Assembly (NCBI RefSeq): GCF_004366795.1
Contig: NZ_SORF01000001.1
Location: 124,001-188,000, forward strand
Source of the DNA: Alicyclobacillus sacchari
GTDB taxonomy: Bacteria > Bacillota > Bacilli > Alicyclobacillales > Alicyclobacillaceae
DNA: 64,000 nucleotides
Direction: 5' to 3'
The translations under genes and the position numbers were made by a program. The notes under the pieces are model-generated. The model had not been told where the DNA came from, ran no database searches, and worked only from the letters and a program-made list of their open reading frames with translations. Shown piece by piece: positions 1 to 64,000 of this stretch (position 1 is the first letter of the stretch; every line of letters begins with the position of its first letter).

Positions 1-287
1 ACCGCCCCATCTCGATCCAAGAGCACAAGGCTGTGCATTTGCCCGGTTAATCCAATACCGCGCACAATACTCGGGTTTGCACCCGACTTTGCAAACACAT
101 CCTGCAGGGCCCGGCATGTCTGATCCCACCAGATCTCCGGATCCTGCTCGGCAAATAGAGGCTGCGGCTGTGACACGCCATAGGTTCGGGTCGACTGCGC
201 GATCGTTCTTCCGTCGAGATCGGCCAGCACGACCTTTACACCCGACGTGCCTACGTCAATTCCGATGAGCAATGCCTGCGCTGCCAT
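1..287 (-). CDS. xylB: Xylulokinase, N-terminal part
   Basis: This is the first 95 codons of a sugar kinase of the FGGY family; the rest lies beyond the window edge. The N-terminus shows the phosphate-1 loop of the actin-like ATPase fold (IGIDVGTSGVKVVLADLDG, about residues 8-26), a conserved WW pair near residue 60 and the GLTGQMHS segment near residue 84, which is typical of xylulokinases. The enzyme phosphorylates D-xylulose in the cytoplasm, the step after xylose isomerase. The ATG lies 5 nt after the xylA stop codon with a GTGGAA ribosome site inside the end of xylA, so the two genes are surely co-transcribed. The family call rests on motifs and on the xylA neighbour. Confidence 0.93.
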   Translation of the reverse strand, partial: MAAQALLIGIDVGTSGVKVVLADLDGRTIAQSTRTYGVSQPQPLFAEQDPEIWWDQTCRALQDVFAKSGANPSIVRGIGLTGQMHSLVLLDRDGA

Positions 288-292
288 CGCTA

Positions 293-1612
293 TCATTCCA
301 CTTCAAGCAGGTACTGATTCAGTTTGGCAAGCAAGACTTCCTGGCGCCCGGAGCGCGCTGCCGTGACGCGCTTGTCGATCACATAATCCTCCAAAGACTT
401 GAGAGTCGCCCTGCCTTCCACGATCTCCTTACCGACGCCTTTGCTGTAGCTCTCGTAACGATTAGCGATCTCGTTTTCAAACACGCCATCCTCGAGCAAT
501 TTCGCCGCCACCTTAAGGCCGCGAGCGAAGCTGTCCATGCCCGAAATGTGGGCATAGAACAGATCGATAGGCGTCATCGACGCTCGGCGCACCTTCGCGT
601 CGAAGTTCAGGCCGCCCGGTTGCAGGCCTCCGTTTTTGAGAATCTCGTACATCGCGAGAGTCGTATCATACAAATTGGTCGGAAACTCGTCCGTATCCCA
701 GCCCAGCAGCGGATCGCCCTGGTTGGCGTCGACCGAACCCAACATGCCATGCAACCGGCTCACCCGGAGTTCGTGCTGAAATGTGTGGCCTGCCAGCGTG
801 GCGTGGTTGGCCTCGATGTTCAACTTGAACCGATCCGCAAGCCCGTACTTCAACAAAAACGCGATCGTCGACTGCGCGTCAAAGTCGTATTGGTGCTTCG
901 TTGGCTCTTTCGGCTTCGGCTCAATCAAAAACTGACCGCGAAAACCAATTTCGTCCGCATAGTCAACCGCCATCTGCAACAGACGCGCCTGGTTATCGAG
1001 CTCAAGCTGCATGTCCGTATTCAGCAGCGTCTCGTAGCCTTCACGGCCACCCCAGAAAACGTAGTTCTCTGCACCAAGTTCGAGAGCGATTTCAAGACTC
1101 TTCTTGACCTGGCCAGCAGCGTAAGCGAATACATCTGCATCCGGAGAAGTGGCGGCCCCATGCGCAAAACGAGGGTTCGAGAACATGTTCTGCGTGTTCC
1201 ACAGCAACTTGACCCCGGTTGTTTTCATGTACTCTTTGATCATGGCGACGATCTCGTCCAGATTGCGGTTGCTTTCCCGCAAAGTGTCGCCCTCTGGCGC
1301 AATATCGCGATCATGGAAGCAAAAGTATTCGACACCAAGCTTTTCGAAAAACTCAAATGCAGCTTCAACGCGCTTTTTCGCCAAATCCATGCCGGTGTAG
1401 CCATCCCAAGGGCGGATCATGTTGGCAAGGCCAAATGGATCGCTCCCTGGCAAGGTGAATGTGTGCCAGTAGCTCACTGCAAAACGAAGATGCTCTGCCA
1501 TCGGCTTACCCAGCACGATTTCGTTGGGATTGTAATACTTAAATGCGAGCAGATTTTCCGACTTTCTACCTTCATAAGCAATACGACTGACTTCAGGGAA
1601 GTAGGTCGCCAC
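293..1612 (-). CDS. xylA: Xylose isomerase
   Basis: A 439-residue cytoplasmic enzyme that converts D-xylose to D-xylulose, using two divalent metal ions. Length and the N-terminal extension match the larger, class II xylose isomerases. Visible active-site residues are the His100/Asp103 pair in FCFHDRD, metal ligands Glu231 (LIEPKP), Glu267 and His270 (NIEANH), Asp295 (SVDANQGD), and Asp306/Asp308 (GWDTDEF). The start is GTG, because AAAGGTGA lies about 7 nt before it; an upstream ATG at 1619 is out of frame. It is the first gene of a xylA-xylB unit with its own promoter and an inverted repeat at the expected start point of transcription. Identification is very secure. Confidence 0.98.
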
Positions 1613-1633
1613 AAGGCATCACCTTTCTCGACA

Positions 1634-1657
1634 AATAGTTTGTGCACCAAACTTATT
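1634..1657 (-). promoter_or_regulatory. Operator-like inverted repeat before xylA
   Basis: An imperfect palindrome with half-sites AATAGTTTG and CAAACTTATT around a 5-nt centre (TGCAC). It lies just downstream of the predicted -10 box, where a repressor would block initiation. The AGTTTG/CAAACT arms resemble the arms of Bacillus XylR operators, although the spacing is shorter here. XylR binding is therefore an inference. Confidence 0.55.
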
Positions 1658-1659
1658 TT

Positions 1660-1688
1660 ATGCTAACAAAACGAGACCCAGATTTCAA
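1660..1688 (-). promoter_or_regulatory. Probable sigma-A promoter of xylAB
   Basis: On the minus strand TTGAAA (1683-1688) and TAGCAT (1660-1665) are 17 nt apart. The operator-like repeat follows directly downstream. Confidence 0.55.
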
Positions 1689-1891
1689 TTGGAACTTCTG
1701 AAATCGCTTTGCTTCCATAGCAATGACCTTCCGTCGATATCTCGACATCCAGCGACCATGCGGACCCGAACGCGCGAAAAAGGCACCTCCTCGAAGTCTG
1801 CGGCGACGCGCCATGGACTCATCGAGAAAAGTGCCAATCGTAAGTGAGTTGAACTATCAAAGCGTCTGTGACGGCTGCTCGATGTCGACAG

Positions 1892-3304
1892 TCACTTGGG
1901 GGACAACCTCCGTTCTGCAGGCTTGGTTGGCGCGATGGCACTCGCGTACTCCAACTGCACGCGTGCAGTTTCGCGCCCAAAGACGAGAAACGGGATACTG
2001 AGCAAGACTAGAACTGTGGCGATCCCGAGAAAAATAACGAGATCACCCCCCGCTTTCAGCACGAACGGAATGAAATACGTGGTCACAATGCCACTCAGTC
2101 CACGGGCGGCCATTTCGACGATATACACGCCACGGCCGCGCACGTCGGTCGGATACTGTTCTGCCACGCAGAGCTTCGATACCGGGAAGATACCAAGGCC
2201 AAAGAAGGCCGTCAGAAACCCTGCGGCAAAGGCGACAGGCGCACTGCCCGCAAATGCGAACAACAGGCAGCCTACCGTAGCAAGTCCAACATAGATCGCC
2301 AAGATCGCTTTGCGGCCAAATCTGTCCGACAAATACCCCTGGCATACCGATCCAAAACCTGCGAGCAGCATCATGATTCCCGTGTACAAAATCGAGTTCG
2401 AAATGGCAACTCCGCGCGTCGCCAAGAGCGCCGGCCCGAATACCTGCAGGATATAAAACAAGATGAGAGCCGCAGTCAGGTGCATGACAACCATGGCGCT
2501 GCGACCAACGAGCGGCCTGCGAACCAGCGCTTTCAACGTATTCAACATGTCGTGCGGCGTCGCATCAAGCATGTCCGCAATCACCTCGTCGTGCAAATCC
2601 TCGTCGTGTGGCAAACTCGCCTGATTTTCCAACGATTCCACGAGCTTTTGCACCCGGCCGGCTTGCCCCCGTTCCAACAGATAACGCGGCGATTCCGGAA
2701 GCCACAGATAAATCGGAATCAACATGATAAGGGGAATGCCGCCGAGCAAAAAGGGGACACGCCATGCGTAATCGGCCGGGTAGTTATGCAGCGCCCAAAG
2801 CGAAACGACGCTGGGCACAATATAGGCGGCCGTGAGGATGCCGTTCGCATAGCCGACACTTACCGCGCGCCGCCGATTGCCTGTAAACTCCGACAAAATC
2901 AGATAGGGCATGGGTAACACCGCACCTTCACCGATACCCGCCAAGAGGCGAATGGCAAAGAGTGATCCCACGTTCGAGACGAGGGAACCGAGCAGCGTCA
3001 AAACAGAAAACCATAAGATACCGAACAGAATCACTCGCCGTCTCCCAAACTTGTCCGCAATCATGCCGGACGGCAGCATCCCGAGCACGATGCCAATCGT
3101 CGAGGCAATCGCCAAAAGGCCGACCTGCCAAGACGCCAGATGCCAGGATTTCTCCAACGTGGTCAACACGGGACCAACGATCCCAATGTCAAACGCTTCC
3201 GCAAGCCAGACGAGCGAAAGTAGAAGAATGATGCCAACGATACGGGGTGTAAGCGGTATCCGATCCAGCCGCGTCAAAAGATTTACTTCTGATCGGTTTG
3301 CCAA
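1892..3304 (-). CDS. MFS transporter, sugar-porter-like
   Basis: A membrane carrier of 470 residues with about 12 hydrophobic segments. Typical major-facilitator signatures are present: DKFGRRR after the second segment, GIGEGAVLP in the fourth, the PESPRYL motif of sugar porters before the central loop, and DRFGRK in the second half. The substrate cannot be read from the sequence; the neighbouring xylose genes make a pentose or plant-derived acid possible. The longest frame starts at 3340, but AAGGGAGG lies exactly 7 nt before a TTG at 3304, so I place the start there. About 280 nt separate it from xylA, which has its own promoter. I saw no clear terminator after it. Confidence 0.85.
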   Translation of the reverse strand: MANRSEVNLLTRLDRIPLTPRIVGIILLLSLVWLAEAFDIGIVGPVLTTLEKSWHLASWQVGLLAIASTIGIVLGMLPSGMIADKFGRRRVILFGILWFSVLTLLGSLVSNVGSLFAIRLLAGIGEGAVLPMPYLILSEFTGNRRRAVSVGYANGILTAAYIVPSVVSLWALHNYPADYAWRVPFLLGGIPLIMLIPIYLWLPESPRYLLERGQAGRVQKLVESLENQASLPHDEDLHDEVIADMLDATPHDMLNTLKALVRRPLVGRSAMVVMHLTAALILFYILQVFGPALLATRGVAISNSILYTGIMMLLAGFGSVCQGYLSDRFGRKAILAIYVGLATVGCLLFAFAGSAPVAFAAGFLTAFFGLGIFPVSKLCVAEQYPTDVRGRGVYIVEMAARGLSGIVTTYFIPFVLKAGGDLVIFLGIATVLVLLSIPFLVFGRETARVQLEYASAIAPTKPAERRLSPK

Positions 3305-3336
3305 TGCTTGTCCTCCCTTACATACAGAAATTTGAA

Positions 3337-4107
3337 TCACAGTTCGTGGACCGTGATTTCACTGCGCACCAAAAACCGTAAATTGATGCCTGATTGACCA
3401 ATGCCTTTCGATATGTAGAACGGTCCTTGCGGACAGCGATGCTGACCTTTGTATACGCCGGATGCGGCGAGCGGCCCCATGGGTTTCAACGTAAACAGGA
3501 ATGGCACGTTGAATTGCTTCCCGTGCAGATGACCGGCAATTAAGCAGGCAAACGGCCGTCCGGCAACGAGCGTATAGGTCGGATCGTGTGTCATCACAAC
3601 CACTGGCAATTCGTCGTCAATCTGATCAAACGCCCGTTCGTCGCTATGCCGCGTACAGTAGTCGTCGATCCCCACGAGATTCATTCCGTCTAAAACAACA
3701 GTTTGATTGATCAGAACAGTCACGTCAAACGATTGCAAGACTTCAATCAATCTCTGGACGCTCCGCAAGCGGTAATCGTGATTTCCGAGCACCGCATAGA
3801 CCGGTGCACCAACTTCGCGAAGCACGCGCAAGAACGGTACTAGCAACAACAGCGATTCGTCGTGATCGGCAAAATCACCTGTCAAGCACACGAGATCAGG
3901 GTGTTCGGCGATGAGGACAGTTGCCAGGCGAGACGGCGAAATTCGGTTGCGCTCGATGTGAATATCGCTGATTTGGAGAATCTTCTTGCCAATACCGAGA
4001 TTCCAATTCACGCGCTCCACCTTGAGCCACTGTGTCGGAAGAACACTCGTCGCGTAGAACAGCGCTCCAAAGCCCGCCACAGCCGCCGCGGCGCATCCGA
4101 AGATCAC
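3337..4107 (-). CDS. Membrane-anchored metallophosphoesterase
   Basis: A 256-residue protein of the calcineurin-like phosphoesterase family. One membrane segment covers about residues 2-20, followed by the metal-site blocks in order: SDIHIERN (Asp48, His50), LTGDFADH, LGNHDYR, MTHDPT and AGHLHGK. All five blocks of the dimetal centre are intact, so hydrolase activity is expected; the substrate is unknown, and YkuE/UDP-sugar-type hydrolases are the closest pattern. The longest frame would overlap ytxC by 89 nt. I prefer GTG at 4107, which has AAGGGGGG 7 nt upstream; that ribosome site overlaps the ytxC stop codon, suggesting translational coupling. Confidence 0.87.
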   Translation of the reverse strand: MIFGCAAAAVAGFGALFYATSVLPTQWLKVERVNWNLGIGKKILQISDIHIERNRISPSRLATVLIAEHPDLVCLTGDFADHDESLLLLVPFLRVLREVGAPVYAVLGNHDYRLRSVQRLIEVLQSFDVTVLINQTVVLDGMNLVGIDDYCTRHSDERAFDQIDDELPVVVMTHDPTYTLVAGRPFACLIAGHLHGKQFNVPFLFTLKPMGPLAASGVYKGQHRCPQGPFYISKGIGQSGINLRFLVRSEITVHEL

Positions 4108-4120
4108 CTGCCATCCCCCC

Positions 4121-5059
4121 TTAGCGCTGATGCCGCCTGTGATTCTGAGTCCATTGTATACGGAAACGCTGCTCCATGTGCGCCAGCTGACGGCAAACCT
4201 CGCAGCCATCGCATCGCTGGACGCGCTCTTGAAAAAGACAGCTCACGGTTTCTGCAAAACTGGGCCAAACCGCCCTAGGATAAAGATCGTGCAAAACGAC
4301 CCGCCGCGGCGAATGTGCGATCAGTGATGCAATCGCAAGGTCCTCACTGTCAATGCCGTCACGATCCGCTAAGGCCGCATCCATCGCTTCCTCAAGCGCG
4401 TCATCGTCCAAGCTGAATCCGTCGGCATCCGCAATCCAGACGAAGTCGGGCGTCGTAAACACATGCAATTCTTCGTCGTGCATCACCTGTTCACGTAAAA
4501 CCTCGCGCAGTCCCGCGACCAATCGCTCAAAGTCCCTTTCTCGCCCATCGTCTTGCCAGACTCGATCGATTTCGTCACGTAGTGCCGCGACAACTTCGCG
4601 CAAACGGAAACGAGCGAATCCGTCGAGCGAGATAATCGCATCACCAGAGCAAAACGGCAGCAGTTCTACCTGAATACGCCGAAGCCATGTCGAAAAGGCG
4701 ATATCGGCCAGTGACAACTTTCCTGCGGCAAATTTCGCGACAATCTGATCGACACAAATTGCCGTATCACTTTCAAACCCTCCAGTGCGTCGGCTCCCCT
4801 CGCGAGCGATTTCCGCACGCAACCAGTCGGTCAGTAAATGATGAGCAATCGTTGCCGCGACCTCTTGTGCAATCTGCGGTTGAAACGTGCAAGTCAGAGA
4901 TTGCGTGGCCATATCGCCGAGCAGCACCTTTACGCCTGCGAGTTGCTGCAGCGAGCCAACCAAGCCTGGGAACGCATACGTAGCAGTCACGGTCAACCTG
5001 TGCACGTTCACCAGTCCCTCCATCGCGAATCCGATCGCGAATTGACGGTGCGCCGACAT
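4121..5059 (-). CDS. ytxC: YtxC-family sporulation protein
   Basis: A 312-residue soluble protein that matches the pattern of the YtxC family, found in endospore formers and of unknown biochemical role. Recognisable are a central block around FDGFARFRLREV-like residues (here LDGFARFRLREVVAAL), the stretch HVFTTPDFVWIADADG, and a Cys pair in CDGCEVC near the C-terminus, in a segment that could fold as a small metal-binding tail. The ATG at 5059 has only a weak ribosome site; GTG at 5011 or 5005 follows GGAGGG and may be the true start. It lies between tRNA-Val, which ends in a terminator, and the metallophosphoesterase. Confidence 0.72.
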   Translation of the reverse strand: MSAHRQFAIGFAMEGLVNVHRLTVTATYAFPGLVGSLQQLAGVKVLLGDMATQSLTCTFQPQIAQEVAATIAHHLLTDWLRAEIAREGSRRTGGFESDTAICVDQIVAKFAAGKLSLADIAFSTWLRRIQVELLPFCSGDAIISLDGFARFRLREVVAALRDEIDRVWQDDGRERDFERLVAGLREVLREQVMHDEELHVFTTPDFVWIADADGFSLDDDALEEAMDAALADRDGIDSEDLAIASLIAHSPRRVVLHDLYPRAVWPSFAETVSCLFQERVQRCDGCEVCRQLAHMEQRFRIQWTQNHRRHQR

Positions 5060-5084
5060 GCTTTACAGTCCGCTGCACGGATGC

Positions 5085-5118
5085 AAAAAAGCCGTCAACG
5101 CATGTACGTCGACGGCTT
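5085..5118 (-). terminator. Intrinsic terminator after tRNA-Val
   Basis: Stem AAGCCGTC (5089-5096) pairs with GACGGCTT (5111-5118); on the minus strand it is followed by a run of six T. Confidence 0.85.
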
Positions 5119-5122
5119 CGTT

Positions 5123-5197
5123 TGGTGCGGCTGACAGGAATCGAACCTGTGACCCCCACCGTGTCAAGGTGGTGCTCTCCCTCTGAGCTACAGCCGC
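5123..5197 (-). tRNA. tRNA-Val (anticodon GAC)
   Basis: A full cloverleaf of 75 nt: acceptor GCGGCTG/CAGCCGC, anticodon stem CCACC/GGTGG enclosing loop TTGACAC, T-arm ACAGG-TTCGAAT-CCTGT, discriminator A and an encoded CCA end. Confidence 0.97.
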
Positions 5198-5216
5198 AAA
5201 ACGCGGACAGGTAGAT

Positions 5217-5245
5217 ATATTAGCAACAGAGAGCTCTAATGTCAA
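5217..5245 (-). promoter_or_regulatory. Promoter of tRNA-Val
   Basis: TTGACA (5240-5245) and TAATAT (5217-5222) with a 17-nt spacer on the minus strand, ending 19 nt before the tRNA. Confidence 0.8.
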
Positions 5246-5351
5246 CAGACGTTCCTACAACCCCGTCTTCCCACATATCGCGACGACCGTCTGTAGTAAC
5301 CTACACTCCCGACGCAAAAACCGTATAGGCTACGGCTTGAACGACTCCAAA

Positions 5352-5792
5352 TCAGGCGTCTGTCACAGTGGCTATAGGTAACTGGGACAACCGGCTCCAC
5401 AATTGTGGTGCCTTACGTTCCAGGTTGACCGGCCGTATCGATCCGTTCACCACGAACGCATGCCTCGTTTGCCCGGCCGCGCTCAACTCCCCTTCAGCAG
5501 TCAAAACCTCATAAGCAAAACATAAGCGCGTCCGCGAGAGTTCCAACAGCCGTGCCGAAACAGCTACCTGGTCTTCGGCGCGCAAGGCCCGCGCATAATG
5601 ACAAGAGACGTCCGTCACGACGACGGTGATGCCCGCATCGTGGAAATCTGTCATATAGCGAATTCCGTTTTCTGAAAGAAAATGCATGCGTGCGATAGAA
5701 AACCAATCGATAAATGACGGATGATACACGATACCAGCGGGATCGCATTCCCCCCATCGCACTTCCAAGGACGTTGTGACACGTTCAGGCAT
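5352..5792 (-). CDS. Acyl-CoA thioesterase of the 4HBT (YbgC/FadM) type
   Basis: A single hot-dog-fold domain of 146 residues. The N-terminal block RWGECDPAGIVYHPSFIDW carries the Asp and Tyr/His positions of 4-hydroxybenzoyl-CoA-thioesterase-like enzymes, and RLCFAYEVL and GQTRHAFV fit the central strands. It probably hydrolyses an acyl-CoA or aromatic acyl-CoA; the substrate is unknown. The longest frame adds 40 residues, but GGAGG sits 7 nt before the ATG at 5792 and the domain begins right after it. It stands alone, with tRNA-Val on one side and the holin-like gene on the other. Confidence 0.88.
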   Translation of the reverse strand: MPERVTTSLEVRWGECDPAGIVYHPSFIDWFSIARMHFLSENGIRYMTDFHDAGITVVVTDVSCHYARALRAEDQVAVSARLLELSRTRLCFAYEVLTAEGELSAAGQTRHAFVVNGSIRPVNLERKAPQLWSRLSQLPIATVTDA

Positions 5793-5892
5793 GTCGATTC
5801 CTCCATTGCAAACCCGGTTAGCCCGGCCATGTCTCCTCATTGTAGCAAACTCGAGAAGACGACTCATCGCGCGACATGATCTGAACCTGGTT

Positions 5893-6282
5893 TCAAGGCC
5901 GTGCATACCCATCCGAAGCCATTTGGGGCGAACCTTCTCCCGCCGGGGCTGTGGCCGTTGGAGCCCCGGCGCCGCTCACAGGCTCGCCGCTCTTGGCGCC
6001 AGCCGAGCCCGCCGCATCTGTATCAATGCCCACTGCCACGGGGGTGCTCGCTTGGCTTGGCGTCCCAGCGACATATTTGGTATGCGACATAAATACGGAA
6101 ATGACCGTAACGATCGATGCGACAGCGTTGGCAATCGCGTTGATCTCCGGGTTCGTAATGACGTGCAAGCCAAGGGTGTCCGTGATCAATTTCGCAGCAC
6201 CAAGCAAGCCAATGACCAACGTCGTGAGCCGCTTGGTTTGCGCCAGCTGGACGAGTGCTTGCAGGATTTTCGAGATGTTCAT
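5893..6282 (-). CDS. Small holin-like membrane protein
   Basis: A 129-residue protein with two hydrophobic segments (about residues 20-38 and 50-67) separated by a short turn, followed by a low-complexity Ala/Gly/Pro/Thr tail. The arrangement resembles small phage-type holins (SPP1-like), which make membrane pores, but no lysis enzyme or phage gene is nearby, so the role is open. The ribosome site GAGGTG lies 7 nt before the ATG. It could be a relic of a prophage or a domesticated membrane-permeability protein. Confidence 0.5.
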   Translation of the reverse strand: MNISKILQALVQLAQTKRLTTLVIGLLGAAKLITDTLGLHVITNPEINAIANAVASIVTVISVFMSHTKYVAGTPSQASTPVAVGIDTDAAGSAGAKSGEPVSGAGAPTATAPAGEGSPQMASDGYARP

Positions 6283-6434
6283 CCTTCGTCACCTCACTGT
6301 TGTTTCTATATTTCAGATGCAGACAACCTGTCGCAGCGGCGACAAGTCTTTGGCGAAAGCCACCAAGACAATCGATCGCGCAAATAGGTTAAACTGGGGC
6401 TACCAACGCTTATGATGCGGAAGGGGTTTCTTTC

Positions 6435-7478
6435 ATGTCTGTACCACATCGCACCGTTGCGATCGCGCTGACGGCAGCCGTTTTCGTCCAACCTATTGCC
6501 AGCCTATTCCCGACCACGGTATTCGGTGCTACGTTGCCGTCGCAAGTCGTGGCACAAGCCATCGCGGCGCAACGCACGTCATTTTCTGTGAGCCTACCCA
6601 TGCAACAGACAGAAGTGCTTGTCCAAAAGAGCTTCCAACAGCAACCTTATTTCGCACAACTGTTTTCAAACGTGAGCTACGAATCAGACGGAACTTCTAC
6701 ACGCGTCACCATCGCGTGGCTGCAATCGGCGGCACAGACCCGAGCATTGGATCAATCGATCCGCTCTGTTGAGCACAGACTGCTGCAGCCTGGGATGAGC
6801 GACTACGACAAGGAGTGGGTCATTCACAACTGGATTGTTCAACATGTCAGCTACGACACATCGCTCAAGCGCTACACGCCATATGATGCCTTCCAAGGTT
6901 CAGCCGTGTGCCAAGGGATAGCGGCCCTCGCCTATCGAATGTTATCGTTCGCTGGCATTCCTGTGCGGTTTGTCGATGGCACGGCGGGAGGCGGATCGCA
7001 CCTGTGGAATGAGGTGGAAATTAGGGGACACTGGTATCAACTCGATGTCACATGGGACGATCCGATAGGTGGTGGAAATCGACCTAGCTATCTGTATTAC
7101 AACCTGACAAACGCACAGATGGCGGCTACCCATACGTGGAACGAATCGAGTCTGCCAAAAGCAACAACAGATTTTGCTCAGGTCGTTCGATCGATAAGTG
7201 CAGACTCCACAGATCCGATTCTTCACGCTATCGCCAACAATTCGACCGTCATGGCGGAATTTCAGGAGAAGGTGAATACCCAGACCATTGGTAGCGCGAT
7301 ATCCCGTCATATCGCCCACGGCGACACGCAGTTCACGATGGAATTCGCCGGATCGGCGGAAGCATTGGCGAAAGCGATGGCCGGACTGCAATTGAGTGGT
7401 TTCCAAGCGATGTCATACACCTATACACCGAGTCGCCTACCTGGGTATCAAGCGGTTCAAGTGACCATCGAATACTGA
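6435..7478 (+). CDS. Secreted transglutaminase-like protein
   Basis: A 347-residue exported protein. A signal peptide covers about residues 1-31 (hydrophobic core followed by VFGA). The central domain has the Cys-His-Asp triad of transglutaminase/cysteine-protease folds: Cys in SAVCQGIA, His in GGSHLWNEV, Asp in YQLDVTWDDP. Many such bacterial domains are hydrolases or cross-link cell-wall or spore-surface proteins; the actual reaction is not known here. The C-terminal 110 residues have no recognisable family. GGAAGGGG lies 9 nt before the ATG. It is transcribed away from the holin-like gene. Confidence 0.85.
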   Translation: MSVPHRTVAIALTAAVFVQPIASLFPTTVFGATLPSQVVAQAIAAQRTSFSVSLPMQQTEVLVQKSFQQQPYFAQLFSNVSYESDGTSTRVTIAWLQSAAQTRALDQSIRSVEHRLLQPGMSDYDKEWVIHNWIVQHVSYDTSLKRYTPYDAFQGSAVCQGIAALAYRMLSFAGIPVRFVDGTAGGGSHLWNEVEIRGHWYQLDVTWDDPIGGGNRPSYLYYNLTNAQMAATHTWNESSLPKATTDFAQVVRSISADSTDPILHAIANNSTVMAEFQEKVNTQTIGSAISRHIAHGDTQFTMEFAGSAEALAKAMAGLQLSGFQAMSYTYTPSRLPGYQAVQVTIEY

Positions 7479-7497
7479 GGTTGCATTTGGGGGAATT

Positions 7498-7527
7498 TTG
7501 CAAGATATAGCGATAGAGATTTATAAT
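7498..7527 (+). promoter_or_regulatory. Promoter of the SDR gene
   Basis: TTGCAA (7498-7503) and TATAAT (7522-7527), spacer 18 nt, 35 nt before the ATG. Confidence 0.6.
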
Positions 7528-7561
7528 TGTCCTGTTAGATACAGATATGGAGGGACAGAAC

Positions 7562-8287
7562 ATGGCACAATCACTTCAAGGCATGCACGCCGTCATCACT
7601 GGCGCCGGTAAAGGCATCGGCCGTAGTATCGCAGAACATCTTGCCAAAGCCGGGGTCAACTTGGGCCTGATTGCACGCACGCAGTCCGATCTCGACAATC
7701 TCGCAAAGAGCTTGCAATCTGCTCACAACGTCCAAGTATTCACCGCACAGGCGGACGTCGGCGAACGCGAGCAAATTGAAAAGGCGATCGCCACACTCAC
7801 AGAACAGCTCGGCGCTGTCGATATTCTCATTAACAACGCCGGAACCGCCACGTTTGGCACCGTTGTCGATATGCCGGTCGAAGAATGGGAACGCATGATT
7901 CGCGTCAATCTGCTAGGAACGTATTACGCAACGCGAGCCGTCCTGCCGCACATGATTGGGCGCAACAGCGGTAACATCCTGAACATCAGCTCAACTGCGG
8001 GTGAACGGGGTTCGGCAACCACATCCGCCTACTCCGCATCGAAATTCGGGGTCATGGGCTTCACGGAGTCGCTCATGTACGAAGTTCGCAAACACAATAT
8101 TCGCGTGATGGCGCTCACGCCGAGCACAGTCAATACAGAACTGGCGCGTGCTGCGGGGCTCAAAATCGGCGATGAAAATCATCAGATGCAGCCTGAAGAT
8201 ATCGCAGAGTTGGTGACGTCGATTCTACAACTGCCACCTCGCGTCGTCGTAAAGACCGCAAGCATGATTATGACGAACCCACAATAA
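7562..8287 (+). CDS. Short-chain dehydrogenase/reductase, FabG-like
   Basis: A 241-residue NAD(P)-dependent oxidoreductase of the classical SDR family. The cofactor motif TGAGKGIG, the NNAG motif, and the catalytic Ser and Tyr-x-x-x-Lys (ISSTAG... YSASK) are all present. It is close in pattern to 3-oxoacyl-ACP reductases, but the isolated context gives no substrate, so a general ketone/alcohol reductase is equally possible. GGAGG 8 nt before the ATG at 7562 decides the start; the longest frame begins five codons earlier. A single-gene unit with its own promoter and terminator. Confidence 0.93.
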
Positions 8288-8290
8288 CCG

Positions 8291-8333
8291 AAAGGGCTGG
8301 CGCGGTTGTCACAAGCCAGCCCTTTCTTCTTTA
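8291..8333 (+). terminator. Terminator of the SDR gene
   Basis: AAAGGGCTGGC (8291-8301) pairs with GCCAGCCCTTT (8315-8325), followed by a T-rich tract. Confidence 0.85.
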
Positions 8334-8354
8334 ATTTAATATGTAGGCACCATA

Positions 8355-8666
8355 TCACGAAGACGTGTGGTTTCCAAAAATACGGTTGTTCACGGAACTG
8401 TTGCCCATAGAACTGTTGCCCATAGAACTGTTGCCCATAGAACTGTTGCCCATAGAACTGTTGCCCATAGAACTGTTGCCCATAGAACTGTTGCCCATAG
8501 AACTGTTGCCCATAGAACTGTTGCCCATAGAACTGTTGCCCATAGAACTGTTGGACGTTTGTTTTGTGCTGTCACCTATAAAATTTTGACTTTCCTTCTC
8601 CATGGGCCCACATCCAGCCAATCCTGACATGGTTACGGCCAGCAAAATCAACATGCGCTTTCTCAA
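8355..8666 (-). CDS. Repeat lipoprotein with ten NSSMG units
   Basis: A 103-residue predicted lipoprotein. Residues 1-18 form a short lipoprotein signal ending in LAGC, with Cys19 as the lipidation site. A charged linker follows, then ten tandem copies of Asn-Ser-Ser-Met-Gly, a variant NSSVN and a short tail. The repeats are identical at DNA level, a sign of recent slippage and possible length variation. The start is TTG (with AAGGGGG upstream) or the ATG four codons later. No family is recognisable; the tail looks like a flexible surface stalk. It is divergent from the NCS2 permease. Confidence 0.72.
8401..8550. repeat. Ten perfect 15-bp tandem repeats
   Basis: The unit TTGCCCATAGAACTG occurs ten times without a single change, inside the lipoprotein gene; a partial unit precedes it. 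Because 15 is a multiple of three, gain or loss of units keeps the reading frame. Confidence 0.99.
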
Positions 8667-8683
8667 CAGTAAAAAATCCCCCT

Positions 8684-8712
8684 TTGTGCTCGAATACGAT
8701 TGTGGTTATACT
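8684..8712 (+). promoter_or_regulatory. Probable promoter of the NCS2 permease
   Basis: TTGTGC (8684-8689) and TATACT (8707-8712), spacer 17 nt. A strong inverted repeat lies at the expected start of transcription. Confidence 0.55.
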
Positions 8713-8715
8713 TTC

Positions 8716-8735
8716 CATGCATGCACACATGCATG
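8716..8735. promoter_or_regulatory. Inverted repeat at the permease start point
   Basis: Two copies of the self-complementary octamer CATGCATG separated by CACA, just 3 nt after the predicted -10 box. The position suits a repressor operator; no known regulator is assigned. Confidence 0.5.
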
Positions 8736-8753
8736 TATACATTGTCGAATCTT

Positions 8754-8785
8754 GTTTGGTTGCGTTGAAAAACGCCGAACCAAAT
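8754..8785 (+). promoter_or_regulatory. Leader hairpin before the permease ribosome site
   Basis: TTTGGTT and GCGTT pair with AACGC and AACCAAA, with a 2-nt bulge. The right arm ends about 2 nt before the GGGAGG ribosome site, so the hairpin could modulate translation. The right arm also contains CCGAAC, the core of PurR boxes; that link is speculative. Confidence 0.4.
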
Positions 8786-8800
8786 CTGGGAGGTATTCCG

Positions 8801-9997
8801 TTGCACCCCGCTGTTAGACGCTTTCCACTTTCCGTACAGCACGTATTCGCCATGTTTGGCGCCACTGTGCTGGTTCCCATTCTGACCGGGTTAAATCCAG
8901 GCGCCACACTCATCGCCAGCGGCGTGGGCACACTCTTGTTCCACCTGATTACACGTGGCAAAGTTCCGGCGTACTTAGGTTCATCCTTCGCCTTCATCGC
9001 ACCGTTGACGTTGTACGTGACGAAGCACCACGCACCCAATCAGGCGGTCACCGGACTTATCAGTGTCTCCATCGTGTATCTCGTATTTTCCGCACTCATC
9101 GCGGCCATCGGCTTCAATCGCGTCAAACGTCTGATTCCCTCTGTCGTCGTCGGTCCCGTTGTCGCCATCATCGGATTGTCCCTGGCAGGCACAGCGGTAT
9201 CGACTGACGCATCGACCCACTGGGATGTGGCTGTCGTCAGCCTTGCGGCCGCCATCATCAGCGCTGTCGCCGGCCCCAAGCAACTGCGTATCATTCCCAT
9301 CCTTGTCGGCATCGTCGTCGGATATGGCTACGCCATCGTCCGCGGCCTCGTTCACTTCGGCAACACCAGTGCATCACCTTGGGTGCAGTTCCCATCCATT
9401 CACGCACCAGCGTTCAGTTGGCAAGTCGTGCTCGCCATGGCACCCATCGCACTCGTTACGATGGTCGAGGACTTGGGCCACATGTTTGTCTTGAATGAAA
9501 TTATCGATCGCGACGTCACCCAAGACCCTGGCTTCTCGTCCATCCTGCTCGGCAATGGTGTGGCCACTCTCGTCTCCGCGTTGATCGGCGGCCCAGCTGA
9601 AACGACATATGCCGAAAATTTGGGTGTCTTAGCAATGACCCGTCAGTTTTCCAGCCGTATAATTCAAGGCGCTGCCGTGGTCGCGATTCTGCTTGGGCTG
9701 TTTGGCAAGTTCAACGCTGTCATTCAGTCCATTCCAGCGGCCGTGGTCGGTGGCATTGGCATTCTCTTGTACGGCATGATTGCGGCGATGGGAATTCGCC
9801 ACATGATTGAGGCAAAGGTCGACCTCACGAACACCAAAAACCTCATTGTTGTCGCCGTCATCTTCATCATTGGTATAGGTGCACCGAGTAATGGGATTGC
9901 CATTGCAACCGTTGTGGGTCTCGCCATCTATTGGCTGTTGCCGGATCGGACGCAAATAGACGCCGAAGATGGTGGACAAGCCGCACATCGCGGCTAG
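8801..9997 (+). CDS. NCS2-family nucleobase (uracil/xanthine) permease
   Basis: A 398-residue integral membrane protein of the nucleobase-cation symporter-2 family with about 12-14 hydrophobic segments. The family signature near the second half is clear (GGPAETTYAENLG), as are the GSSFAF segment in the N-terminal half and Glu in TMVEDLGH. It imports uracil or a purine base with protons. The TYAENLG form is usual in UraA-type uracil permeases. The longest frame starts at 8684, but GGGAGG 7 nt before a TTG at 8801, with the family's usual N-terminus right after, places the start there. Confidence 0.9.
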   Translation: MHPAVRRFPLSVQHVFAMFGATVLVPILTGLNPGATLIASGVGTLLFHLITRGKVPAYLGSSFAFIAPLTLYVTKHHAPNQAVTGLISVSIVYLVFSALIAAIGFNRVKRLIPSVVVGPVVAIIGLSLAGTAVSTDASTHWDVAVVSLAAAIISAVAGPKQLRIIPILVGIVVGYGYAIVRGLVHFGNTSASPWVQFPSIHAPAFSWQVVLAMAPIALVTMVEDLGHMFVLNEIIDRDVTQDPGFSSILLGNGVATLVSALIGGPAETTYAENLGVLAMTRQFSSRIIQGAAVVAILLGLFGKFNAVIQSIPAAVVGGIGILLYGMIAAMGIRHMIEAKVDLTNTKNLIVVAVIFIIGIGAPSNGIAIATVVGLAIYWLLPDRTQIDAEDGGQAAHRG

Positions 9998-10012
9998 TCT
10001 GTCGGGGATTAC

Positions 10013-10042
10013 AAAAAAGCCGCTGCCGATTTGGGCAGCGGT
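10013..10042 (-). terminator. Second terminator after the Nramp gene
   Basis: GCCGCTGCC pairs with GGCAGCGGT; on the minus strand six T follow. It may also act weakly for the permease from the other side. Confidence 0.75.
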
Positions 10043-10067
10043 CAAGCATGGAAAACCCAGGGGGAAT
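10043..10067. repeat. Partial copy of the M-box terminator sequence
   Basis: The blocks AAGCATG and CCCAGGGGGAAT recur in the same order in the riboswitch terminator at about 12036-12055. The copy lies between the two terminators behind the same transporter gene. Confidence 0.45.
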
Positions 10068-10133
10068 GGAAGGGTTTGAGCATATGCTACACAGCAAAGC
10101 TTGAATTGCCCTTGAAACCGCCCAACTTGGTTC

Positions 10134-10163
10134 AAAAAAGGGCCACCGCTTACCACGGTGGCC
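10134..10163 (-). terminator. First terminator after the Nramp gene
   Basis: GGCCACCG (10141-10148) pairs with CGGTGGCC (10156-10163); six A precede it on the plus strand, giving a T-run on the minus strand. Confidence 0.85.
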
Positions 10164-10263
10164 AAAGATGTATTCTAGGGGGTTCAGGGGGGTTCCGCAA
10201 GAAGCATGATAGCAACCCCAAATTGAAGTAACCTTGAAATTCGCCGCAGATGTTTCACTTCTT

Positions 10264-11889
10264 TTAATGATGCAATGACAACTCGACAATTTTGATGACG
10301 AGCATCACGACGGCAACCAGAAGATATCCGCGCAACGTCATCATCGCCAATTTTTTCATCGGCGACCAAGTCGCTTTGGGCAACTCGTGTACCGGTGGCA
10401 TCTGCCATGCGTGGCGAGCCTCTCTACCCATAAGCGGCGCCAGCACAACTGCCTTGCGCCGCCTGCTCAATGAGGCCGCCGCTGCAACCGCCAGACCCGC
10501 GAGGAGCACGCCCGCAGCCGCAAGACTGAGCAAGCGCACATCGACGTCCGGGAAAAACGTCGTGACCGCCAGGATCAGTGACAACATCACGAGCACCCCG
10601 ACGATGAGGATGCTAATGGCGTTTAACCAGGGACGATTCACCCAAGGACCCAGAACATCGCGATCATTACACAACAACAGCAAGAACACCGTCGCGCTCG
10701 GCAACAAAATGCCAGCGAGCGCCTGCACGCCCGTCGTAATCAACCCCAACGGCGCGTGTGGGATGACGACGATACCTGCCGACACAGCGATGATGGCTGC
10801 ATAAATCAGGTAGAACGATAACCCATCCTTCACGCTTCTGTGAAGGGAATGATCAGTACCAAACACGTCGCCGAAGGCGTACGACGTCGACAGCGTGACT
10901 GCAGCAGCGCCAATGAGCGATGCGTTCAGCAGGACAATCGCGAACAGGTCACCTGCAACGCGACCGATGTGCTGCGAAAGGCCCTCAATAACACCGCCAG
11001 CGTCAACAAAGTGACCCGACAGCGCTGTGCCGTGGAACGCAAACGCCGTGCAAGCCATGATCGCCGCAGCACCGATGACGACAACCACCGACCCGATGAC
11101 CGTATCCGCTCGCTCATATGCCATCCACCGCGATGTCAATCGCTTGTCGATCACGTTCGACTGCTGAAAAAATAATTGCCAAGGCGCCACCGTGGTGCCA
11201 ACGATACCAATGATGAGCAGCATTGCGTTGGACGTAAACCCACCTGCGACCCCAGGTACAACAAAGCCTTGGAGAACAGGCCCGGCCTCTGGGTGACTCA
11301 TGAAAGCAAGCGGAATGACCAAAAAATTCGCCGCTACCATCACGTACATAAACCGCTCCCAGCGTCGAAAGCTTCCGGTGACCGTCATCGCGATCAACAA
11401 AACACCGGCTAACACGACCGAAATGAGAGGAGATACACCGAAATGAGCCATCGCCTCGCGAACGCCAATGAATTCCGTGACAATGGTCAAGATGTTAAGA
11501 AGAAATAAATCAATGACCGAAAAGGCTCCCCAGAACTTGCCGAAGCGTTCGAAAATCAGTTTCGCATGTCCGACACGCGTTACAAGCCCGAGTCGAACGA
11601 CCATTTCTTGATTCACGATGAGTACGGGTACGAGCAGCAATAACACCCACAGCAAGCTGGTTCCGTAATTCTGACCGGCCTGCGCATAGGTCGACACACC
11701 GCCAGCATCGTTGTCGCCGACCATAACAATTAATCCAGGCCCCATAATGGCCAACAAGGTCAACAACCGGGTCTTCCAACCCTTGCGTGGTCCCGTGTCT
11801 TGAACGCGCACGGTTCCAAAAGCGCCATGAATGTCACCTGGACCATGATGCACGACATCGTGTTCTTTCCATGCTACATTTTTGCTCAC
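10264..11889 (-). CDS. Nramp-related transporter, probably Mg2+ (NRMT type)
   Basis: A 541-residue membrane protein of the Nramp superfamily with about 11-12 membrane segments. In segment 1 the classical metal motif DPGN is replaced by DNDAG, and in segment 6 the MPH motif becomes APW (GTTVAPWQLFFQQS). Loss of the metal-binding Met is known from Nramp-related Mg2+ transporters, whereas Mn/Fe carriers keep it. An M-box Mg2+ riboswitch precedes the gene, so Mg2+ import is the best inference. The N-terminal 50 residues are hydrophilic. GTG at 11889 is chosen because AAAGGGG lies 9 nt upstream; the longest frame starts at 11967 without a ribosome site. Two terminators follow. Confidence 0.9.
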   Translation of the reverse strand: MSKNVAWKEHDVVHHGPGDIHGAFGTVRVQDTGPRKGWKTRLLTLLAIMGPGLIVMVGDNDAGGVSTYAQAGQNYGTSLLWVLLLLVPVLIVNQEMVVRLGLVTRVGHAKLIFERFGKFWGAFSVIDLFLLNILTIVTEFIGVREAMAHFGVSPLISVVLAGVLLIAMTVTGSFRRWERFMYVMVAANFLVIPLAFMSHPEAGPVLQGFVVPGVAGGFTSNAMLLIIGIVGTTVAPWQLFFQQSNVIDKRLTSRWMAYERADTVIGSVVVVIGAAAIMACTAFAFHGTALSGHFVDAGGVIEGLSQHIGRVAGDLFAIVLLNASLIGAAAVTLSTSYAFGDVFGTDHSLHRSVKDGLSFYLIYAAIIAVSAGIVVIPHAPLGLITTGVQALAGILLPSATVFLLLLCNDRDVLGPWVNRPWLNAISILIVGVLVMLSLILAVTTFFPDVDVRLLSLAAAGVLLAGLAVAAAASLSRRRKAVVLAPLMGREARHAWQMPPVHELPKATWSPMKKLAMMTLRGYLLVAVVMLVIKIVELSLHH

Positions 11890-12021
11890 GACGAACGACC
11901 CCTTTCGAGCAGCGGCAGAAGGGACAGATCCCTCCCATATACAGTGTGCAGCACACAGAAATTTCACTAGGCCAACTGGGACTAGGACCTATATCCACAA
12001 CTACCACCTCCCCTCGGGATC

Positions 12022-12055
12022 AAAAATTCCCCCTAAGCATGAGCCCAGGGGGAAT
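12022..12055 (-). terminator. M-box expression-platform terminator
   Basis: On the minus strand ATTCCCCCT and AGGGGGAAT pair and are followed by TTTTT. Its left arm can also pair with the GGGGGAT at the 3' edge of the aptamer (12089-12095), giving a mutually exclusive antiterminator. Confidence 0.88.
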
Positions 12056-12088
12056 CACCATTGCAAGCTAAACGTTTGCAACTTACAA

Positions 12089-12247
12089 ATCCCCCTAGTT
12101 GAGCTTTAGCACTATGCGACGTAGAGTTTTCACTCAGCCACGTTGAGTAAAGCCTTAAGCCGGCCATACCTGTTCTACCCATTGGCGTCTTTCGACGTTT
12201 CCGGGCAGTGGCTTATGTTCACATAGACGCCTCGCCTAACGAGGACG
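12089..12247 (-). ncRNA. M-box (ykoK) Mg2+ riboswitch
   Basis: The minus strand reads, in order, the conserved M-box blocks: CGTTAGGCGAGG at the 5' end, CACTGCCCGGAAACGTC, AAGACGCCAATGGGT, AACAGG, the ATGGCCGGCTTAAGGC helix, CTACGTCGCATAGTGC and the closing TAAAGCTC. The closing stem TCCTC/GGGGGA uses the same GGGGGA that would otherwise pair with the terminator. This predicts that bound Mg2+ closes the aptamer, frees the terminator and shuts off the Nramp gene. M-box control of an Nramp relative has precedent in Clostridium. Confidence 0.95.
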
Positions 12248-12333
12248 TATGCACTTGTAAACCATATGAAAGGACTAACGCATTGGCCACCGGCCTTTGC
12301 CCCTTATGCCAACACAAAACGCAATCCTCATTT

Positions 12334-12362
12334 GTTGTACCACCTGTTGTGTCAGGTGTCAA
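12334..12362 (-). promoter_or_regulatory. Candidate promoter of the riboswitch transcript
   Basis: TTGACA (12357-12362) and TACAAC (12334-12339), spacer 17 nt, on the minus strand. The spacer contains the inverted repeat CACCTG-TTGTGT-CAGGTG (12341-12358). The rest of the interval 11890-12455 holds only the riboswitch, its terminator and the short leader. Confidence 0.5.
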
Positions 12363-12455
12363 CGCAAAAAAATTGTTATTTTTCAGCGACTATGTTCCAC
12401 CATGAAGGCCATCCTATATGTTCGATTACACTTTGCCCACTGGGATGTGAGAACG

Positions 12456-13292
12456 ATGCGCAACGAATTCGAACACAGGTTCATACCACTGACTTCGCTT
12501 GTCAGCGGACACCCGTTGCGGGTTGTGAATGATGTCCTCTTTTTAACGACCCAAATTGTCAACGTGATCTACGTCGACAGCGGGAGCGACGGCAGACAAT
12601 TTACGTTGATCGATGCTGGCGTTCCCAATGCCGCGGATGAGATCATCAATCTCGCCGAACGCCACTTCGGAGCTCATGCGCGCCCAAACGCACTCATCTT
12701 GACGCATGGCCATTTCGACCACGTCGGATCCATTCTGGAACTCATTGAGCATTGGGGTATGCCTGTATACGCCCATCATGACGAACTTCCATTTTTACAA
12801 GGTAAATCCGATTATCCCTCGGCCGATCCCGAAGCGGCAAGCGGCCTGATCGCCAAACTGTCACCAACCTTCCCGAACCAAGGTATCGATCTGGACAACC
12901 ATGTACAGGCACTGCCGGAGGACGGATCGGTTCCGGGTATGCCCGAATGGCATTGGATCCATACCCCTGGACACACTCCAGGGCACATTTCTCTGTTTCG
13001 CGAGCGGGACCGGACATTGATTGCCGGGGATGCCATCACAACTGTACAACAAGAGTCGCTGTATGACGTGTTCACGCAAAAACGTGAACTTCATGGTCCC
13101 CCGGCCTATTTCACAACGGACTGGCAACGTGCATGGCGATCGGTACAAGCCATTGCGGCACTGGAGCCGCAAGCGGTCATTACAGGGCACGGTCTCCCAA
13201 TGTATGGTGATGAATTGATGGGGGGGTTACGCAAGCTCGCGAACCAATTTCCGAATACGGAAATGCCTAAAGGCAGCCGCAACATGCATTGA
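12456..13292 (+). CDS. Metallo-beta-lactamase-fold hydrolase
   Basis: A soluble protein of 278 residues with the complete dizinc site: THGHFDHVGS (HxHxDH), His in HTPGHTPGH, Asp in IAGDAI and His in ITGHG. It belongs to the broad group that contains glyoxalase II and other thioester or ester hydrolases; substrate unknown. The frame is open upstream to 12297, but that stretch overlaps the divergent promoter region. The ATG at 12456 begins just before the fold and has GGATGTGA upstream, so it is the most likely start, with moderate certainty. It is divergent from the Nramp unit. Confidence 0.87.
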   Translation: MRNEFEHRFIPLTSLVSGHPLRVVNDVLFLTTQIVNVIYVDSGSDGRQFTLIDAGVPNAADEIINLAERHFGAHARPNALILTHGHFDHVGSILELIEHWGMPVYAHHDELPFLQGKSDYPSADPEAASGLIAKLSPTFPNQGIDLDNHVQALPEDGSVPGMPEWHWIHTPGHTPGHISLFRERDRTLIAGDAITTVQQESLYDVFTQKRELHGPPAYFTTDWQRAWRSVQAIAALEPQAVITGHGLPMYGDELMGGLRKLANQFPNTEMPKGSRNMH

Positions 13293-13475
13293 CAGATTCG
13301 ACACGGGGCGAAACGCGCCCCTATTCGCGTGACCCGCGCCTGGACTGTGTCGACACCGAATCGCCCACGACAACAACACCGATCCAATATACGGTAGATT
13401 GCAAAGGGAGAACAACTGCCCATCCCATCTCGGAACGAAGGGAAGACATCGGGTACACCAGCTCTAGAACATAAC

Positions 13476-13509
13476 AAAGGGACTTCGGACACACCCCGAA
13501 ATCCCTTTT
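13476..13509. terminator. Terminator between convergent MBL and tRNA-Leu genes
   Basis: AAAGGGA-c-TTCGG pairs with CCGAA-a-TCCCTTT. A T-run follows on the plus strand and a shorter one on the minus strand, so it may serve both genes. Confidence 0.75.
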
Positions 13510-13515
13510 CACATC

Positions 13516-13602
13516 TGGTGCCGAGAACGGGACTCGAACCCGTACGGGGATACCCCCGGCAGATTTTAAGTCTGCTGCGTCTGCCAATTCCGCCACCCCG
13601 GC
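13516..13602 (-). tRNA. tRNA-Leu (anticodon TAA)
   Basis: An 87-nt class II tRNA with acceptor GCCGGGG, anticodon stem GCAGA/TCTGC and loop CTTAAAA, a long variable arm, T-arm ACGGG-TTCGAGT-CCCGT and an encoded CCA end. Confidence 0.97.
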
Positions 13603-13623
13603 GCATTATGCATTTACTATAGT

Positions 13624-13652
13624 ACTATACTACGGACTTCAGGATTGTTCAA
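13624..13652 (-). promoter_or_regulatory. Promoter of tRNA-Leu
   Basis: TTGAAC (13647-13652) and TATAGT (13624-13629), spacer 17 nt, on the minus strand. Confidence 0.7.
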
Positions 13653-13655
13653 ACT

Positions 13656-14162
13656 CTATTGCGAATCCGGTGCCCCCGCCGTCACAACCCGATGCAGCCG
13701 ATCCAACGTAGCCGACATCTCATCCAGTCTCTCTCTGCCCACGCATACCCGTTCATGCGCTTCATGCATACCTTGTTCTAACCCGCGGGCAATCTGTTGT
13801 ACCTTCGAAATGGTTCCAATGAACGATTTTGAGGCTCCTGCCATCCGCTCCGACCATTTCCACAAGTCGCCCACAATCGTCTCCAACCCGTGCAGGTCCG
13901 ATGTGGTCCGCGTTGCCTCAACGCTGAGCGTCAACGCGATCCGCCGCATAGCCAAAGACGCGTCAGCGATGGAATTGAACTCATCTCGTAAGCTTGTGCA
14001 CAAATGCCCTAAACGCCGAACATCGCCCGTGAACACATCCATGCGCTCCGGCCATTGTTCAAAGTCATCCATCAGCGGATCGAGAAGAATCATGGCTTCA
14101 TTAAGTTCAGACTGGATGGAATTCAGCCATCCTGGTTCGGAATTTTGGATCAACAGCACCAC
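13656..14162 (-). CDS. Helical protein resembling a degenerate chemoreceptor tip
   Basis: A 168-residue, almost wholly helical, hydrophilic protein without membrane segments. The middle (RRIALTLSVEATR, about residues 73-85, then the IVGDLWKWSERM helix) aligns by eye with the signalling hairpin of methyl-accepting chemotaxis proteins, where [12 protein letters not shown] is followed by FAVVAEEIRKLA. The usual Gly-rich spacing and the Glu/Arg contact residues are altered. It could be a soluble partner of chemoreceptors or only a coiled coil of similar look. Start GTG at 14162 follows GAGGCGG closely and is uncertain. It is directly downstream of the DUF1003 gene. Confidence 0.6.
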   Translation of the reverse strand: MVLLIQNSEPGWLNSIQSELNEAMILLDPLMDDFEQWPERMDVFTGDVRRLGHLCTSLRDEFNSIADASLAMRRIALTLSVEATRTTSDLHGLETIVGDLWKWSERMAGASKSFIGTISKVQQIARGLEQGMHEAHERVCVGRERLDEMSATLDRLHRVVTAGAPDSQ

Positions 14163-14225
14163 CCGCCTCGATGCAAAAATGAACCGACAACGAAATTGTT
14201 CGATAATTCGGGTGGAATTCCTCTT

Positions 14226-14816
14226 TTAATCTCGCGTTTCCTCGTCCTGAAGATCGTCATGGCGAAGACGTTCCAGTTGTTCGAGACTGCGTAGAAGTCG
14301 CTCTAACTGATTGAGCTTTCCCTCAATGCGGTGCAGATGACTTTGCATGTCGTCGATTTCCTGCTCAGCCTTGTAATTGATGGCAAAGTCGATGATGGAC
14401 TCGTGCTTGTCCCGAGCAGCTTGCCGATTTTGGCTCATCATAATGATGGGCGCTTGAAACGCCGCAATAAAAGAAAGACATAAATTCAGCAATATAAATG
14501 GTGGCTTATCAAAATGATATCGCGCCGTGAACGGAATGGTGTTCCAGACCATCCATGCCGCCAAGATGCCACCGAAGATCATGAGAAATGTCCAACTGCC
14601 GCCAAACGATGCAATGCGATCCGCCAGTTTGTCCGCCCATCGGGTCTTACTGACATACTCCTCATCAATCTGGGAGAGGATATTCTCTTCATACATGTTG
14701 ACGAGGCGAGCAATTCGCCGGGCATCCCCCTCGTTGATCGGGATGTCAAAGCCTTCAAGGTTCATGTTGTCCTGGCGCGGGTCGGAAGAGTGGACGTAAA
14801 AGTAGCGTTTGCCCAT
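14226..14816 (-). CDS. DUF1003 membrane protein
   Basis: A 196-residue protein of the DUF1003 family. Two membrane segments (about residues 78-98 and 111-133) are separated by a short loop; the second runs into the family's conserved block APIIMMSQNRQ followed by charged residues and AINYKAEQEID. The C-terminal 45 residues are a Leu-rich coiled coil. Function is unknown; relatives have been linked to ion stress and acid survival, which I cannot confirm here. The ATG at 14816 is preferred, with GGAGG 7 nt upstream, over the GTG two codons earlier. Confidence 0.88.
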   Translation of the reverse strand: MGKRYFYVHSSDPRQDNMNLEGFDIPINEGDARRIARLVNMYEENILSQIDEEYVSKTRWADKLADRIASFGGSWTFLMIFGGILAAWMVWNTIPFTARYHFDKPPFILLNLCLSFIAAFQAPIIMMSQNRQAARDKHESIIDFAINYKAEQEIDDMQSHLHRIEGKLNQLERLLRSLEQLERLRHDDLQDEETRD

Positions 14817-14935
14817 ATTCACGCCTCCTCCTACGCGTTCTGCAACTCCATACTATTCTGTTGGGACAGCACGGGCAAGGGGACCCGGATAATTTTATCA
14901 CGGATGGAACAAGATTGTGATATGTGGAGATCAGA

Positions 14936-15487
14936 TTGGGTGTTGACATTCGCATGAATGGACATTGGCTGATGACGATTGGGACCACGACGTTCACGTT
15001 TGTTATCTTACTTGTGCTCGTGCGTTGGATTGGCGAAACGCAGATTAGCCAAGCCACCTACTTCAATTGGGTCGCAGGTGCGTGCATGGGCAACATCGCA
15101 GCCAACATGATCACCGCTGGTGGCTGGCAGCCTATGATCATGGGTGCGGTTCAGCTCTTTCTCTTCTCAGCCGTCACGATAGCCGCGGCGTATTTGTCAC
15201 TCAAGAGCAGGCGCTTTCGCAAAATCGCAACGGGTGAACCGATTGTCCTCGTGCACCGTGGACAATACATCCTCAAACACATGAAACGCAGTAAAATCGA
15301 CCTTGATCTTCTGCAACAAATGCTGCGGGAGCAAGGCTATTTCGACTACCGCAAGGTGGAATACGCCATCTTGGAGCCCACGGGCAGCCTGAGCGTATTG
15401 CCCACGTCCGATCGCGAAGACAAAACGGAACAAAACCCAATCAATCCCGCGGCAGAGCAACGGCAACAAACCAATCATATAAAATAG
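14936..15487 (+). CDS. DUF421 (YetF/YcaP-like) membrane protein
   Basis: A protein of about 183 residues with three membrane segments in the first 95 residues and a soluble C-terminal domain carrying the family marks GEPIVLVHRGQYI, MKRSKIDLDLLQQMLREQG and VEYAILEPTGSLSVLP. The family is widespread in spore formers (YetF, YdfS), where some members affect spore germination; no enzyme activity is known. A TTG at 14936 has GGAG 6 nt upstream; GTG at 14924 and ATG at 14954 are alternatives. It is transcribed away from the DUF1003 gene and towards the acetyl esterase. Confidence 0.85.
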   Translation: MGVDIRMNGHWLMTIGTTTFTFVILLVLVRWIGETQISQATYFNWVAGACMGNIAANMITAGGWQPMIMGAVQLFLFSAVTIAAAYLSLKSRRFRKIATGEPIVLVHRGQYILKHMKRSKIDLDLLQQMLREQGYFDYRKVEYAILEPTGSLSVLPTSDREDKTEQNPINPAAEQRQQTNHIK

Positions 15488-15577
15488 CCCGAAATGTACC
15501 ATTTCACCAATTGCGCATGTGCTACAGTCTCCTACGAGTCCCTCGCCAACATCACTGCAGATTGGGAGACGATGCAC

Positions 15578-16534
15578 ATGCCGATGATTGACCTTCCGTA
15601 CGAAGAACTGCTGCATTATCAGGGACGCAATCCGCGCCCAAACGACTTCGATGCGTACTGGGACCGAGCGCTCGCCGAAATGAAAGCAGTCAATCCCAGG
15701 GTCGAGATCGTACCCAATTCATTTTCCACACCTCAGGTCGAGTGTTTCGATCTCTACTTTACCGGCGTCAAGAGCGCCCGCATTCACGCACTATATGCTC
15801 GCCCACGTCACACAACCACGCCGCACCCGGCTATTCTTCAGTTTCACGGTTATAAAGGGCACGCAGGCGATTGGCTGGACAAAATCGCCTATGCGACCCA
15901 CGGCTTCACCGTGGTTGCGATGGACTGCCGCGGGCAAGGCGGGCTTTCTGAGGACATACACCCTGTCCGCGGCACAACAGGCAGCGGCCATGTCGTTCGC
16001 GGACTGGAAGACCATCCGGACAATCTGTACTTTCGCAATGTCTTCCTCGATACGGCTCAACTGGCTGACATTGTCCTAAGCCTGCCTGAGGTCGATCCGA
16101 ATCGGGTCGCCGTCACCGGATGGTCGCAAGGCGGGGCTTTGACGGTAGCCTGCGCCGCACTGGAGCCACGGATTCGGCGCGCCGCGCCAGTATACCCATT
16201 CCTGAGTGATTATTTGCGAGTCTGGGAGATGGATTTTGGCGGCGTGCACGACGAGCTGGTGCAATACTTTCGCAACCACGATCCACTGCACGCCCAGCAC
16301 GAACTCGTATTTGAGAAACTCGGATATATCGATATTCAGCACTTGGCAGAACGCGTGCAAGCAGAAGTGCTATGGGGAATCGGACTCATGGACAAAGTGT
16401 GCCCACCTTCGACGCAATTCGCCGCCTATAACCGCATTCGCAGTCCCAAACGACTGTTGGTATACCCAGACTTTCAGCACGAATGGCTGCCAGGCCTGAA
16501 CGACGCTATCTTCGAATGGATGCTGTCGATGTAA
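15578..16534 (+). CDS. Acetyl xylan esterase / cephalosporin-C deacetylase (CE7)
   Basis: A cytoplasmic alpha/beta hydrolase of 318 residues, the usual length of carbohydrate esterase family 7. Diagnostic motifs are RGQGG, the nucleophile elbow GWSQGG (Ser), an Asp in GLMDKVCPP and the catalytic His in QHEW. It removes acetyl groups from xylo-oligosaccharides and related acetyl esters, which fits the xylose genes upstream. The longest frame begins at 15494, but GGGAG lies 9 nt before the ATG at 15578, where the family N-terminus MPMIDLPYEEL starts. An inverted repeat without a T-run lies behind the stop (16556-16596). Confidence 0.93.
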   Translation: MPMIDLPYEELLHYQGRNPRPNDFDAYWDRALAEMKAVNPRVEIVPNSFSTPQVECFDLYFTGVKSARIHALYARPRHTTTPHPAILQFHGYKGHAGDWLDKIAYATHGFTVVAMDCRGQGGLSEDIHPVRGTTGSGHVVRGLEDHPDNLYFRNVFLDTAQLADIVLSLPEVDPNRVAVTGWSQGGALTVACAALEPRIRRAAPVYPFLSDYLRVWEMDFGGVHDELVQYFRNHDPLHAQHELVFEKLGYIDIQHLAERVQAEVLWGIGLMDKVCPPSTQFAAYNRIRSPKRLLVYPDFQHEWLPGLNDAIFEWMLSM

Positions 16535-16568
16535 CGCTCAATATATGGTAGCCAGCCGTCTTCGCTCG

Positions 16569-17912
16569 TCAATATACCCTGCGCATGCGAAGACGGCGAA
16601 GCAGGTTCTCCATCGCCGGTCGCTTCGCCTCCGTGTACGATGCCCAATCGTCCAAGCCTCGTGCGACCAACTTTCGTTTCATTGCACTGTACTCCTGTAA
16701 CAAATCATCACGGCTCGCGAGCAAATTCGTGACCTCCACCGCAGCCTTTGCCAACCGTCCCCCTGCTTTGACAATCTGCACGTGGCACCTGACTTCTCCA
16801 TCCTTGATCCAATACAATCGACCTTTTACACCCGCATTTCCACAAAATTGATAGCCCAGCCGCTCCAACTGTTCATATTCCTGTGCTGTTACATGTGGTT
16901 TGGACAGTTCAATCAAGATGTCGATCACGCCGTTTGCTGTGCCATAAGGCAGCGCGGTGGCGCCAATGTGGCGAACGTAAAGAATCGTGCGATGGGCAAA
17001 TACCTGATTCAGCACACGCCTTTCTCTTGCAAACCAGTCCTTCCACACGGCTGGCTCATCGCTTAGAACGACCGGCTGCAGGGCAAGCGCAGGCGGGCGA
17101 AAACCGAACTGGCGGCGCGCGACGACGACAGCTATCCAGGCGATAAGCAGCCCGTACATGAGTAAGGCCCACAACTCCGTCGGGGCCGAGGTTGCAGAAA
17201 CCCATGTAATCCAAAGATCATATCCACTATGTACGGCCATGATCAACAGAATTCGCCCAGTGACAATCGCCATCAACGCCAAAAGCAAGCCCAGACCACT
17301 GAATAAATACCAGGCCTGCAAGCGACCGTGCGTGAATTCGAGAATGTGACCGGCGCCAAACGACAAAGAACTTAGAATGACGGCAATCGCAAACGCCATG
17401 GCACGCACCTGACCATGCCGCCACCTGTCACCTGCGAGCCAACGGCAGACGATCACGACGGTACCAATCATGCTCCACCGCCATAACTCCTCCAATCCAG
17501 CCAAAAGGGCGATGATGTAGTCCATAACACCCACTTTGGTGGAGACGTTGGATTGTGTAAACTGTAAGAATACGCTCTCCAAGATGCTGAATAGTTCGAG
17601 TAACGCGATGAAAGCAATCGGCGTCAAGATGTATATGTACAAGCGCCAGGTCAACAAAGTGGCACGCTTGCCCGCGTACAGGCGCGATCGCAACGGGTCC
17701 CAAGTACGAAACAACGAACGCCGAAAGTGCGGCAGGACAACGGGCAAAGCAAAAACACTGAGCAGGATATATCCCCAGGCAATCCATGCGGCGCTTGCAC
17801 TGGTATCCAAATTCGCAATCGTCGCATACACGGCGAAAAACATCATGTATGCGACTCGCCAACCGGCGATGTTGCGTGCGAGGCGGTCCGGCAGTTCTTG
17901 CCAGCGGTTCAC
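16569..17912 (-). CDS. CPBP-type membrane protease fused to a GrpB domain
   Basis: A 447-residue two-part protein. The N-terminal half has about eight membrane segments and the CPBP (CAAX/bacteriocin-processing) metal-free or Glu-type protease motifs: EELWR near residue 142, FGAGH about 50 residues on, and AVHSGYD near residue 235. The C-terminal 165 residues form a GrpB (UPF0157) domain of nucleotidyltransferase-like fold, marked by HIGATALPYGTANGVIDILIEL, where the usual HIGSTAVPGLAAKPIID is altered at several places. I do not recall this fusion as common. GTG at 17912 is chosen for GGAGG 6 nt upstream. Both halves have unknown substrates. Confidence 0.83.
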   Translation of the reverse strand: MNRWQELPDRLARNIAGWRVAYMMFFAVYATIANLDTSASAAWIAWGYILLSVFALPVVLPHFRRSLFRTWDPLRSRLYAGKRATLLTWRLYIYILTPIAFIALLELFSILESVFLQFTQSNVSTKVGVMDYIIALLAGLEELWRWSMIGTVVIVCRWLAGDRWRHGQVRAMAFAIAVILSSLSFGAGHILEFTHGRLQAWYLFSGLGLLLALMAIVTGRILLIMAVHSGYDLWITWVSATSAPTELWALLMYGLLIAWIAVVVARRQFGFRPPALALQPVVLSDEPAVWKDWFARERRVLNQVFAHRTILYVRHIGATALPYGTANGVIDILIELSKPHVTAQEYEQLERLGYQFCGNAGVKGRLYWIKDGEVRCHVQIVKAGGRLAKAAVEVTNLLASRDDLLQEYSAMKRKLVARGLDDWASYTEAKRPAMENLLRRLRMRRVY

Positions 17913-18005
17913 TGAAATCCTCCAAACAGACGATCCCCCCGCCAATGCGAGGGGTGCCGTAAAATATACTGACCATTATAGCGAAAAAATATCTCTTGAG
18001 GCGTT

Positions 18006-18425
18006 TCACATTGGTTTATGTGCCAACAAGCGGCGATGTTCCACATCAAAGCGCTTGTTCGAGACGACCTTCATTCCTGCCTGCTCGGCCTGTTCAATGG
18101 CGACGCGATCGTATGCACCTGGATCCAGCCAAAGCACCTTTGCGTTCGCCTGGATGGCTTCCTGAACCACGTCCGCCACATGACGCGAGTTGCCCGCAAC
18201 CTCCACAATGTCAACAGGACCTTGAATATCATGCACATGTTGCACCGAAGGATGCCCAAGTACGGTTTCACCTTCGCGATTGACCGCGATGACACGATAC
18301 CCTTGAGACTGCTGATACGATGCCACCTTATACGGATCCGTTTGCGGATTGGAAGTCAAACCCACGGCGGCGATAATCTGTGCATCTCCCATGATCTGCG
18401 TGAGCTCGCTATCCGACACGTGCAT
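18006..18425 (-). CDS. CoA-binding-fold protein (YccU type)
   Basis: A 139-residue soluble Rossmann-fold protein of the CoA-binding domain family. The nucleotide loop AAVGLTSNP, the stretch SQGYRVIAVNREGETVLGHPSV, and VDIVEVAGNSRHVADVV followed by LWLDPGAYD are characteristic. The family binds coenzyme A in solved structures; its role is unknown. GGAGG lies 6 nt before the ATG at 18425. It follows the DUF1540 gene by 11 nt, so the two are probably one transcript. Confidence 0.9.
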   Translation of the reverse strand: MHVSDSELTQIMGDAQIIAAVGLTSNPQTDPYKVASYQQSQGYRVIAVNREGETVLGHPSVQHVHDIQGPVDIVEVAGNSRHVADVVQEAIQANAKVLWLDPGAYDRVAIEQAEQAGMKVVSNKRFDVEHRRLLAHKPM

Positions 18426-18436
18426 AAGCTGCCTCC

Positions 18437-18670
18437 TTACTTGGACGCCTGATTTTTTGATTTCGGCCGAAACGTATGGCAGCACGTCTGCATCGAAGAT
18501 TGAGCGTAATCGGTTCGCGTTGTATCCACTGCGATTTCGTTGGCGATCTCCTCGCGGAAATTCGCGCGGCTTTGATTGTCGACCGTCACCATAATTCCCG
18601 GAGCGGCACATTCGTTGTTTTGCTTCCAAAAATAACAGTTCGACACACTGCACTTGACATCGACCATCAT
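18437..18670 (-). CDS. DUF1540 cysteine-rich small protein
   Basis: A 77-residue protein with the DUF1540 pattern: CSVSNCYFW, a further Cys in NECAAPGIMV, and CCHTFRPK near the C-terminus. The spaced cysteines suggest metal binding; relatives are small proteins common in spore formers, some induced during sporulation. GGAGG lies 8 nt before the first of two adjacent ATG codons at 18670. It is the upstream partner of the CoA-binding protein. Confidence 0.88.
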   Translation of the reverse strand: MMVDVKCSVSNCYFWKQNNECAAPGIMVTVDNQSRANFREEIANEIAVDTTRTDYAQSSMQTCCHTFRPKSKNQASK

Positions 18671-18841
18671 CGCACTCTCCTCCCTGCTGTTCACACTGCG
18701 GGCACACGTCCGCTGTTCCTTATTGTCGACTGCCGCCAGAGCTTCATCCCGGCAATGGTTCACCGTTTGGGTAATGCCATCCAAACTAACTTGAGCAAGG
18801 CGAGGTGGTATCCGTCTGAAGATGGATATCCGCCTGTACGA

Positions 18842-18869
18842 TTGACATTTCGCCGATCACGCGTATAAT
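18842..18869 (+). promoter_or_regulatory. Promoter of the cold-shock gene
   Basis: TTGACA (18842-18847) and TATAAT (18864-18869), both exact consensus, with a 16-nt spacer. The transcript would carry a leader of about 130 nt. Confidence 0.88.
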
Positions 18870-18882
18870 ACTAATCAATACC

Positions 18883-18991
18883 CATTTGCATACGATGATG
18901 AGAGATGCATGAGCCGTTCATTCTGGCCTCAATGGGTCGGAAGAACGGCTTTCTCAATGCAAATGAATTTGGTAAGTGCTGATGGAAGCAC
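18883..18991 (+). promoter_or_regulatory. Structured cold-shock leader
   Basis: The leader folds into an outer helix CATTTGCAT (18883-18891) with ATGCAAATG (18957-18965), enclosing AGCCGTTC (18912-18919) with GAACGGCT (18943-18950). A small hairpin GTGCT/AGCAC (18976-18991) precedes the GGAGG site. Long folded leaders in cold-shock genes are known to control translation at low temperature. Confidence 0.65.
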
Positions 18992-19006
18992 CATGGAGGA
19001 ATTAGG

Positions 19007-19207
19007 ATGCAAGAAGGTATTGTTAAGTGGTTCAACTCGGAAAAAGGCTTTGGATTTATCCAAGTTGAGGGCGGCGACGACGTGTTTGTTCACTTCAGCG
19101 CCATCCAAGGCTCCGGGTTTAAGACGCTCGACGAAGGACAACGTGTCACGTTTGATATCGTGGAAGGCCCGAAGGGTCCACAAGCGGCAAACGTTGTGAA
19201 ATATTAA
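19007..19207 (+). CDS. Cold-shock protein
   Basis: A 66-residue single cold-shock domain that binds single-stranded RNA and DNA. RNA-binding motifs KGFGFIQ (RNP1) and VFVHFSAI (RNP2) are intact, and the length is that of CspB-like proteins. GGAGG lies 7 nt before the ATG. It is monocistronic, with a consensus promoter, a long folded leader and a strong terminator. Confidence 0.98.
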
Positions 19208-19219
19208 TCACAGATTTCG

Positions 19220-19247
19220 AGCCCATGTTGCGACATGGGCTTTTTTT
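19220..19247 (+). terminator. Terminator of the cold-shock gene
   Basis: AGCCCATGT pairs with ACATGGGCT and is followed by seven T. Confidence 0.93.
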
Positions 19248-19334
19248 GTGTCATGATTTCCATGTTACATTCATGACGTAGTGTTCAGTCGGGATATCCC
19301 TCTCTGCTGCCACTTCGGAAAAGGGGAATCTGCG

Positions 19335-19652
19335 TTGGTCACGTTTATGCTTGGATTGATTGCAGGTCTCATCGGCGTAATCGAGACATTGCTTGATATG
19401 CTTTCAAAACAGGGTTACACCCCCGACTTTAGCTGGCGCGGATACGGTGCCATCGCCATATCCATCATCGCGATGGCGCTTTCGGTCCTCTCGCGAACCC
19501 GCCCCAGAGCGGCTGGAATCGGCATGTACGCATGCGCCGTAATCGGCTTTGTATTCGCGAGCTTCTCGTATATTCCGCCCGGGATCGTGTTGATTATCGC
19601 TGGTACGATTGCCACCTTCTTTGACATGAACGGGAGGCAGACCGCGGATTGA
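19335..19652 (+). CDS. Small membrane protein, unknown
   Basis: A 105-residue protein with three or four hydrophobic segments separated by short polar turns; the layout recalls the DUF4064-type small membrane proteins, but this is not certain. The TTG at 19335 is preceded by AGGGGA at 7 nt, while the longest frame starts at 19281 without a ribosome site. It lies between the cold-shock gene and a shared convergent terminator and seems to be expressed alone. Confidence 0.65.
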   Translation: MVTFMLGLIAGLIGVIETLLDMLSKQGYTPDFSWRGYGAIAISIIAMALSVLSRTRPRAAGIGMYACAVIGFVFASFSYIPPGIVLIIAGTIATFFDMNGRQTAD

Positions 19653-19675
19653 CATGCATGATCTCTGCAATCGAG

Positions 19676-19713
19676 AAAAGCCACCCTGCGCATTGCTTGG
19701 GTGGCTTTTTATT
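19676..19713. terminator. Bidirectional terminator
   Basis: AAAAGCCACCC pairs with GGGTGGCTTTT. Runs of T follow on both strands, ending the small membrane protein gene and the convergent peptidase gene. Confidence 0.9.
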
Positions 19714-19724
19714 TTCCAAACGTA

Positions 19725-20768
19725 TTATTGCCAGCTCCACGAGAATTGAATGGCATAGCCGTTACCTGCGCTTGTTGGAATGCTAATCGACCAACTGCCC
19801 CCTGGCGTCCAGCCGCTCCAGCCGGATGCACCCTGATGATGTCGTCCACCGTATCCAGACACGGACCACTGGCTCCACCCTGGTGACCAACCGCCCTCAG
19901 CGCCGATCCCATAGCCATTTCCAGCAGCGCTTGACGTCGTATTCAGCGTTGACGTGGAGAACGACTCCCCGTCACTTCCGAGATTTGAGGGACTGATGAG
20001 AACATTGCCTGTTTGGTCAACCATCGCGACAGGCTGAACCGAGTTGCCAGAGGCCGAGATCGGCTGCCCATCGACCGTGGCATTGGTAAATTGCACGGTT
20101 CCTGCGTTGGCAAGTGGATAAAGATTTCCCTGCACCGTGGATGGATCTTCGCTGATCCATTCCGCAGACGTCCCAATATTCGCCGCGTACTGGTTGCTAA
20201 TCGAGACGGATACGTTTTTGTTTTCTGTTTGTCCTGATGGCGTCTTCACCTGTATAGATAGGACCCAATCCGATCCACCACCCTTTTCAATACTCGCTGC
20301 GACCGATGATCCGACAGGAATGCTCATGATGGAGTGTGCAGCCGCCGGGAGCTTCTCCCAAAATACGTCCGCTTCTTCTTGCCCATTCATCATTTGTTCG
20401 GTCGTACCAATCTGTAACAGATCTGCGTTTTCCACGCCACCCAAGCCAATCCACTGCGCCGCCATGGCACCGTCAGCGCCCGAAATGGTCGGTACAACCC
20501 AATTTCCCGTTGCACTCGTATAGCCGTTTGATCCGTTTGGGTTGGCGATATACCCACTCCAATTGGCCGATCCTTGCGTACCCACCGGCAATGCCAGGTC
20601 CATGTATGGACTCGTCTGCGCCATGTGGGCAGCGAACCGTGAATGGTCATACGTCAGACGAGCTTGTGTCTGCATGGAGCGATGGATGCTATCAACTCCC
20701 AGGAAGCATGCAGCCGCCGCGCCGACTGCCAGCCCCGACCGAACAATGATTCGACGTTTCGAATACAT
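19725..20768 (-). CDS. Secreted glutamic peptidase (family G1)
   Basis: A 347-residue exported protein of the eqolisin family, whose catalytic pair is Gln and Glu and which works at acid pH. Visible are a basic N-terminus with a hydrophobic signal (about residues 8-26), NWSGYIANP, the Gln of AAQWIGLGG, and the Glu of SAEWISEDPS. A propeptide probably lies between the signal and NWSGY. The C-terminal 60 residues are rich in Gly, Ser and Trp and lie outside the usual domain. G1 peptidases are best known from fungi; bacterial ones are known from Alicyclobacillus. The ATG at 20768 is chosen over 20813 because AGGGG lies 9 nt upstream. Confidence 0.9.
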   Translation of the reverse strand: MYSKRRIIVRSGLAVGAAAACFLGVDSIHRSMQTQARLTYDHSRFAAHMAQTSPYMDLALPVGTQGSANWSGYIANPNGSNGYTSATGNWVVPTISGADGAMAAQWIGLGGVENADLLQIGTTEQMMNGQEEADVFWEKLPAAAHSIMSIPVGSSVAASIEKGGGSDWVLSIQVKTPSGQTENKNVSVSISNQYAANIGTSAEWISEDPSTVQGNLYPLANAGTVQFTNATVDGQPISASGNSVQPVAMVDQTGNVLISPSNLGSDGESFSTSTLNTTSSAAGNGYGIGAEGGWSPGWSQWSVSGYGGRHHQGASGWSGWTPGGSWSISIPTSAGNGYAIQFSWSWQ

Positions 20769-20976
20769 GGCCAAATTCCCCTCTTCCTTATCAAATAAGT
20801 TCATAGACATCATAGAAAAACTGCCTTGAAAATTGCTGCAAACGTCAATTTATCGCTTCTGTTGTTCCTCAACAAATCATCCGAAACATGTCACGGAAAT
20901 ATGGGGGTAAACAGAGAATCTGAAAAACGTGTATCATAGATTTACATACATATCCCTTGAAGAAAGGATGTTAGGC

Positions 20977-21912
20977 ATGAAATACAGTACCTTGCGAAAT
21001 GGTGTAAGCGTTTCCCGGATTACATTTGGATGTTGGGAACTCGGGGGTGGACAGTGGGAAAAGGAAAGCGATGAAGTGAACATTCAAGCCATCCAAACGG
21101 CCTTCGAACTCGGCATCAACTCGTTTGACACTGCAGAAGGATACGGACAAGGCCACTCGGAAGAAATCGTTGGCTTGGCACTCGAAGGAAAACGTCAAGA
21201 TTGCGTGATCGCAACCAAAGTGTCACCGCATCACCTCAAACGCGATGACATTCTACGCTCGATTGAGCAAAGTTTACAGCGCCTTCGCACGGACTACGTG
21301 GACATCTACTATGTCCATTGGCCCAACCCTGAAATCCCTCTCACGGAGACCATGGAAACCTTTCGCCAATTGCGTGATGAAGGCTTAATCAAGTCTGTTG
21401 CGGTATCCAACTTTGGGCGAGAACAGTTAGAACAGGCGATGGCCATCGTCCAGGTAGAAGCGATTCAACCGGAATATAGCTTGTTGGACAGGCGGATCGA
21501 AACGGAAGTGCTTCCGTATTGCCGCGATCACGGCATCGGTGTCCTGACCTACAGCTCGGTTGCCAAAGGTATCCTCACAGGCGCCTATCACATCGGCGGC
21601 GCGACTTTGAAGAAGACAGACTTCCGGCAAGGCCGTCGCCTGTTTAAGCCCGAACACATGGAAAAAGAAAGGGAATTGGTGCTGCTGGTCAAAGAGATTG
21701 CAGACGCACATAACGTTAGCCCGGCGGAAATCGCGATCGCTTGGTTGCTTCACCAGACTGGCGTGACATCCGCCATCGTTGGCACTCAAAACATACAGCA
21801 TCTGAAAGACAACGTGCGTGCCGTCGACATTCAACTGACCCACGATGACCTGAACCGCCTTGACGAAGTCAGCCGCCGTACAATCGACGCCATCGATGCG
21901 AACGAAGGATAA
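20977..21912 (+). CDS. Aldo/keto reductase
   Basis: A 311-residue NADP-dependent oxidoreductase of the AKR superfamily. The catalytic tetrad is visible: Asp in SFDTAEGYG, Tyr in the same block, Lys in IATKVSP and His in YYVHWPN. The closest pattern is the group acting on sugars and aldehydes in Firmicutes; the substrate is unknown. The start at 20977 follows AAAGGATG; the longest frame begins 16 codons earlier in sequence that does not belong to the fold. A GC-rich hairpin without a T-run (GGGGCGGC/GCCGCCCC, 21922-21943) follows. Confidence 0.93.
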   Translation: MKYSTLRNGVSVSRITFGCWELGGGQWEKESDEVNIQAIQTAFELGINSFDTAEGYGQGHSEEIVGLALEGKRQDCVIATKVSPHHLKRDDILRSIEQSLQRLRTDYVDIYYVHWPNPEIPLTETMETFRQLRDEGLIKSVAVSNFGREQLEQAMAIVQVEAIQPEYSLLDRRIETEVLPYCRDHGIGVLTYSSVAKGILTGAYHIGGATLKKTDFRQGRRLFKPEHMEKERELVLLVKEIADAHNVSPAEIAIAWLLHQTGVTSAIVGTQNIQHLKDNVRAVDIQLTHDDLNRLDEVSRRTIDAIDANEG

Positions 21913-22043
21913 CTCACGGCATGGGGCGGCATGTGCCGCCCCGCGACCGACCGACACGGGTGTGCAACTGGATCGAATAAGCCCCTACAATAAAGTCCTA
22001 CACGTTCAGGGACTTAGATTAACAAATTCACCCATATGACATT

Positions 22044-22769
22044 TCACGACTGTTCCAAGCTTGGCGCGTGCCCATATGTAGGTCGTGGTCCTTCTCCGGA
22101 TGGACAAGCCCACAAGACGGCATTTTGAATGACACGCATGACATTCGGATCGTGATACGTCGGGTAGGTTTCGTGCCCCGGCCGGAAATAAAAAATTTTC
22201 CCTAATCCTCGACGGAATGTGCAGCCACTGCGGAATACGTCTCCACCGGAGAACCAAGACACGAGTACCAGCTCGTCCGGTGCCGGAATATCAAAATGCT
22301 CGCCATATGTCTCCTCTTGCGGAAGCTCGAAGTATGGCGGCAACCCTGCTACGATCGGATGAGTCGGGTCGACAACCCACAGACGTTCCTTCTCATCCTC
22401 TTCACGCCACCGCAAGTTGCAAGACGTGCCCATCAATCTTTGAAACACCTTAGAAAAATGACCCGAGTGGAGAACGATGAGCCCCATGCCCGCATGTACT
22501 CGGGACACAACGCGGTTGACCACCTGATCTGTGACTTCGTGATGTGCCATGTGCCCCCACCAGACGAGGACATCGGTGTTCTCAAGCACCGTTTCGCTCA
22601 GTCCATGTTCAGGTTCGTCCAAAGTTGCCGTGCGAACGTCATGCCCTGCTTCTGTAAGGGTTTTCGCAATGGCTCCATGAATGCCCTCCGGATAAATCGA
22701 CGCGATGTTCGGTTCCTGTTTTTCATGGCGAAATTCGTTCCACACGGTAACGCGTAAGGTTTTCGACAT
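22044..22769 (-). CDS. ThuA-like protein
   Basis: A 241-residue protein of the ThuA family (glutamine-amidotransferase-like fold). The family marks are [11 protein letters not shown] at the N-terminus, [20 protein letters not shown], and [21 protein letters not shown] near the end. ThuA was named for trehalose use in rhizobia; in other bacteria the function is uncertain. AGGAG lies 7 nt before the ATG at 22769. It is a single gene between the aldo/keto reductase and the glycosidase. Confidence 0.9.
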
Positions 22770-22841
22770 ATCACCACTCCTATCATAAGTGCTCGTAATC
22801 TGCACTCTCATCATAAACGAAATCGCGGCGATATTCAGTCC

Positions 22842-22873
22842 AAAAAAAAAGAAACCGCCCTTGCACAGGGCGG
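22842..22873 (-). terminator. Terminator of the GH51-like gene
   Basis: CCGCCCT pairs with AGGGCGG; on the minus strand TTTC and a run of nine T follow. Confidence 0.88.
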
Positions 22874-22896
22874 ATACTCAGGTTATCACCAAACAT

Positions 22897-25020
22897 TTAG
22901 TTTGTCACAGTCAATGTCACATTCTGATTGATCCACTGCAATTGCTGCCATCCGCTCGTAAAGATGCCTTCCGGGAACGTGTAGGTTCCAGCCTGCTGTG
23001 GCGTAAACGTCCAGGTCTCAGTCACAGATTGCCCAGGCGTCAACGACGCAGTTGGATTGGATTGTTGAGACGATGCCCAGTTATTGTAAACTGCATATTG
23101 TACGAGCAACCCGTTGTTCAGGTATCCCGTCGGTGCCGTTTCCGTGTAGGTTGTCGTAATGGTCACCGGGGTACCGACTTTGACTGTGGTCGCGGACAAC
23201 TGAACGGCAGCCGAAATGGTTGGCGGATCGGGTTGGGTTACGGTGAACGCGCCTGCACTTTGGTCTGCCGCATAGACGCTCGTGCCGTCTTGGCTCAAGA
23301 CAAAAGCCTTCACCGTATACGTCCCAGGAGAATCGGGCGCCGTCCAGTTCCACGTGAGTGGCTGTGACGATTGCCCCGGCGTGAATGTCACGCCAGGCTG
23401 AACCTGTTGCCCAACCAGTTGACCCGACGGATTATAAATTTCCACATCGAGTGTAGCGTTCTTGACGGCACCGCGCGTGTCGATAAACGTGGTTGTCAAC
23501 GTCTCTTGCGCACTAGGTTTCACCTGGGAGGCGGCTAGCGTCGTCTTGTCCGTAAATTGCGGTCCTTGCGGCTGGTGCCCAGGAACAGCCGGAATGATAA
23601 CATCGGTCACAGAATAAGGCGACAGCGTGACATCCTGCAGATCATTTAGCTTGCCAGGCGTCACGGCCGTGCTGCCTTGCCCATAAAATAGAGTCAACGC
23701 TGGGCCTTGCGCTGCAAATCCCTCCGCTTGCAAGTTCACGGAATACGCCTGTTTCGGGTCCTTGTTGATCATCATGACGTCGATAGCCCCGTTGGGGAGC
23801 TTCGTCGCGTGTACGGCAACCATATCGTTATTTGATCCAGCGCCAATCATTGTCGCTCCTGGCACCATCACAGCAGCTAGCATTTGGTATCCATAATAGG
23901 TTGGAAACGGAGTATTGGCTGCCGGCTCAGAAATTCCGTTTCCACTCGAACCATTGGACAATAGCCCGTAATCACCGTAGTTGTACTGCCCATACAGATT
24001 GGGATCGATATTCGCCCCGTCCTGTTGCGTGACGATGCCATTGTGCAGATCCCACCAGTCGACGTTTTGTGCACCAGCTTCGAGCCAGTCCGCCATATCG
24101 TCGTCAAGGAACAGTGCATTGACAAGACTCGTGCTCTGACGGCCTGGATTGTACGAAACCGAATTCGTTTCGGTAACGAAGACAGGAATGGTTCCATACG
24201 AGCTCAATTGCTGTTTTAGCGTATCCATCATCGTCGGGATTTGACTCGTCGAACTGAGTAGCCCAGCGTCCGTCTCGCCGCCTGGATTCTGCGCGTACCA
24301 GTGCACAATGACGAAGTCCGGAAGAACGCCGAGACTTTGCATCGTGCTTAGGACAGTTGAATTCCAGTCATCCTCTCCAGTACCAGGTGCGATAAGATCT
24401 ACGCCAATCCGAATGGACGGATCAACCGCTTTCATTGCCTGAATAAAAGATACAGCCTCTTTCGCATAACCGGCCGGGTTGTTCGCAAAATTCCCCGCTT
24501 CCCAGCTCCCGTACATCTCATTTCCGATTTCCCAATACTTCACACCGTAGTGATGAGTCACATTTGCATCTTGAACCCATGCGGCCGCTTCACTGGGCGT
24601 ACCCGTTCCTGCATTCACCGTGATGATAGGTTGGGCACCAGCCTTTTGCGCAACCCCCATAAAGTTATCAAACGTGTTGTTGGGATCTGCATAGCCGCCT
24701 GTCACCGTATTTGTTTGCCAATTGTACTCATCGGATGTCGATCCTCCGGGAAAGCGCAGCATGGTTGCGCCGATTCCTCGAAGTAAAGATGGGACGGCAG
24801 CGTCTAGTAAGTGACCGTCCCAGACGGCCGTGTTGACGCCAAGCGCGGTACTCGGTATCGTGCCGAGTGTCGCCGCGGCGTTCACTGTCACACGAACCGT
24901 AGAAGACGCATTGGACGTCGTCGTATCCGCATTTGCGATCACGGGCGCAGCAACGGATGAAAGTGCCACGATGGTGGCTGCCAACCCTCCAAGCCTTAAC
25001 GCACACTGTTTTCGGTTCAC
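22897..25020 (-). CDS. Secreted GH51-like glycosidase with C-terminal Ig-like domains
   Basis: A 707-residue exported enzyme. A signal peptide covers about residues 1-31. The catalytic TIM barrel shows MLRFPGGSTSDEYNW, the acid/base Glu in WEIGNEMYG and the nucleophile Glu in VFVTETNSV, as in family 51 arabinofuranosidases and the related secreted endoglucanase CelB of Alicyclobacillus. After a beta domain (to about residue 480) two Ig-like segments of about 100 residues follow (from about 495 and 600), probably cell-wall or polysaccharide binding. Start GTG at 25020 with GGGGGGG 5 nt upstream. A cre-like site lies upstream. Arabinan, arabinoxylan or beta-glucan is the likely substrate. Confidence 0.85.
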   Translation of the reverse strand: MNRKQCALRLGGLAATIVALSSVAAPVIANADTTTSNASSTVRVTVNAAATLGTIPSTALGVNTAVWDGHLLDAAVPSLLRGIGATMLRFPGGSTSDEYNWQTNTVTGGYADPNNTFDNFMGVAQKAGAQPIITVNAGTGTPSEAAAWVQDANVTHHYGVKYWEIGNEMYGSWEAGNFANNPAGYAKEAVSFIQAMKAVDPSIRIGVDLIAPGTGEDDWNSTVLSTMQSLGVLPDFVIVHWYAQNPGGETDAGLLSSTSQIPTMMDTLKQQLSSYGTIPVFVTETNSVSYNPGRQSTSLVNALFLDDDMADWLEAGAQNVDWWDLHNGIVTQQDGANIDPNLYGQYNYGDYGLLSNGSSGNGISEPAANTPFPTYYGYQMLAAVMVPGATMIGAGSNNDMVAVHATKLPNGAIDVMMINKDPKQAYSVNLQAEGFAAQGPALTLFYGQGSTAVTPGKLNDLQDVTLSPYSVTDVIIPAVPGHQPQGPQFTDKTTLAASQVKPSAQETLTTTFIDTRGAVKNATLDVEIYNPSGQLVGQQVQPGVTFTPGQSSQPLTWNWTAPDSPGTYTVKAFVLSQDGTSVYAADQSAGAFTVTQPDPPTISAAVQLSATTVKVGTPVTITTTYTETAPTGYLNNGLLVQYAVYNNWASSQQSNPTASLTPGQSVTETWTFTPQQAGTYTFPEGIFTSGWQQLQWINQNVTLTVTN

Positions 25021-25084
25021 ACGAACCCCCCCTGAAGGTGACCTTCATGACAAACCAATCGCAAACCTATGTTCACCGCATTTC

Positions 25085-25096
25085 GAAAGCGCTTTC
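25085..25096. promoter_or_regulatory. Cre-like site before the glycosidase gene
   Basis: GAAAGCGCTTTC is a perfect 12-bp palindrome and the core of catabolite-responsive elements bound by CcpA. It lies 65 nt before the start codon. Nearby are an unused ribosome-like site (AAAGGAGGTG on the minus strand, 25110-25119) and a dyad (25139-25153). Confidence 0.65.
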
Positions 25097-25172
25097 TATC
25101 GAAATTCTACACCTCCTTTGATCCGAAAAGATAGCACAACGAGTTGAACTCGTCCAAATCCGACATACGATG

Positions 25173-25210
25173 ACAAAGAAAGCGTGCGCCAGACAATTTC
25201 TGGCGCACGC
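25173..25210 (-). terminator. Terminator after the symporter unit
   Basis: GCGTGCGCCAGA pairs with TCTGGCGCACGC; on the minus strand TTTCTTT follows. Confidence 0.85.
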
Positions 25211-25269
25211 CCCGCTAATCAAAATAGGAAGAAAGGTACTGTCCATGAAAAGACAACCCCTCCTCCAAT

Positions 25270-25482
25270 TTAGGCTTCGTCGTTCGGTCGGCGAGCGATC
25301 GAAACAATCAAGAACAACAATCCGAACACAAGACTGACGAGCCCCCACCACAGGTCGATATTCCAGTGTAAGCTCGGTGTGCGCGGATCAGACACCGCGC
25401 CGTAAACAGCCAGGACAATCCCATACACGGTAAACAAAATCCCGATCAGAAAACGCAGGTCAAACCAACGGCTGCTTTGCAT
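25270..25482 (-). CDS. Small membrane partner of the symporter
   Basis: A 70-residue protein with two hydrophobic segments (about residues 10-30 and 44-62). It begins 19 nt after the symporter stop codon and ends at a terminator, so it is surely co-transcribed with it. Small membrane proteins next to sodium/solute symporters are common and may act as accessory subunits; this is inferred from position only. Confidence 0.7.
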   Translation of the reverse strand: MQSSRWFDLRFLIGILFTVYGIVLAVYGAVSDPRTPSLHWNIDLWWGLVSLVFGLLFLIVSIARRPNDEA

Positions 25483-25501
25483 ACCATCATCTCCAATCCA
25501 A

Positions 25502-27115
25502 TCACCAGAAGGCGATGTTCAAACCAACCAAGATGACGAAGACGATCCCGGCGAGATATCCGGGCCGCTTATACCAAGGATAGCCGCTGTAGTCCGGCCG
25601 CTTGCTCAGACCATATACAAGCCCTTGAAGTTCTTCGACCGGGCGGCGTTTGGTGAACAGGCTGATCAGTACCGTAACGGCAACCGTGATAAACCAAGCC
25701 CACCAAGCTCGCCAGAAGTTCCCGGCATCTGGACTCGTGAACGTGCTCGCCGGTAGTAAGAAGTACATCAAAAACGCACTGACAATACCGCAGATAAGCC
25801 CCCAGAAGCCCCCCCAAGGCGTCGTCCGTTTCCAAAACATGCCAAGCAAGAACGTGCCGAAAAGCGGGGCGTTGAAGAAGGAGAATAGCGTCTGCATGTA
25901 GTCCATGACGCTTGGGAAACCGGCTGCAAAATAGGCAGTACCGATACTGATGATCACGCCGACCACCACAGCCCAGCGACCCATGTTGACGTAGTGCCTG
26001 TCACTTGCGTCCTTTCGAATATACGCCTGATAAATGTCGTAGGTCCAGACGGTTGTAAACGCCGTGACGTTACCTGCCATACCGCTCATGAAGCTTGCCA
26101 GCATCGCAGTCAGGCCGAGACCGAGCATACCCGGAGGGTAATACTTGGCGATGAGCAATGGCAGCGCCAGGTTATAACTCATGTTTGGCGAATGTCCGAT
26201 CTTCGGGTAAATGGCCAGGGCGATAAGTCCTGGAATAATCACCAAAATCGGGACAATCATCTTGAAGAATGCTGCATAGATAGGCGTGTTTTGCGCCGCA
26301 CGCAAATCTTTGGCCGCAAGTGTTCTCTGTACGACCAGGAAATCTGTCGTCCAATACCCGAACGACAGCACGAACCCAAGGCCAAGGACCACGCCGAGCC
26401 AGCCAATACCCATCGGGTTGTGCGACGGGTTCCCAAGGTTCTGCCAGAGGTGGCCAAACCCTTGCGGTAGACGGGCCATCATGCCGTTCCAACCACCAAG
26501 GCTGTGCATACCGATAAGCGGGATCGGTAGAAGACCAGCCCAGATCAAGAAGAACTGAACGACTTCGTTGAAAATAGAAGACGTGAGCCCACCAAGTCCG
26601 ACGTAAACCAAGACGACGACGGCTGAAATCAAAATACTTGTTGTAAACGACCAGCCGATAAGGATTTGGAAAATCAAGGCCATCGAATACAAACTGATGC
26701 CTGACGTCAAAACCGTCATGACGGCGAACGCGATTGCGTTGACCGCTCTCGTTGCCTCGTTATAGCGAAGCTTTAAATACTCAGGCACAGAACGAACCTT
26801 CGAAACGTAGTAGAACGGCATCATGTAAATGCCGAGGAACAGCATCGCCGGAATAGCGCCAATCCAGTAAAAGTGGGTCGTGAGCATGCCATACTCGGCA
26901 CCGCTCGCCGTCATTCCCATAATTTCGAGCGCACCAAGGTTTGCCGAGAGAAAGGCCAAACCGGTGATCCAAGCTGGGATGGAACGCCCCGACAGGAAGA
27001 AGTCTTCACCCGTCCGAACGCGACTGCGCAACACAAAGCCGACGCCAATCACAAAAACGAAGTACAGTGCAATAATGATGTAGTCTACAGCGCTTGCATG
27101 AAATAACGCATGCAA
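25502..27115 (-). CDS. Sodium/solute symporter (SSS family)
   Basis: A 537-residue carrier with about 14 hydrophobic segments. Characteristic pieces are DFFLSGRSIPAWITGLAFLSANLGALEIMG, of which the SANLGALE part belongs to the Na+-site helix, YWIGAIPAM, and GGLTSSIFNEVVQFFLI in the middle of the protein. The pattern is nearest to the SGLT/galactose-type branch, so a sugar or a related polar solute is plausible. The start is TTG with GAGGAGG about 10 nt upstream. It is followed by a small membrane protein in the same unit. The substrate is not known. Confidence 0.9.
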   Translation of the reverse strand: MHALFHASAVDYIIIALYFVFVIGVGFVLRSRVRTGEDFFLSGRSIPAWITGLAFLSANLGALEIMGMTASGAEYGMLTTHFYWIGAIPAMLFLGIYMMPFYYVSKVRSVPEYLKLRYNEATRAVNAIAFAVMTVLTSGISLYSMALIFQILIGWSFTTSILISAVVVLVYVGLGGLTSSIFNEVVQFFLIWAGLLPIPLIGMHSLGGWNGMMARLPQGFGHLWQNLGNPSHNPMGIGWLGVVLGLGFVLSFGYWTTDFLVVQRTLAAKDLRAAQNTPIYAAFFKMIVPILVIIPGLIALAIYPKIGHSPNMSYNLALPLLIAKYYPPGMLGLGLTAMLASFMSGMAGNVTAFTTVWTYDIYQAYIRKDASDRHYVNMGRWAVVVGVIISIGTAYFAAGFPSVMDYMQTLFSFFNAPLFGTFLLGMFWKRTTPWGGFWGLICGIVSAFLMYFLLPASTFTSPDAGNFWRAWWAWFITVAVTVLISLFTKRRPVEELQGLVYGLSKRPDYSGYPWYKRPGYLAGIVFVILVGLNIAFW

Positions 27116-27210
27116 CGAATGTACACCTCCTCAGATATGTATTCCCGTATGCACTGTCACGGGACTGCCACCGTATTAGGCGCACTGCGAGTGCACCACG
27201 AAGGTCAATT

Positions 27211-28110
27211 TCAGCCAACATGCTTGCCTGTATACTCTCTCGTGACATGCCTCCCCTTGGTTACGATTTGCATCGCCCGCCACATCGATACCCCGCCGAC
27301 TCCGCCGACGACAGCGACAACGAGTACCAATCCCAAATTGATGGCATCTAAATTGTGCACATGTACACCCGTGTTGATGCTCCATTCAGCTAGAGAAGGA
27401 GCGATAAGGGCCAAGCTCCCAGCGACAACAAACAGACTTCCTCCGTACAAAAGGGTATTGCCAGAGACATAGCGGCCGATAAACGCCTTCCCCTCGGATG
27501 AAATTTGTCGACGCTGGAGCCACCATCCGAATGTTGCACCGATCGCCACTTGCATCAGCAAGGTACCCATGCCAAACAGCACCCCTGGAACAAACCCAAG
27601 CCAAGGAGACGGCATGGTCGGCGCGATCACGGTGTACAAAATCGTCGCAAATGCCCCTGTTCCCCATCCTGCAATGACGCCGTGCACGAACGCTAAGCGC
27701 AACGGAACAGGTGCATCTACGTTTCTGTCGTGCGGCAAATGCGGTACCCATTTGTCAACCCATGGTATCAGATGAATGGAATGTCCGCGCATGAGAATAT
27801 ACCAACCAGAACACGCCATGACAAGTCCAACGATGATATAGACAATATTTTCGACAAACACATGCATGAGAAATCCAGTTAAAGCAAAATATGAAAGTTC
27901 AGAACCTATCGCTCTCTGCAAGGTGAATCCAAGTGAAAAGAAGAAACCTGCAAGCATGCCACCCTTGCTGCTGTAACTGCCAATTGAATAGCTGAACGTG
28001 ATAGGCCAAGTATGCTCATCCGGGGTAATTCCATGGATCAGACCTAGTAAACAGGCTGTGATCAGTCCAATCGCGAGCGATACATGTTCCGGATTCCATA
28101 AGTTTAGCAA
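27211..28110 (-). CDS. NicO/UreH-like metal transporter, Fur-linked
   Basis: A 299-residue membrane protein with six to eight segments. The first helix carries LIHGITPDEHTWPIT, which resembles the H-x4-PDH signature of nickel/cobalt exporters and UreH-type proteins; a matching FVHGVIAGWG motif opens the second half. The gene overlaps the 3' end of the Fur-type regulator by 7 nt, with GGAG 5 nt before its TTG start inside that gene. This tight coupling points to metal transport controlled by the regulator. The metal and direction are unknown. Confidence 0.72.
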   Translation of the reverse strand: MLNLWNPEHVSLAIGLITACLLGLIHGITPDEHTWPITFSYSIGSYSSKGGMLAGFFFSLGFTLQRAIGSELSYFALTGFLMHVFVENIVYIIVGLVMACSGWYILMRGHSIHLIPWVDKWVPHLPHDRNVDAPVPLRLAFVHGVIAGWGTGAFATILYTVIAPTMPSPWLGFVPGVLFGMGTLLMQVAIGATFGWWLQRRQISSEGKAFIGRYVSGNTLLYGGSLFVVAGSLALIAPSLAEWSINTGVHVHNLDAINLGLVLVVAVVGGVGGVSMWRAMQIVTKGRHVTREYTGKHVG

Positions 28111-28526
28111 TGCTTCTCCTCCTCACATGAACGACAACGACCAAAAAAATCGAGTTTGTGATACTCCACCGTACCAACTTGATGGTCCACATCCACGGCC
28201 TGTTGGGCACTGCACTGGAACAGTTCCTTCACTTGGTGACATTGCAGACACACAAAGTGGTGATGATGTTGATTGGGACAAAACGTATAATAAATTTCGC
28301 CATCAATGAGAAACGGCGTCGCCAAACCAACCTTCGTCAGTGTTTCTAACAGCCGATATACCGTGGTAAGCCCAACCTGCTCGTAACGCTCTTTCACGTA
28401 ATCGTGCAGCTGAGCTGGGGTAAACATGCGCCCCGCATCGATAAAAGCCAACAAAACGGCTTCTCGTTCCTTTGTCACACGAAATTTATGTTCATGTAAC
28501 AATTGTTGAATATCTTTCAGTTCCAT
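28104..28526 (-). CDS. Fur-family metal-dependent regulator
   Basis: A 140-residue regulator. The N-terminal winged helix (RVTKEREAVL ... GLTTVYRLLETL) is followed by the metal-sensing half with HHHHFVCLQCHQV and a second CxxC pair (CRSCEEEKHC), the structural zinc site of Fur, Zur and PerR proteins. The ATG at 28526 has AAGGTG 8 nt upstream. A perfect dyad lies at its own promoter, suggesting autoregulation. Position before a NicO-like gene suggests a Zn, Ni or Fe sensor; the type cannot be decided from sequence alone. Confidence 0.9.
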   Translation of the reverse strand: MELKDIQQLLHEHKFRVTKEREAVLLAFIDAGRMFTPAQLHDYVKERYEQVGLTTVYRLLETLTKVGLATPFLIDGEIYYTFCPNQHHHHFVCLQCHQVKELFQCSAQQAVDVDHQVGTVEYHKLDFFGRCRSCEEEKHC

Positions 28527-28542
28527 CAGCATCACACCTTAT

Positions 28543-28557
28543 AGAAAATCATTTTCT
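28543..28557. promoter_or_regulatory. Fur-box-like operator
   Basis: AGAAAATCATTTTCT is a perfect 15-bp dyad between promoter and start codon of the Fur-type gene, of the AT-rich type bound by Fur-family proteins. Confidence 0.6.
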
Positions 28558-28564
28558 GTAATGG

Positions 28565-28593
28565 ATTATGATTCGTTACTGCGGACGTGTCAA
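28565..28593 (-). promoter_or_regulatory. Promoter of the Fur/NicO unit
   Basis: TTGACA (28588-28593) and CATAAT (28565-28570), spacer 17 nt, on the minus strand. Confidence 0.75.
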
Positions 28594-28617
28594 TACCCCA
28601 TCTAGCTTTGGTTTAGA

Positions 28618-28646
28618 TTGACTGTTGTCGAATATTGTTGGATAAT
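28618..28646 (+). promoter_or_regulatory. Promoter of the riboswitch-chemoreceptor transcript
   Basis: TTGACT (28618-28623) and GATAAT (28641-28646), spacer 17 nt. Transcription would begin about 30 nt before the riboswitch. Confidence 0.78.
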
Positions 28647-28683
28647 ATGCCAGGCTGTGATATTCGGGCTCATCTACGTACCC

Positions 28684-28770
28684 GATTAAAAGGCAAACCA
28701 GCGGAAACGCTGGGGCGCAAAGCCACGGGTCTACGGATTCCACTTGGGATCTAAGATGGCCGGGCTGCCA
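28684..28770 (+). ncRNA. Cyclic-di-GMP-I (GEMM-I) riboswitch
   Basis: The RNA shows the GEMM-I blocks in order: AAAAGGCAAACC, a hairpin CCAGCG-GAAA-CGCTGG with GNRA loop, GGCGCAAAGCCACGGGTCTAC, and GATGGCCGGGCTGCC at the 3' end. It precedes a chemoreceptor gene, a frequent setting for this class. The 3' GGCTGCC (28763-28769) is complementary to GGCAGCC (28811-28817), the left arm of the following terminator, so aptamer folding and terminator formation are linked. This suggests that c-di-GMP lowers expression, by inference. Confidence 0.93.
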
Positions 28771-28808
28771 AGCCGTCAGCTAGCACTGAAAGCGGCAGGT
28801 ATCATACC

Positions 28809-28848
28809 AAGGCAGCCTTCTGCGAAGATCCAGAAGGCTGCCTTTTGT
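28809..28848 (+). terminator. Riboswitch-controlled terminator
   Basis: GGCAGCCTTCTG (28811-28822) pairs with CAGAAGGCTGCC (28831-28842), followed by TTTTGTGTT. It lies between the c-di-GMP aptamer and the chemoreceptor start. Nothing else is seen in the interval 28536-28921 beyond the listed sites. Confidence 0.9.
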
Positions 28849-28921
28849 GTTGGCCCGTGAACGCAGTGGCAAGGATGCTTGATGAAAATGAATTGAACTT
28901 TCACCAGAGGAGGTCGCGCCA

Positions 28922-30910
28922 GTGGAGAATCAAATTGCAGCACCGGCACAAACAGGTGTACGAGGATGGAGCCTTGGTCTGAAACTACTCGTCGTTAGCC
29001 TAGCTTTGTTAATCATTCCGTCTCTTGTCATCGGCTTCACCTCGTTTCATGCCGCACAAACCAACTTTTCTTCGCAATTAGACCGGCACGACATGACGAG
29101 CGTGAAGGTGTTCAACGAAGACGTGAACACGTTCATCTCACAGCGTGAGCAAACCTTAACCTATCTCGCAAAGCTATTAAATGACACCAGCTTGGACGAA
29201 TCGTCGACACTTCCCGCACTGCAGGGCGCAGCGCAGTCGTATTCGGACTTTCTTCACGTTTATGTCGGAACCCAGACAGGTGCCTTTTACGTGAGTCCAG
29301 CGGCCAAGATGCCCGCCGGATATGATCCTCGTAAACGCCCCTGGTACCAACTAGCCATGACAAGCACGACGCCGATTGTCACGCCGCCTTACGTCGACGC
29401 CATCACGAAGCAATTGACGGTGACCGTCGCCGAGCGTTTGCCAAACGGCCGCGGCGTCGTGGGCGCAGACATCTCCCTGCAGACCTTTGATCGTCTTGTC
29501 AATCAAGTGCCGCTTGGCTCCAACGGATACTTGGGGTTGATGGACGGACAATCTGACGTGATTGCCATGCACGGTCTGACACCTGGTTCAAGTCTTCATC
29601 TCGCAACTCTCAAACAAATGTACCAACACAACAGCGGCCTGTTCACCGTTACGGTAAAAGGCTCAAGTTACCGTTTCACGTATGTCACCAATGCAGCAAC
29701 GGGTTGGAAAGTCATTGGGGTTTTGCCAACTTCGTCCTACATGCGCGCCGTGTATCCCATCTTGGACATCATGTTGATTGTGCTCGGCATCTCGCTCGTT
29801 CTCGGCTTTTTCACGATTTGGTACTTCGTACGGTCGATCACGCGTCCGCTAAGCACGCTCGTCCACTTTGCAGAGCGTGTGGGTCGCGGCGATTTGACCA
29901 AAGAAGTGACGATCACGGCACGGGATGAGCTTGGTGTCCTGGGAAGTGCATGTAATCACATGCTGCTCTCCCTGCGCGACATCATCCGCCGTGTCGAGAT
30001 GAACGCGGAACAAGTCGCAGCATCGTCGGAGCAACTCACAGCAAGCGCAGAGGAGAATACTCGGGCAACCGAACAGATCACGAATGTGGTCGGTGAGCTT
30101 GCGGCAAGCGTTATGGAACAGTCAGACCGTGCTAAGCGCGATCGCGAACGGGTGGATTCCCTGGCGAGTAACGTTGAAGAAGTTGCGACGAGTGCCAGTG
30201 TTGTGGCCCAAGTGGCGGAAGCAACTGCAGAAGAAGCCGACCGCGGGTCCAAGAGCGCTGAAAGCGCCGTGCAGCAGATGGAAGTATTGGGCCGCTCATT
30301 CACAGAATTGTCGACATCGATTCAGGAACTGACAGGTTACTCGGGACAAATTCACAGCATCATCGAAGTCATTCAGTCTATCGCGACGCAGACGAACCTG
30401 CTTGCCCTGAATGCCGCAATCGAAGCAGCGCGAGCTGGTGAGAGCGGACGTGGATTCGCTGTCGTCGCAGGAGAAATCCGAAAATTGGCGGATCAATCCT
30501 CGTCATCGGCAAGTGAAATTCAGGAATTAATCGAATCGATGCAAACTCGCATGGAAGATGTCTCATCTTTCATGGAAGCCAGCCAACAAGATGTGCAGCA
30601 TGGCATCGAAGCCGTCGATCATGCACGGGACCTGTTTGGCAACATTCGAGCGGGTGTCGTCGCCCTGGCGGAAGAGATTCGCAGTGTCACGTCTGCTTCA
30701 CAAGCGATGGCGGCGAGCGCGAACTCTCTACGCGAGTTCATCGCGCAAGTCGAATCGGCGACCGTCGAAACGTCTGCTGGCATGCAAACCGTCTCCGCAT
30801 CGACCGAGGAACAACTCGCGTCCATGGAGGAGATTTCGGCATCTGCAGCCTCCCTCGCGGAATTGGCAGAACAGATGCAAGCCGCCTTGCAGCAATTCTC
30901 GCTTCGCTAG
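28922..30910 (+). CDS. Methyl-accepting chemotaxis protein with Cache sensor
   Basis: A 662-residue membrane chemoreceptor. A first membrane segment (about residues 18-42) and a second (about 277-300) enclose an extracellular double-Cache sensor of about 230 residues containing RKRPWYQLA and a later [10 protein letters not shown], the usual ligand-pocket elements. A HAMP domain follows (about 300-355) and then a long helical signalling domain with the tip sequence [20 protein letters not shown]. Start GTG follows GGAGG at 8 nt. Expression is preceded by a c-di-GMP-I riboswitch, tying chemotaxis to the motile/sessile switch. The ligand is unknown. Confidence 0.95.
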
Positions 30911-30922
30911 TGACTGCGTGCG

Positions 30923-30961
30923 TAAAACGAGCCAGCCCGGACCATGTTTCCGGCTGGCTCG
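30923..30961. terminator. Terminator between convergent chemoreceptor and reductase genes
   Basis: CGAGCCAGCC pairs with GGCTGGCTCG; a TTTT tract follows on the minus strand, so it mainly ends the reductase gene. Confidence 0.75.
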
Positions 30962-30967
30962 CTTGCA

Positions 30968-31885
30968 TTATGGGAGGATGTTGCCTGCTGCTCGATAAAT
31001 CTCATACCACTCTTCACGAGTGAGATGAATGTCACTCGCTTTGCACGAGTCACGCAGGCGGCCGATGTTCATGGTGCCAATAATTGGTTGCATCTTTGCC
31101 GGATGCCGAAGCAGCCAAGCGATGGCGATAGTTGTATTCGATACACCGTAACGCGCTGCGATCTCGTCAATTTTTTGATTGAGTTCTTTGAATTTGTCGT
31201 TGTTCAAGAATACGCCTTCAAAAAACCCGTATTGGAACGGTGACCAAGGTTGAACGGTGATGTCGTGTAGACGACAGTAGTCGAGCACACTACCGTCGCG
31301 ATCGATGGCCGCGTCGTTTTCCATATTCACGTTGATACCATTCGAAATCATGGTCGCGTTGGTAATGCTGAGCTGAAGCTGATTGGCGACGAGCGGTTGA
31401 CGAACATAGCGTTTAAGCAGTTCAATTTGCATCGGCTTTTGATTGGATACGCCAAAGTAGCGCACCTTTCCAGCCTGTTCGAGTATGTCGAACGCTTCGG
31501 CGACCTCCTCTGGCTCGACCAGTGCGTCCGGCCTATGTAGCAGCAACACATCCAAATAATCCGTTTTCAAACGACGCAAACTACCATCAACGGCTTCGAG
31601 GATATGTTCCTTCGAAAAGTCGAACATGCCTTTGCGAATGCCACATTTGGACTGCAAGATAACGTTTTCGCGAACGTCGTCATTCATATGAATGGCTTCG
31701 GCAAATATGGATTCGCATTCACCGCCTCCGTAAATGTCAGCGTGATCGAAAAAGTTTGCTCCTTCTTCCAAAGCGGCTTGTACAAACTTTTCGGCGTCCG
31801 TCTTGGTGAGCGAATTGATCCGCATGCAACCAACGGCGACAACCGGTACTTCAAGCGCGCTCGTCCCCAGTTTGATGGTCCTCAT
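30968..31885 (-). CDS. Aldo/keto reductase, YdhF-like
   Basis: A 305-residue reductase of the AKR superfamily. Asp and Tyr in FFDHADIYGGGECE, Lys in LQSKCGIR and His in LLLHRPDAL form the catalytic tetrad. The pattern GCMRIN, and the long PWSPFQYG segment, fit the YdhF group of oxidoreductases, whose substrates are poorly known. It is a different subgroup from the reductase at 20977. GGAGG lies 6-7 nt before the ATG at 31885; the longest frame is 8 codons longer. Confidence 0.92.
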   Translation of the reverse strand: MRTIKLGTSALEVPVVAVGCMRINSLTKTDAEKFVQAALEEGANFFDHADIYGGGECESIFAEAIHMNDDVRENVILQSKCGIRKGMFDFSKEHILEAVDGSLRRLKTDYLDVLLLHRPDALVEPEEVAEAFDILEQAGKVRYFGVSNQKPMQIELLKRYVRQPLVANQLQLSITNATMISNGINVNMENDAAIDRDGSVLDYCRLHDITVQPWSPFQYGFFEGVFLNNDKFKELNQKIDEIAARYGVSNTTIAIAWLLRHPAKMQPIIGTMNIGRLRDSCKASDIHLTREEWYEIYRAAGNILP

Positions 31886-32074
31886 AGACTTCCTCCTCAT
31901 ATCAAGCAAGCTTTTCTAAACCATTCCACTCCATTGGGTCAGACTCGTGTTTCATGCCCATTGTGACACAGTTCAGAAAGGTGCTCAACCAGGCGCCTTA
32001 CGTTTCGCATTTTCGACAAGACAGGATACAATGGAGCGTGTGTAACGATCGGAAGTTTGGAAGGAGCAGCGGAC

Positions 32075-32269
32075 ATGAGCGATATACAATACGTGATCAG
32101 CGTGATCGTCTACGAAGATGGGCACTGCGAGGTCATGTGGGACTCTTCCGTGCCGATGGAGCACTGTTATGAGGCTTTGAAGCAAGTCACAAACGATATG
32201 GAGGGTTCGTTCACGCCAAAACCACCTACACCGCCAAAGCCGACCCCGAAAATTACGCGATTAAAATAA
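32075..32269 (+). CDS. Small acidic protein with Pro/Lys tail, unknown
   Basis: A 64-residue protein with an N-terminal part of mixed strand and helix (YVISVIVYEDGHCEVMWD, then a helix) and a C-terminal tail rich in Pro, Lys and Thr. No family is recognisable. AAGGAG lies 8 nt before the ATG at 32075, which makes translation credible. A GC-rich hairpin follows the stop codon (about 32279-32320). It stands alone between the aldo/keto reductase and the diguanylate cyclase. Confidence 0.6.
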   Translation: MSDIQYVISVIVYEDGHCEVMWDSSVPMEHCYEALKQVTNDMEGSFTPKPPTPPKPTPKITRLK

Positions 32270-32319
32270 GACGAGTAGACGCCGAGCTTTGCGCCGACTT
32301 GCGCAGGCTTGGCGTTCCT

Positions 32320-33405
32320 TCATGTCGAGGCTACACAAACCTGATTTCTTCCCTGTTTCTTCGCCAAATAAAGGGCATCGTCCGCCAGTTGTAGAAAGGT
32401 GTCTGTGTCGTTACTCGACTCCGGCAGGCATGCCACACCAAGCGAAACCGTGATGGAAATGACCCTCCCATCCGGAAGCGCAAACGGATTGCGCTCAACA
32501 GTACCACGAATTTTCTCTGCCATGTCTCGTGCCTCGATCAACGAGCATTGCGGCATCAGAACAGTGAACTCCTCCCCGCCGTTGCGCGATACAATATCCC
32601 GAGATCCCTTACACGATCGCAGTAAAACCGCAAGTTGTTGCAAGACGGCATCCCCAGCTGGATGGCCGTATGTGTCATTGACGCTTTTGAAATGGTCGAT
32701 GTCAATCGCAAGGATGGACAATGGCTCCGCACCATGGATTGCATGTGCCGTAAGTTCGTTCAAGGCGGCATCGAAGAGGCGGGTATTATTAAGTCCTGTC
32801 AAGAAGTCGACCGATGACAATTGTTCAAGTTCATGGTGATGCCGAAAATGTGCAAATAACTGTGTGACCACCCACGCACTTCCGTACCCGGCAGCGAGTG
32901 AGACGAGCCAATACGTAAGAAGAACCCACCCGAGATGCCCGTGCAGGGGCATTAACCACTCGACTAACAACGAAATCTGCACCAACGCGTAAACATTGAC
33001 GACCAGCACGCGTATGGCTAACTTGCGCTTGATAGAAGCTAGCAAGGGTGCAACCATACTAATACAAAGCATGTTTAAGCCTGCCAGGAGCGATGTATGA
33101 TTGAGCCCGAAAATGGCAATGCGCCCTATACACTCAACCAAGCCTGCAACCAATGAAGCCCAGGGCCCCAGAAACAAAGCACACGTCACGACAGGTAAAT
33201 GGCGGAGGTCAAGAATAAGCCCAGAATTGGGGACAGCAAACGCGTACAGCATTAATACGAGACCAACCACCCCGGCACCCAACCCAGTCAAAATTTGATC
33301 CAACGTGTTGGGGACGCGTCGAGTGCGCAGACGACTGTATGGCAAAAAGCCAATCACCAACAATGTGAACACAATACACGCATTGCTAAACAGGGTCTTG
33401 ATCAT
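32320..33405 (-). CDS. Membrane diguanylate cyclase (5TM-LYT sensor plus GGDEF)
   Basis: A 361-residue signalling enzyme. About six membrane segments in the first 190 residues include RHLPVVTCALFLGPWASLVAG, the mark of LytS-type 5TM receptors. The C-terminal GGDEF domain (about 200-360) has DFLTGLNN, the substrate stretch FKSVNDTYGHPAGD and the catalytic motif GGEEF, so c-di-GMP synthesis is expected. The inhibitory site RxxD ahead of the motif is not present (GSRD instead). GGAG lies 7 nt before the ATG at 33405; the longest frame is 73 codons longer. It is 1.4 kb from the riboswitch-controlled chemoreceptor. Confidence 0.92.
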   Translation of the reverse strand: MIKTLFSNACIVFTLLVIGFLPYSRLRTRRVPNTLDQILTGLGAGVVGLVLMLYAFAVPNSGLILDLRHLPVVTCALFLGPWASLVAGLVECIGRIAIFGLNHTSLLAGLNMLCISMVAPLLASIKRKLAIRVLVVNVYALVQISLLVEWLMPLHGHLGWVLLTYWLVSLAAGYGSAWVVTQLFAHFRHHHELEQLSSVDFLTGLNNTRLFDAALNELTAHAIHGAEPLSILAIDIDHFKSVNDTYGHPAGDAVLQQLAVLLRSCKGSRDIVSRNGGEEFTVLMPQCSLIEARDMAEKIRGTVERNPFALPDGRVISITVSLGVACLPESSNDTDTFLQLADDALYLAKKQGRNQVCVAST

Positions 33406-33635
33406 ACCGTCTCTCCACATACAGAGGTGGTGATGAAACCGAGACAGATCATATTCGACACCTTTCGACGTAAGCCCTGCCGATACACAACAACGTCGAC
33501 GCTCGTGAGTCAAGCTATATGTCGCACAATTGAGACCATCATTGTCATGACGAGAAAACGTATCACGAAATACGGAAGAATGAAACAGCGCGGATTCCAC
33601 ATACCTGGAAGCCGCGCCACACAAGGATTTTCAAT

Positions 33636-33709
<74 letters not shown>

Positions 33710-33767
33710 AAAACCGCCATCAGTCGTCCCCGGTCCTTGCCCGCAGTCGGGCTGATGGCGTCTGCCC

Positions 33768-33842
33768 TGGAGCGGAAGACGGGATTCGAACCCGCGACCC
33801 TCGCCTTGGCAAGGCGATGCTCTACCCCTGAGCCACTTCCGC
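33768..33842 (-). tRNA. tRNA-Gly (anticodon GCC)
   Basis: Cloverleaf of 75 nt: acceptor GCGGAAG, anticodon stem TCGCC/GGCGA with loop TTGCCAA, encoded CCA. Confidence 0.97.
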
Positions 33843-33854
33843 ATATTCGGTTGC

Positions 33855-33930
<76 letters not shown>

Positions 33931-33945
33931 GCAAACAGCTATGTA

Positions 33946-33974
33946 ATCTTACATAACTTTTCACGTTGTGTCAA
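33946..33974 (-). promoter_or_regulatory. Promoter of tRNA-Phe-Gly-Cys
   Basis: TTGACA (33969-33974) and TAAGAT (33946-33951), spacer 17 nt, between tRNA-Ala and tRNA-Phe on the minus strand. Confidence 0.72.
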
Positions 33975-33995
33975 GTTAAACGTGTTATTTAAACC

Positions 33996-34070
33996 TGGTG
34001 GAGCCGATGGGACTCGAACCCACAACCCCTACGCTGCCAGCGTAGTGCTCTCCCGTTGAGCTACGGCCCC
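33996..34070 (-). tRNA. tRNA-Ala (anticodon GGC)
   Basis: Cloverleaf of 75 nt: acceptor GGGGCCG/CGGCTCC containing the G3:U70 wobble pair that marks alanine tRNAs, loop CTGGCAG, encoded CCA. Confidence 0.97.
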
Positions 34071-34085
34071 GAACGAACGCTCTTT

Positions 34086-34114
34086 ATTATACATGGGTTA
34101 AGCCTGTTGTGCAA
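34086..34114 (-). promoter_or_regulatory. Promoter of the tRNA-Ala cluster
   Basis: TTGCAC (34109-34114) and TATAAT (34086-34091), spacer 17 nt, ending 15 nt before tRNA-Ala. Confidence 0.8.
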
Positions 34115-34213
34115 GTATCCACATTGCTATGAAAATCACTTCAATGGGCAGGTCATAATTTCCTATTTATTGGGTAATCTAAAACCAGTCCGTCTACAAA
34201 GGAGTGAAATTCT

Positions 34214-34705
34214 GTGAAACATTGGATCACCGCCATTTCGACGCTTTGTACGCTTGCGTGCGCATATCCGACAACATGGGCAGCGCAGGCATCTCCGTCC
34301 GGCGTTTTGGCAGTTCCCCAGCAAGCGGATGCAACAGTGCCGTCCTCAAGTCCCAGCCACCAATTTGAAGTGAAGTCGAGCATACAAGTTTCGCGCGAAA
34401 CGTTACGAGAAGCATATCAGGCAAGCCACGACGCATACACGAAGAAACTTCAAAAGTACGCGAAGTGCTCAGAAGCGGACGCGCGCAAGGCAGTCCTCGG
34501 TGAACACCCTGGTGCCAAAATCGAGGAAGTTCAACTGCGCAACATCCGTACCAATCTTGTGTATATGGCCATCGCGCGGGACGACGAAGACAAATACCTG
34601 GTCATTGTCGACGCCGGAAACGCAAATATCTTGATGGATCGCCGTATTCCGACACACCATGAGCGGGTCTTTGCAAATGGCCCCGACAACGGGAAGGCTG
34701 AATAG
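34214..34705 (+). CDS. Secreted PepSY-like protein
   Basis: A 163-residue exported protein. A signal peptide covers about residues 1-24 (hydrophobic core, cut after WAA). After a Ser/Pro-rich linker a domain of about 90 residues holds SEADARKAVLGEHPGAKIEEVQLR and later YLVIVDAGNANIL, the layout of PepSY domains, which often act as peptidase inhibitors or propeptide-like modules. The match is by pattern only. Start GTG at 34214 has AAGGAG 9 nt upstream. Single gene between the tRNA cluster and speH. Confidence 0.65.
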   Translation: MKHWITAISTLCTLACAYPTTWAAQASPSGVLAVPQQADATVPSSSPSHQFEVKSSIQVSRETLREAYQASHDAYTKKLQKYAKCSEADARKAVLGEHPGAKIEEVQLRNIRTNLVYMAIARDDEDKYLVIVDAGNANILMDRRIPTHHERVFANGPDNGKAE

Positions 34706-34735
34706 TCGCCAATAAACGACACTGTGAGAACACGA

Positions 34736-34761
34736 CAAAAGGCGCCGGACAAACCGGCGCC
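34736..34761 (-). terminator. Terminator of speH
   Basis: GGCGCCGG pairs with CCGGCGCC; TTTTG follows on the minus strand. Confidence 0.85.
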
Positions 34762-34782
34762 CTCCACGTGGATCTCGTCCGA

Positions 34783-35166
34783 TTAAAACGCGCGCACTTT
34801 TACGTCTTGAACTTGAATTGGACCGACACCGCGTGGCACTTCTATAGATTCGAGGCGCTGTGCGCCGAGATGCTTTGTAATCAAATCACATGCCACATTC
34901 GGATCAATTCGATCTCCACACGTATACACATCAATACTTGCATATCCGTGCTCAGGAAAACTGTGAATCGTCAGGTGCGACTCCGAAATGATGACGACAC
35001 CACTCACACCCTGCGGAGCGAACTTGTGAAACGCCACTTCGCGAACCTCGGCGCCCGCCTCCAAGGCCGCATTTACCATAGCTCGTTCGATTCCATGGAC
35101 ATCGTTTAACTTTTCCGGGTTGCAGCCCCACAGTTCTGCAATCACGTGACGTCCCATCGTATCCAT
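34783..35166 (-). CDS. speH: S-adenosylmethionine decarboxylase proenzyme
   Basis: A 127-residue pyruvoyl enzyme that decarboxylates S-adenosylmethionine for spermidine synthesis in the cytoplasm. The short bacterial class is marked by [24 protein letters not shown]; self-cleavage between Glu and Ser of SES generates the pyruvoyl group, and His and Cys of the same block assist. GGGGGA lies 8 nt before the ATG. The gene is monocistronic, with its own promoter about 200 nt upstream and a leader of about 160 nt. Confidence 0.97.
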
Positions 35167-35332
35167 GACAAAAATCCCCCTTTAAGCCAAATCGGCCATG
35201 CCGTTGCAAAGGCATGTGGAATCGTCCCTACACCACGGGGGAAAGTTAGTCCGTCGAGGTCCTAACCCTTTAAGTGTAAGTCCAAATCCGTGTTTTCAGT
35301 ACGCAGTCCAACTTGCAAACATTACGATGTGT

Positions 35333-35361
35333 AGTATACGTTGTGGACCCGCAATTTGCAA
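35333..35361 (-). promoter_or_regulatory. Promoter of speH
   Basis: TTGCAA (35356-35361) and TATACT (35333-35338), spacer 17 nt. The leader contains a hairpin (ATGCC/GGCAT) and two similar GATTTGG-CTTAAAGGG blocks close to the start codon. Confidence 0.6.
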
Positions 35362-35381
35362 TAAGGAATTATGTGGGCTCC

Positions 35382-36083
35382 TTAACCAAAAGGCAGTGGG
35401 GTTACCAAGGCACATACGAGGCTCAGTGCCGTTGCAACACAACAGACGGCGCAAACGCCAAGCCAAAGGCGCCGGTGACGGGCGTATCGTACAAATAATA
35501 AGGTGAGCAAAGCACCCGAAATCATGCCTCCCAAATGCGCGATCCACCCAATGGTCCCTAAGTTGGCGATGTCGATCACGACATTCACCGCAAGCACAAT
35601 GAGGAGTTGGTTGCGAACGAAGGCTGGAAACTGGCCCATGAAAGCAAGCGCCAACATGGCACCAAAGAGTCCGAAAATAGCGCCTGACGCCCCACCCGAC
35701 ACTGCATTAGGGAGAAACGGCATGCTCAGCAGATTTCCAATCGCGCCGGAAATAACGTAGAGCACAATAAAAAAAGGCGTCGTCAATAACCGTTCAACAA
35801 TGAAAAGCGTCCAAAGAGAAATCATATTAACCAGGATATGTACTGGACTTACGTGAACAAACATAGCAGACAAAATGCGGAATACTTGCCCTCGTTGCAC
35901 GAGTACAGGCAGCATGGCCCCTGCTCGCAACAGCCCGGCTGCGGATCTGCCGGTTGCCGATTCGACAATCACGTACCACGCAACGTTGAGAACCAGCAAA
36001 GTCCATCCCGCCGGTACCGGGTCTCCGCCCGCCGGCCGAAACTGCATTCGAAAGCGCCTCATTCGCGCGACCACTCCGTTCAA
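35382..36083 (-). CDS. Rhomboid-family intramembrane serine protease
   Basis: A 233-residue membrane protease with six segments. The rhomboid signatures are present: Asn in HILVNMISLW (oxyanion helper), catalytic Ser in GGASGAIFGLFGA, and catalytic His in WIAHLGGMISG. It cuts substrates within the membrane; its target is unknown. The TTG start overlaps the stop codon of the upstream glycosyltransferase by 4 nt (TTGA), so the two are translationally coupled; an ATG seven codons on is an alternative start. Confidence 0.92.
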   Translation of the reverse strand: MNGVVARMRRFRMQFRPAGGDPVPAGWTLLVLNVAWYVIVESATGRSAAGLLRAGAMLPVLVQRGQVFRILSAMFVHVSPVHILVNMISLWTLFIVERLLTTPFFIVLYVISGAIGNLLSMPFLPNAVSGGASGAIFGLFGAMLALAFMGQFPAFVRNQLLIVLAVNVVIDIANLGTIGWIAHLGGMISGALLTLLFVRYARHRRLWLGVCAVCCVATALSLVCALVTPLPFG

Positions 36084-37216
36084 TTCTCTAACGGTACAAT
36101 CTTCCCTGCTCGTACAGCATCCTCTTCCAAAACGGTATACCCACGCTCATATGCGGCAATCATGCGATCGCGAGAGTACAATGGCAACACTTGCTCTCGA
36201 AACACCTGCACGTAATGCGCTCGCAGCATGTCATCCGCAAATAGTCGACGCAAGGCTGTTGCCAATGCCTGCGCATCGCCAACCGGCACAATTTCACCTG
36301 CCTGACCGTCCAACAGCATGCGGCGCAATGCCGGAATGTCCGATCCGACGTTTGCAGCGCCATAAAAGCCGGCCTCTAGAACAGATGTCGGGGCACCTTC
36401 ACTCCTCGATGGCAAGACATGTACATCGAGCGCCCCATAAAAATCCTCGAGCGATTCGAGAAATCCCAAGAAATGAACGCGGTCCCGGACGCCAAGACGA
36501 TCGGTCAACGCCTCAAGTGCCGCTCTTTCCCTTCCATCGCCAGCAATACAAAGGTGCACATCTACTTCCGGAAATTTTGCCACCGATTGAATCAATACAT
36601 CGAGATTCTTCACAGGGTCGAGGCGAGCCGCCGTGCCCATGAATCTCGCCGATGGAGGCAACCCAAGCTTCGCTTGCCATAAGGTCCGGTATTCAGCCTG
36701 GGACCGAGCCGCGACTGGGAGCGAAATGGCGTTTGGAACCTCCAGGATGGTCTTGCAGGGCAAGAGGTCACCCAGTGACGGCTGGACAACGAATAAGCCT
36801 GAGGCCCGGCGAAGATGCCAAAGGTGCAATTTCGGGAATAAAAACGTTTTGAGTGGATGTCCAAGAAAATCGTATAGCGGATTGCTGTGAATGGTGGCAG
36901 TCCAAGATATTTGTTGACGCTTCGCGGCATACGACGCCAGTATGTTCATGCGAGGCCCGTGTGAATGTAAAAGCCATGCCCGTTCCTGCCGGATGAGGCG
37001 AGCAAGCTCGTCGATAGCGCTCCGGAAGCCTCCCCTGATCTTGGTCAGTGGAATCCCTCCGTACTCCATGGCAGACGCTAATGGGCCATCGCCCAAGCTG
37101 ACAAATCGATATTGATATTGCGTTTGCGCCTCAATGAGCCCTTCGGCCCACGTGCGCAGGTGAGACGCCGCTCCCCCCACCTCGTTTCCTGCAAAAAACA
37201 CCATGACAGTGCGCAA
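36080..37216 (-). CDS. Glycosyltransferase family 4
   Basis: A 378-residue GT-B glycosyltransferase. The N-terminal half starts with a GGAASHLRTW loop; the C-terminal half has FMGTAARLDPVKN, LCIAGDGRER and the donor-site motif SRSEGAPTSVLEAGFYG (the EX7E element). It transfers a sugar from a nucleotide donor, probably to a lipid or envelope polysaccharide; acceptor unknown. The TTG start is preceded by GGGGGA at 6 nt. It is coupled to the rhomboid gene downstream. Confidence 0.92.
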   Translation of the reverse strand: MRTVMVFFAGNEVGGAASHLRTWAEGLIEAQTQYQYRFVSLGDGPLASAMEYGGIPLTKIRGGFRSAIDELARLIRQERAWLLHSHGPRMNILASYAAKRQQISWTATIHSNPLYDFLGHPLKTFLFPKLHLWHLRRASGLFVVQPSLGDLLPCKTILEVPNAISLPVAARSQAEYRTLWQAKLGLPPSARFMGTAARLDPVKNLDVLIQSVAKFPEVDVHLCIAGDGRERAALEALTDRLGVRDRVHFLGFLESLEDFYGALDVHVLPSRSEGAPTSVLEAGFYGAANVGSDIPALRRMLLDGQAGEIVPVGDAQALATALRRLFADDMLRAHYVQVFREQVLPLYSRDRMIAAYERGYTVLEEDAVRAGKIVPLEN

Positions 37217-37236
37217 TCTATTTCCCCCGCAGCCAC

Positions 37237-37542
37237 TTACGACGGACGATGTCCCTGCTTCGTATGTGTGTGAATATAACGATCAAGATCTTCGTCATCA
37301 AACCAAAATGTTCCTCGGTATAGAAACAGAAAATCTATTGATGTATGCACGCGATCCGCCGTGAAAGCCAACATGTGATTGCGACGGACCGTCGGATCCG
37401 GCCAGACTTCTTGAAATCTACGATTCATACGATTGAATTGATCCTTGCTCATGCATGGAATCATGCATACAAACGCTTCGTTCGGCAGTTCCAGAATATC
37501 ATAATTCCTGCCATCGTATTCGATATTGAATCCCAGGCGCAT
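37237..37542 (-). CDS. Small cytoplasmic protein, unknown
   Basis: A 101-residue protein without membrane segments, with an N-terminal strand-rich part (FNIEYDGRNYDILELPNE) and an acidic and His-rich end. No family is recognised. AAGGATGG lies before the ATG at 37542, and the longest frame, which extends into the ABC permease gene, is unlikely. It ends 20 nt before the glycosyltransferase start and may belong to the same transcript. Confidence 0.6.
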   Translation of the reverse strand: MRLGFNIEYDGRNYDILELPNEAFVCMIPCMSKDQFNRMNRRFQEVWPDPTVRRNHMLAFTADRVHTSIDFLFLYRGTFWFDDEDLDRYIHTHTKQGHRPS

Positions 37543-37646
37543 GACAACCATCCTTATCGCGCAATACGAAATCTGAGATTGACGGTGGCAAAGAACCACT
37601 GATTTCAGTATAGCGGACGGCGGATCGCCAAACAAACGAAGCGCCC

Positions 37647-38855
37647 TTATTCGTAACGCAACGCCTCGATGGGATTCAAGCGAGCCGCCTTGTTTGCTGG
37701 ATACAGTCCACAAATGACGCCAATCGCAGCAGAAAACAAAAAGCTTATGAGCGCAACCGGCCACGGAACAGACGCAGGAATTCCGGTTGTAATTCGGATG
37801 CCAAGGCCGATGAAACAGCCGATCACGACGCCTGCAAGCCCACCTATCGCCGTGATCGTCGCCGACTCAACGAGAAACTGCAGCAATATGACTGTTCTGG
37901 TGGCGCCGAGCGAAATGCGAATACCAATTTCCTGCGTCCGCTCGGTCACGGATACCAACATGATGTTCATGACCCCGACGCCGCCAACAAGCAGAGCAAT
38001 GCCCGCAATAGCACCAATAACCAAGGTCAATATCGTTGTCACCTTCGACAGCAGCGCCCCCACACTCGAAGCCAGTCCTGACGAGTCCGCAAAGGCAGTC
38101 GCATCTCCTGCGTGAATATTCAGGGCCGTAACAATGCGCTGCGCGAGACTTTGCACGTTGGCGCCAGGTGCGGCCTGAACGTCCATCTCGCTGACGCTCC
38201 AGTTTGGAAACAAGTCCTGACACGTCGTTGCAGGCATGTACAAGGCGTCGCTTCCCATAAACAACGAGAACAGGCTCGTCTCTTGGGAGACTGCCACACC
38301 GACGATTTGTAGAGGCACTCCGGACACGTTCACCAACCCACCGATGGGATTCCCACTGCCAAACAGTTTATTTGCGAGAGACTGACTTAGAACCGCCACG
38401 TCGCGATGGCCGATCACGTCCGCTTGGCTAAACATGTGACCGCTTATGATGCGCAGTCTCGTCAATTCGTTTAAGTTCGCTGGCCCCGCCTCAATGGACG
38501 CGTTATCGGAGCGATTGCCGGAACTGACAACAGCCGTGCCGTACAAGGTGTAATTGACCTGTTGCACACCGGAAAATGAAGCCGCTATCGCCAAGTCAGA
38601 CTCATCGATGGCCAGCACTTGGCCAGGCTGCGGCAAGCCAGGCGCGACGAGCTCGCGCGGAACAATTTGAATCGTGTTCTGTGCACTACCGCTTGCAATT
38701 GCACCTAAAACGGCCGCCTTTCCACCGTTGCCGATAGCGACGATGGCAATAATGGACGCCACACCGATTAAAATGCCAAGCATGGTCAGAAACGAGCGCA
38801 GTTTATTCGTGCGCAAGGAAATCAACGCCATGTTGATCATTTCCCAGGCGTTCAT
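37647..38855 (-). CDS. ABC transporter permease, MacB/FtsX type
   Basis: A 402-residue membrane protein with one N-terminal segment, a large extracytoplasmic domain (about residues 45-280) and three C-terminal segments with the FtsX pattern (GGVGVMNIMLVSVTERTQEIGIRISLGA). It works with the ATPase and the periplasmic-adaptor-like protein encoded directly upstream, as in MacAB-type exporters of peptides or antibiotics. The start codon overlaps the ATPase stop by 4 nt (ATGA). Substrate unknown. Confidence 0.93.
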   Translation of the reverse strand: MNAWEMINMALISLRTNKLRSFLTMLGILIGVASIIAIVAIGNGGKAAVLGAIASGSAQNTIQIVPRELVAPGLPQPGQVLAIDESDLAIAASFSGVQQVNYTLYGTAVVSSGNRSDNASIEAGPANLNELTRLRIISGHMFSQADVIGHRDVAVLSQSLANKLFGSGNPIGGLVNVSGVPLQIVGVAVSQETSLFSLFMGSDALYMPATTCQDLFPNWSVSEMDVQAAPGANVQSLAQRIVTALNIHAGDATAFADSSGLASSVGALLSKVTTILTLVIGAIAGIALLVGGVGVMNIMLVSVTERTQEIGIRISLGATRTVILLQFLVESATITAIGGLAGVVIGCFIGLGIRITTGIPASVPWPVALISFLFSAAIGVICGLYPANKAARLNPIEALRYE

Positions 38856-39532
38856 CTTCGGCGTACCTCCTCGCGCCGTATTTGGCCGTCAACAATATAA
38901 ATGGTGCGATCCGCCGCCGCGGCAACAGTCGGATCGTGCGTGATCACGACAATCGTCCGCCCAGCGTGATGTAAATCGCGCAGCAAATGGATAATTTCGA
39001 GACCCGTACGCTGATCCAGTGCTCCCGTGGGTTCATCCGCCAGGATCAGTGCCGGATCGTTCGCCAAAGCACGAGCGATGGCCACCCGTTGCTTCTGTCC
39101 ACCTGAGAGCGCCGTGGGCAGGTGTTGTGCCCGATCCGCCATACCCACACGCGCCAGCAAGTCCAGCGCGCGAGCACGCCGCTCAGCCCGCCCTACGCCT
39201 GCATAGAGCAAAGGTAATTCCACGTTGCGCACGGCTGTGATGCGAGGGAGCAAATGAAAATTTTGAAACACAAAGCCAATCATGCGGTTTCGTAACACGG
39301 CGAGTTCCCGCGCCGAAAGGTTGCTTACCAACGTGCCGCGCAAGCGGTATTCGCCCACGGACGGCGTGTCCAAGCAGCCAATGATGTGCATCAAGGTCGA
39401 TTTTCCGCTGCCGGACGGTCCCATGATCGAGACAAACTCCCCTTCTTCGATCCGCAGATCAACGCCGTGCAGGACCGTCAATGGCTCGTCACCGACCCTG
39501 TATGTCTTGTACACGCCATGAAGTTCAATCAC
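38852..39532 (-). CDS. ABC transporter ATPase, MacB/LolD type
   Basis: A 226-residue ATPase with Walker A (GPSGSGKST), Q-loop ([12 protein letters not shown]), signature [15 protein letters not shown], Walker B (ALILADEP) and the switch His (VITHDP). The pattern LIGFVFQ and GALD puts it in the LolD/MacB branch. It overlaps both neighbours by 4 nt (ATGA), so the three subunits are made together. Confidence 0.96.
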
Positions 39533-40593
39533 GTCGGCTTCACTACCTCTCCATTCGTCAGCGTGTCAGGTGGATTGACGACCACGGTTTGCCCGGGACG
39601 AAGCCCGGAAATCACTTGCACGGCGGTGTCGCTCGTCATACCAAGCTTAACTGGGACCAACGACACACGGTCACCCCGCACCACGTACACTGCATAACTC
39701 GTGCCTTCCTGAACCAATGCGCCGTACGGCACGGTTGGAACTTTTTCCGGCGTAACGCTGCTGATCCGACAATTCACTTGATACCCGTAAGGGACCGGCA
39801 AGGCTCCTTGCGGGGCGATGAGCACTTGTACCTGCGGCGTCCCACTCGCCGACACACTGGCAAAGGGTGCAACCTGTTGTACCACACCTCGAAACACCTG
39901 ATTGGGGAAGGCGTCGGTCGTCATGCTCACCGCCATCCCCGGCTGTATTTGGGCCGCATCCACTTCCGACAATTCCAAGACCACCTGCTTGTTTGGGCTG
40001 ACGACTTCCACCACAGGCGTTTGATTGCCTTCGGCGTCAAGTCCGTTTGCGTTCGCGATCAGGACAATTCCAGTTACACTTGCCGCAATGGTCATCTGGT
40101 TGAGCTGCGCCTTCGCCTGAGCCAGTTGTCCCTCCGCCTGTACCAAAGTTGATTGTGCGGCGTCAACCTGTGGCAGCCAAAGACCTTTCAAGGCAGCAGG
40201 TGCCTGTTGATATTGTGTAAGCGTACGCTGATAGGCGAGTTGTGCCTGCGTCACAGCCGTCGTTGCCTGGCTTACCGCGAGCGAGGCCGCACTGGTATTC
40301 AACTGCAATAAAGGCTGTCCCACCCGTACGTGTTGACCGACCGACACGTAGAGACGGGCAACGGGCTGCGGCAGACTCGCCGCTTCGACGATTTGTCTGT
40401 TGACCGGACGGACGTCACCCGTGCTAATGGTCACTCGCTGCATATGCTGAAGTTGTACGCTTGCCGTTTGAACTTGTACAATGGCGTGTCGCGATCGCCA
40501 AAAGACAGCGGATACAAGGCTGGCAGCGACGATCACGCAGAAAATCACCAAGATGACCAACCTTCGCCTCTTGCCGTAGCCTTCGCGCAGCAC
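39529..40593 (-). CDS. Membrane-fusion (HlyD/MacA-like) subunit
   Basis: A 354-residue protein with a basic N-terminus and one membrane segment (about residues 12-32), followed by the adaptor layout: lipoyl half (QIVEAASLPQPVARLYVSVGQHVRVGQPLLQ), a helical hairpin of about 90 residues, and barrel and C-terminal domains. It is the extracytoplasmic adaptor of the exporter in the next two genes; Gram-positive MacA-like proteins lack a TolC partner. GTG at 40593 follows GGAGGGG at 5 nt; the longest frame starts 9 codons earlier. Confidence 0.9.
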   Translation of the reverse strand: MLREGYGKRRRLVILVIFCVIVAASLVSAVFWRSRHAIVQVQTASVQLQHMQRVTISTGDVRPVNRQIVEAASLPQPVARLYVSVGQHVRVGQPLLQLNTSAASLAVSQATTAVTQAQLAYQRTLTQYQQAPAALKGLWLPQVDAAQSTLVQAEGQLAQAKAQLNQMTIAASVTGIVLIANANGLDAEGNQTPVVEVVSPNKQVVLELSEVDAAQIQPGMAVSMTTDAFPNQVFRGVVQQVAPFASVSASGTPQVQVLIAPQGALPVPYGYQVNCRISSVTPEKVPTVPYGALVQEGTSYAVYVVRGDRVSLVPVKLGMTSDTAVQVISGLRPGQTVVVNPPDTLTNGEVVKPT

Positions 40594-40719
40594 CCGAACC
40601 CCTCCTACATTCATCACCAACTAACATACCATACGAATTGGTGATTACTCACTGCATATTTGGTCATCCGACGCGTAGACATGGGACATACCCAGTGTGT
40701 GAAGACGAGGGATGGGAGC

Positions 40720-41106
40720 ATGACCAGGAGTAAAACGGTGTGCCGACTGATTGGTTGGACATGTACCACATTAGGGGCACTTGGCATCGTATACGGGCAA
40801 CTTGGATCTTACCTGCACTTTACGTCTGCAGAATCCTATATCTACCTTGCGTTTGGGCTCATTTCCATATGGGCCGCAAGACGGCGGCACCGTACAGCCG
40901 TGGCCGTGCTGTTTGCCGTCGGGATCGCGTGTTTTCTTTGGGCCATCCTCGGCTTGACTGCACCCGCGAACGAATGGGCTCGCTATATCGGTGAACAAGA
41001 ACCACTGGATGTTCTGATTCGGGAATTGATTGCATTATGGGGCGGCGGTAGCGCCATTCGCGAAATCTTGGATTGGCGTCGGCAACAAACATCTTCCGCT
41101 TCTTAA
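40720..41106 (+). CDS. Small membrane protein, unknown
   Basis: A 128-residue protein with three hydrophobic segments (about residues 10-28, 35-50 and 58-80) and a soluble end of about 45 residues. No family recognised. GAGGG lies 8 nt before the ATG at 40720; the longest frame begins 20 codons earlier. It is divergent from the exporter operon and precedes the CBS protein. Confidence 0.6.
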   Translation: MTRSKTVCRLIGWTCTTLGALGIVYGQLGSYLHFTSAESYIYLAFGLISIWAARRRHRTAVAVLFAVGIACFLWAILGLTAPANEWARYIGEQEPLDVLIRELIALWGGGSAIREILDWRRQQTSSAS

Positions 41107-41163
41107 ACCAAACTGCCCGGGCATACTACCCTGTGAACGCTTAGTCCACAGGAGGGATATTGC

Positions 41164-41601
41164 ATGAAGCTGCAACAGATCATGACCACCGACGTCACCT
41201 GCTGCTGTGGTACCGACTCGATTCAGAAAGCGGCACAGGCAATGAAGAATCAAAACTGTGGTTCAATTCCGGTCTGTGACAATAAACGCGTGATCGGAAT
41301 GATCACGGACCGCGACATCGTCCTAAAAGCGGTTGCACGTGGCAAAATCGACACGCGTGTCGAAGATTGCATGACAAATACAGTCGTAACAGCGACGCCT
41401 GACATGGATGCCCATGAGGCAGCTGACCTGATGGCTCAGCACCAAATTCGTCGTTTGCCAATCGTCAATGCTCAGGGCGAGTTGTGCGGGATTGTTTCCA
41501 TTGGCGACTTGGCCACGGTCGACATTCACATCAACGAAGCCGGCGATGCCCTCAGCAAAATTTCGGCTCGCACGGAAACACAAAATAGTGTCCTACATTG
41601 A
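41164..41601 (+). CDS. CBS-pair protein
   Basis: A 145-residue soluble protein made of two CBS motifs (IPVCDNKRVIGMITDRDIVLK at about 40-60 and RRLPIVNAQGELCGIVSIGDLA at about 97-118), which together bind adenine nucleotides such as AMP or ATP. The N-terminus contains an unusual run of three cysteines (TCCCGT). Such stand-alone proteins often act as energy-state sensors, as YhcV-like proteins of Bacillus; the partner is unknown. GGAGG lies 8 nt before the ATG. A terminator follows. Confidence 0.93.
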   Translation: MKLQQIMTTDVTCCCGTDSIQKAAQAMKNQNCGSIPVCDNKRVIGMITDRDIVLKAVARGKIDTRVEDCMTNTVVTATPDMDAHEAADLMAQHQIRRLPIVNAQGELCGIVSIGDLATVDIHINEAGDALSKISARTETQNSVLH

Positions 41602-41615
41602 CACACTGTCTATGG

Positions 41616-41637
41616 AGGGGCTGCGGCCCCTTTTTTG
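41616..41637 (+). terminator. Terminator of the CBS gene
   Basis: AGGGGC pairs with GCCCCT, followed by six T. Confidence 0.85.
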
Positions 41638-41651
41638 TTGGCCTGAATGGC

Positions 41652-41697
41652 CAAAAAAATACAGAAGGGCTGTCCGAGAAAGGTACAGCCCTTCTGT
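41652..41697 (-). terminator. Terminator of the SASP gene
   Basis: ACAGAAGGGCTGT pairs with ACAGCCCTTCTGT (13 bp); a run of seven T follows on the minus strand. Confidence 0.92.
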
Positions 41698-41702
41698 GTG
41701 TG

Positions 41703-41921
41703 TTACTCGATTTCTGTGGAGCCTTCGGCCAACTTTTGTTGCGCATATGCAACCAGTTTGCGCGTAATGCTGCCGCCGATGGAACCATTCTCGAATGACG
41801 AGACAAATCCCCAATAACCGTCTGCCGGCGGCGTGATGCCGAGTTCTCCTGCGATTTCATACTTGAGATCCTGCAACGCCTTGGAAGCTTGCGAAAGCAA
41901 CAGCCGATTGTTGTTGGCCAT
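41703..41921 (-). CDS. Alpha/beta-type small acid-soluble spore protein
   Basis: A 72-residue spore DNA-binding protein. LKYEIAGELGI contains the site cut by the germination protease, and NGSIGGSITRKLV is the second conserved block; ALDQ/ALQDLKYE spacing is typical. The stretch between the blocks (PADGYWGFVSSFE) differs from the classical Bacillus type and the block has GGS where GGE is usual. It saturates spore DNA and protects it against UV and heat. GGAGG lies 8 nt before the ATG at 41921. Expressed alone, with a strong terminator, presumably by sigma-G. Confidence 0.94.
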   Translation of the reverse strand: MANNNRLLLSQASKALQDLKYEIAGELGITPPADGYWGFVSSFENGSIGGSITRKLVAYAQQKLAEGSTEIE

Positions 41922-42004
41922 GCCCCATCCCTCCCTGAACACATTGTTCCCGAAAGGGATGTCATCACGCCAAGACAATCGAGGATCAAGTGGCAATTCG
42001 TAGC

Positions 42005-43138
42005 TTAACGCTCCGCAATGGGAACGTACTTGCGTCCGACTTTGCCGACGTACTCCGCACGTGGGCGAATCAAGCGATTATTCCGGTACTGCTCCAAAAC
42101 GTGAGCGGTCCAACCGGAAATGCGGCTGCACGCGAAAATGGGTGTATACAGGTGTGTCGGAATACCCATGGAGTAGTACGTGGATGCAGAATAAAAGTCA
42201 ACGTTTGCGTTGAGCCCCTTCTTTTCCTTCACGAACTGCTCAATGATTTGCGACATCTCGAACCACTTGGTTTCCCCAGCCAACTCGCCGGCCTGCTTGC
42301 TCAACTGGCGCAAGTGCGTGGCACGAGGGTCTTCCGTGCGATAGACGCGATGGCCAAAGCCCATAATTTTCTTTTTGTTGGCAAGCGCCTCTTCAATCCA
42401 CGACAACGCCTTATCCTTGTCGCCAATTTCAAGAAGCATACGCATGACCTGCTCATTTGCACCACCGTGCAATGGGCCCTTTAGGGTGCCAATCGCAGAA
42501 GTGATCGCCGAATACATATCGGACAAGGTCCCCGCCGTGACGCGGGCAGAGAACGTCGATGCGTTGAGTTCGTGATCGGCGTGTAAAATCAGAGCCGTAT
42601 TGAACGCTTTCTCCTCAAATTCCGACGGTTGCTCCCCTCGCAACTGGTAGAAAAAGCTTGCCGCGGCACTGAGTTCCGGAAGCGGTACTACTGGTTCGAG
42701 TCCCTGGCGAATGCGCTCAAATGAAGTGACGATGGTGGGGATTTTCGCGACCAATCGGGCCGCCTTGCGAAGGTTGGCTTCGATGCTTTCGTCGCCATCA
42801 TCTGGATCGTACAAACCGAGGTGGGAAACAGCTGTGCGAAGAACCGCCATGGCGTTCGCATCTTTCGGCAAGCGTTTTAACATATCCAAAACTGGCTCAG
42901 GCAAGGCACGCTCGCTCGCCAATTTCTCCGTGAACGCTTTCAGTTCCGTCTTGGACGGAAGTTCGCCGTGCCATAAAAGGTAGACTACTTCCTCAAAAGT
43001 GGACCCACCATTGACGAGATCGTGAATATCATAGCCTTGAAATATCAAGCGTCCTTCTTTACCATCCAGAAAACAAATTTCCGATGTATTTGCCACTACA
43101 TCTTCCAACCCGGCTTTAAAACCTGTATCCGCTGCCAT
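42005..43138 (-). CDS. citZ: Citrate synthase
   Basis: A 377-residue enzyme that condenses acetyl-CoA with oxaloacetate to citrate, first step of the citric-acid cycle. Catalytic residues are visible as His in LKGPLHGGANE, His in MGFGHRVYRTEDPR, and Asp in ANVDFYSAS. Length and the FQGYDIHDL start match the short Firmicutes type; 2-methylcitrate activity is possible. GAGGAGG lies 10 nt before the ATG. No icd or mdh follows, unlike in Bacillus; the neighbours are an SASP and an MntP-like gene. Confidence 0.96.
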   Translation of the reverse strand: MAADTGFKAGLEDVVANTSEICFLDGKEGRLIFQGYDIHDLVNGGSTFEEVVYLLWHGELPSKTELKAFTEKLASERALPEPVLDMLKRLPKDANAMAVLRTAVSHLGLYDPDDGDESIEANLRKAARLVAKIPTIVTSFERIRQGLEPVVPLPELSAAASFFYQLRGEQPSEFEEKAFNTALILHADHELNASTFSARVTAGTLSDMYSAITSAIGTLKGPLHGGANEQVMRMLLEIGDKDKALSWIEEALANKKKIMGFGHRVYRTEDPRATHLRQLSKQAGELAGETKWFEMSQIIEQFVKEKKGLNANVDFYSASTYYSMGIPTHLYTPIFACSRISGWTAHVLEQYRNNRLIRPRAEYVGKVGRKYVPIAER

Positions 43139-43288
43139 GAAAGCAGAACCTCCTCTTCCCTGCTGCTAGAGGCCCACATATGCGGGCCATGGGCCAAATG
43201 CCGCTTGCTGTACTCGGCCATTATACTACAATCACAGTCGCCCTCAAAAAGTGTAAACTTTGCCCAAATCAAAGTGAGGTGCGCCGTC

Positions 43289-43816
43289 TTACACAAAAGC
43301 CATGACGCCGGCAACGATAAGCAATACAGCGCCGGACAACTTATCTGGCGAAACCGTTACGCGCTTGCCGAGATGCCGCCCCAATTCCAGGCCTAGGAGC
43401 GTTAGACAAAGACTGATGACGCCAAAGACGACCGCGGCCACACCGAGTGGCGCGTTGAACATACCGATGCCAAAGCCAACGGTGAGGTTGTCCAACGACA
43501 GCGCGATCGCGAGAAACAAAATCTTCATACCCCGCGCTTTTGCCGCCTGCTCCGCTTCATCATCGTCATCCTCGCGCCGAAGTAAGCTATAGACACCCAT
43601 GACGACCAGGACGGCAATCCCGACCAGTTTCGCTCGTCGGCCGATATCACCAGCCACTGACTCGCCAATGACCATGCCGATAACCGGCATAATGGCCTCA
43701 AACACCGCAAAAATGAGCGCTGTCCGCCACTGTTGTGCCCGCGTCAACTGTGAAGTCCCAAGGCCGACCGAGGCCAGTGCATTGTTCGATCCCATCGCAA
43801 GGCCGAAAAGAATCAA
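43289..43816 (-). CDS. MntP/YtaF-like membrane protein
   Basis: A protein of about 175-180 residues with six membrane segments of the manganese-efflux (MntP, DUF204) type. The second half has the acidic motif ALSLDNLTVGFGIG, but the matching motif in the first segment is AMGSNNALASVG, with Asn in place of the usual Asp. A charged loop (RREDDDDEAEQ) lies in the middle. It could export Mn2+ or another ion, or be a divergent paralogue. The start is uncertain: TTG at 43816, or CTG at 43828 which lies 9 nt after GGGGGA and overlaps the folC stop. It is coupled to folC. Confidence 0.72.
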   Translation of the reverse strand: MILFGLAMGSNNALASVGLGTSQLTRAQQWRTALIFAVFEAIMPVIGMVIGESVAGDIGRRAKLVGIAVLVVMGVYSLLRREDDDDEAEQAAKARGMKILFLAIALSLDNLTVGFGIGMFNAPLGVAAVVFGVISLCLTLLGLELGRHLGKRVTVSPDKLSGAVLLIVAGVMAFV

Positions 43817-43824
43817 TTGCCAAA

Positions 43825-45228
43825 TCAGTGTGTTTCATCCCCCATCCTGGATCTCCAGATCGATCCGGTTGCCACGTGAAAGAAGCGCAGTGTGTCACCT
43901 ACAAAGGATTGTGTACCGACGCAAAGAACGAGATCGTTTCCGCCCACCGAAGATATGGCACGCTCAATTGCGCGTTCGACGTCGGGAACAGACACAGCAG
44001 TCAGGCCTTGATCTCTGGTATGGCGTGCGAGATCGCGCGTATATTGCAAATGTGGATTGCTGGCCGTCGTGAAGATGAAGCCGTCTACGACCGGAGCAAG
44101 CGTGGACACGACGCCATCCGCATCTTTGTCATCGGGCAAGGATAACACGGCGACCACTCGTCCCGGCCGCTCGGCCTGGCGGCGTTCGACAAACCTGCGC
44201 ACAAAGGCCGCATTCACTGCGTGAATGGCACCATCCACAACAACCGTCGGCGATTCCCGCACGACGTGCAAACGCCCTGGTAGGATGAGATCACGGAGAT
44301 CGACATTGATGGGGGATTGGGCCTGCAGGTCACGTTGACCGCGAGACTCATCAGCAATCGCCTGCGCAGCCGCAACCAGTGCAAGACCTACATTGTCCGG
44401 ATATGGCAGCAAACCTTCATCAATGTGCGCAGAGTGCACCTTGTCTTGATGCCACGCGCGCACCAGATACATCCCCGAACGTTCGACGGGCACTACATCA
44501 ACCCGAAACGCCTCGCCGCTGTACGCAAGATTGCGCACGCGTGCCAGGTATGGCCTCATCGCAGCCATCGCTCGCGGAGCCTGCTCGCTAACAGCTACCC
44601 ATGACACGTCATCCGTAAGGATGCCCATTTTTGCAGTGACGACGTCTTCCCAAGTTGGACCCAGTCGATCCAAATGCTCTGGAAAAACGGGCGTGATGAT
44701 GGCTCCATGATGCACGATTTGATTCACATCATCGTGGCGTGCACCGCGCCCCAATTCAAATAGATTAAAGTCAGTTTGCTGCTCCATAAACCAAAGAGCC
44801 GCCATGACAGCGACAACACCAACAGGACCTATGTACTCGTCCGGCGGAATAGGAAGCTTGTCCACCACCTGCCGCACGGTCGCCGCAACGCGAACGAATT
44901 CCGATTCTGGAATCATCTCGCCATTCAGGCGAATTCGCTCCAAGAAATCCACGAGGTGCGGACTCGTAAAGAGCCCAACGCGATATCCCAGGCGTTCCAA
45001 TATCGCAGCCGTCAGAATCGCATGGGATCCCTTTCCCTTGCTGCCGGTCACGGCAATATTGTAGCCGTGTCGATCCGGGCGCCCTAATGCATCCAATGCC
45101 CGGCCCGTCCACTCCGGGTGCCGTATGTCGCGATCAAAACCGATGTGCCGTTCCTTCGGGAGCCGGCCATACGATGCAAACACAAATCGAATCGCATTTG
45201 TCACTTGTTCTGCCCATGACGACGCCAA
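43825..45228 (-). CDS. folC: Folylpolyglutamate synthase-like Mur ligase
   Basis: A 467-residue ligase of the Mur/FolC family: ATP loop VTGSKGKGSHAIL, TSPHLVDFLERIRLNGE (folate-loop region), GRLHVVRESPTVVVDGAIHAVNAA and a C-terminal domain. It adds glutamates to (dihydro)folate; the sequence is divergent, with LGRGARHD in place of the usual GGRLDATN, so a related substrate cannot be excluded. The TTG at 45228 has GAGGGG 7 nt upstream; the longest frame reaches into the leu terminator and is unlikely. Probably one transcript with the MntP-like gene. Confidence 0.85.
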   Translation of the reverse strand: MASSWAEQVTNAIRFVFASYGRLPKERHIGFDRDIRHPEWTGRALDALGRPDRHGYNIAVTGSKGKGSHAILTAAILERLGYRVGLFTSPHLVDFLERIRLNGEMIPESEFVRVAATVRQVVDKLPIPPDEYIGPVGVVAVMAALWFMEQQTDFNLFELGRGARHDDVNQIVHHGAIITPVFPEHLDRLGPTWEDVVTAKMGILTDDVSWVAVSEQAPRAMAAMRPYLARVRNLAYSGEAFRVDVVPVERSGMYLVRAWHQDKVHSAHIDEGLLPYPDNVGLALVAAAQAIADESRGQRDLQAQSPINVDLRDLILPGRLHVVRESPTVVVDGAIHAVNAAFVRRFVERRQAERPGRVVAVLSLPDDKDADGVVSTLAPVVDGFIFTTASNPHLQYTRDLARHTRDQGLTAVSVPDVERAIERAISSVGGNDLVLCVGTQSFVGDTLRFFHVATGSIWRSRMGDETH

Positions 45229-45277
45229 TGCAAAGCCCCTCACTCTCGTCGCTAGTGTACCACGGGGACAAACACAC

Positions 45278-45310
45278 GAAAATACCACCCTCGTCTGGCG
45301 AAGGTGGTAT
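45278..45310 (-). terminator. Terminator of the ilv-leu block
   Basis: ATACCACC pairs with GGTGGTAT; TTTTC follows on the minus strand, directly after leuD. Confidence 0.85.
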
Positions 45311-45336
45311 GTTGTGTAGAATCTGCTCGCAGCTAT

Positions 45337-45942
45337 TTAATACACGAATTGATACGCCTTGCGGCTCGCCTCATAGGCGCGAATGTCATCCTCATACTGC
45401 AACGTCAACCCGATGTCGTCCAACCCGTTCAGTAGCATGTAGCGCTTGTGCGGATCGACTTCGAACTGAAATCGTTGCCCACAGTCCGTCTCAATGACCT
45501 GCGCTTCTAGATCAACCGTCGCTCGCTCCCACTGACCTTTGGCATGAGTCTCTGCCAATTCTTTTCGGAGATCAGAAGGAATGACAATCGGCAAAACGCC
45601 ATTTTTAAAACAGTTGTTGAAAAAGATATCCGCAAACGATGGCGCAATGACGACGCGAAACCCATAGTCGGCGAGTGCCCACACAGCATGCTCCCGTGAC
45701 GATCCACAGCCAAAGTTCTCATCGGCGAGCAAGATGGTCGCCCCTTGGGCGCGAGCCGTATTCAGCTCAAACTCCGCATTCGGCGTCCCATCCGCTTCGT
45801 AGCGCCAATCGTAGAACAAAAATTCGCCAAATCCATCGCGTTCGATCCGCTTTAGAAACTGTTTCGGAATGATTTGATCCGTATCGACATTCAGTCGATT
45901 CATACATACCACTTTACCTTCGTGTTTTACCAAAGGTTCCAT
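45337..45942 (-). CDS. leuD: 3-isopropylmalate dehydratase, small subunit
   Basis: A 201-residue subunit with the swivel-domain motif [16 protein letters not shown] that completes the active site of isopropylmalate isomerase in leucine synthesis. It partners LeuC, encoded just upstream; its ATG overlaps the leuC stop by 1 nt (TGATG). Last gene of the block, followed by a terminator. Confidence 0.97.
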
Positions 45943-47357
45943 CAGGCCGTAACTCCTTCCGATTGAAACGTGCGCACGTCTACGAAATGGCCGGCGATAG
46001 CCGCCGCAGCAGCCATTGCGGGACTGACCAAGTGCGTTCTCGCCCCACGGCCTTGACGCCCTTCAAAGTTGCGGTTTGACGTGGACGCACAACGCTCACC
46101 AGCCGGAATGATGTCGGGATTCATGCCAAGGCACATGCTGCAGCCCGGTTCGCGCCACTCAAATCCCGCGGCCAAAAAGATCTTATGCAGGCCCTCTTCC
46201 TCCGCCTGCTGTTTGACTTGCTTGGATCCTGGTACGACCATCGCGTGTACGCCAGCTGCCACCTTGCGTCCTTCGACAATCGCTGCGGCAAGACGCAAGT
46301 CTTCGATCCGCGCATTCGTACAGGAGCCAATGAATACGTGCTGGATGGGTATCTCGGATATCTTTGTGCCAGGTTCCAGCCCCATGTATTCCAAAGCCTG
46401 TCGGATGGCCCGCGCTTCTGTCTCGGTCGCCGCATCAGCTGGATCTGGCACGATCCCGTTGACACCGCCGCCCATCCCCGGGTTCGTACCCCACGTCACC
46501 TGTGGCTCAAGTGCGTTCACGTCAAATTCGATATCGAGATCAAACTGAGCATCCGCGTCAGACACAAGCGTCCTCCACTCAGTCACAGCGGCTTCCCAGG
46601 CCTCGCCCGCTGGTGCATGCTGCCTGCCCTTGACATAGGCAATGGTCGTTTCGTCGGGTGCCATCATACCAGCGCGCGCACCGAATTCAATCGACATATT
46701 GCAAATGGTCATCCGCTGTTCCATGGACAACTGCGGTATCAATGTACCTGCGTACTCGACCACGTAGCCGGTTCCGAAGTTTACACCGTATTTGGCGATG
46801 AGTCCAAGTATCACGTCTTTTGCCGTAATCCCAGACTGCAGCGAACCGTTGAGTCGGATACGCATCGTTTTGGGACGATTTTGCCACAGACATTGCGTTG
46901 CCAGGACATGTTCCACTTCGCTCGTACCGATGCCAAACGCCAATGCGCCAAACGCACCGTGTGTCGACGTATGGCTATCCCCGCATACGATGGTTTTCCC
47001 AGGGAGAGTAAGCCCCAATTCCGGGCCAATGACGTGCACAATACCCTGAAACGGACTGTCGAGTCCGGCAAGTGAGACGTTGAATTCACGACAGTTCTCC
47101 ATCAGTGTTTCGATCTGCTTTTTCGCAATTGCATCACGCACGTCGGTAGGGTTGACCGTCGGCACATTGTGATCCATCGTGGCGAACGTCTGCGCCGGTT
47201 GACGCACAGCCCGTTTTGCGAAACGCAGGCCGGCGAAAGCCTGTGGAGATGTCACTTCATGGACAAGATGCAGATCGATATAGAGCAGGGCCTGCCCATC
47301 CGGAAGTTGTTTGACCACATGTGCGTCCCATACCTTTTCAAACAACGTTTTGCCCAT
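45942..47357 (-). CDS. leuC: 3-isopropylmalate dehydratase, large subunit
   Basis: A 471-residue aconitase-family subunit that holds the 4Fe-4S cluster through Cys of FIGSCTNAR and the two Cys of GCSMCLGMN. With LeuD it isomerises 2- to 3-isopropylmalate. The ATG at 47357 lies 4 nt after the leuB stop; AAGGAGG inside the end of leuB is 13 nt upstream, rather long. The longest frame starts 9 codons earlier but would begin before that ribosome site. Confidence 0.97.
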
Positions 47358-47361
47358 TTTC

Positions 47362-48441
47362 TTATGCCAGCCTCCTTTGTACATCGGCGCGCACCAATTG
47401 GCTCATTTCCTTCGTACCGACCCAAGCTTGGCCCGAACCAGCGAGATCGCGCGTGCGCACCCCCTGCTCAATGACAGCCAATACCGAAGCTTCGATGGCA
47501 TCAGCCGCCTCCGGATATCCGAGGGAATGACGCAACATCATCGCGACGGACAAGAACGTCGCAAGCGGATTGGCGACACCCTGCCCCGCGATATCCGGTG
47601 CCGATCCATGAACGGGCTCGTACAGCCCCGGTCCGTCGCCACCAATGCTGGCCGACGGCAACATGCCAATGGAGCCCGTGAGAATCGCAGCCTCATCGCT
47701 GAGAATATCGCCGAACATGTTCTCGGTGACGATCACGTCAAAACTGTTCGGCCGCGTTACCAACTGCATCGCCGCATTGTCGACAAGCACATGATCAACG
47801 ACGACGTCGGGATATTCTACGGACAACTCGTTGACCACTTCACGCCACATCCGGCTCGATTCGAGGACGTTCGCTTTGTCTACGGATGTCAGTTTCTTCC
47901 GGCGCGCCTGCGCCAATGTGAACGCTCGGCGCACGACACGTTCGATTTCGCCGCGAGTATAGTACAAGGTATCGACGACCGCTCGCCCTCCTTCGACGCG
48001 GGCTTTTGGCTGTCCAAAATAGAGCCCCCCCGTCAGTTCGCGGACGATGATCATATCAACGCCTTCCAGTAATTCTGGTTTCAACGGAGAAGCGAGCATC
48101 AGCCCAGGCCACGTGCGAATGGGTCTCAAGTTGGCAAACACGTTCAACCGCTTCCGGATGCCGAGCAACCCTGCCTCTGGACGTACATCCCCCGGCAAAT
48201 TGTCCCACTGCGGACCGCCGACGGCACCAAGCAGTACAGCGTCCGCCTCTAAGCACTTCGCAACTGTCTCTTCGGGCAATGGCGAGCCAGTTTGGTCATA
48301 AGCGCCACCGCCAATCAGCCCTTCGTCAAGTTCCCACTGTACCCCCAATAAAGCGGCAATCTCGACCAAGAGCTGCCGAGCCTCGGTTGTCACTTCCGTG
48401 CCGATGCCATCGCCAGGCAAAACTACGATTCGCTTCGTCAT
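47362..48441 (-). CDS. leuB: 3-isopropylmalate dehydrogenase
   Basis: A 359-residue NAD-dependent decarboxylating dehydrogenase of leucine synthesis. Motifs: [12 protein letters not shown] at the N-terminus, [10 protein letters not shown], and the NAD-site [19 protein letters not shown]. The ATG at 48441 is chosen over 48465 since the family begins directly there and AAGGA lies 11 nt upstream. It is separated from ilvC by 116 nt without a leuA gene. Confidence 0.97.
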
Positions 48442-48557
48442 AGTAAACACTGTCCTTATATCCATGATGAGGTGAGTTGAGAGTCATAGTAGAATTTCGC
48501 TTCACGAGCTTCCAAGAGGAAATCAGGGAAGCCGGCAACCAGCTCCCCTGGAAACGA

Positions 48558-49604
<1,047 letters not shown>

Positions 49605-49647
49605 TCATTTTTCGCGTTCTCATCACTTTTCCTGGATGGTAAAGCGC

Positions 49648-49674
49648 GCCGACAGGCTCCCGCAGCCCGTCGGC
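49648..49674 (-). other. Intercistronic hairpin ilvN-ilvC
   Basis: GCCGAC-GGCT pairs with AGCC-GTCGGC, with single-base bulges, and no T-run. It may stabilise RNA or set relative expression. Confidence 0.5.
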
Positions 49675-49682
49675 CGCATGTC

Positions 49683-50213
49683 TCAGATCGGTAGAACCTG
49701 ACTTTCATTGAGCCGTCTCAATTCGCTGACAGAGCTGGCTTCACGCGGCAGGGCCGTCAACCCAGTGCGTGCCAACTCACGAATACCATAGGGACGTAGT
49801 AAGCTGATCAAAGCCTCGATTTTATCCGCATCTCCAGTCACTTGGACGGTGACCGTATCCCGTCCGACATCGACAATGCTCGCTCGAAACGGATCGATGA
49901 GCGACGTGATGGTGGCTCTTTGGGCAATCGGACTGTTCACCTGAATCAGTGCCAGTTCCCTGGATACCATCGGCGTATCGGTCAAATCAGTGACCTTCAG
50001 AACATCAATTTGCTTGTGCAGCTGTTTCATGACCTGCTCGAGTGCCGCTTCGTCCATCTCGCTCATCACCAGTGTCATGCGTGAGACATCAGGGCTCTCA
50101 GTGATACACACCGTAAGGCTCTGAATATTAAATCCTTTACGCATGAATAAGGCCGTGATCCGATTCAATACGCCCGGTTTGTTGTGTACGAGCACGGAAA
50201 GCACAGGTGTCAT
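49683..50213 (-). CDS. ilvN: Acetolactate synthase, small regulatory subunit
   Basis: A 176-residue regulatory subunit with an N-terminal ACT domain ([26 protein letters not shown]), where valine binds in relatives, and a C-terminal half typical of IlvH/IlvN. Its ATG overlaps the ilvB stop by 4 nt (ATGA), so the subunits are made in step. The longest frame would reach 69 codons into ilvB and is not used. Confidence 0.96.
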
Positions 50214-51961
50214 GGTTTCACCCCCACCATTTGGTGAATCCCGGTGCCAGGTGCCACCATCGGAAACACATTCTCTCGCGGCTCCACGATACATTCCAGC
50301 AACCCAGGTCCAGGGCTCGCCAAGAACGCCGTCAAGGCCTCCGTTAAGCCATCGTCCTCTTGCACGCGCACCGCAGGAATACGATAGGCTTGTGCCAACA
50401 TGACAAAATCCGGTTGCCATTCGAGCAGTGATGCTGAGTATCGCTCACCATGGAATAACTCCTGCCATTGGCGAACCATACCAAGTGCTCCGTTGTTGAC
50501 GATCACGATTTTAACAGGCAACTCCATCTCCCCGATGACAGCGAGCTCCTGTTGTGTCATCTGGAATCCTGCGTCGCCAAGGATGGCGACGACTTGTTGA
50601 TCTGGCTTGCCAAAATAGGCACCAATCGCCGCGGGCAACCCAAAGCCCATCGTTCCGAGTCCCCCCGAAGTTACCCAGCGATCCGGCACCTCAAACGGGA
50701 AAAACTGTGCTGTCCACATCTGGTGTTGTCCGACATCCGTGATGACAACCGCATTGCCCGCCGTTAGCCGCGCGATTTCAGCAATCAAACGTTGGGGTTT
50801 GATAGCCGCACCATCTTGGATATACCAGTATGGGAACTGCTCTTTGGTCGCGAGCAATTCGCTCACCCACGCACCTGCGTCGGGCGACTCGACCTCTGCT
50901 GCCAACATCATGAGCAGTGCTTCGCGCACATCGCCCACGACCGGAATCTGTGTCACCACGTTCTTGCCAATCTCCGCCGGATCGATATCGACATGAGCCA
51001 CAGTGGCATGGGGCGCGAAAAAGTCAAGCTTGCCTGTCAAGCGATCGTCAAAACGAGCTCCCAAATTAATCAGGAAATCTGTTTCATGCAAGGCCTTGTT
51101 CGCAGCCGCGCTGCCGTGCATACCGCCCATTCCGAGAAACAACGGGTGACTCGCCGGAAATCCGCCCAATCCCAGCAAGGTATGAACTACTGGAAGGCGG
51201 TACCGCTCGGCGAATGCCAAAAGCTCTGCGCTCGCACCCGCATGTAAAATCCCCGCACCTGCAAGAATCACTGGTTTCTTTGCACGGGCCAATCCAGCCA
51301 TCAATTTCCGAATTTGAAGTTGATGAGGGACAACCGTGGGCTGGTAACCCGGCAACTGCGGCGGTTCGTCATACGTGAACAGAGCGGTCTCCCCAGCGAC
51401 ATCCTTCGGAATATCGATCAAAACAGGCCCTTTTCTTCCTGAATTGGCAATGTGGAACGCCTCTTTGAACACCCTTGGGATTTCGGATGCATGGCGAATT
51501 TGATAGTTGTGTTTGGTAATGGGCGTACTGATACCGATGATGGACGTCTCCTGGAATGCGTCGGTACCAATCACCGTCTTCGCCACTTGCCCCGTGATCG
51601 CGACAATAGGAATGCTATCCATCATAGCGTCAGCCAGACCTGTGACAAGGTTGGTCGCCCCCGGCCCAGATGTGGCGATCACCACACCAGGCCTCCCGGT
51701 TACGCGCGCATATCCTTCCGCCGCGTGAATCGCGCCTTGTTCGTGACGCGTCAACACGTGACGAATCCCGCACTCGTACAATGCGTCGTAAAGAGGCAGA
51801 ACGGCGCCACCCGGGTAGCCAAAAATGACGTCTACGCGTTCTCGCCGCAAGGCCTCTACGACCATGTCAGCCCCCTTCAACAACATCGCGCCATCCGTCT
51901 TGTGATTCGCCTCTCCCAACGGACGTCTCATTTCATCCGCAGGTTTTGACATACCTGGCAT
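50210..51961 (-). CDS. ilvB: Acetolactate synthase, large catalytic subunit
   Basis: A 583-residue thiamine-diphosphate enzyme. Catalytic Glu is in [14 protein letters not shown]; the ThDP/Mg2+ motif runs from [11 protein letters not shown] to [22 protein letters not shown] and the FAD-site pattern in the middle are those of anabolic enzymes. It makes 2-acetolactate for valine and leucine and acetohydroxybutyrate for isoleucine. GAGGAGG lies 7 nt before the ATG. Confidence 0.98.
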
Positions 51962-52009
51962 CGTTTTGCCTCCTCTCCATGTGTCCCAAAATGGTAGTTG
52001 TCATCCTTT

Positions 52010-53677
52010 TCAAACTTTTAAAACTGCACCTGTGTTGGCTGAAGTAACGAGATGGGCATACCTTGCGAGATAGCCTGTAAGTTTCTCCTTGTCTGGAGGC
52101 TGATACAAGCTCCTGCGCCGCTCCAACTCGTCATCCGCAACGGCGAGATGAATGGAACGGTTGGCCAGGTCGATTTCGATCTCGTCGCCATCCTCCACCA
52201 AAGCAATGGGTCCGCCCACTCCCGCTTCGGGCGAAATGTGGCCGACACAAATGCCTCGCGTCGCCCCGGAAAACCGACCGTCCGTAATGAGTGCCACGTC
52301 GCGGCCCAATCCACGTCCGACAATCGACGATGTAGGAGCGAGCATCTCAGGCATACCGGGACCACCCTTCGGCCCTTCGTATCGAATCACCACGACATGA
52401 CCGGGTTGCACACGCCCTTCATTGATACCAGCCAAGGCCTCATCCTGCGAATTAAACACGATGGCCTTGCCCACAAAACGAGCGATGTCGGGATCGACCG
52501 CGCCAACCTTTAGGACGGCTCCGTCTGGCGCCAAATTCCCGAAGAAAATCGAAAGTCCACCCTCTTTGCTGTACGGATTGCTGGCCGGGTGAATGACCCT
52601 CTCGTCGACAATGTGCGCATCTTGTACCGCTTCGTACAAGGTTTTTCCTGACACGGTGATGCGATCTCGATGCACCGCGTCGGTGTGTTCACACAATTCG
52701 CGGATAATGGCCGAAACACCCCCGGCACGATGGACGTCTTGCATGCTGTATTCTGAGGCAGGGCTGATTTTCGCCAGATATGGCACGCGCTTTGCAATTT
52801 CATTGATATCGGCGAGGGAATAGTCGATCCCAGCCTCATGCGCAATTGCCATCAGGTGAAGAACGGTATTGGTGGACCCGCCCATTGCCATATCGAGTGC
52901 GAACGCGTCATCGATGGCCTCTCGGGTGATAATATCGCGCGGACGAATGTCTTCCTGAACCATGCGGATAAGGTGTTTCGCGGCTTCGTAAATCAATTCA
53001 TGCCGCTCTTTGGATGTGGCAACAAGCGTTCCGTTGCCAGGAAGTGCAATACCAAGCATCTCCATGATGCAGTTCATCGAGTTTGCGGTGAACATCCCGG
53101 AACACGATCCGCACGTGGGACATGCGTTTTGCTCGAGATCAAGCAAGTCGCTCTCGGAAATCGCCCCGCTTTGATAGCGACCTACCCCTTCAAACACGGA
53201 ACTTAACGACAAGGTTTGACCTGTTCGCGACTTACCTGCTTCCATCGGGCCACCGGAGACAAACACAGCGGGAACGTTGGTACGCACAGCGGCCATCAAC
53301 ATACCAGGCGTAATTTTGTCACAGTTCGGAATATAAAAGACACCGTCAAACCAGTGTGCGTTGATCATCGTCTCTGCAGAATCGGCAATCAGCTCCCGGC
53401 TAGCCAAGGAATACCGCATACCGATGTGTCCCATGGCGATCCCGTCGTCGACGCCGATGGTGTTAAACTCAAATGGGATGCCGCCTGCTTGGCGAATTGC
53501 ATCCTTGACGACCTCTGCAAATTCCTTCAGGTGGACGTGTCCCGGCACGATGTCGACGTAGGAGTTACAGACGCCAATAAACGGTTTGGGCAGGTCGGTC
53601 GGACGAACTCCTGTTGCATAGAGCAAACTGCGGTGAGGCGCCCTATCGACGCCTTTTTTGATCATGTCGCTTCGCAT
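52010..53677 (-). CDS. ilvD: Dihydroxy-acid dehydratase
   Basis: A 555-residue Fe-S enzyme for the third common step of valine and isoleucine synthesis. Cluster cysteines lie in [12 protein letters not shown] and [17 protein letters not shown], and the catalytic Ser region GRFSGATRG is intact. AGGGAG lies 9 nt before the ATG. A strong hairpin separates it from ilvE upstream, so it may have separate or partial expression. Confidence 0.98.
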
Positions 53678-53747
53678 GATTTGCCACTCCCTGCGATTCT
53701 ATATCTATCGAAATTTCATTATATACAAACTATTCTATTTGGAAAAC

Positions 53748-53779
53748 ATCGCACCGCCGCGATGAAGTGGCGGTGCGAT
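53748..53779 (-). terminator. Internal hairpin ilvE-ilvD, weak terminator
   Basis: ATCGCACCGCC pairs with GGCGGTGCGAT (11 bp); only GTTTTCC follows on the minus strand. Read-through to ilvD is likely; a TATAAT lies downstream at 53719-53724 but its -35 is poor. Confidence 0.55.
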
Positions 53780-53810
53780 ATATCCTTGTCACAATACACA
53801 AATGCGGTGA

Positions 53811-54683
53811 TTAGATGCGAACACCGTCCGTCCGTAGGATTTTGGTAAACGCCTCGTGAATTCGCTTCGTCACCGGACCAGGCACCCCATCGCCAACGGT
53901 TCTGCGGTCGACCGTAATAACAGGTACAATTTCGGCAGCAGTACCCGTTAAAAAGACTTCATCGGCAACATAAACATCGTGCTGCGTGAACGGCTCCTGT
54001 TTGACGGCATAGCCGAGTTCGCCAGCCAGCTCGATTACCGCCTGCCGAGTAATTCCTTCCAAAGCCCCGAGGTAAGCCGGAGGCGTGGTGAGCACACCAT
54101 CGCGCACAACGAAGATGTTTTCACCCGAGCCCTCAACGACATAACCTTCTGAATTCAGGACAATCGCTTCGCTGGCACCAGCGTTCAGTGCCTCCATCTT
54201 GATGAGAATGTTGTTCAAGTAGTTGAGAGATTTGATTTTCGGGTTCAACGAATCGCTGCGGTTGCGCCGCGTGGCCGCTGTCACGGCATGAATGCCTTGC
54301 TCGTATAGCGCCGCCGAAAACATGGCGAGCTGCTCGGCGATGATAAATACGCGTGCTCCATGGCAATTCGTAGGGCTTAGGCCCAAGTCCCCACTGCCGC
54401 GGGTGACCACGAGGCGAATGTAAGCCGATGACAATTCATTGCGACGCAACGTTTCACAGACGAGATCCGTCATCTCTTCCTGCGTATAAGGGATTTCGAG
54501 CGCGATAGACTTCGCCGAATCGTACAAGCGACGAATGTGTTGTTGCAATCGAAATACGTTTCCATCGTAAGAACGAATGCCTTCAAAAATGCCATCCCCG
54601 TACAGCAACCCGTGGTCAAACACCGAAACCTTGGCGTCGTCCCGGTTTACGAAAGCGCCGTCTAGAAAAATTTGTGATGCCAA
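53811..54683 (-). CDS. ilvE: Branched-chain amino-acid aminotransferase
   Basis: A 290-residue class IV PLP aminotransferase. The catalytic Lys is in NPKIKSLNYLNN; VFDHGLLYGDGIFEGIR, EGSGENIFVV and LTGTAAEIVPV match the IlvE/D-amino-acid-aminotransferase pattern, with the context favouring branched-chain activity. The TTG at 54683 has GAGGGG 8 nt upstream; the TTG two codons earlier is too close. First gene of the block, about 140 nt downstream of its promoter. Confidence 0.93.
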   Translation of the reverse strand: MASQIFLDGAFVNRDDAKVSVFDHGLLYGDGIFEGIRSYDGNVFRLQQHIRRLYDSAKSIALEIPYTQEEMTDLVCETLRRNELSSAYIRLVVTRGSGDLGLSPTNCHGARVFIIAEQLAMFSAALYEQGIHAVTAATRRNRSDSLNPKIKSLNYLNNILIKMEALNAGASEAIVLNSEGYVVEGSGENIFVVRDGVLTTPPAYLGALEGITRQAVIELAGELGYAVKQEPFTQHDVYVADEVFLTGTAAEIVPVITVDRRTVGDGVPGPVTKRIHEAFTKILRTDGVRI

Positions 54684-54733
54684 GTACAACGCCCCTCTTT
54701 CGCCGTTGTCAGCGAATTTCTATTTTTGACTTG

Positions 54734-54801
54734 AATTTTCAAACAATATTCCCTCAAAACGATGCTAACCTTGTGCTAATGCAGTGAAATGCTTCGTTTT
54801 G
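54734..54801 (-). promoter_or_regulatory. Leader of the ilv-leu block: CodY-like box and hairpin
   Basis: A sequence on the minus strand (54734-54748) matches the CodY box AATTTTCWGAAAATT at 12 of 15 places. Upstream of it CAAAACGA (54755-54762) pairs with TCGTTTTG (54794-54801). No T-box motif is seen. Confidence 0.4.
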
Positions 54802-54826
54802 ACAAGAATCAGACGACTTGCTGGTC

Positions 54827-54855
54827 ATTGTAGTACGGGTATGGGACCCTGTCAA
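54827..54855 (-). promoter_or_regulatory. Promoter of the ilv-leu block
   Basis: TTGACA (54850-54855) and TACAAT (54827-54832), spacer 17 nt, on the minus strand. Confidence 0.78.
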
Positions 54856-54992
54856 TTGGGAGAGAGCCCGAAGATCGCATTGAAACCGCTTACAATAAGT
54901 GCCTGAGACGCGCAAAACAGCGCTGTATCAACGTTTCTCAGGACTGGCTAAAAAATTCACAGAACGGGAAGATGGTATCGATCGATCGCGAT

Positions 54993-55018
54993 ATGAAAGG
55001 CGGGCCAATTGGCCCGCC
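54993..55018 (-). terminator. Terminator of hom
   Basis: GGCGGGCC-AATT-GGCCCGCC is a perfect 20-bp palindrome; TTTC follows on the minus strand. Confidence 0.75.
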
Positions 55019-55033
55019 GTACTCTGTGGATGT

Positions 55034-56323
55034 TCACTCTGCCACAGGCTCGACCGGCATGACTGCCTCGACCGCCAACTGCGGAGAGCGGGTGAGATGA
55101 AGCGAGATTTCCCGAGCCAAACGCGAAGAAATTTCGTGTGTAACAATGACGATTTCCGCCCGACCTCCTTCGACCCGTTTTTGCAATACGGTCTCCATGC
55201 TTGCGCGATACTCGCCAAACAGGTGAGCCACCTGCGCAAACACACCAGGCTGATCGGCTGCCGTCAAGCGGAAGTAATACTTGTAGGCGTCATCCTCGCG
55301 TTCGACCACAGGCTTGCGCTCGCCCGCCGAACCGTTTGGCGAGCTGGCGACAAAGCCAAGCTTTAAATTCCGCACGAGCGCAATGATATCGCCGACAACC
55401 GCGCTCGCTGTCGGCATACGACCGGCTCCACGGCCGAAAAACATGAGATCGCCAGCCGCATCGCCACGGACAAAAAGCGCGTTGTACGCATCCGACACAT
55501 GTGCCAGAGGGTGATTCTTCGGGATTAACGTCGGTCGCACAGCTAACGTGAGTTCCCCGTCGCGATCGCGCCCAACGGCTAAAAGCTTAATCACATAGCC
55601 CGCTTCATCCGCGTAGCGGACATCGGTTGCCGTAATATGGCGAATCCCTTCCACGCGCACATCGCTGAGATGCACTTCGGTGTGGAAGGCGATGGAGGCG
55701 AGAATGACCAGTTTACGCGCCGCATCGAGGCCGTCGACGTCACTCGAAGGATCTGCCTCTGCGTAGCCCAACTCCTGAGCCATTTGCAGAGCTTCGGCGA
55801 AATCGATGTGGCGCGTCGTCATCTGCGATAGAATGAAGTTTGTCGTACCGTTGATAATCCCTTTTAAGTCTGTGACTTCATTCGCCGTCAGGTTTTCCTT
55901 TAACGGTCCGACGAGTGGAATGGCGCCGCCGACCGCAGCCTCAAACAGAACACTCACACCATGCGCAGCCGCAGTCTGCAAAATCTCGGGCCCGTGCAAG
56001 GCGATGAGATCCTTGTTGGCCGTCACGACATGTTTTCCTCGCGACAACGCCTCAAGAATATAAGTCTTTGCCGGTTCGATCCCGCCGATGGTCTCGACGA
56101 CAATTTGAATATCATCGTCGGCCAGAATATCCTCCGGCGACGTGGTCAACCGCTCATCGATAAAGGAAACACCGCGATCCTTCTGCGTATCACGCACAAG
56201 AATCGTTTTCACAATTGGCCGCAAGCCGGTCATATCGGCAACTCTATCTGCACGACGACGCACGAGCGACACGACGCCCGCACCGACTGTCCCACATCCT
56301 AACAACCCGATTCGAATTTGCAT
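55034..56323 (-). CDS. hom: Homoserine dehydrogenase
   Basis: A 429-residue enzyme that reduces aspartate semialdehyde to homoserine, at the branch to threonine and methionine. NAD(P) loop GLLGCGTVGAGV, TANKDLIALHG, catalytic region GYAEADPSSDVDGLDAARKL and a C-terminal ACT domain (LTAADQPGVFAQVAHLFGEY) are present, so threonine feedback is likely. GGAGG lies 9 nt before the ATG at 56323; the longest frame adds 22 codons. thrC and thrB do not follow. Confidence 0.97.
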   Translation of the reverse strand: MQIRIGLLGCGTVGAGVVSLVRRRADRVADMTGLRPIVKTILVRDTQKDRGVSFIDERLTTSPEDILADDDIQIVVETIGGIEPAKTYILEALSRGKHVVTANKDLIALHGPEILQTAAAHGVSVLFEAAVGGAIPLVGPLKENLTANEVTDLKGIINGTTNFILSQMTTRHIDFAEALQMAQELGYAEADPSSDVDGLDAARKLVILASIAFHTEVHLSDVRVEGIRHITATDVRYADEAGYVIKLLAVGRDRDGELTLAVRPTLIPKNHPLAHVSDAYNALFVRGDAAGDLMFFGRGAGRMPTASAVVGDIIALVRNLKLGFVASSPNGSAGERKPVVEREDDAYKYYFRLTAADQPGVFAQVAHLFGEYRASMETVLQKRVEGGRAEIVIVTHEISSRLAREISLHLTRSPQLAVEAVMPVEPVAE

Positions 56324-56452
56324 GTTCTGTATCCTCCCCGACTCCTGCCACACCTGTCGTTCCGGTTGCGGCTGACCATGCCAAACCAAACAGACACACC
56401 GCGAAACCGTCCAAACATTTTGCTTCTTTATACCCTCCGTCTACAAACACTG

Positions 56453-57454
56453 TCAAGCAGGCAGATGTGCCAAGATTTCGGGGAGAGTTGGCAGGGCATC
56501 CATCGCACCGCGCTTAGTGGTGGTCAGCGCGCCTGCTGCGTTGGCAAACGACACCGCATCGAGAAACAGATTGTCGTCCCAAATCGCGTCCCGCAATACG
56601 CCATCACTGCGGGTCAAACGATACAAGAGAGCCCCTAAAAATGCATCTCCAGCAGCGGTTGTGTCGATCGCGACAACGGGTAGAGATGGAATGTGGACAT
56701 GACCGCTGTCCGTATCGACGATAGCCCCCTTTGCTCCACACGTTACCGCCAACCGAACCGAGGGATACGCAGACCGCAGTCGACTGATCCCCTCGTCCAG
56801 GTTGGACTCCCCAGTGAGAAAAAGGACTTCATCGTCCGAGATCTTCACGAGGTCTGCAAGAGCGATGGCAGTCGAGATGCGCGATCGCGCCTCATCGAGA
56901 TCGCGCCACAGTGGTGGTCGTAAGTTCGGATCAAACGAGATGATACAATCGGCCGCTTTCGCCATGTCAATCGCAGAAAACGTCGCATCGCGTGAGGGGT
57001 TGTCCGTAAGCGACAGAGAGCCAAAGTGGAAGACGCGAGCCTGCTCAAACCAAGTGGGATGTAGCTCATGTGCCTGCAGCTGCGTATCTGCACCAGGATT
57101 GCGTTCAAACGAAAAAGAACGGTCACCGTCTGCTGCAAGCTGTACAAATGCCAACGTTGTGCGACAGGGATCGCGCAACAGTGACGTCGTGTCGATACCA
57201 AGCGCCTTCACGCAGCGTTCCAGATAGTCGCCGAACAGATCCCTGCCCACTTTGGCTACAAGTTGACCAGTGCCGCCCAACCGACAGACTGCCGCCAAGA
57301 CATTGGCGGGTGCTCCTCCAGCCGATCCGACCATTCGAGGAGTACCATCCGCTTCGACCGACACACAAAAATCGATCAACAATTCTCCCAGTGCCAATAC
57401 ATCCAATCGTTTCACCGTTCCTTTTGGCCATGTCTGGCCTGTTCCATCGGACAT
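56453..57454 (-). CDS. PfkB-family sugar kinase, probably fructokinase
   Basis: A 333-residue ribokinase-fold kinase. N-terminal GELLIDF and GGAPANVLAAVCRLGG, and the C-terminal DTTAAGDAFLGALLY with the catalytic Asp, match PfkB sugar kinases; the variant DTTAAGD replaces DTTGAGD. SFDPNLRPPLW is frequent in fructokinases. It closes the sugar ABC operon, so it probably phosphorylates the sugar, or fructose released from it, after import. The ATG at 57454 overlaps the permease stop (TAATG); GTG at 57415 is an alternative. Confidence 0.88.
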   Translation of the reverse strand: MSDGTGQTWPKGTVKRLDVLALGELLIDFCVSVEADGTPRMVGSAGGAPANVLAAVCRLGGTGQLVAKVGRDLFGDYLERCVKALGIDTTSLLRDPCRTTLAFVQLAADGDRSFSFERNPGADTQLQAHELHPTWFEQARVFHFGSLSLTDNPSRDATFSAIDMAKAADCIISFDPNLRPPLWRDLDEARSRISTAIALADLVKISDDEVLFLTGESNLDEGISRLRSAYPSVRLAVTCGAKGAIVDTDSGHVHIPSLPVVAIDTTAAGDAFLGALLYRLTRSDGVLRDAIWDDNLFLDAVSFANAAGALTTTKRGAMDALPTLPEILAHLPA

Positions 57455-58284
57455 TACCCTTTTACAGCTCCCTGCGTCAAACCGGATACAATCCATCTCC
57501 GGAAGATAATGACCAGTAACACGATGGGTACAATGGATACGACTGAGCCAGCGAAGATCGTACCGTAGGGAACGGTGTACTGTCCGCTAAATAGTGCGAT
57601 CCCCACCGGAATGGTGCGCATAGTATTGGACGGATTAAATACGAGCGACATGAAAAACTCGGTCCAACAGGCGACAAACGTAAAAACCGCCGCCGTAAAT
57701 AACCCTGGTGTCGTAAGCGGCAAGAAAATTCTCCAAAAGGCCGTAAACACGGACGAACCATCAATTTTCGCCGCTTCAAACAAGGCGCCGGGCACCTGCA
57801 AAAAATAGTTGCGCAGAATCCAGATCGCGAACGGTAAATTGAAGGCCGTATACGGAATGATCAAGGCCTGATAACTGTCCAGCCAACCCACATCCCGCAA
57901 CAGCATGTAAAGCGGTGTAATGACAACCAGCGGCGGGAAGACCGAAATAATCAGCAAAAAAATCAGCATTGGCCGCTTGCCGCGCATGGGTAAGCGCGCG
58001 ATCGCGAAACCTGCCATGGAACTAAACGCCAATACGATGAACGTCGAGACAACAGAGACGATCACGCTGTTCAAAATGTACCTTCCAAAATGGAACTGCC
58101 CGAACGCCTCCGCATAGTGTTGGAACGTCCAATGCTTTGGGAAATATGCGGGCGGGTACGAACTAATGTCGGTATTCGGTTCAAAGGATGAAACAAACAT
58201 CCAATAGAATGGCAGGAGAATCACAACCAAGAAAGCAATGAGTACAACATAACCAAAGATGCGCTTTGACAATGGCTTGGTCAT
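57454..58284 (-). CDS. Sugar ABC transporter permease, MalG-like
   Basis: A 276-residue membrane subunit with six segments and the ATPase-contact loop EAAKIDGSSVFTAFWRIFLPLTTPG typical of carbohydrate-uptake family 1. It pairs with the MalF-like permease; its ATG overlaps the previous stop by 4 nt (ATGA). No ATPase gene lies in the operon, so a shared MsmK-type ATPase encoded elsewhere is expected. Confidence 0.95.
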   Translation of the reverse strand: MTKPLSKRIFGYVVLIAFLVVILLPFYWMFVSSFEPNTDISSYPPAYFPKHWTFQHYAEAFGQFHFGRYILNSVIVSVVSTFIVLAFSSMAGFAIARLPMRGKRPMLIFLLIISVFPPLVVITPLYMLLRDVGWLDSYQALIIPYTAFNLPFAIWILRNYFLQVPGALFEAAKIDGSSVFTAFWRIFLPLTTPGLFTAAVFTFVACWTEFFMSLVFNPSNTMRTIPVGIALFSGQYTVPYGTIFAGSVVSIVPIVLLVIIFRRWIVSGLTQGAVKG

Positions 58285-59222
58285 TGTGCTTCCTCCCCTA
58301 CCATGCCGCGGAACGCAGACAGGAAAATCAGACAAGCGCCAAGAATGAGAATGACTGTACTGATGGCAACGGCTGCACCTAGGCCAAAGTGCAGATTGGT
58401 AAACAAGGTTTCCTCACCAAGCATGGCGAGCGACGTGGTCGTGGTACCTGGCCCGCCTTGCGTCAAGACGAACGGCAGGTCAAAGATACCGAATGCCTGA
58501 AGGATGCGAAATAACCCTGCAAGCGCGATGCTACCGCGCAACTGTGGAAATGTGACATTCCAAAACGATTGCCAAGCGTTTGCTCCATCGATTAAAGCCG
58601 CTTCATAGTAATCCTTCGGGATCATTTGCAGGCCGCTCAAGAGGATGATAACCACAAACGGCGTTGTCTTCCAAATATCAGCAATCATCAGAGATACAAC
58701 TGCAGTGAACGGTTGCCCCAGCCAGTTGACTTGCGTATGAATGATATGCAGTCCCTGTAGAATCGCGTTTAAAACACCATAGACCCCGTTATAGATGTAG
58801 CCCCACATCTGGGCCGAAATCACCGTAATTAAAGCCCAAGGTATCAGCATCACAACAATCGACAGGCTCTTTAATCGCTCGACGTTTTGAATCGCCAAGG
58901 CGATGAGCAAGCCCAAAAACAGTTCGACAGCAACCGTGATGACCGAGTAATAAATGGTGAAACCCACGCTGTGCCAAAACAGAGGTGCAGAGTATACATC
59001 CTTGTAATTCTGCAAGCCAGTAAACGTGAACTGGAAGCCGTTTGTCGTCAGCTGGATATTGTTAAAACTCATGAACAACGAATAGAGGATTGGGAAAATC
59101 GTAACCGCCAGTATGACAATGCCAGCGGGTGTCAGCAGTCCCCATCCAGCACGAACATCTGTACGTTGTAAACTCCCGCTGCGCCGCTCCTTCTTGCCTG
59201 TACTCGCGGCTTCCATGGCCAT
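58281..59222 (-). CDS. Sugar ABC transporter permease, MalF-like
   Basis: A 313-residue membrane subunit with six segments, of which the first follows a basic, hydrophilic N-terminus. The contact loop EAALIDGANAWQSFWNVTFPQLRGS is intact, and TQGGPGTTT is the usual mark of this subunit. GGGAGG lies 9 nt before the ATG at 59222. A strong hairpin lies between it and the binding-protein gene upstream. Confidence 0.95.
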   Translation of the reverse strand: MAMEAASTGKKERRSGSLQRTDVRAGWGLLTPAGIVILAVTIFPILYSLFMSFNNIQLTTNGFQFTFTGLQNYKDVYSAPLFWHSVGFTIYYSVITVAVELFLGLLIALAIQNVERLKSLSIVVMLIPWALITVISAQMWGYIYNGVYGVLNAILQGLHIIHTQVNWLGQPFTAVVSLMIADIWKTTPFVVIILLSGLQMIPKDYYEAALIDGANAWQSFWNVTFPQLRGSIALAGLFRILQAFGIFDLPFVLTQGGPGTTTTSLAMLGEETLFTNLHFGLGAAVAISTVILILGACLIFLSAFRGMVGEEAQ

Positions 59223-59256
59223 CCTTGTCAACCTCCCTAACTGATGGTGAGAGGGG

Positions 59257-59285
59257 ACGGGCTCCTCGTGTTACAAGGAGCCCGT
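59257..59285 (-). other. Intercistronic hairpin behind the binding-protein gene
   Basis: ACGGGCTCCT pairs with AGGAGCCCGT (10 bp), without a T-run on the minus strand. Such hairpins often stabilise the binding-protein part of the message so that more of it is made than of the permeases. Confidence 0.6.
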
Positions 59286-59293
59286 TTCCCACA

Positions 59294-60673
59294 TTACAGT
59301 CCGCCTGAACCGGATCCGGATTGTGCGCTGTTAATTTGAGAATTGGCGTTTTTCAGCGCTGTGCCGACACTGACACTGCCCGCCAAAGCCTCATTCACGT
59401 TGTCGTAAATCGCCTTCGAAACACTTGGATACTGCGGCGTTTGTGACGGACGCGATACAAACTTCACCTTCGGCAGAAGAGCGAAGACAGGGCTGTATTT
59501 CTTCAACGAAGGACTGTTTGCCACAGCCTTGATGGTTGGCATCTCTGAATTCGCCGCAAGAATCTCCTGCGCTTGCGGACTGGTCATCCAGTCGATAAAT
59601 TGCAACGCCGCAGCGAGATTTTTGGTGTGTGGATTGAGATACAAGTCCCAACCGCCTACCGTGCTGTACCCGCTGCTCCCGTGCCCGGCGAAGGTCGGCA
59701 GCGCAGTGACTCCAACCTTTCCGACAACTTTCGAGCTTGCCGGATTTTGTGAATCGGACCACGCATACGACCAATTGCGCAAGAAAACGGCCTGTCCTTG
59801 CGTGAAGACATTCTCGGACTGTGGCTCCTGGAAGGTGTCGACCGTCTTCGGCGTAACTCCGGATGTGATCAAGCTCCGCATGAAGCCCAAAGCCTTGTTG
59901 GCAGCAGGGGTGTTCAAGGATGCTTTGCCGTTGGTCAGCACACTGCCGCCGGCATCCGCAAGGTACTCGTCAAAGTCACAGGTCAAGCCCTCGTAGTCCG
60001 CACCTTGCCAGACAAAGCCGTATTTTGCTCCACCCTTCTTCACAATCGTCGCTGCTTCCGACTTGACCTGCTCCCAAGTTGTTGGTACCGGCAAATGGTA
60101 CTTTTGGAGTAAATCCTTTCGGTAGTACAAGAACGCTGTGTCGGCGAACAATGGTGCAGCATATACTTTGCCGTTGTAAGTCGCACCTTGCACCAGGCCG
60201 TTGGAGAATCGGTTCCAGAACGACTTTGGCAAATAGTCGCTCAGCGGAGCCGCCAGTTGAGCATGAGCGAACTGGGCAGGCCAAATCACGTCACCCATGT
60301 AGACGTCTGGAGTCGCTGATCCTCCGCTGATGGTCGCGGTCAGATCCGCGCGGTTCGTGTCCGTGCTCGACGGCTGCACCTGCATCGTCACCTTGATTTT
60401 TGGATACTTTTTCTCAAACGCCGACACCAGCTGTTTTGCCACAGGTCCTGTCGTAAACGACTCCGCCCAGACCACGGAACCCGAGGCATTGCTGTAATTG
60501 ACCAAGTGTGTTGGCGCCACCACATTCGTGGAAGCCGTGTTCTGCTTCGGCGCGATCGATGCCGAGCCGTTGGACGTGTTCGCAGATTGCGTTTGCCCAC
60601 ATCCTGCCAACAGTGCCGTGGACGTAGAAGCGATAGTCACGATTGCTGCCCAATTCTTTGTACGCGTTTTCAT
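59294..60673 (-). CDS. Sugar-binding lipoprotein of the ABC transporter
   Basis: A 459-residue extracellular solute-binding protein of family 1. The lipoprotein signal ends in LLAGC (Cys at about 25), then a Ser/Asn-rich linker, and the two-lobed domain with VVWAESFTTGPVAKQLVSAFEKKYPKI and NWSYAWSD later. It catches a sugar, probably an oligosaccharide, for the two permeases. The ATG at 60673 has AAGGGGG 10 nt upstream; the longest frame is 43 codons longer. Confidence 0.93.
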   Translation of the reverse strand: MKTRTKNWAAIVTIASTSTALLAGCGQTQSANTSNGSASIAPKQNTASTNVVAPTHLVNYSNASGSVVWAESFTTGPVAKQLVSAFEKKYPKIKVTMQVQPSSTDTNRADLTATISGGSATPDVYMGDVIWPAQFAHAQLAAPLSDYLPKSFWNRFSNGLVQGATYNGKVYAAPLFADTAFLYYRKDLLQKYHLPVPTTWEQVKSEAATIVKKGGAKYGFVWQGADYEGLTCDFDEYLADAGGSVLTNGKASLNTPAANKALGFMRSLITSGVTPKTVDTFQEPQSENVFTQGQAVFLRNWSYAWSDSQNPASSKVVGKVGVTALPTFAGHGSSGYSTVGGWDLYLNPHTKNLAAALQFIDWMTSPQAQEILAANSEMPTIKAVANSPSLKKYSPVFALLPKVKFVSRPSQTPQYPSVSKAIYDNVNEALAGSVSVGTALKNANSQINSAQSGSGSGGL

Positions 60674-60696
60674 CTCTTTGTAGCCCCCTTGTTTCA

Positions 60697-61719
60697 TTAT
60701 CCTAGTGCGCGAACGGATTCTCGCTCTACCAATCGATGCGGTAGCAGATAGTCCCCTATCTCGGACGGTGACGGTTCTCTTCCGACGGCTCGTACCAACC
60801 AACTGACCGCGGCCTCGCCAATCTCGGCAAACGGTTGCGCCACCGTAGTCAACCGCGGCGTAATCATGCGAGCGAGCGGAAGATCGTCGAACCCGACGAC
60901 AGATATATCCTCTGGTACGTGCAAACCGTTGTCATTGAGGCAACGAATGGCCCCTAGTGCCATTTCATCCGAGGCCGTACAGAGCGCCGTCATGTGGAAG
61001 TTTGGCTGCTTTTCCAGAAGCCGTTGCATCGCCTGGTATCCGTCGTCAAATCGGTATTGACCGTACTCTACGAGTTTCTCGTCATACTCAATCCCAAAGT
61101 GGCGCAGCCCTTTGCGGTACCCTTCCAATCGCAGTTCGCCCGTCTTATCGTCCCACTGCCTGCCAGCGATCATTCCAATCTTCTGGTGTCCGCGCGTCAC
61201 TAGGTATGCCACAACATCGAACATAGCGCGCACTTCGTCGATCCGAAACGAAGGTACGGGCGTTCTCGCCTCGCTCTGCGTGAGTGTCAACACAACAGGG
61301 ACGCCGACCCGCTGCAATATCGGATCATAATCCTCTGTGACCAGTTTGCTGGTGAAAATAATCCCGGAAACCTGATAGCCACCGAGGATCGAAAAACCCT
61401 CTAAGGCTCGATCACGCGAGTGCTCCGAATCGTACAGCAAAACCTTCATTCCGTTCTGCTGACTCGCTCGATCGATCCCCTTGTACAATTCGTTAAAGAA
61501 GAAATCCGTGATGCCGGGAACGATGAGACCGAGTGTATCACTGCGTTTCGCGGACAAGCCGCGAGCGATGGCGCTTGGCTGGTATGCCATGCTCTCCATG
61601 GCTGCGCGAACCCTCTCGATGGTCTCCGGATCGACCATGTCCGGTTTATTCAATACCCGCGAAACCGTCGCGGTCGAAACACCCGCAGCCTTCGCCACGT
61701 CACGAATGGTCGCTCGCAA
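60697..61719 (-). CDS. LacI-family repressor of the sugar operon
   Basis: A 340-residue regulator. Helix-turn-helix TIRDVAKAAGVSTATVSRVLN and hinge, then a sugar-binding domain (GLIVPGITDFFFNELYKGI ... VVGFDDLPLARMITPRLTTV). It is the first gene of the operon and lies 23 nt before the binding-protein gene, so it probably regulates its own operon in response to the imported sugar. The TTG start has GGAGG 9 nt upstream. Confidence 0.95.
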   Translation of the reverse strand: MRATIRDVAKAAGVSTATVSRVLNKPDMVDPETIERVRAAMESMAYQPSAIARGLSAKRSDTLGLIVPGITDFFFNELYKGIDRASQQNGMKVLLYDSEHSRDRALEGFSILGGYQVSGIIFTSKLVTEDYDPILQRVGVPVVLTLTQSEARTPVPSFRIDEVRAMFDVVAYLVTRGHQKIGMIAGRQWDDKTGELRLEGYRKGLRHFGIEYDEKLVEYGQYRFDDGYQAMQRLLEKQPNFHMTALCTASDEMALGAIRCLNDNGLHVPEDISVVGFDDLPLARMITPRLTTVAQPFAEIGEAAVSWLVRAVGREPSPSEIGDYLLPHRLVERESVRALG

Positions 61720-61749
61720 GCGTACTCACCTCCTTTGCAACTGTTTCAT

Positions 61750-61762
61750 AAAACGCTTTCAA
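61750..61762. promoter_or_regulatory. Second cre/LacI-like half of the sugar operon
   Basis: On the minus strand TTGAAAGCGTTTT, 17 nt downstream of the -10 box. It shares the TGAAAGCG core with the box at the -35 region. Confidence 0.5.
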
Positions 61763-61778
61763 AAAATACGACAGCCAA

Positions 61779-61815
61779 ATCATAGCCAAGGAGCCCTCTG
61801 GTGTCAACGCTTTCA
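61779..61815 (-). promoter_or_regulatory. Promoter of the sugar operon with overlapping cre-like box
   Basis: TTGACA (61802-61807) and TATGAT (61779-61784), spacer 17 nt. The -35 box is part of TGAAAGCGTTGACA (61802-61815), which matches the cre consensus TGWAANCGNTNWCA at every fixed place. CcpA, or the LacI protein encoded here, would block RNA polymerase. Confidence 0.75.
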
Positions 61816-61826
61816 TTGGTATTTTT

Positions 61827-61916
61827 CATAACCGATTATGATATGCCTAACAAACTAATGTTGAAAATAAAATTGCATAAATGGCTCATGGATAAGTAAT
61901 ATGAAAATATATTTTC
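61827..61916 (+). promoter_or_regulatory. Promoter and palindromes before the XRE/PBP regulator
   Basis: TTGCAT (61873-61878) and TAATAT (61897-61902) are 18 nt apart. The palindrome GAAAATATATTTTC (61903-61916) follows at once, and CATAA-CCGA-TTATG (61827-61840) lies upstream. Either could bind the regulator. Confidence 0.5.
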
Positions 61917-61937
61917 GGCTATCAGGAAGGGGCAGGG

Positions 61938-63029
61938 ATGAAATATCCGAATCGAATTCAACAATTGCGGCAACGCGCTGGTTTGTCCCGGTCGGAAATG
62001 GCACACCAAGCAGGGATCACGCCACAGGCTTTGGGCCTTATTGAACAAGGCCGCGTGAGTCCCCTGACCCATGTCGCACTGAGACTGGCAGAAGCCCTAG
62101 GAACGACGGTTGAATCGCTGTTTCAACCGCCAGAAGCGGAATCGGCGACGTGGCGCTTATTTGCTCCCGACGTGAATTCCACGGTTGTGGGTGATCAAAT
62201 GCGGGCAGTCGTCGCGCATGTCGATGGAGAACCCATTGTCCGCTCCCTGCGGCGCGCGGCGTTTGGTACCCCAGCGTTCGCCATTGCCTCACCAGCGGCC
62301 GTTGACAAGGCGCGTGTCGAGTGGCTCGGTGATCCCACACAAAGCTTTACCACCTTGTTCATATCCGGATGCGATCCGGCACTATCCCTCGTAGCAGGGT
62401 GGATGAAGCAAGATGCGCCCGGGTGCCAAGCGGTGCACTTTCACGCGACCAATCGCCAATCGTTGGCGGAACTTGCGGCAGGCGTGACACACGTTGCCGC
62501 CGTTCACGGCGCAGAGGACGAGGTGCCGGAACTATTGGCACTATGCTCGGAATCGGTGCTTGTGATGGAACTTGCACGGGCGCGCATGGGCTGGGTCGTC
62601 AACCAAGGAAACCCAAAGCGTTGGCTTGTCACCAGGGATTTTCACGACGGCGGCATTCGCCTCGTCAATCGTCCAGAGGGTGCTGGCGCGCGTGCACTTA
62701 TCGATGCGGAAATGGCGCGCCAACGAGTAAGACCAGACCATGTGGCGGGATACGATCGCGAGGCAGCCGATCACTGGCAGGTCGCACAAGCGGTCGCACT
62801 CGGCGCAGCGGACCTGGGCGTAGCCCACGAATGTGTTTGCACCGTACACGACGTCTCTTTTGTACCTATCCGGGACGAAATCACGATGCTCCTCATTCCT
62901 CGGTCGTATCTGCGGCATCCGGCGGTACAACGTCTGTGCGAGATGCTGCAGTCGGATCGATTCCGCCGGGACTTGAGTACGGCTGGTCCTTACGACACCG
63001 AACACACTGGCAAAGTTATCACTTATTGA
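61938..63029 (+). CDS. XRE regulator with periplasmic-binding-like domain
   Basis: A 363-residue one-component regulator. Residues 4-60 form an XRE helix-turn-helix (LRQRAGLSRSEMAHQAGITPQALGLIEQGR). The rest is a PBP-like domain of the molybdate-binding-protein type (FISGCDPALSLVAGWM, TRDFHDGGIRLVNRPEGAGARALID, HWQVAQAVALGAADLGVAHE). Similar proteins sense molybdate or tungstate. It precedes a gene for a molybdate/tungstate-type binding lipoprotein by 62 nt, which supports this. AGGAAGGGG lies just before the ATG. Confidence 0.87.
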   Translation: MKYPNRIQQLRQRAGLSRSEMAHQAGITPQALGLIEQGRVSPLTHVALRLAEALGTTVESLFQPPEAESATWRLFAPDVNSTVVGDQMRAVVAHVDGEPIVRSLRRAAFGTPAFAIASPAAVDKARVEWLGDPTQSFTTLFISGCDPALSLVAGWMKQDAPGCQAVHFHATNRQSLAELAAGVTHVAAVHGAEDEVPELLALCSESVLVMELARARMGWVVNQGNPKRWLVTRDFHDGGIRLVNRPEGAGARALIDAEMARQRVRPDHVAGYDREAADHWQVAQAVALGAADLGVAHECVCTVHDVSFVPIRDEITMLLIPRSYLRHPAVQRLCEMLQSDRFRRDLSTAGPYDTEHTGKVITY

Positions 63030-63091
63030 CAGACAATCTTTGAACACCAACGTCCCTCTTCAATTTCAATCTGGATAAGGAAGTGAATCAT

Positions 63092-64000
63092 TTGTATACG
63101 CCACAAACCAAGTTCCGTGCCTACATCGCATTTCTTATCTCGACGCTATCGATTGCCGGGATGGCAACGGGGTGTGGAGCGCCTCAAGAAACCAAAGCTG
63201 CAGCAAGTACGACAATGAATGTAACGCACGGTGAAACACCGTTGTCGGTGCTGTATGCGGGCTCTATGACGCATGTGATGGAGAACGACATTCGCCCGGC
63301 GGTCAACACGACACTGCATATCAACTTACAAGGCGAAGGGGCAGGGTCTGCCGAATTAGCTCACATGATCACGGGCAAAGTGGCGGATCCCGACGTCTTC
63401 ATCAGCGCCTCGCCGAGCGTAGATACGAACGATTTGATGGGCAATGCAAACGGGAACGCGATCCGCTGGTACCTCACGTTGGCCTCCGACCAGTTGGTCA
63501 TCGCGTATTCTCCACATAGCCGATTCCGATCCAAATTCCAAGAAGCTGCACAAAACAAGCTCCCGTGGTACCAAGTCCTTGCAACCCCAGGCTTACGGCT
63601 TGGTCGCACAGACCCGAATCTCGATCCGAAGGGCGCCGACACGATTGTCATGATGAAACTGGCAGAGAAATTGTATCATCAGCCAAACCTGGAACAAACT
63701 TTACTTGGAAATGACGAGAATCCAAAGCAGGTCTACCCGGAGGAAGACTTGATTGCGCAACTGACAAGCGGACAAATGGACGCCGTGATCGCGTACAAAC
63801 ACGAAGCCATTGAATGGCACGTGCCATACATCTCGCTGCCAAGCGCCATCAACTTGGGCGATCCGGCGGATGCCCAAGCATATGCCAAGGTAGCGTGGCA
63901 GCCGAAACACGGGAAGCCAATCATCGGTGCGCCTATTCTGTTCACCATCACGATACCAAATCGAGCCCCGCATCCGGCGGCGGCAGCAACTTTTGTCCGC
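63092..64000 (+). CDS. Molybdate/tungstate-type binding lipoprotein, 3' end missing
   Basis: The first 303 codons of an extracellular binding protein; it has no stop codon before the window edge. A lipoprotein signal ends in MATGC (Cys at 28). The domain has LYAGSMTHVMENDIRPAV, GEGAGSAELAHMITGK, DVFISASPSVD, DPKGADTIVMMKLAE and MDAVIAYKHEA, the layout of ModA/WtpA proteins that bind molybdate or tungstate. Start TTG at 63092 with AAGGAAGTG upstream. The regulator before it and presumably a permease and ATPase after it form one uptake system. Confidence 0.87.
   Translation, partial: MYTPQTKFRAYIAFLISTLSIAGMATGCGAPQETKAAASTTMNVTHGETPLSVLYAGSMTHVMENDIRPAVNTTLHINLQGEGAGSAELAHMITGKVADPDVFISASPSVDTNDLMGNANGNAIRWYLTLASDQLVIAYSPHSRFRSKFQEAAQNKLPWYQVLATPGLRLGRTDPNLDPKGADTIVMMKLAEKLYHQPNLEQTLLGNDENPKQVYPEEDLIAQLTSGQMDAVIAYKHEAIEWHVPYISLPSAINLGDPADAQAYAKVAWQPKHGKPIIGAPILFTITIPNRAPHPAAAATFVR

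Follow-up and report, generated by a model that had tools for sequence, protein, structure and literature searches.

Does the Nramp-related gene that follows an M-box in Alicyclobacillus sacchari encode a Mg2+ importer that is shut off by Mg2+, and might the cell depend on it for its Mg2+? An original prediction, made from the letters of the DNA, had answered the first part of this question in the affirmative. We analyzed the 64,000-nucleotide stretch that contains the locus (hereafter referred to as the window), the A. sacchari genome (2.95 Mb, 99.74% complete) and, for gene content, 41 genomes of the GTDB family to which A. sacchari belongs. The M-box, the terminator and the Nramp gene all lie on the minus strand within positions 10264–12362, exactly where they had been predicted. 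As described below, the M-box match and the position of the protein in the Nramp tree make it highly probable that the locus is a Mg2+-repressed Mg2+ importer, in which an M-box switch would control a gene of the NRMT class. NRMT counts as the fourth class of Mg2+ importers in bacteria and the one that has received the least study. The pairing of an M-box with an NRMT gene is already established (Shin et al. 2014, PMC4072509); what is new here is the apparent absence of other Mg2+ importers and a lead to the DUF1003 family. The features of the locus, in the order of transcription, are as follows.

12334..12362 (-), likely promoter, read from the sequence: TTGACA at 12362–12357, a 17-nt spacer and TACAAC at 12339–12334
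12085..12250 (-), M-box (ykoK leader) Mg2+ riboswitch aptamer, from a match to RF00380
12090..12098 (-), 3′ strand of P1, the predicted switching (antiterminator) strand CUAGGGGGA
12045..12053 (-), predicted antiterminator partner UCCCCCUGG within the 5′ arm of the terminator, from a 9-bp duplex
12022..12056 (-), intrinsic terminator, a 14-bp hairpin of -24.0 kcal/mol with a U run
11899..11905 (-), ribosome-binding site AAAGGGG, read from the sequence
10264..11889 (-), NRMT gene (541-aa product), from the Pfam Nramp match, the best PDB match (EleNRMT, 7qia), motifs and the tree
10264..10563 (-), C-terminal extension of the long NRMT subtype, from the end of the EleNRMT alignment, hydropathy and the tails of relatives

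The M-box leader and its predicted switch

A cmscan search of the entire window found a single M-box, which is also the sole one found in the A. sacchari genome. The match to RF00380 covers the whole model (1–169 of 169) and, at 152.5 bits (E = 7.8e-35), lies far above the gathering score of 44; we rejected a chance resemblance on these grounds. Thus, the Infernal search that the original prediction had proposed recovered its M-box at full length. In an alignment of 35 family members, from which the structure under evaluation was itself derived, 97.7% of the cells of the aptamer were paired (93.6% in shuffles) and 13 of the 46 pairs had changes on both sides (6.7 in shuffles), while the number of further pair types was unexceptional (39 versus 37.1). 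The M-box has been reported to be a Mg2+ sensor (PMC4072509).

The terminator and the matching antiterminator were also found as claimed. CUAGGGGGA and UCCCCCUGG can form 9 base pairs, one of them G-U, and the switching strands named in the original prediction, GGGGGAT and ATTCCCCC, overlap these two. When the sequence downstream was replaced by dinucleotide shuffles, 4 of 200 scored as well, so that the antiterminator of the window locus, taken alone, exceeds chance only moderately. When we folded the growing transcript up to position 12045, at which the 5′ arm of the terminator has been made and its 3′ arm has not, the minimum-energy fold was the antiterminator. For the full leader, the enforced combination of P1 and terminator had an energy of -92.7 kcal/mol and the enforced antiterminator -88.9 kcal/mol, a difference of 3.8 kcal/mol; the unconstrained fold (-96.5 kcal/mol) kept the terminator and paired the outer P1 strand with sequence beyond it. 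By prediction, therefore, a terminator competes with an antiterminator that uses the 3′ strand of P1.

Comparison of 36 family loci revealed that the antiterminator partner follows changes in P1 (CCA/UGG, CAA/UUG), such that the two strands co-vary as CCAGGGGG/CCCCCUGG, CAAGGGG/CCCCUUG and CAAGGGGG/CCUCCUUG. The antiterminator score was equalled by at most 10 of 200 shuffles at 14 of these loci and by at least 50 of 200 at eight. A terminator that was convincing by eye was present at 30 of the 36 loci and was not seen at the other six (G015b, G016a, G016b, G018b, G026 and G027). The terminator, the co-change of the antiterminator partner and the covariation of the aptamer argue that the leader is a transcription switch of a known kind, which Mg2+ would turn off.

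The range singled out by the original prediction ends at 12362, the first base of the -35 box. The spacer of the likely promoter contains an inverted repeat, CACCTG/CAGGTG. The same promoter layout was found in two near relatives (G005 and G010), with TTGACA-17-TACAAA in G002 and a similar arrangement at other loci of the short NRMT type (see below). A consensus scan of the window listed neither this promoter nor this terminator, the promoter because the scan rule demands a T at position 6 of the -10 box. The open reading frame (10264..11967, minus strand) opens at 11967; the likelier start is the GTG at 11889, 9 nt past AAAGGGG (11905–11899) and about 130 nt beyond the terminator.

These parts suggest the following course of events. 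Transcription would probably begin about 75 nt upstream of the M-box. At low cytoplasmic Mg2+, CUAGGGGGA would be free and pair with UCCCCCUGG, the terminator would not form, and the NRMT gene would be transcribed. At high Mg2+, the folded aptamer would keep CUAGGGGGA within P1, the terminator would form, and transcription would halt.

The transporter and its probable metal

The protein matches the Pfam Nramp family PF01566 with 261 bits. Its closest solved relative is 7qia, the EleNRMT protein of Eggerthella lenta (Ramanadane et al. 2022, PMC8806188), with 196.2 bits over about 400 aligned residues; the next solved Nramp scored 70.8 bits. The reported NRMT signature, DxxG in TM1 and TxxA/T in TM6 (PMC8806188), is present as DAGG and TTVA. 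All of the aspartate and glycine of DxxG, the threonine and alanine of TxxA, the TM3 glutamate and the TM10 glutamine of EleNRMT, whose roles in the binding site have been described (PMC8806188), are conserved. In TM6, TTVAPW takes the place of ATxMPH of MntH, so that APW instead of MPH, as first read, was correct. The other motif had been misaligned: the residues that face DPGN are DAGG, beginning at the second D of DNDAGG, and not DNDAG. The two histidines of TM6b are replaced by W and Q, and the proton-pathway histidines are thereby lost.

The classical Nramp proteins MntH and DMT1 share PF01566 with the window protein; unlike it, they have DPGN and AxxM together with the TM6b histidines. 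A tree calculated from 49 Nramp proteins, for which the program warned of long branches, placed the window protein on the EleNRMT side, separated with 100/100 support from the four MntH-type rows (two MntH proteins of the family, 7phq or ScaDMT, and 10ky, which may be the clade-B protein of a published study), rather than clustering with Mn/Fe MntH, the outcome that the original prediction had named as evidence against itself. L041, which repeats the G015a protein, and G017c, identical to G017b, were dropped beforehand. Within the NRMT side, the branching order was resolved only in part (87/57, 86/71); a C2-like group with AxxM (see below) also fell on this side. That the protein is an ordinary Mn/Fe MntH brought under an M-box by chance would agree with the Mn/Fe or general Nramp names of the family models and with the generic model of Nramp family divalent metal transporters, NF037982 (NCBIfam), which it passes by 3 bits (53.3, cut-off 50), and is very improbable given the tree split, its score of 113 bits against a cut-off of 430 with the MntH model NF001923, and a TM6 that lacks the methionine and the histidine pair; we therefore rejected a plain MntH identity.

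Three lineages of M-box-linked NRMT occur in the family: a long type, to which the window protein belongs, a short type about 41% identical to it, and a type preceded by an MgtE_N-CBS gene. EleNRMT groups with the MgtE_N-linked NRMTs (100/96), apart from the subtype of the window. The window protein differs from EleNRMT further in its greater length. Its extension, approximately the last 100 residues, is conserved and contains hydrophobic stretches at 448–476 and 513–541 with the motif W[RQ]MxP[LV] in between.

The original prediction had stated that such pairs of M-box and transporter are known from Clostridium, which is correct (PMC4072509). The NrmT genes Ca_c0685 and Ca_c3329 of C. acetobutylicum also have an M-box and a terminator before an Nramp-related gene and are described as encoding a Mg2+ importer repressed by Mg2+ (PMC4072509), the reading that we infer for the window locus. 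These genes are from Clostridia and the window locus from Bacilli. In addition, Ca_c0685 is in an operon with a homologue of the MgtE N-domain (PMC4072509), whereas we found no MgtE N-domain gene adjoining the window gene; the only MgtE_N match of A. sacchari (37 bits, cut-off 25.9) lies elsewhere. Such a partner gene has been reported beside most NrmT genes and is common rather than required (PMC4072509). The B. subtilis ykoK (mgtE) M-box belongs to the same aptamer family and operates the same kind of terminator switch (PMC4072509), but it controls MgtE, a protein that scored above the cut-off in none of the 41 genomes of the family.

A. sacchari has four Nramp proteins. C14 is a canonical MntH (DPGN/ATVMPH), and the window protein is accompanied on the NRMT side by the paralogues C10 (NxxA) and C2 (DAGC/AxxM, with Glu for the TM10 Gln), which have neither an M-box nor the NRMT signature. 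We extended this comparison to the NRMT-side proteins of the family down to an E value of about 5e-42, excluding decayed pieces (G040:C1:797749 and other pieces), and based the absence of linkage on a whole-genome M-box scan and reading of the flanks. The TM6 site was TTxA in all 30 M-box-linked Nramps (29 read whole and the split G040a), while the 49 NRMT-side proteins whose TM6 site differed (14 NxxA, 30 AxxM and 5 AxxT) all lacked M-box linkage. DAGG in these rows is partly a matter of construction, since they were picked by the pattern [ND][TN]DAG[GC]; the upstream genes of G038 and G039 (DAPS) escaped this pattern and were read later with 35 further paralogues. For four TTxA copies (G029:C22, G018:C28, a G040 fragment and G018:C100), the flank that we inspected contained no M-box. 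The start of G018:C100 is only about 300 nt away from the end of its contig, and an orphan M-box lies at the end of G018:C59. M-box control that occurs only with TxxA inside one family would provide a sequence rule for choosing the Mg2+ members among Nramp proteins.

Belonging to the NRMT clade is not enough to settle which metal is carried, because EleNRMT carries Mn2+ as well as Mg2+, and not Ca2+ (PMC8806188), and because the NrmT of Acidobacterium capsulatum, which has no M-box, behaved mainly as a Mn importer: it rescued a Mn-uptake mutant and complemented Mn uptake better than Mg uptake (PMC4072509). For the same reasons, the window protein might be a mixed Mg2+/Mn2+ importer with Mn2+ as its main work and Mg2+ just as the regulating signal. 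We consider this improbable: the canonical MntH at C14 would give Mn its own importer, the M-box senses Mg2+ by report, and the genome yielded no CorA or MgtE and only below-threshold scores for MgtA (see below). The main argument for Mg2+ as the metal is the M-box. The preferred reading is that this NRMT-clade SLC11/Nramp protein would admit Mg2+, and probably some Mn2+ as well, and that import would likely proceed without proton coupling, as in EleNRMT.

Mg2+ importer genes in the family

As a rule, the genome of an organism should carry genes for some of the importers CorA, MgtE and MgtA (PMC4072509). Profile searches of the A. sacchari genome did not find CorA or MgtE, and nothing scored above the cut-off for MgtA. 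The best P-type ATPase is of the SERCA Ca type, with 736 bits for TIGR01116 (cut-off 703) and 406 bits for the Mg model, under its cut-off of 611. TIGR01524 was above the cut-off in none of the 41 family genomes, and MgtA as a hidden importer was rejected on this evidence and that of the SERCA-type ATPase. A YloB-like ATPase is not to be dismissed as irrelevant, because B. subtilis YloB has been counted as a MgtA homologue (PMC4072509).

Across the 41 genomes, CorA was present in 25 and an M-box in 26. An M-box-linked NRMT was found in 14 of the 16 CorA-less genomes and 9 of the 25 CorA-bearing ones (Fisher p = 0.0015, kinship ignored). The bias was also seen when the 33 best assemblies were counted alone (12 of 13 versus 6 of 20; p = 0.0009, kinship ignored) and within the GTDB genus of A. 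sacchari, where all nine members without CorA and one of the six with CorA had the linked pair. The exceptions were G031 (72% complete) and G035, which had neither CorA nor an M-box. The CorA-less Alicyclobacillus group is, in short, a candidate exception to the expectation that some of the three older families be retained.

As judged from sequence similarity, the window NRMT and its two NRMT-side paralogues are the only recognisable Mg2+ importers of the four known classes in A. sacchari. We tentatively suggest, as a reading with a little under an even chance of being correct, that NRMT has fully replaced CorA, MgtE and MgtA in the Alicyclobacillus group, where one Mg2+-switched NRMT would be essential, and that DUF1003 also takes part in Mg2+ homeostasis. 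The window NRMT as the sole importer is put forward as a hypothesis, because the searches covered CorA, MgtE, MgtA and Nramp proteins, beside which the CNNM/CorB type, ZIP proteins and metal-citrate symporters are conceivable Mg2+ routes, and because the paralogues could contribute. It might be that the importer is real and serves as an emergency system, with an unrecognised channel or C10 or C2 as the housekeeping Mg2+ importer, a view that concerns the proposal of a sole importer and leaves the identity of the locus untouched. We regard it as a serious possibility, if a somewhat doubtful one: the two paralogues exist without an M-box, the three transporter types just named might carry Mg2+, and G031 and G035 have neither CorA nor an M-box, but the NxxA site of C10 and the DAGC/AxxM site of C2, with its altered TM10 residue, depart from the NRMT signature. 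If replacement by NRMT is correct, it would contradict the expectation that an organism keeps one or more of the older importer families CorA, MgtE and MgtA. The two studies cited here tested NRMT in a B. subtilis mutant lacking mgtE, yloB and yfjQ (PMC4072509) and as a purified protein (PMC8806188); a genus whose close relatives differ in the presence of CorA would allow a direct test of whether an Nramp protein alone supplies all Mg2+ in nature.

Other M-box-linked genes and plasmid-borne relatives

The family genomes contain 37 M-boxes, of which 26 lie immediately before an NRMT gene (16 long, including the split G040a, and 10 short). The remaining 11 comprise the first of a tandem before NRMT (G007), four before an MgtE_N gene and NRMT, two before CorA, three before DUF1003 and one at a contig end. 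Terminators are present at the three M-box-preceded DUF1003 genes (G004, G013 and G030). Paenibacillus terrae likewise has an M-box (L109:4521-4692, custom model R1) and a terminator before a DUF1003 gene at 5007, making four genomes in total in which DUF1003 directly follows an M-box. A set of 30 DUF1003 loci of the class had no M-box within 1.5-kb flanks, and the best 80 of 547 DUF1003 loci had two, one of which belonged to an NRMT gene.

The window itself contains a DUF1003 gene (14226–14822), 2 kb upstream of its M-box, that has no M-box of its own. In relatives, this gene also precedes the M-box in the same orientation, by about 2 kb in G005 and G010 and by 3.4–3.8 kb in G002, G003, G011, G012 and G014. 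Because of this proximity, ancient linkage may account for part of the association between M-box and DUF1003 within the genus. A predicted DUF1003 model (pLDDT 79, pTM 0.43) gave no Foldseek match in the PDB, and a sequence search of the PDB returned two rows only, with E values of 0.6–0.7. Our literature search did not find DUF1003 and magnesium together; PMC13273304, which concerns Alicyclobacillus, magnesium and a riboswitch, does not mention the M-box in its available part. The M-box link offers an inexpensive starting point for work on DUF1003, an uncharacterised membrane family.

A tblastn search of plasmids with the long type returned 253 records, 43 of them covering 80% of the query. 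The best matches outside Alicyclobacillus (54–61%) were from Rhodococcus, Mycolicibacterium, Streptantibioticus, Streptomyces, Leifsonia, Arthrobacter, Cellulomonas and Burkholderiales. Four of eight long-type plasmid regions had an M-box, which immediately precedes the gene in A. curvatus, Leifsonia and Arthrobacter and heads an apparent operon in Mycolicibacterium, where a small ORF and an MgtE_N gene come before the NRMT gene; among the five Actinomycetota regions, three were M-box-led. The other four regions (Rhodococcus, S. clavuligerus, Paraburkholderia and B. contaminans) had no M-box, and two of them carried the long type beside Co/Ni efflux genes. The tie between the M-box and the long subtype is therefore not universal. 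TTxA was present in all eight plasmid-borne proteins and the DAGG pattern in six, the exceptions being Leifsonia, where no match to the pattern was obtained, and S. clavuligerus, whose frame was untrimmed so that a DPGG came first. MgtE_N was found in all four CBS-domain neighbours scanned (Rhodococcus, Mycolicibacterium, Leifsonia and Arthrobacter), and MgtC or CorA genes lay near the long type in three plasmid regions.

DUF1003 genes and M-boxes

Upstream of the M-box (Mg2+ riboswitch) and the Nramp-related Mg2+ transporter (NRMT) gene that it precedes, the window encodes a further membrane protein, 2 kb from the M-box:

14226-14822 (-): DUF1003 (PF06210) membrane gene

An M-box is found immediately ahead of a DUF1003 gene in three genomes of the family (loci L068 in G004, L076 in G013 and L093 in G030), and the DUF1003 gene of Paenibacillus terrae likewise lies directly behind an M-box (L109:4521-5564). 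The Mg2+ regulon may include DUF1003 as a new member. Its AlphaFold model is helical throughout (pLDDT 79, pTM 0.43), and comparison of the model with folds in the PDB gave no match.

Regulatory elements at NRMT loci

Two arrangements were found at long-type NRMT genes, the subtype with a C-terminal extension:

window 12340-12356 (-): CACCTG/CAGGTG inverted repeat within the spacer of the NRMT promoter
L070:1594-1759 and 1881-2058 (G007): tandem M-boxes before a single long-type NRMT gene

The spacer repeat is also present in G005 and G010, with differences confined to the loop, and may be an operator that provides a second input to the NRMT gene. Between the tandem M-boxes of G007, a hairpin followed by a U run was seen.

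Nramp paralogues and broken NRMT copies

Besides intact long-type NRMT genes, which are chromosomal, or plasmid-borne in A. curvatus, the genomes contain broken copies and three further Nramp-related groups:

L098 and L226 (G040 C2), G040:C1:797749-798882: broken extra long-type NRMT copies
L102 (G000 C2), L042-L047 and 23 further copies: methionine-bearing paralogues
L103 (G000 C10) and the genes immediately 5' of the M-box in G002, G003, G009, G011, G012, G014 and G026: NxxA paralogues
L227 (G027), L228 (G017), L229 (G026) and the upstream genes in L096 (G038) and L097 (G039): fourth Nramp-related group

Several of the broken additional copies lie in a single genome, G040. The methionine-bearing paralogues have DAGC or DAGS in TM1, AVIMP in TM6 and Glu in place of the TM10 Gln. 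In the tree they fall to the NRMT side, and the stem leading to them is long, at 2.5 changes per column. The L103-like paralogues combine DAGG with NAxAPW, having NxxA where NRMT has TxxA, and frequently adjoin the M-box-NRMT unit on its upstream side. The fourth group has no M-box and features DAPS in TM1 and ATIT in TM6, with Asn occupying the TM10 position; short-type NRMT is ~44% identical to it.

Other features of the window

28682-28772 (+): c-di-GMP-I riboswitch (79.7 bits)
8355-8666 (-): small ORF with ~10 tandem NSSMG repeats

The product of the small ORF starts with a lipoprotein-like N-terminus, which is followed by the repeats.
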